Below, piece by piece: positions 1 to 9,464 of a stretch of 9,464 nt of DNA. The number at the start of each line of letters is the position of its first letter. Position 1 is the first letter of the stretch. The stretch spans positions 1 to 9,464 of the forward strand of contig JALOPK010000103.1 in NCBI GenBank assembly GCA_025453925.1. The letters run 5' to 3'. Below the pieces are notes generated by a model that did no database searches, had not been told where the DNA came from, and saw only the letters and a program-made list of their open reading frames with translations. The position numbers were made by a program, and so were the translations under genes. The stretch comes from Candidatus Eiseniibacteriota bacterium (GTDB taxonomy: Bacteria; JAFGKV01).

Positions 1-1
1 C

Positions 2-925
2 CTGGAGGGCTATCTGGTGACCGCGCCCAACGGCAACTCCCTCTGGACGAAGATCATCCAGCCCGATCCTGCGATGTACCCGGGGCAGGCGTTCCCCGCG
101 GTTGTCTTCGTGCCAGGCGGGCTCGGCGCGGGTGAAGGCGGCAACCTACAGGTGGCCGCCTCAGGGTTCGTGGAAGTGCATTTCAATGCCGAGGGACGGG
201 GTGGGCTGCATCCCAGCGAGGGCATGGAGGATCACAACGGTTTTATCCATCAGGACGATCTCAAGGGGGTGATCGAGTTCACCCTCGGTCTTCCCAACGT
301 GGTCGAAACCAACCTAGGTGTGGTGACCAGCAGCTACGGCATCACCATGGGCGCGGGATGCCTGGGGCGATACCCCGGCATTCAGGTCGCCTACCTGATT
401 GACCAGGAGGGGCCGTCTGACAACTTCGTGACGAGCATGGAGCCATGGTCATTGGACGAGGATCCGTCCAATGACCGCCACCAGCAGGCATACGCGCTGT
501 TCGGTCACTGGAGCGTCGACAGGGATCCCTCGCCCGAGAATCTCGCCTGGTGGGCGGAACGAGAGGCTGTGCGCTTTGTCAGCGGCATGCGCGGTCGATA
601 CCTGCGGCTCCAAGCCGAGATGGATCACGCGCAGCCGCCCAATGCCCAATGGCCTGGATTCGACTACCCTCCCGTATGGTATCCATGTATGCATGCCGTC
701 GACCTTATCAACGTCGCTACCTTGGGCGGCGTGCCGTGGACCCGTGTCAACCCGGCGTCCTTGGGCAACGAACCAGGCACGATGTACGATCACGACAATC
801 CGCCGCTCTACTACTCGGGATCCATGCAGAGCCACCCCGGCGAACTGCAACGCGCGATCCGGGAGATGGCGGCGCTGCCGCCCCTCACCTGCATCGACTT
901 CGACTGGGAACTGCCCGGGCTCTGA
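2..925 (+). CDS. alpha/beta-hydrolase-fold protein (5' end outside window)
   Basis: The reading frame is open from base 2 and runs 307 codons to TGA at 923-925, so the true start lies upstream; the in-frame GTG at 17 has no reason to be the start. A beta-strand/oxyanion-type segment (AVVFVPGGLGAG, residues 33-44 of the visible part) is followed by FNAEGRGG (61-68) and a nucleophile-elbow-like TSSYG (109-113), which makes Ser111 (codon 332-334) the probable nucleophile. YLIDQEGP (131-138) resembles the strand after the elbow in dienelactone-hydrolase and prolyl-oligopeptidase-like proteins. The catalytic His is not certain; the HPGEL segment (278-282) near the C-terminus is one candidate. The elbow is T-x-S-x-G rather than the classic G-x-S-x-G. 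Substrate is unknown: esterase, peptidase or carbohydrate esterase are all possible. It converges on the ankyrin gene, with 184 bases between the two stops. Fold assignment is fairly firm; function is not assigned. Confidence 0.75.
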   Translation: MEGYLVTAPNGNSLWTKIIQPDPAMYPGQAFPAVVFVPGGLGAGEGGNLQVAASGFVEVHFNAEGRGGLHPSEGMEDHNGFIHQDDLKGVIEFTLGLPNVVETNLGVVTSSYGITMGAGCLGRYPGIQVAYLIDQEGPSDNFVTSMEPWSLDEDPSNDRHQQAYALFGHWSVDRDPSPENLAWWAEREAVRFVSGMRGRYLRLQAEMDHAQPPNAQWPGFDYPPVWYPCMHAVDLINVATLGGVPWTRVNPASLGNEPGTMYDHDNPPLYYSGSMQSHPGELQRAIREMAALPPLTCIDFDWELPGL

Positions 926-1021
926 GTGGAGGTGCCCGCGAGTCCACGGGACGTCTGACTCGCCCCGGCGCGGTCCATCGGCCGGGTGTCGCATCCCGCT
1001 CGGTCGGCGACGCCAACGGGC

Positions 1022-1047
1022 CGCCCGCCGCGGCCACGTGGCGGGCG
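1022..1047. terminator. strong GC hairpin between convergent genes
   Basis: CGCCCGCC (1022-1029) pairs perfectly with GGCGGGCG (1040-1047). Three inner pairs (one of them G-U) extend this to an 11-bp stem with a GCCA tetraloop. It lies 97 bases after the hydrolase stop and 63 bases after the ankyrin stop on the other strand, so it could end transcription from both sides. No T-run follows on either strand, so it is not a textbook intrinsic terminator. Confidence 0.45.
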
Positions 1048-1109
1048 CACTCCCGCCGGTAGGGTGCATCAGAACGGCACGGAGCGGAGCGGAGCGTTTC
1101 GTTCCGGGA

Positions 1110-1784
1110 CTACTCCGTCGTCGAGACACGGCCGAGTGCCGCGATGAGTTCCGGATTGCCTCCCTCCTCAGCCAGGTCGAGCGCGGTCTTTGCGTCAGTA
1201 GTGCGCAGGAGTTGGTTTGCCCCATGTCGGAGCAGGAAACGAACGGCCTCGGGCTTGCCCCTCGTCACGGCGCGGTGGAGCGGGGTGAAACCTTTCCCAT
1301 TTTGGGCATTGATATCGGCGCCATGCGCAAGGAGCAGGGTTGCCATGTCGCAGAACGAGCGGCCGACTGCCAGGTGGAGCGGCTGCCATCCGTTGGCATC
1401 GGCGGCGTTGGCGTCTGCACCGTATTCGAGAAGCAGGGAAGCAATTTCCCGCCGGTCCTTGTGGGCAGCCCGGTGCAGCGCCGTGACGCCGCGCACGGTG
1501 CGCAAACGGGGATCTGCGCCATGCTCCAGGAGCACTCTGGCGACATCGACGTGACCCTTGTCTGTCGCCCAGTGCAGCGCGGCCCACTCCCGTGAACACC
1601 GGGCATTGACATCCACCCCCTGGCTGATGAGCCCCTGCACAGTCGCGAGGTCGCCGCGTTTCGACGCATCGCAGAGCTCGGAGGAGGTCCTCCTGGCACC
1701 ACAGTGCACCAGCAACACGACGGGAGCGGCAGCGAAGCACGCCAAGATGAGACGAAACAAGAGGCTCCAAGCTCCTTTCACCAA
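1110..1784 (-). CDS. exported or membrane-anchored ankyrin-repeat protein
   Basis: A 224-residue frame. Residues 8-28 are a hydrophobic signal/anchor segment after a basic start (RLILACFAAAPVVLLVHC). Six consecutive ankyrin units follow, at about 34-62, 63-95, 96-128, 129-161, 162-194 and 195-224, with the usual TALHxA / plxlA and LLLxHGAD signatures (ALHWA, ALHRAA, PLHLAV, PLHRAV). The first and last units are degenerate caps, so the protein is almost entirely one ankyrin solenoid, a protein-binding scaffold facing the periplasm or outside. Cys28 is preceded by L-V-H, a poor lipobox, so lipoprotein status is doubtful. Start choice is uncertain: TTG at 1784 gives the longest form, GTG follows at 1781, and TTG at 1760 would be served by AAAGGAG at 1778-1772 (spacing 11) and would still keep the signal. 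It lies 114 bases downstream of the beta-barrel gene on the same strand and may share its transcript. Partner unknown. Confidence 0.85.
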   Translation of the reverse strand: MVKGAWSLLFRLILACFAAAPVVLLVHCGARRTSSELCDASKRGDLATVQGLISQGVDVNARCSREWAALHWATDKGHVDVARVLLEHGADPRLRTVRGVTALHRAAHKDRREIASLLLEYGADANAADANGWQPLHLAVGRSFCDMATLLLAHGADINAQNGKGFTPLHRAVTRGKPEAVRFLLRHGANQLLRTTDAKTALDLAEEGGNPELIAALGRVSTTE

Positions 1785-1898
1785 CGCGTCGTCCGCCGCA
1801 GGCTCCCGCCATGGGAAGCGTCGCGTACTGACACGCGATTCGAGGTGCGAGCGTAGTTCGGTTGAATGCGCGACGAATTCGCCGAGCGGCGTCTCCGC

Positions 1899-2402
1899 CT
1901 ACAGGTCTCCCGACCAGGTGCCCGTGACGCCGCCGCCGAATGACCACGAACCGGAGTTTGCGGTGTCAGACAGATCCTCGACTCGATACTTGGCCTCGAA
2001 GTCGAAGCTGAGCGATCCGCCCGGCCGATAGGCGAGGCCCGCCAGGAACTCCGCGCCTCCCGTCATGTCGGTCTCGTTTTCCCATGAGCGGTAGTTCAGC
2101 CCAAGGCCTGCGCCGACATACGGATCCAGCGAGGCGGAGCCCAGCGGATGGAAGATGCCGTCAACCGCGATGGGAACATACGTCACGTCGTCGTACTTGG
2201 TCCACGACACATTGCCTGCGAGAGAAACGTACGAACTAAGCCAGTAGTTGGCCTGGATGCCGAGCATCGGGGAGGTTCCGGCGTCTCCCGGCGGATTGTA
2301 GATGCTGGCGGTGGCGGTGACGGAGATGTGTCCCTTTTCTGCGGCAGGGGCGGGAACGGCAAGCAGGAGCAAGAGACCCAAGACGGCAATTGCAGGACGC
2401 AT
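1899..2402 (-). CDS. small outer-membrane beta-barrel protein
   Basis: The ATG at 2402 is chosen because AAAGGAG lies 5 bases upstream (2414-2408) and it opens directly on a Sec signal peptide (MRPAIAVLGLLLLLAVPAPAA, cleavage near residue 20-21). A 45-codon upstream extension of the frame lacks these features. The 167-residue product (about 147 mature) alternates polar and hydrophobic/aromatic residues in strand-like stretches: HISVTATASIY, MLGIQANYWLSSYVSLAGNVSW, SLDPYVGAGLGLNYR, GAEFLAGLAYR, LSFDFEAKYRV, WSFGGGVTGTW. The central DPYVGAGLGLNY is typical of OmpA/OmpW-like 8-strand 'OMP_b-brl' proteins. It ends in GTWSGDL rather than the C-terminal aromatic residue usual for BAM substrates, which is mildly odd. 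No catalytic residues are apparent; a structural or small-pore role is plausible. It is followed on the same strand by the ankyrin gene. Confidence 0.8.
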   Translation of the reverse strand: MRPAIAVLGLLLLLAVPAPAAEKGHISVTATASIYNPPGDAGTSPMLGIQANYWLSSYVSLAGNVSWTKYDDVTYVPIAVDGIFHPLGSASLDPYVGAGLGLNYRSWENETDMTGGAEFLAGLAYRPGGSLSFDFEAKYRVEDLSDTANSGSWSFGGGVTGTWSGDL

Positions 2403-2407
2403 AGCCA

Positions 2408-2414
2408 CTCCTTT
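2408..2414 (-). promoter_or_regulatory. ribosome binding site fixing the beta-barrel start
   Basis: The minus strand reads AAAGGAG, then 5 bases, then ATG at 2402. This near-consensus Shine-Dalgarno selects the internal ATG rather than the longer open frame that reaches 2537. Confidence 0.8.
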
Positions 2415-2446
2415 GTGGAACCACGAACAGAGCAAACGATAGTCGG

Positions 2447-2476
2447 CAACTACCAAACAAGGTGTGTGTGCGTCAA
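2447..2476 (-). promoter_or_regulatory. candidate sigma70-type promoter for the beta-barrel gene
   Basis: The minus strand has TTGACG at 2476-2471 (5 of 6 to the -35 consensus), an 18-base spacer, and TAGTTG at 2452-2447 as a weak -10 (3 of 6). It would give a leader of about 40 bases. The poor -10 keeps this tentative. Confidence 0.3.
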
Positions 2477-2536
2477 GAGGCGGAGAAAGGGTGGTCGGCA
2501 TACGGGAAACAGAGTGATGAAGGAGGCTTGTACTCA

Positions 2537-2554
2537 TGATGTAGGTGATGTAGG
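2537..2554. repeat. 9-bp tandem duplication
   Basis: TGATGTAGG occurs twice back to back (2537-2545, 2546-2554) in the gap between the beta-barrel gene and the subtilase. It is followed by two small hairpins, GGGCC-TTCA-GGCCC (2556-2569) and GCGGC-TATG-GCCGC (2583-2596). The rest of the 2403-2751 gap holds only the candidate promoter and the terminator-like hairpin at 2704-2737; I see no gene in it. Confidence 0.5.
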
Positions 2555-2705
2555 AGGGCCTTCAGGCCCGACAAAGCGCGTTGCGGCTATGGCCGCCCGT
2601 TCAGGATGAAACCGCTCCCACTGTTTGGTCCGTGCGGGCCAGCCGTTTCCGCACGCATCGGGGGACAATGATCGTGGGGGAGTTGCTGACAGGGGCAGAG
2701 GCGCA

Positions 2706-2737
2706 ACGGGGGGATGGCCAGACGGTCATCCCCCCGT
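2706..2737 (-). terminator. strong hairpin just downstream of the subtilase gene
   Basis: ACGGGGGGATG (2706-2716) is a perfect inverse complement of CATCCCCCCGT (2727-2737). Two further G-C pairs and one G-U pair close a 4-base loop, making a 14-bp stem. It begins 14 bases after the subtilase stop, the usual place for a terminator. The minus-strand sequence beyond it lacks a clear U-run, so it may act as a 3'-end-protecting stem or a non-canonical terminator. Confidence 0.65.
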
Positions 2738-2751
2738 CGGAGCAAGGAACC

Positions 2752-5706
2752 CTATCGGATCAAGATGTAGGGCTTGGTGGCGCTGAGTTGCAGGTCGTCA
2801 GACTCGAATGCGAGCCTGCAGACGTAGCGCCCCGAAGGCAGCGTCGAAGTCGGCGCCCACGAGAGCGACCGCCATCCGGACCCCAACTCCTCCCCGTCCA
2901 TCATGGACGCCACGCGCCGGCCGGCGATGTCATAGAGGTCCATGGACACCATGCCGGGGGCAGGCAGGAAGAAGCGAACCGAAGCCGGCCCATTGGTGGG
3001 AGTCGGCCTGGGCTGCACGAGCCACAGCGTCGTTGGTCCGCCGAGAGTGGTCACGTCCACCGGCCCGAATAGCGTGCCGACACCCGATGGCGCTACCGCT
3101 TCCAGCCAGTAGAAGTAGGTCTGACCCGGCTCGACGCCTTCGTCCTTGAACGATGTCGAGGTTACCATGCCGCCATTGAGTTGGCGCCACGATTCAGTCT
3201 CGGCCGTCACGTTGCGGTACACATTGTATCCGGCGATCTCCCATGTCACCGTGGGCGACCATGAGAGCGTCACGGCGCCCTCGCGGGAGCTTGCCGAGAG
3301 GCCCGCTAACTCGATATCCTCATCGACCGGGCTCCCGGTGGACACGATAGTACGCATGAAGTAGGTCTCGTTCCAGGTATCCCAGGTCGTACCGTTGAAG
3401 TCCCACGCGCGGCCGTTATCGGCAGAGTCATACCCGTAGGTGGGCGTGTTCACCCCATCATAGAACATGCAGACCAGGAACTCGGCCGTGACCTGCTTGT
3501 TCTGCGCGGACACGTCGACCTCGAACCACCCGGTACCGGTCGGCGTGGCCGTCACGGCGTTGGTGATCTGGTTGCCGGTGACCGTGTCATACGTGCGGGC
3601 ACTGAACGAGCCATTGCCGCCACCAGCGCCACTGAGGGAGTTGATGTAGTACTTCAACTTCTTGATGGTAGCGGGAAACTGCGGCGGGGTCATCTGAACG
3701 CCGGAGCCTTGGCCCGCGCTAGGCCAGTAGTAGCCGCTGCTGGGTGTTCCGTCATCGTAGATGAGTTCCACGGTCTGCCCGGGTCCGCCCCCGCCCATCG
3801 CCTGCACTGCTGCGTAGGCATCGAGCTTACCCCAGCCGAAGTCCTTCTGCCATCCCTGCCCGGTGTAGGAGTCGTGGCGGGCGGTGTTCTGGAGCGCGTC
3901 CCTGATCTCGGTGTAGGACGCCGTCGGCTTCTTGTCCAACATCAGAGCGATGCAGCCTGCGACATGCGGCGTCGCCATGCTCGTTCCCTGCATGTAGAGG
4001 TGGGCCCCATCCGGCGCCACGTAGTAGCGCTGGTTCTGCATGTAGTTGGGCTCGGCTCCTGCTGACATCACCGACGCGATGATCTGGCCGGGCGCGGCCA
4101 GATTCGGCTTCTGGCGGCCGTCGGCCGTCGGGCCGTTGCTGCTGAAGCCGGAGATTTCGCCCAGTGTCTCGCCGACATTGTAGCCGTTGCCGTCGATGTC
4201 ATACCACTGGATCTTCGTATTGTACGATCCTACGGTGATGGCCTGCTTGGAGCTGCCCGGCATCCCGACGATCGACTCCAGAGAAATGTGATCCAGCCAG
4301 TGCACGGAGTATTGATTCCGCTCGAACCAGCCATCGGTCTGGCCACCCTGCGGCACCGAGTTGTTCGCGGAGAGTCGGATCGCCCAGGTTCCCTGGGTCA
4401 CGCCGTCGTTGTAGTCCCATAGGGTGATGTTGAAGTAGCCCTTGTGGCTCACCGGGTGATTGCTGTTCGAGTACACCCATACGGTATCCCCGGAGCTCAT
4501 GATCCATCCGGGCCACGTCGTCTCGTCCGGGCCGAACATGTTGGAAACGCCGCCCCACGGATCGATGACTTCCAGGTTGAACTTGTCGCCCAGCTTGTAC
4601 CAGACCTCGAATTTGACCTCACCCGTCAGCTGATCCTCCCCGGGCGTGCCGGTAGTGAACGACATGAGCAACGGGGTGCCGGCAGTCACCTGGCCACGGG
4701 CATGCCAGTTCTGCTCCTGATCGTTGCCTGCAGCGATGCAGACGGGGATGTTGCGGGTGGTGATGAAGTTGTCGACGCCCTGTTCGAAGAGAGTTGATCC
4801 ATCATGCGGGCCCATCGTGACGCCCTGGCTCCAGCTCACGACCATCGGCTTGTTGAGCTGGGTCTTCTTCGTGTACAGGTAGGCCAAAGCATCCAGCGAA
4901 CCCATGGTGCTGGGAGAGGTGTACCAGGGCGGGGCAAATCCGTACGTGAAGATATCGGCGGAAAGGTTCGACACCATCATGATGTCGGCCTTGGGCGCCA
5001 TGCCGATGTAGCCGGCCGAGGACGCGCTGCCATCCCCTGCCGCCGTGCCGGCGCAATGAGAACCGTGTGCGCCTTCATCGGTCATGGTGCACTGGCCGGC
5101 ATCGATCTGCTGTTTGGTCCACTCGCGGCCGTAGGTGTAGCCGGAGGGGGCGGGACCGGTCTGGGACCACTGATCCCAGATGTACTGGACGCGGGTCTTG
5201 TTGGTGGCATCCAGAAAGTCGGGATGATACGGGTCGATTCCGGTATCCAGAAGGCCGACAATCACGCCGTTGCCGTCATACCCGAGTTCCGTTCGCACGC
5301 GGGTGCCGCCGCATTCGGGCACGCTGACGTCCATGCAGTTGTAGAGCCGGTATGACGCCTCGATGGCCTCCACGTCCTGCAGAAGCGCGAGCGTCTCCAG
5401 CTTCTCAAGGGGAATCCGCGCTGTCACGATGTCCCCCAGGACCGATCCGACCGATGCCCCGGCAGCTTCCAGTTCGCTGCGGGGAGCGGTGGTCTTGATG
5501 AGTACCGGGACAACGATTCCCTTCGGATCGACGGCTTTGCCCAGGGCTGCATTGGTGAAGCCCTTGGCGAACATGGCCGGATCCTTGTGGAGGAAGAGGA
5601 GCTTCGGGTCGACCTTGCGAGCTGCTTCGGGCGACATGACCGCGGCAGAGGCCATGTGAACCCAGACGAGCATGGCGAGGGCAACCAGGAGATGCGCTCT
5701 TCGCAT
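2752..5706 (-). CDS. exported S8 subtilisin-like serine protease with Fn3 and FlgD-Ig C-terminal domains
   Basis: 984 residues from the ATG at 5706, chosen over an upstream frame extension because AAGGAGG sits 5 bases before it and a signal peptide follows at once (residues 1-22, ending ASAA). Order: signal; I9-like propeptide (about 60-122, VLIKTTAP...IPLEKLETL); S8 catalytic domain with Asp154 (LLDTGID), His214 (HGSHCAG), oxyanion Asn328 (AAGND) and Ser576 (GTSMATPHVAG); an inserted beta-rich segment at about 335-475 inside the catalytic domain; a secreted beta-sandwich at about 645-790 beginning ELIYDDGTPSSGYYWP; an Fn3 domain at about 798-887; and a FlgD-Ig/T9SS-type-A-like domain at about 895-984 (QPRPTPTNG, LYDIAGRRV, LPSGRYVCRL). 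All catalytic residues are present, so it should be active. It probably acts at the cell surface or in the medium on proteins, for nutrition or processing. It is monocistronic by context, with its own long upstream region and a 3' hairpin. Confidence 0.93.
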   Translation of the reverse strand: MRRAHLLVALAMLVWVHMASAAVMSPEAARKVDPKLLFLHKDPAMFAKGFTNAALGKAVDPKGIVVPVLIKTTAPRSELEAAGASVGSVLGDIVTARIPLEKLETLALLQDVEAIEASYRLYNCMDVSVPECGGTRVRTELGYDGNGVIVGLLDTGIDPYHPDFLDATNKTRVQYIWDQWSQTGPAPSGYTYGREWTKQQIDAGQCTMTDEGAHGSHCAGTAAGDGSASSAGYIGMAPKADIMMVSNLSADIFTYGFAPPWYTSPSTMGSLDALAYLYTKKTQLNKPMVVSWSQGVTMGPHDGSTLFEQGVDNFITTRNIPVCIAAGNDQEQNWHARGQVTAGTPLLMSFTTGTPGEDQLTGEVKFEVWYKLGDKFNLEVIDPWGGVSNMFGPDETTWPGWIMSSGDTVWVYSNSNHPVSHKGYFNITLWDYNDGVTQGTWAIRLSANNSVPQGGQTDGWFERNQYSVHWLDHISLESIVGMPGSSKQAITVGSYNTKIQWYDIDGNGYNVGETLGEISGFSSNGPTADGRQKPNLAAPGQIIASVMSAGAEPNYMQNQRYYVAPDGAHLYMQGTSMATPHVAGCIALMLDKKPTASYTEIRDALQNTARHDSYTGQGWQKDFGWGKLDAYAAVQAMGGGGPGQTVELIYDDGTPSSGYYWPSAGQGSGVQMTPPQFPATIKKLKYYINSLSGAGGGNGSFSARTYDTVTGNQITNAVTATPTGTGWFEVDVSAQNKQVTAEFLVCMFYDGVNTPTYGYDSADNGRAWDFNGTTWDTWNETYFMRTIVSTGSPVDEDIELAGLSASSREGAVTLSWSPTVTWEIAGYNVYRNVTAETESWRQLNGGMVTSTSFKDEGVEPGQTYFYWLEAVAPSGVGTLFGPVDVTTLGGPTTLWLVQPRPTPTNGPASVRFFLPAPGMVSMDLYDIAGRRVASMMDGEELGSGWRSLSWAPTSTLPSGRYVCRLAFESDDLQLSATKPYILIR

Positions 5707-5710
5707 TACA

Positions 5711-5718
5711 CCCTCCTT
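5711..5718 (-). promoter_or_regulatory. ribosome binding site fixing the subtilase start
   Basis: The minus strand reads AAGGAGGG (5718-5711) four bases before the ATG at 5706. This supports that start over an ATG-like codon 12 residues upstream. Confidence 0.8.
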
Positions 5719-5746
5719 CGGTGCACAGAGACAACCTGGCACGACT

Positions 5747-5764
5747 GACCGCCGGGCGGCGGTC
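5747..5764 (-). promoter_or_regulatory. hairpin in the subtilase 5' leader
   Basis: GACCGCC (5747-5753) pairs perfectly with GGCGGTC (5758-5764) around a 4-base loop. It would form 40 bases upstream of the ATG in either candidate leader. It could stabilise the leader or affect translation; no known riboswitch was recognised. Confidence 0.4.
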
Positions 5765-5787
5765 CCGAAACCAGATCACACTCACAC

Positions 5788-5817
5788 AATGTAGATGCCT
5801 CACCCGGGATTGCTCAA
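5788..5817 (-). promoter_or_regulatory. candidate proximal promoter of the subtilase
   Basis: On the minus strand TTGAGC (5817-5812) is separated by 18 bases from TACATT (5793-5788), each matching 4 of 6 of the sigma70 hexamers. The start would lie about 75 bases before the ATG. It is weaker than the distal candidate at 5907-5936. Confidence 0.3.
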
Positions 5818-5906
5818 GACCAATAACCGAGACCCGACGATCACACGCAGACGTGCCCGGCGGCGGAATCGCCTCAATCACTCCCGACGGATCCGATCGA
5901 GCCGAA

Positions 5907-5936
5907 ATCATAGCGCATGCACCAAGGGTCTGCCAA
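5907..5936 (-). promoter_or_regulatory. candidate distal sigma70-type promoter of the subtilase
   Basis: On the minus strand TTGGCA (5936-5931) and TATGAT (5912-5907) are each one base off consensus, with an 18-base spacer. Transcription would start near 5900 and leave a leader of about 195 bases before the subtilase ATG. This is the best promoter-like sequence I found in the window, and it has a CRP/FNR-like palindrome just upstream. Confidence 0.5.
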
Positions 5937-5953
5937 GGATCTGGGTCACATGA

Positions 5954-5977
5954 TTCGTGTGATCTGCGTCACGCGAA
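5954..5977. promoter_or_regulatory. CRP/FNR-family-like operator
   Basis: A 24-bp imperfect palindrome with half-sites TTCGTGTGA (5954-5962) and TCACGCGAA (5969-5977) and a 6-bp centre; 8 of 9 half-site positions are symmetric. The core TGTGA-N6-TCAC matches the CRP-type consensus except for its last base. Its centre (about 5965.5) lies near -65 of the predicted start at 5900, close to class I activator positions. The segment at 5938-5949 (GATCTGGGTCAC) repeats the inner part at 5961-5972 with one mismatch, which suggests a second half-site 23 bp away. Confidence 0.5.
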
Positions 5978-6190
5978 GGCGTTCACGGTGGTCAGTGCCT
6001 GGGCAAAGCGCCATCCGGTGACGGATCGGAATGCCCTCATCCGCTTCCCTCGACCGTGGCGGAAAGCCTCTCGCACAAGGCGCACCCCGAGCCGCACGCG
6101 CCCCTGCGGAGAGAGAGACAAAACGCCGACGTCATCGGCCGTGGGGAACTCGCAGACTCGGCGAAGCCAACAGCGAAGCGCGAAACCCAA
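5978..6190. other. intergenic stretch with no recognisable gene
   Basis: Short frames exist on both strands here (for example minus 5969-6190, 73 codons), but their translations are arginine-rich and include an LSPQGR-type run typical of translated intergenic repeats. I see no ribosome binding site, conserved motif or clear hairpin. Confidence 0.5.
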
Positions 6191-6210
6191 CTATTCTAAC
6201 ATTAGAATAG
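6191..6210. promoter_or_regulatory. AT-rich perfect palindrome, operator-like
   Basis: CTATTCTAA (6191-6199) and TTAGAATAG (6202-6210) are exact inverse complements around CA, giving a 9-2-9 palindrome. It stands out as AT-rich in GC-rich surroundings. It lies 48 bases after the polyferredoxin stop and about 485 bases upstream of the subtilase start. As a terminator it would be weak, being AT-rich with a 2-base loop followed by TTGGGTTT on the minus strand. A dimeric repressor site is the alternative; no family was identified. Confidence 0.45.
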
Positions 6211-6257
6211 CGGCGCATGGATCGTCCTGAGACCTATGTCGGTCGCCCCCGTGTCGG

Positions 6258-7751
6258 CTACGAAAGCAGGAACTTCTCGCCCCGGGATTCGCCGACCGCG
6301 GATACGCGGATGGCGGGCAGATCCTTGACGGGGCAGTGGTATTGGCAGATGCCGCATCCCGTGCAGCGCGTCGGGTCGATCTGCGGTCGCTTGAGCGTCA
6401 CAGTGGAGCCGTCCCGCGCCTGGATCACGACTTCGCGCGTCCAGATCGCCTTGGGCGAGACGGGGCAGACCTCTTCGCACACTACGCACGGCGTGTCCAT
6501 CGCCCATGGGAGGCAGCGACCCAGGTCGTAGAACGCGGTGCCGATCCTCACCGGCCCCCGATCGGGCGACTCCTGCCCGAGTTTGGCCGAGGGGGTGAGA
6601 GCCTGAATTGCCCCGGTCGGGCACACATGACCGCACAGGACGCATGATACCTCGCAGTAGCCGGCGTCGAAGCGCATGACCGGAGTCCAGAACCCCTCGA
6701 TTCCGGCCTCGGATGTCGCGAGCTGAATCACGCCGGTCGGGCACGATCGGGCGCACATTCCGCATCGCGCACACCGCGCCAGAAAATCGGTCTCAGGCAG
6801 CGCCCCGGGGGGGCGGATCCGCCGCTCCGCGGGAGCCTTCGGCGAGGGTGAGCCGCTGCGAATCACCGGCCAGGCAATAAGCCCCGCCAGAGCGGCGATG
6901 GCCGCCCGTCTGCCCCTGACATCGGGAGTTCGACGCTCAGGGACCGGCCTGCCCACTTGGCCGCACGCGATCGCGTTCTCAGGGCAGGCAGTTCGGCAGT
7001 TCATGCACAGGATGCACTCGGACCGCGCCACCTCAGTACTGGGTGCCGCCGCGCCGTTGCAGGACAGCTCACACACACCGCAGTTCGTGCAGGCTCCCGG
7101 GTCGCGGCGAATGCCGAAGGGGGTCCATCGCGTGAGGAGCCCCAGCATCGCCCCCAAGGGGCACAGAGCGCGGCACCAGAACCGGGGCACCGCCAGGTTG
7201 GCGAGCAAGACGGTCGCCAGCAGCAGCGCCGGGAGAATACCGCCGGGAAACCGTGGGTCATGGCTGAACACGGGAACGCCCACACCGGCCAGTAGTGGCC
7301 CAAAGAGGCTCTGGATCCCCCGCGCCGTCAACGACAGAGGATCCAGGAGCCCCACCAGGAGCGTGCCCAGCAACGAACTCACCAAAAGGCCCGTGAGGAG
7401 GTAGTACTTGGCGGCAAACAGCGGGCGCGGCGCATTGGCGCTTCGACGGCCCGCGGGACGGCGCCGGCGCATCGAGCTCACGGCGTCATTCATGCACCCC
7501 AGGGGGCAGACCCAGCCGCAGAACGCGCGCCCCAGAAAGAGAGTCACCACCACGACTGCCAGAGAGAGCGCCAGCGACCCGTGGAGCGTTCGGCTCGACA
7601 GCATGGTACCGACTGCCAAGAGGGGGTCCGCGTGGAAGAACAGGTCGACTGGCCAGCCACGAATCCAGCCGGTACGCCCGGCCGTCAGCAAGACCAAGAA
7701 GAGCAGGAGGAAGAACCCCTGGTAGGCGCGGCGGACGGCCCGGTGAGTCAT
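6258..7751 (-). CDS. membrane-bound polyferredoxin, NapH-NapG-like fusion
   Basis: 497 residues from the ATG at 7751. The N-terminal half is NapH/NosR-C-terminus-like: four predicted membrane helices (about 10-30, 58-77, 116-138, 170-189), the two family motifs FCGWVCPLG (77-85) and WCRALCPLG (192-200), then two ferredoxin motifs, CTNCGVCELSC (221-231) and CILCMNCRTACP (246-257). A fifth hydrophobic segment preceded by arginines (about 279-299) resembles a NapG Tat-type leader kept as an internal anchor. The C-terminal half is NapG/MauM-like with four cluster motifs: CARCGMCARSCP (327-338), Cys366-Cys377, Cys413-Cys429 including the long C-x8-C spacing, and CTGCGICQYHCP (463-474). Six [4Fe-4S] clusters are therefore predicted. 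Expected topology puts the first two in the cytoplasm and the last four in the periplasm, suggesting electron transfer from quinol or a cytoplasmic donor to an exported acceptor. It follows the DUF362 gene on the same strand after a 527-base repeat-rich gap. The true electron partner is unknown. Confidence 0.9.
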   Translation of the reverse strand: MTHRAVRRAYQGFFLLLFLVLLTAGRTGWIRGWPVDLFFHADPLLAVGTMLSSRTLHGSLALSLAVVVVTLFLGRAFCGWVCPLGCMNDAVSSMRRRRPAGRRSANAPRPLFAAKYYLLTGLLVSSLLGTLLVGLLDPLSLTARGIQSLFGPLLAGVGVPVFSHDPRFPGGILPALLLATVLLANLAVPRFWCRALCPLGAMLGLLTRWTPFGIRRDPGACTNCGVCELSCNGAAAPSTEVARSECILCMNCRTACPENAIACGQVGRPVPERRTPDVRGRRAAIAALAGLIAWPVIRSGSPSPKAPAERRIRPPGALPETDFLARCARCGMCARSCPTGVIQLATSEAGIEGFWTPVMRFDAGYCEVSCVLCGHVCPTGAIQALTPSAKLGQESPDRGPVRIGTAFYDLGRCLPWAMDTPCVVCEEVCPVSPKAIWTREVVIQARDGSTVTLKRPQIDPTRCTGCGICQYHCPVKDLPAIRVSAVGESRGEKFLLS

Positions 7752-7776
7752 GTCAATTCTCAGTAATCAGTCGGGT

Positions 7777-7800
7777 CTCTGGGTGCGAGGGCACCCAGGG
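7777..7800. repeat. perfect hairpin in the polyferredoxin leader
   Basis: CTGGGTGC (7779-7786) pairs with GCACCCAG (7791-7798) around GAGG, and two outer pairs (one G-U) extend the stem to 10 bp. It lies 25 bases upstream of the polyferredoxin ATG and could shape its mRNA 5' end. The Shine-Dalgarno itself is weak (TGAGAA), so structure here may matter for translation. Confidence 0.5.
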
Positions 7801-7835
7801 TTTTCAAGGTTGAGAGTACGCCGGCTTGTTGTAGC

Positions 7836-7876
7836 CACGCCGCTCTGCGGCGTGCCGCCCGGCGCGGAGCGCCGGG
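7836..7876. repeat. pair of adjacent perfect palindromic hairpins
   Basis: CACGCCGC-TCT-GCGGCGTG (7836-7854) is followed 3 bases later by CCCGGCGC-GGA-GCGCCGGG (7858-7876). Both are perfect 8-bp stems with 3-base loops. The arrangement looks like a REP/BIME-type intergenic repeat rather than a terminator, as no T-run follows. Confidence 0.6.
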
Positions 7877-7900
7877 GCGACAGTCCGTGGTGTGCCACGC

Positions 7901-8032
7901 CATCTCCTCGCCCAGCGGGGGAGGAGATGGGTGAGGGGGCACAAGGCCTGGGGCTCTCGGCCCTCCGCCGTCAGCTATCAGCCGCAGGAGTCTCGCTGGC
8001 CCCCTCATCCTGCCTTCTCCGTGGGGAGAAGG
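7901..8032. repeat. composite inverted-repeat element of the 'CCCCTCACCC...CTCTCC' type
   Basis: Two terminal hairpins, CATCTCCTC/GAGGAGATG (7901-7909 with 7921-7929) and CCTTCTCC/GGAGAAGG (8013-8020 with 8025-8032), flank a long-range inverted pair, GGGTGAGGGGGC (7929-7940) with GCCCCCTCATCC (7999-8010), which has one G-U position. The whole folds as a cruciform-like element of about 130 bp. This sequence class is common as dispersed intergenic repeats in bacterial genomes. It is non-coding; short frames crossing it translate into PSPHGEGR-like strings that are a known artefact. Confidence 0.65.
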
Positions 8033-8246
8033 GGTGTTCTCCCTGCCCGGTCCCCGGTTCGCACTCGCCCTGCGCCGCCTACCCATGGCTGTTCGCGCCA
8101 GGGCGGAGTGTTTCGACATAGAGCGGAACTCTCACGCGCCACCGAAACTCCTCCCCACAGTGTCGAGTATCTCCTGCGGCCCGTGGCCAGGGGGAAGCCG
8201 CCAGGGTGGGAGTGGAATCGGACATGGTGAACATCTCGCGCAACAG
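8033..8246. other. gene-free stretch between repeat element and DUF362 3' end
   Basis: I see no credible coding region. Short frames (such as minus 8079-8393 or plus 8034-8255) have no ribosome binding site, no recognisable domain and arginine/proline-rich products. No clear promoter was found for the downstream polyferredoxin gene. Confidence 0.5.
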
Positions 8247-8272
8247 GAAAGCTGAGAGCCGAAAGCTGAGAG
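8247..8272. repeat. two-copy 14-bp tandem repeat
   Basis: GAAAGCTGAGAG occurs at 8247-8258 and 8261-8272, period 14, with a 2-base linker, 6 bases past the DUF362 stop. It resembles the short CTGAGAGC-type tandem repeats often found in intergenic DNA. Confidence 0.5.
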
Positions 8273-8278
8273 CTCGTG

Positions 8279-9235
8279 TCACGTCGTCACAGGATTCAGG
8301 GTGCGCCACAGAGACGTGCCGACGCCGCGACGTTCCGCTTCCATGATGCTTGGCACGTCGGATGCCCGCCTCCCCATGAGCTCCGCCGCCCACGCATCAA
8401 GGGCGACTTGATCGGTGCCCGCCGCGATCTGCTCGGTCGCCACCACGTCGGATGCCCGCCCGCCGGTGGGACCGTTTCGTACCAGCGCGCGGGTTCCATC
8501 CACCACTACCAGCGTGGGGACGAAAGCGCCCGCCAGGTCGGCGATCACCACGTCGAGTTTCTGGTGAAACGAGTTGCGGCCGCCGGCCAGGAATCCATAC
8601 CAGTTCTTCATCGTCGCGGAGAGGCCGGCCAGATTGTGATCCTTCACCGCTGGAATGCCGATCAGCCGGTCGGCGCGTTCGAGGAGCCCCGCCAGCCCTT
8701 CCCATGTCTGGATGGCCTCTCCCGCAACCGCAATGGGGCCCATGTGGGAGGCTGCAGGGAGCATCACGGTTCCGCCTCCCTGCTCCACCGCCGTGCCGAT
8801 CTGACTCACCGCGAAGCACCGCAACGGGTTGTTGATCGGGTTGTCCGCGACCATGACCTCCCGGGCGCCCGCCTCCTTGCACAGCCGTACCACGGCCAAC
8901 ACGACGGCGGGTGACGTGGTTGCGCCAAACGACGGCGGACGGTCGAATCCCACATTGGGCTTGATCAGAACCCGCTCACCCGGGCGAACGAAGCGTCCCA
9001 TTCCCCCCATTGCCTCGACTACCCGCCTGACCGCCGATCCGGGATCAGCCGCGCCCGAAACGGCCATGGCAGACGCCGGAGAGTCGAGGCCCTGCCGGTA
9101 GTCAGGGAGACGAGCGCCTTCCCCGCCTCGGCGGACTGGACGTTCATGGAGCAGGGCATAGCCGCCCCCGAGGCAGACGGTCGCCGCGGATGCTCTGGCC
9201 ACCAGCGTCAGGAACGATCGGCGGTCGGGTCTCAT
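8279..9235 (-). CDS. Tat-exported DUF362 family protein
   Basis: 318 residues from the ATG at 9235, with GGAG 9-12 bases upstream. The N-terminus carries a twin-arginine signal (DRRSFLTL, residues 4-11, then a hydrophobic core to about 29), so the protein is probably exported folded. DUF362 (PF04015) features follow: VLIKPNVGF (89-97), SPAVVLAVVRLCKEAGA (108-124), a VADNP strand end (129-133), GIPAVKDHNLAGLSATMKN (193-211), VVVDGTRALVRNGPTGG (243-259) and AGTDQVALDAWAAELMG (272-288). The C-terminal ferredoxin domain of some DUF362 proteins is absent, and the few cysteines (21, 119, 140) form no cluster motif. The ATG overlaps the upstream DUF6599-like stop (ATGA), so the two are translationally coupled, and the polyferredoxin gene follows. 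Biochemical function is unknown for the family. A 17-bp exact repeat lies inside the gene (8354-8370, 8444-8460). Confidence 0.9.
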   Translation of the reverse strand: MRPDRRSFLTLVARASAATVCLGGGYALLHERPVRRGGEGARLPDYRQGLDSPASAMAVSGAADPGSAVRRVVEAMGGMGRFVRPGERVLIKPNVGFDRPPSFGATTSPAVVLAVVRLCKEAGAREVMVADNPINNPLRCFAVSQIGTAVEQGGGTVMLPAASHMGPIAVAGEAIQTWEGLAGLLERADRLIGIPAVKDHNLAGLSATMKNWYGFLAGGRNSFHQKLDVVIADLAGAFVPTLVVVDGTRALVRNGPTGGRASDVVATEQIAAGTDQVALDAWAAELMGRRASDVPSIMEAERRGVGTSLWRTLNPVTT

Positions 9236-9464
9236 GACGAAAGCTCCAGAAGCCGTGTGCCCAACGCCCGCACGGCCTCTCGGGTCCGAGGCGTGTCGGA
9301 GGCGGCTTGGATCTGCACGTACAGAGCGCCCCGCGTCATGAACAGACTCGCTGCGGAGAAGTACCCTCCGAACCCGGGGTCTTCGACCGCATCAGGAGGC
9401 CGTTCCAGATCATACATGACTCGAGCCTGATCACCCTGATCGAACAGAAACGCCTCCACGTAGT
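9232..9464 (-). CDS. DUF6599-like protein, C-terminal fragment
   Basis: Only the last 76 codons are in the window; the frame is open to the window edge at 9464 and stops with TGA at 9234-9232. The pattern fits the C-terminal part of DUF6599 proteins: AFLFDQGDQARVMYDLERPPDAVEDPG, then GGYFSAASLFMTRGALYVQIQAA and a final helix (TREAVRALGTRLLEL). These proteins are usually secreted, commonly lie next to DUF362 and Fe-S genes, and have no known activity. Here the stop shares ATGA with the DUF362 start. The family call rests on remembered pattern and neighbourhood, not on a search. Confidence 0.65.
   Translation of the reverse strand, partial: YVEAFLFDQGDQARVMYDLERPPDAVEDPGFGGYFSAASLFMTRGALYVQIQAASDTPRTREAVRALGTRLLELSS

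Follow-up and report, generated by a model that had tools for sequence, protein, structure and literature searches.

The window, a stretch of 9,464 nucleotides comprising one whole contig, carries three minus-strand genes that encode a DUF6599 protein, a DUF362 protein and a membrane polyferredoxin (PFd). On balance, we favor reading this set as an envelope redox module in which PFd, linked to quinol, would conduct electrons to an exported DUF362 protein of LarA-like fold, with DUF6599 as an accessory. New here are the resemblance of the predicted DUF362 fold to LarA, a Tat-like signal inside PFd, the gene fusions and the links to Tat-type aldo/keto reductases and to AmmeMemoRadiSam proteins with export signals. 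Open-access papers on DUF362 and DUF6599, judged in part by title, held no description of the module, and no biochemistry of any module member was found in the literature.

The DUF6599 gene is truncated by the contig edge, such that only its C-terminal 76 residues are present (9232..9462, minus strand). Residues 2-71 of this end aligned to positions 54-124 of the PF20244 profile at 26 bits, just below the cut-off (27 bits); with the frame neighbors included, the score was 27 bits. DUF6599 homologs occupy the equivalent position in a genome of the same genus (G001) and one of the same family (G002). As the sequence-only reading had described, the gene is coupled to that of a Tat-signal DUF362 protein by an ATGA stop/start overlap (9232..9235, minus strand). 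The 318-residue DUF362 protein (8279..9235, minus strand) lacks a ferredoxin motif and passes the PF04015 cut-off, scoring 143.9 bits versus 24.

The DUF362 and PFd genes are separated by 527 bp (7752..8278, minus strand) versus 211 bp in G001 and 395 bp in G002; elsewhere, the spacing is often -4 to +100. The gap contains two interspersed repeat families, at about 7883-8174 and 7752-7883, with 44 matches across the organism's own genome. An ORF within it (7760-8119) had no family match and is probably repeat DNA read as a frame. A consensus promoter was not seen in 6000-9464, terminator-like sites were near chance in number, and no RNA families were found in the window. Given the wide, repeat-filled gap, co-transcription of DUF362 and PFd in this genome is at most presumed.

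The three genes had been taken for one set by the sequence-only reading, and a gene-neighborhood survey clearly revealed conserved co-occurrence of the three families in many phyla. Specifically, among 80 PFd homologs from many phyla, DUF362 was encoded on the same strand within 1.7 kb at 67 loci, compared with a background of four DUF362 hits in 293 kb lying more than 3 kb from PFd. DUF6599 was near PFd at 36 of the 80 loci; in a survey starting from DUF6599, DUF362 lay within 1.5 kb at 19 of 28 sites with full flanks. The pairing of DUF362 with PFd thus held up, with DUF6599 only an optional third member. That the three genes are chance neighbors with no common function could draw on this optionality and on the wide, repeat-filled gap in this genome. 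Nevertheless, the survey already refutes such a coincidence, which we consider extremely improbable: PFd-DUF362 pairs are conserved across phyla, often with 4-bp overlaps, and there are two PFd-DUF6599 gene fusions (L133 and L137). The same data also hold points against PFd as a conduit to DUF362, namely the absence of DUF6599 near more than half of the PFd loci, the 13 of 80 loci without a nearby DUF362 (some cut by contig ends) and the gap in this genome.

PFd (497 residues; 6258..7751, minus strand) is a NapH-NapG-like fusion with matches to Fer4_5, Fer4_7 and other Fer4 models. It is indeed a six-cluster membrane polyferredoxin on the same strand as its partners, with 24 cysteines forming six [4Fe-4S] motifs and five hydrophobic segments. 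The NapH-like part comprises segments 12-30, 60-78, 118-136 and 170-188, followed by two cluster motifs (C221-C256). The fifth segment, TM5 (residues 283-301), is weakly hydrophobic, with a score of 1.41; it is preceded by R281 and R282, and R298, K306, R310 and R311 follow these. Based on hydrophobicity and homologs, this twin-arginine and TM5 region (6849..6911, minus strand) is Tat-like, and the RR recurs at the linker in nearly every one of the 80 homologs. In the C-terminal NapG-like half (6258..6815, minus strand), residues 327 to 473 include 16 of the motif cysteines. The best NCBIfam matches of PFd were all below cut-off: NapG, 88.3 of 269 bits; NapH, 70.2 of 234; and NapH/MauN, 84.9 of 213. 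In a dual Sec-Tat polyferredoxin, both Sec and Tat are needed and the part after TM5 is Tat-exported, as reported for the MLMS-1 protein only (PMC5449189). Since the anatomy of PFd is that of this NapH-NapG fusion class with its need for Sec and Tat, the four-cluster half should, by analogy, lie outside the cytoplasm.

The DUF362 protein also appears to be exported. Its N-terminus, MRPDRRSFLTLVARASAA, contains a Tat-type signal spanning residues 1-29 (9149..9235, minus strand; RRSFLTLVARASAA...), of which R5 and R6 are invariant across 52 module DUF362 proteins and residues 5-29 are helical in the structure model. In a survey starting from DUF362, using a sample chosen by ORF length out of a score-ranked list, PFd adjoined 16 of 20 exported DUF362 proteins lacking ferredoxin motifs versus none of seven ferredoxin-bearing ones (P = 4e-4). 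Together with the NapH-NapG fusion anatomy of PFd, this contrast supports the earlier proposal that the ferredoxin function is supplied to DUF362 in trans.

The DUF362 model (pLDDT 93.3) has the predicted fold of the LarA N-domain, matching twelve LarA-type entries with Z scores of 14.8 to 17.2; the next unrelated fold scored 5.6. The alignment covers LarA residues 34-270 only. By sequence, DUF362 had no relatives in the PDB, the Lar_N model (PF09861) did not match the window protein at an E-value of 1 or better, and an HHalign comparison with LarA was weak (E = 0.014, probability 3%). A motif of the type H-x9-KN-x(10-14)-H is present in 93 of 103 DUF362 domains, here as H200-x9-K210-N-x12-H224 (8564..8638, minus strand). 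H200 and K210 align, with weak scores, with H174 and K184 of LarA; the counterpart of the Ni-ligand His of LarA (H200) is ambiguous, and LarA H108 has no clear equivalent. The conserved Lys/His set is suggestive of an active site or a cofactor site.

These similarities raise the possibility that DUF362 is a nickel-pincer-nucleotide (NPN) enzyme: the cofactor would be attached to K210 as to K184 of LarA, the loaded protein would be exported by Tat, and PFd would convert the internal hydride chemistry to a net reaction in which a 2-hydroxy acid is oxidized or reduced. In addition to the predicted fold and the aligned His and Lys, this possibility is favored by the distribution of the NPN genes. 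The organism's own genome encodes LarC and LarE without LarA, LarC occurs in 46 of 50 module genomes, including all 15 that lack LarA, and DUF362 and LarC occur together in 193 genomes (odds ratio 9.2). Moreover, about 15% of genomes contain larBCE without larA (PMC11796402). Despite this strong raw association, within one phylum LarC was as frequent without PFd (58 of 70) as with it (68 of 78), and five module genomes that are >90% complete lack LarC (G001, G263, G308, G334 and G352). Based on these two observations, NPN does not appear to be a required cofactor of the module, and we rejected it as an obligatory one. Further points against an NPN-dependent DUF362 are the near lack of larC-DUF362 gene linkage, for which about 40 LarC or LarE regions yielded distant or weak cases only, the H108 and Ni-ligand positions noted above and the absence of the LarA C-domain. 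We therefore regard an NPN-dependent DUF362 as unlikely. A partial link between NPN and the module may exist, as LarC accompanied PFd proteins scoring over 400 bits in 37 of 38 cases versus 89 of 110, a contrast that depends on a threshold picked post hoc (P = 0.015).

In the reading that we favor, with PFd as a conduit to DUF362, the NapH-type half of PFd would accept electrons at the membrane or cytoplasmic side, probably from quinol as in NapGH. The electrons would run through the Tat-exported four-cluster half to DUF362, which has no ferredoxin of its own. DUF362 would contact PFd and reduce something outside the cytoplasm at its conserved Lys/His site. The reverse flow, with oxidation of a substrate outside, is also possible and counts against this direction. 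In the model of a DUF6599 homolog, one membrane helix is combined with two periplasmic-type, sensor-like domains. An enzymatic role for DUF6599 was rejected: its top structural matches were sensor-like domains, and there was no significant Foldseek hit. As an accessory anchored in the membrane, it may instead serve to scaffold or present DUF362.

Alternatively, the module may be an assembly or maturation device in which a further exported enzyme, such as a neighboring Tat aldo/keto reductase or the AmmeMemoRadiSam set, receives electrons or a cofactor from PFd and DUF362, with DUF362 as a carrier rather than an enzyme. Near 14 of the 80 PFd loci there are aldo/keto reductases of the Tat type, some of which have an Fe-S domain at the C-terminus, and AmmeMemoRadiSam proteins with a Tat-like N-terminus occur in DUF362 operons, sometimes with PFd. 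Most PFd-DUF362 pairs have neither partner, and the Lys/His set of DUF362 resembles an active or cofactor site; we thus find this role doubtful, if conceivable. A more speculative scheme, to which we give little credence, is that, outside the cytoplasm, PFd serves as a source of low-potential electrons for a LarA-fold enzyme with a cofactor tethered at the Lys/His site and, in some bacteria, also for a Tat-exported radical-SAM/Memo/AMMECR1 set from the same operon, with radical or hydride chemistry taking place in the envelope.

Among known systems, AmmeMemoRadiSam (TIGR04335, TIGR04336, TIGR04337) shares operons with exported DUF362 and sometimes PFd; in DUF362 operons, its radical SAM and Memo-AMMECR1 proteins carry export signals. 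The set is absent from the window. Ferredoxin-bearing DUF362 proteins (PF04015 plus Fer4) share the DUF362 domain, but eight of nine sampled had no twin-arginine start and they do not adjoin PFd. DUF362 resembles the LarA lactate/malate racemases (PF09861) in its predicted N-domain fold and in the His and Lys that align, with weak scores, with those of the NPN site; unlike them, it has no C-domain or Lar_N match, is predicted to be Tat-exported and is paired with an electron carrier. For a widespread family without known function, this provides a predicted enzyme fold and a candidate active site, together with a predicted location and a candidate electron source. Whether a Lys-bound cofactor is present on DUF362 also matters for identifying the NPN-using proteins of genomes that lack LarA.

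NapGH of E. coli and Wolinella likewise combines a membrane ferredoxin with a periplasmic four-cluster ferredoxin, and electrons presumably flow from quinol to the periplasm. By contrast, PFd is one fused chain far below the NapG and NapH cut-offs, its candidate client is DUF362, and no nitrate reductase gene was found in the window. Finally, the described anatomy of the dual Sec-Tat polyferredoxin (MLMS-1 PFD, Q1NSB0; Tooke et al. 2017, PMC5449189) is that of PFd: a NapH-NapG fusion with five TM segments, in which a twin arginine, a weakly hydrophobic TM5 and positive charges are followed by four clusters. Neither a function nor a DUF362 or DUF6599 partner was named in that paper, whereas PFd occurs with DUF362; this polyferredoxin class, described in 2017, thus gains DUF362 as a highly conserved candidate client.

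In the window, the minus strand carries three genes. Listed as they would be transcribed, these are the end of a DUF6599 (PF20244) gene at 9462-9232, a DUF362 (PF04015) gene at 9235-8279, and a gene at 7751-6258 encoding PFd, a NapH-NapG-like membrane polyferredoxin. An ATGA is common to the end of DUF6599 and the start of DUF362, and PFd contains 24 cysteines and six cluster motifs. Every feature listed in the sequence-only reading was recovered. The 527-bp gap between DUF362 and PFd (7752-8278) is mostly made up of sequence from two interspersed repeat families, dozens of partial copies of which occur across the source genome at identities of up to 91-95%. The corresponding gap is 211 bp in a same-genus genome and 395 bp in a same-family genome. 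The window spans contig C65 of this draft genome (3.9 Mb, 502 contigs, 82% complete) entirely. Its other genes are unrelated neighbours of the set: an S8 subtilase with a C-terminal extension (2752-5742), a small outer membrane beta-barrel (1899-2537), an ankyrin repeat protein (1110-1784) and, at the other contig end, an ORF with no family match (2-925). In all, the genome has 12 PF04015 matches (e.g., C323, C375, and C194), some of which have ferredoxin motifs of their own; on C323 there is another DUF6599-DUF362 pair, unaccompanied by PFd.

A PFd profile scan of named genomes yielded 80 loci. These were from Nitrospirota, Nitrospinota, Planctomycetes, Acidobacteria, Myxococcales and other delta-type Proteobacteria, Gammaproteobacteria, Magnetococcales, Verrucomicrobia and Kiritimatiellae, Gemmatimonadetes, Armatimonadetes, Sumerlaeota, Aminicenantes, Wallbacteria, Bacteroidetes, and Ignavibacteria. 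A same-strand DUF362 gene was present within 1.7 kb of PFd at 67 of the 80 loci (42/49 among long-flank loci), against a background of only 4 DUF362 matches in 293 kb at >3 kb from PFd. DUF6599 was present at 36/80 loci, and together with DUF362 at 33/80. Gene order was variable: DUF6599-DUF362-PFd was commonest, PFd-DUF6599-DUF362 was seen in Acidobacteria, and at two Bryobacterales loci PFd and DUF6599 are fused as a single ORF (L133:5939-7987 and L137:2960-4981). In a survey starting from DUF6599, DUF362 occurred within 1.5 kb at 19 of 28 full-flank sites.

As the PFd profile was seeded with loci reached via DUF6599, a sample drawn starting from DUF362 provided an independent check. PFd adjoined 16/20 exported forms lacking ferredoxin motifs versus 0/7 forms with their own ferredoxin (Fisher P 4e-4), a contrast rather than a frequency estimate because the sample was selected, according to ORF length, among matches ordered by score. 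This direct test supports the earlier proposal that the ferredoxin function missing from DUF362 is supplied in trans by the polyferredoxin.

The window's PFd has five hydrophobic segments, with R281-R282 directly before the fifth; the latter is only weakly hydrophobic (Kyte-Doolittle 1.41) and has positive charges after it. The linker RR is kept in practically all 80 homologues. Tooke et al. 2017 described a class of polytopic polyferredoxin as a NapH-NapG fusion and used reporter fusions to establish that Tat exports the part after TM5; DUF362 goes unmentioned (PMC5449189). PFd has the same anatomy, on which, rather than on alignment to Q1NSB0, its class membership rests. By this analogy, two clusters should therefore face the cytoplasm, with the remaining four outside.

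The twin-arginine N-terminus was invariant in 52 aligned module DUF362 proteins, only 5 of which matched the Pfam TAT_signal model. An AlphaFold2 model of DUF362 (mean pLDDT 93.3) matched the lactate/malate racemase N-domain, with Z 14.8-17.2 over ~205 residues for twelve LarA-type entries; the next fold scored Z 5.6. This fold was expected because one Pfam clan holds both DUF362 and the LarA N-domain (PMC11770544); the added knowledge is the positions of conserved residues. Specifically, 93 of 103 DUF362 domains contained His-x9-Lys-Asn and a further His, usually 13-15 residues past the Lys. In HMM alignments with weak individual scores (E 0.01-1), the motif His and Lys fell on LarA H174 and K184, the latter being the lysine that bears the nickel-pincer nucleotide (NPN). 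The third His was ambiguous in alignment, and LarA H108 had no clear equivalent in this comparison. The LarA C-domain is absent from DUF362, which is LarA-like by fold but is not a LarA.

In LarA, NPN is borne by a lysine (PMC12611868). Because NPN synthesis occurs in the absence of LarA in ~15% of genomes (PMC11796402), NPN use by DUF362 was probed through co-occurrence with the NPN synthesis gene LarC. A total of 193 genomes contained both DUF362 and LarC (P 2e-12, odds ratio 9.2; odds ratio 7 in LarA-less genomes), and LarC was present in 46/50 module genomes, including 15/15 of those without LarA. Within one phylum, however, LarC was equally common whether PFd was missing (58/70 genomes) or present (68/78), and LarC was absent from module genomes G001, G263, G308, G334, and G352, each >90% complete. 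Most of the raw signal is therefore attributable to phylogeny, and at most some module members use NPN. In the window's own genome (82% complete), LarA (PF09861) was not found, though LarC (C361, C372) and LarE (C180) were.

Aldo/keto reductases of Tat type, several of them ending in an Fe-S domain at the C-terminus, occurred near the set at 14/80 loci (e.g., L091:7774-8952, L088:2577-3767, and L133:4603-5793). In several lineages, exported DUF362 and the AmmeMemoRadiSam set (TIGR04337 radical SAM and Memo-AMMECR1) share one operon-like array (L044, L156, L157, L124, L133, L113, and L269); in L269, Memo-AMMECR1 is followed by radical SAM, PFd, and DUF362. The array on own-genome contig C241 (L044:274-4561) includes another DUF362 paralogue than the window's. 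The radical SAM proteins had a Tat-like twin-arginine N-terminus in 7/7 cases found, and Memo-AMMECR1 begins with a Sec-like signal. From N-termini only, we infer that the radical SAM protein is exported; if true, such an enzyme outside the cytoplasm would be remarkable and unusual.

A model of a DUF6599 homologue comprised a single membrane helix at the N-terminus plus two domains with likeness to the PknH sensor domain (Z 11.9) and to domains of TM1622 (Z 10.8) and RseB (Z 7.5). This likeness suggests an accessory role, although a common fold by itself shows no function.

On balance, we lean slightly toward a mechanism in which PFd would deliver quinol-linked electrons across the membrane, exported DUF362 would receive them and carry out a reduction at its Lys/His site, and DUF6599 would serve as a membrane accessory. 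The single parts are already known; no description of their combination turned up in the literature covered by the search. On this reading, the module would be a variant NapGH-type electron delivery system with DUF362 as its candidate client.
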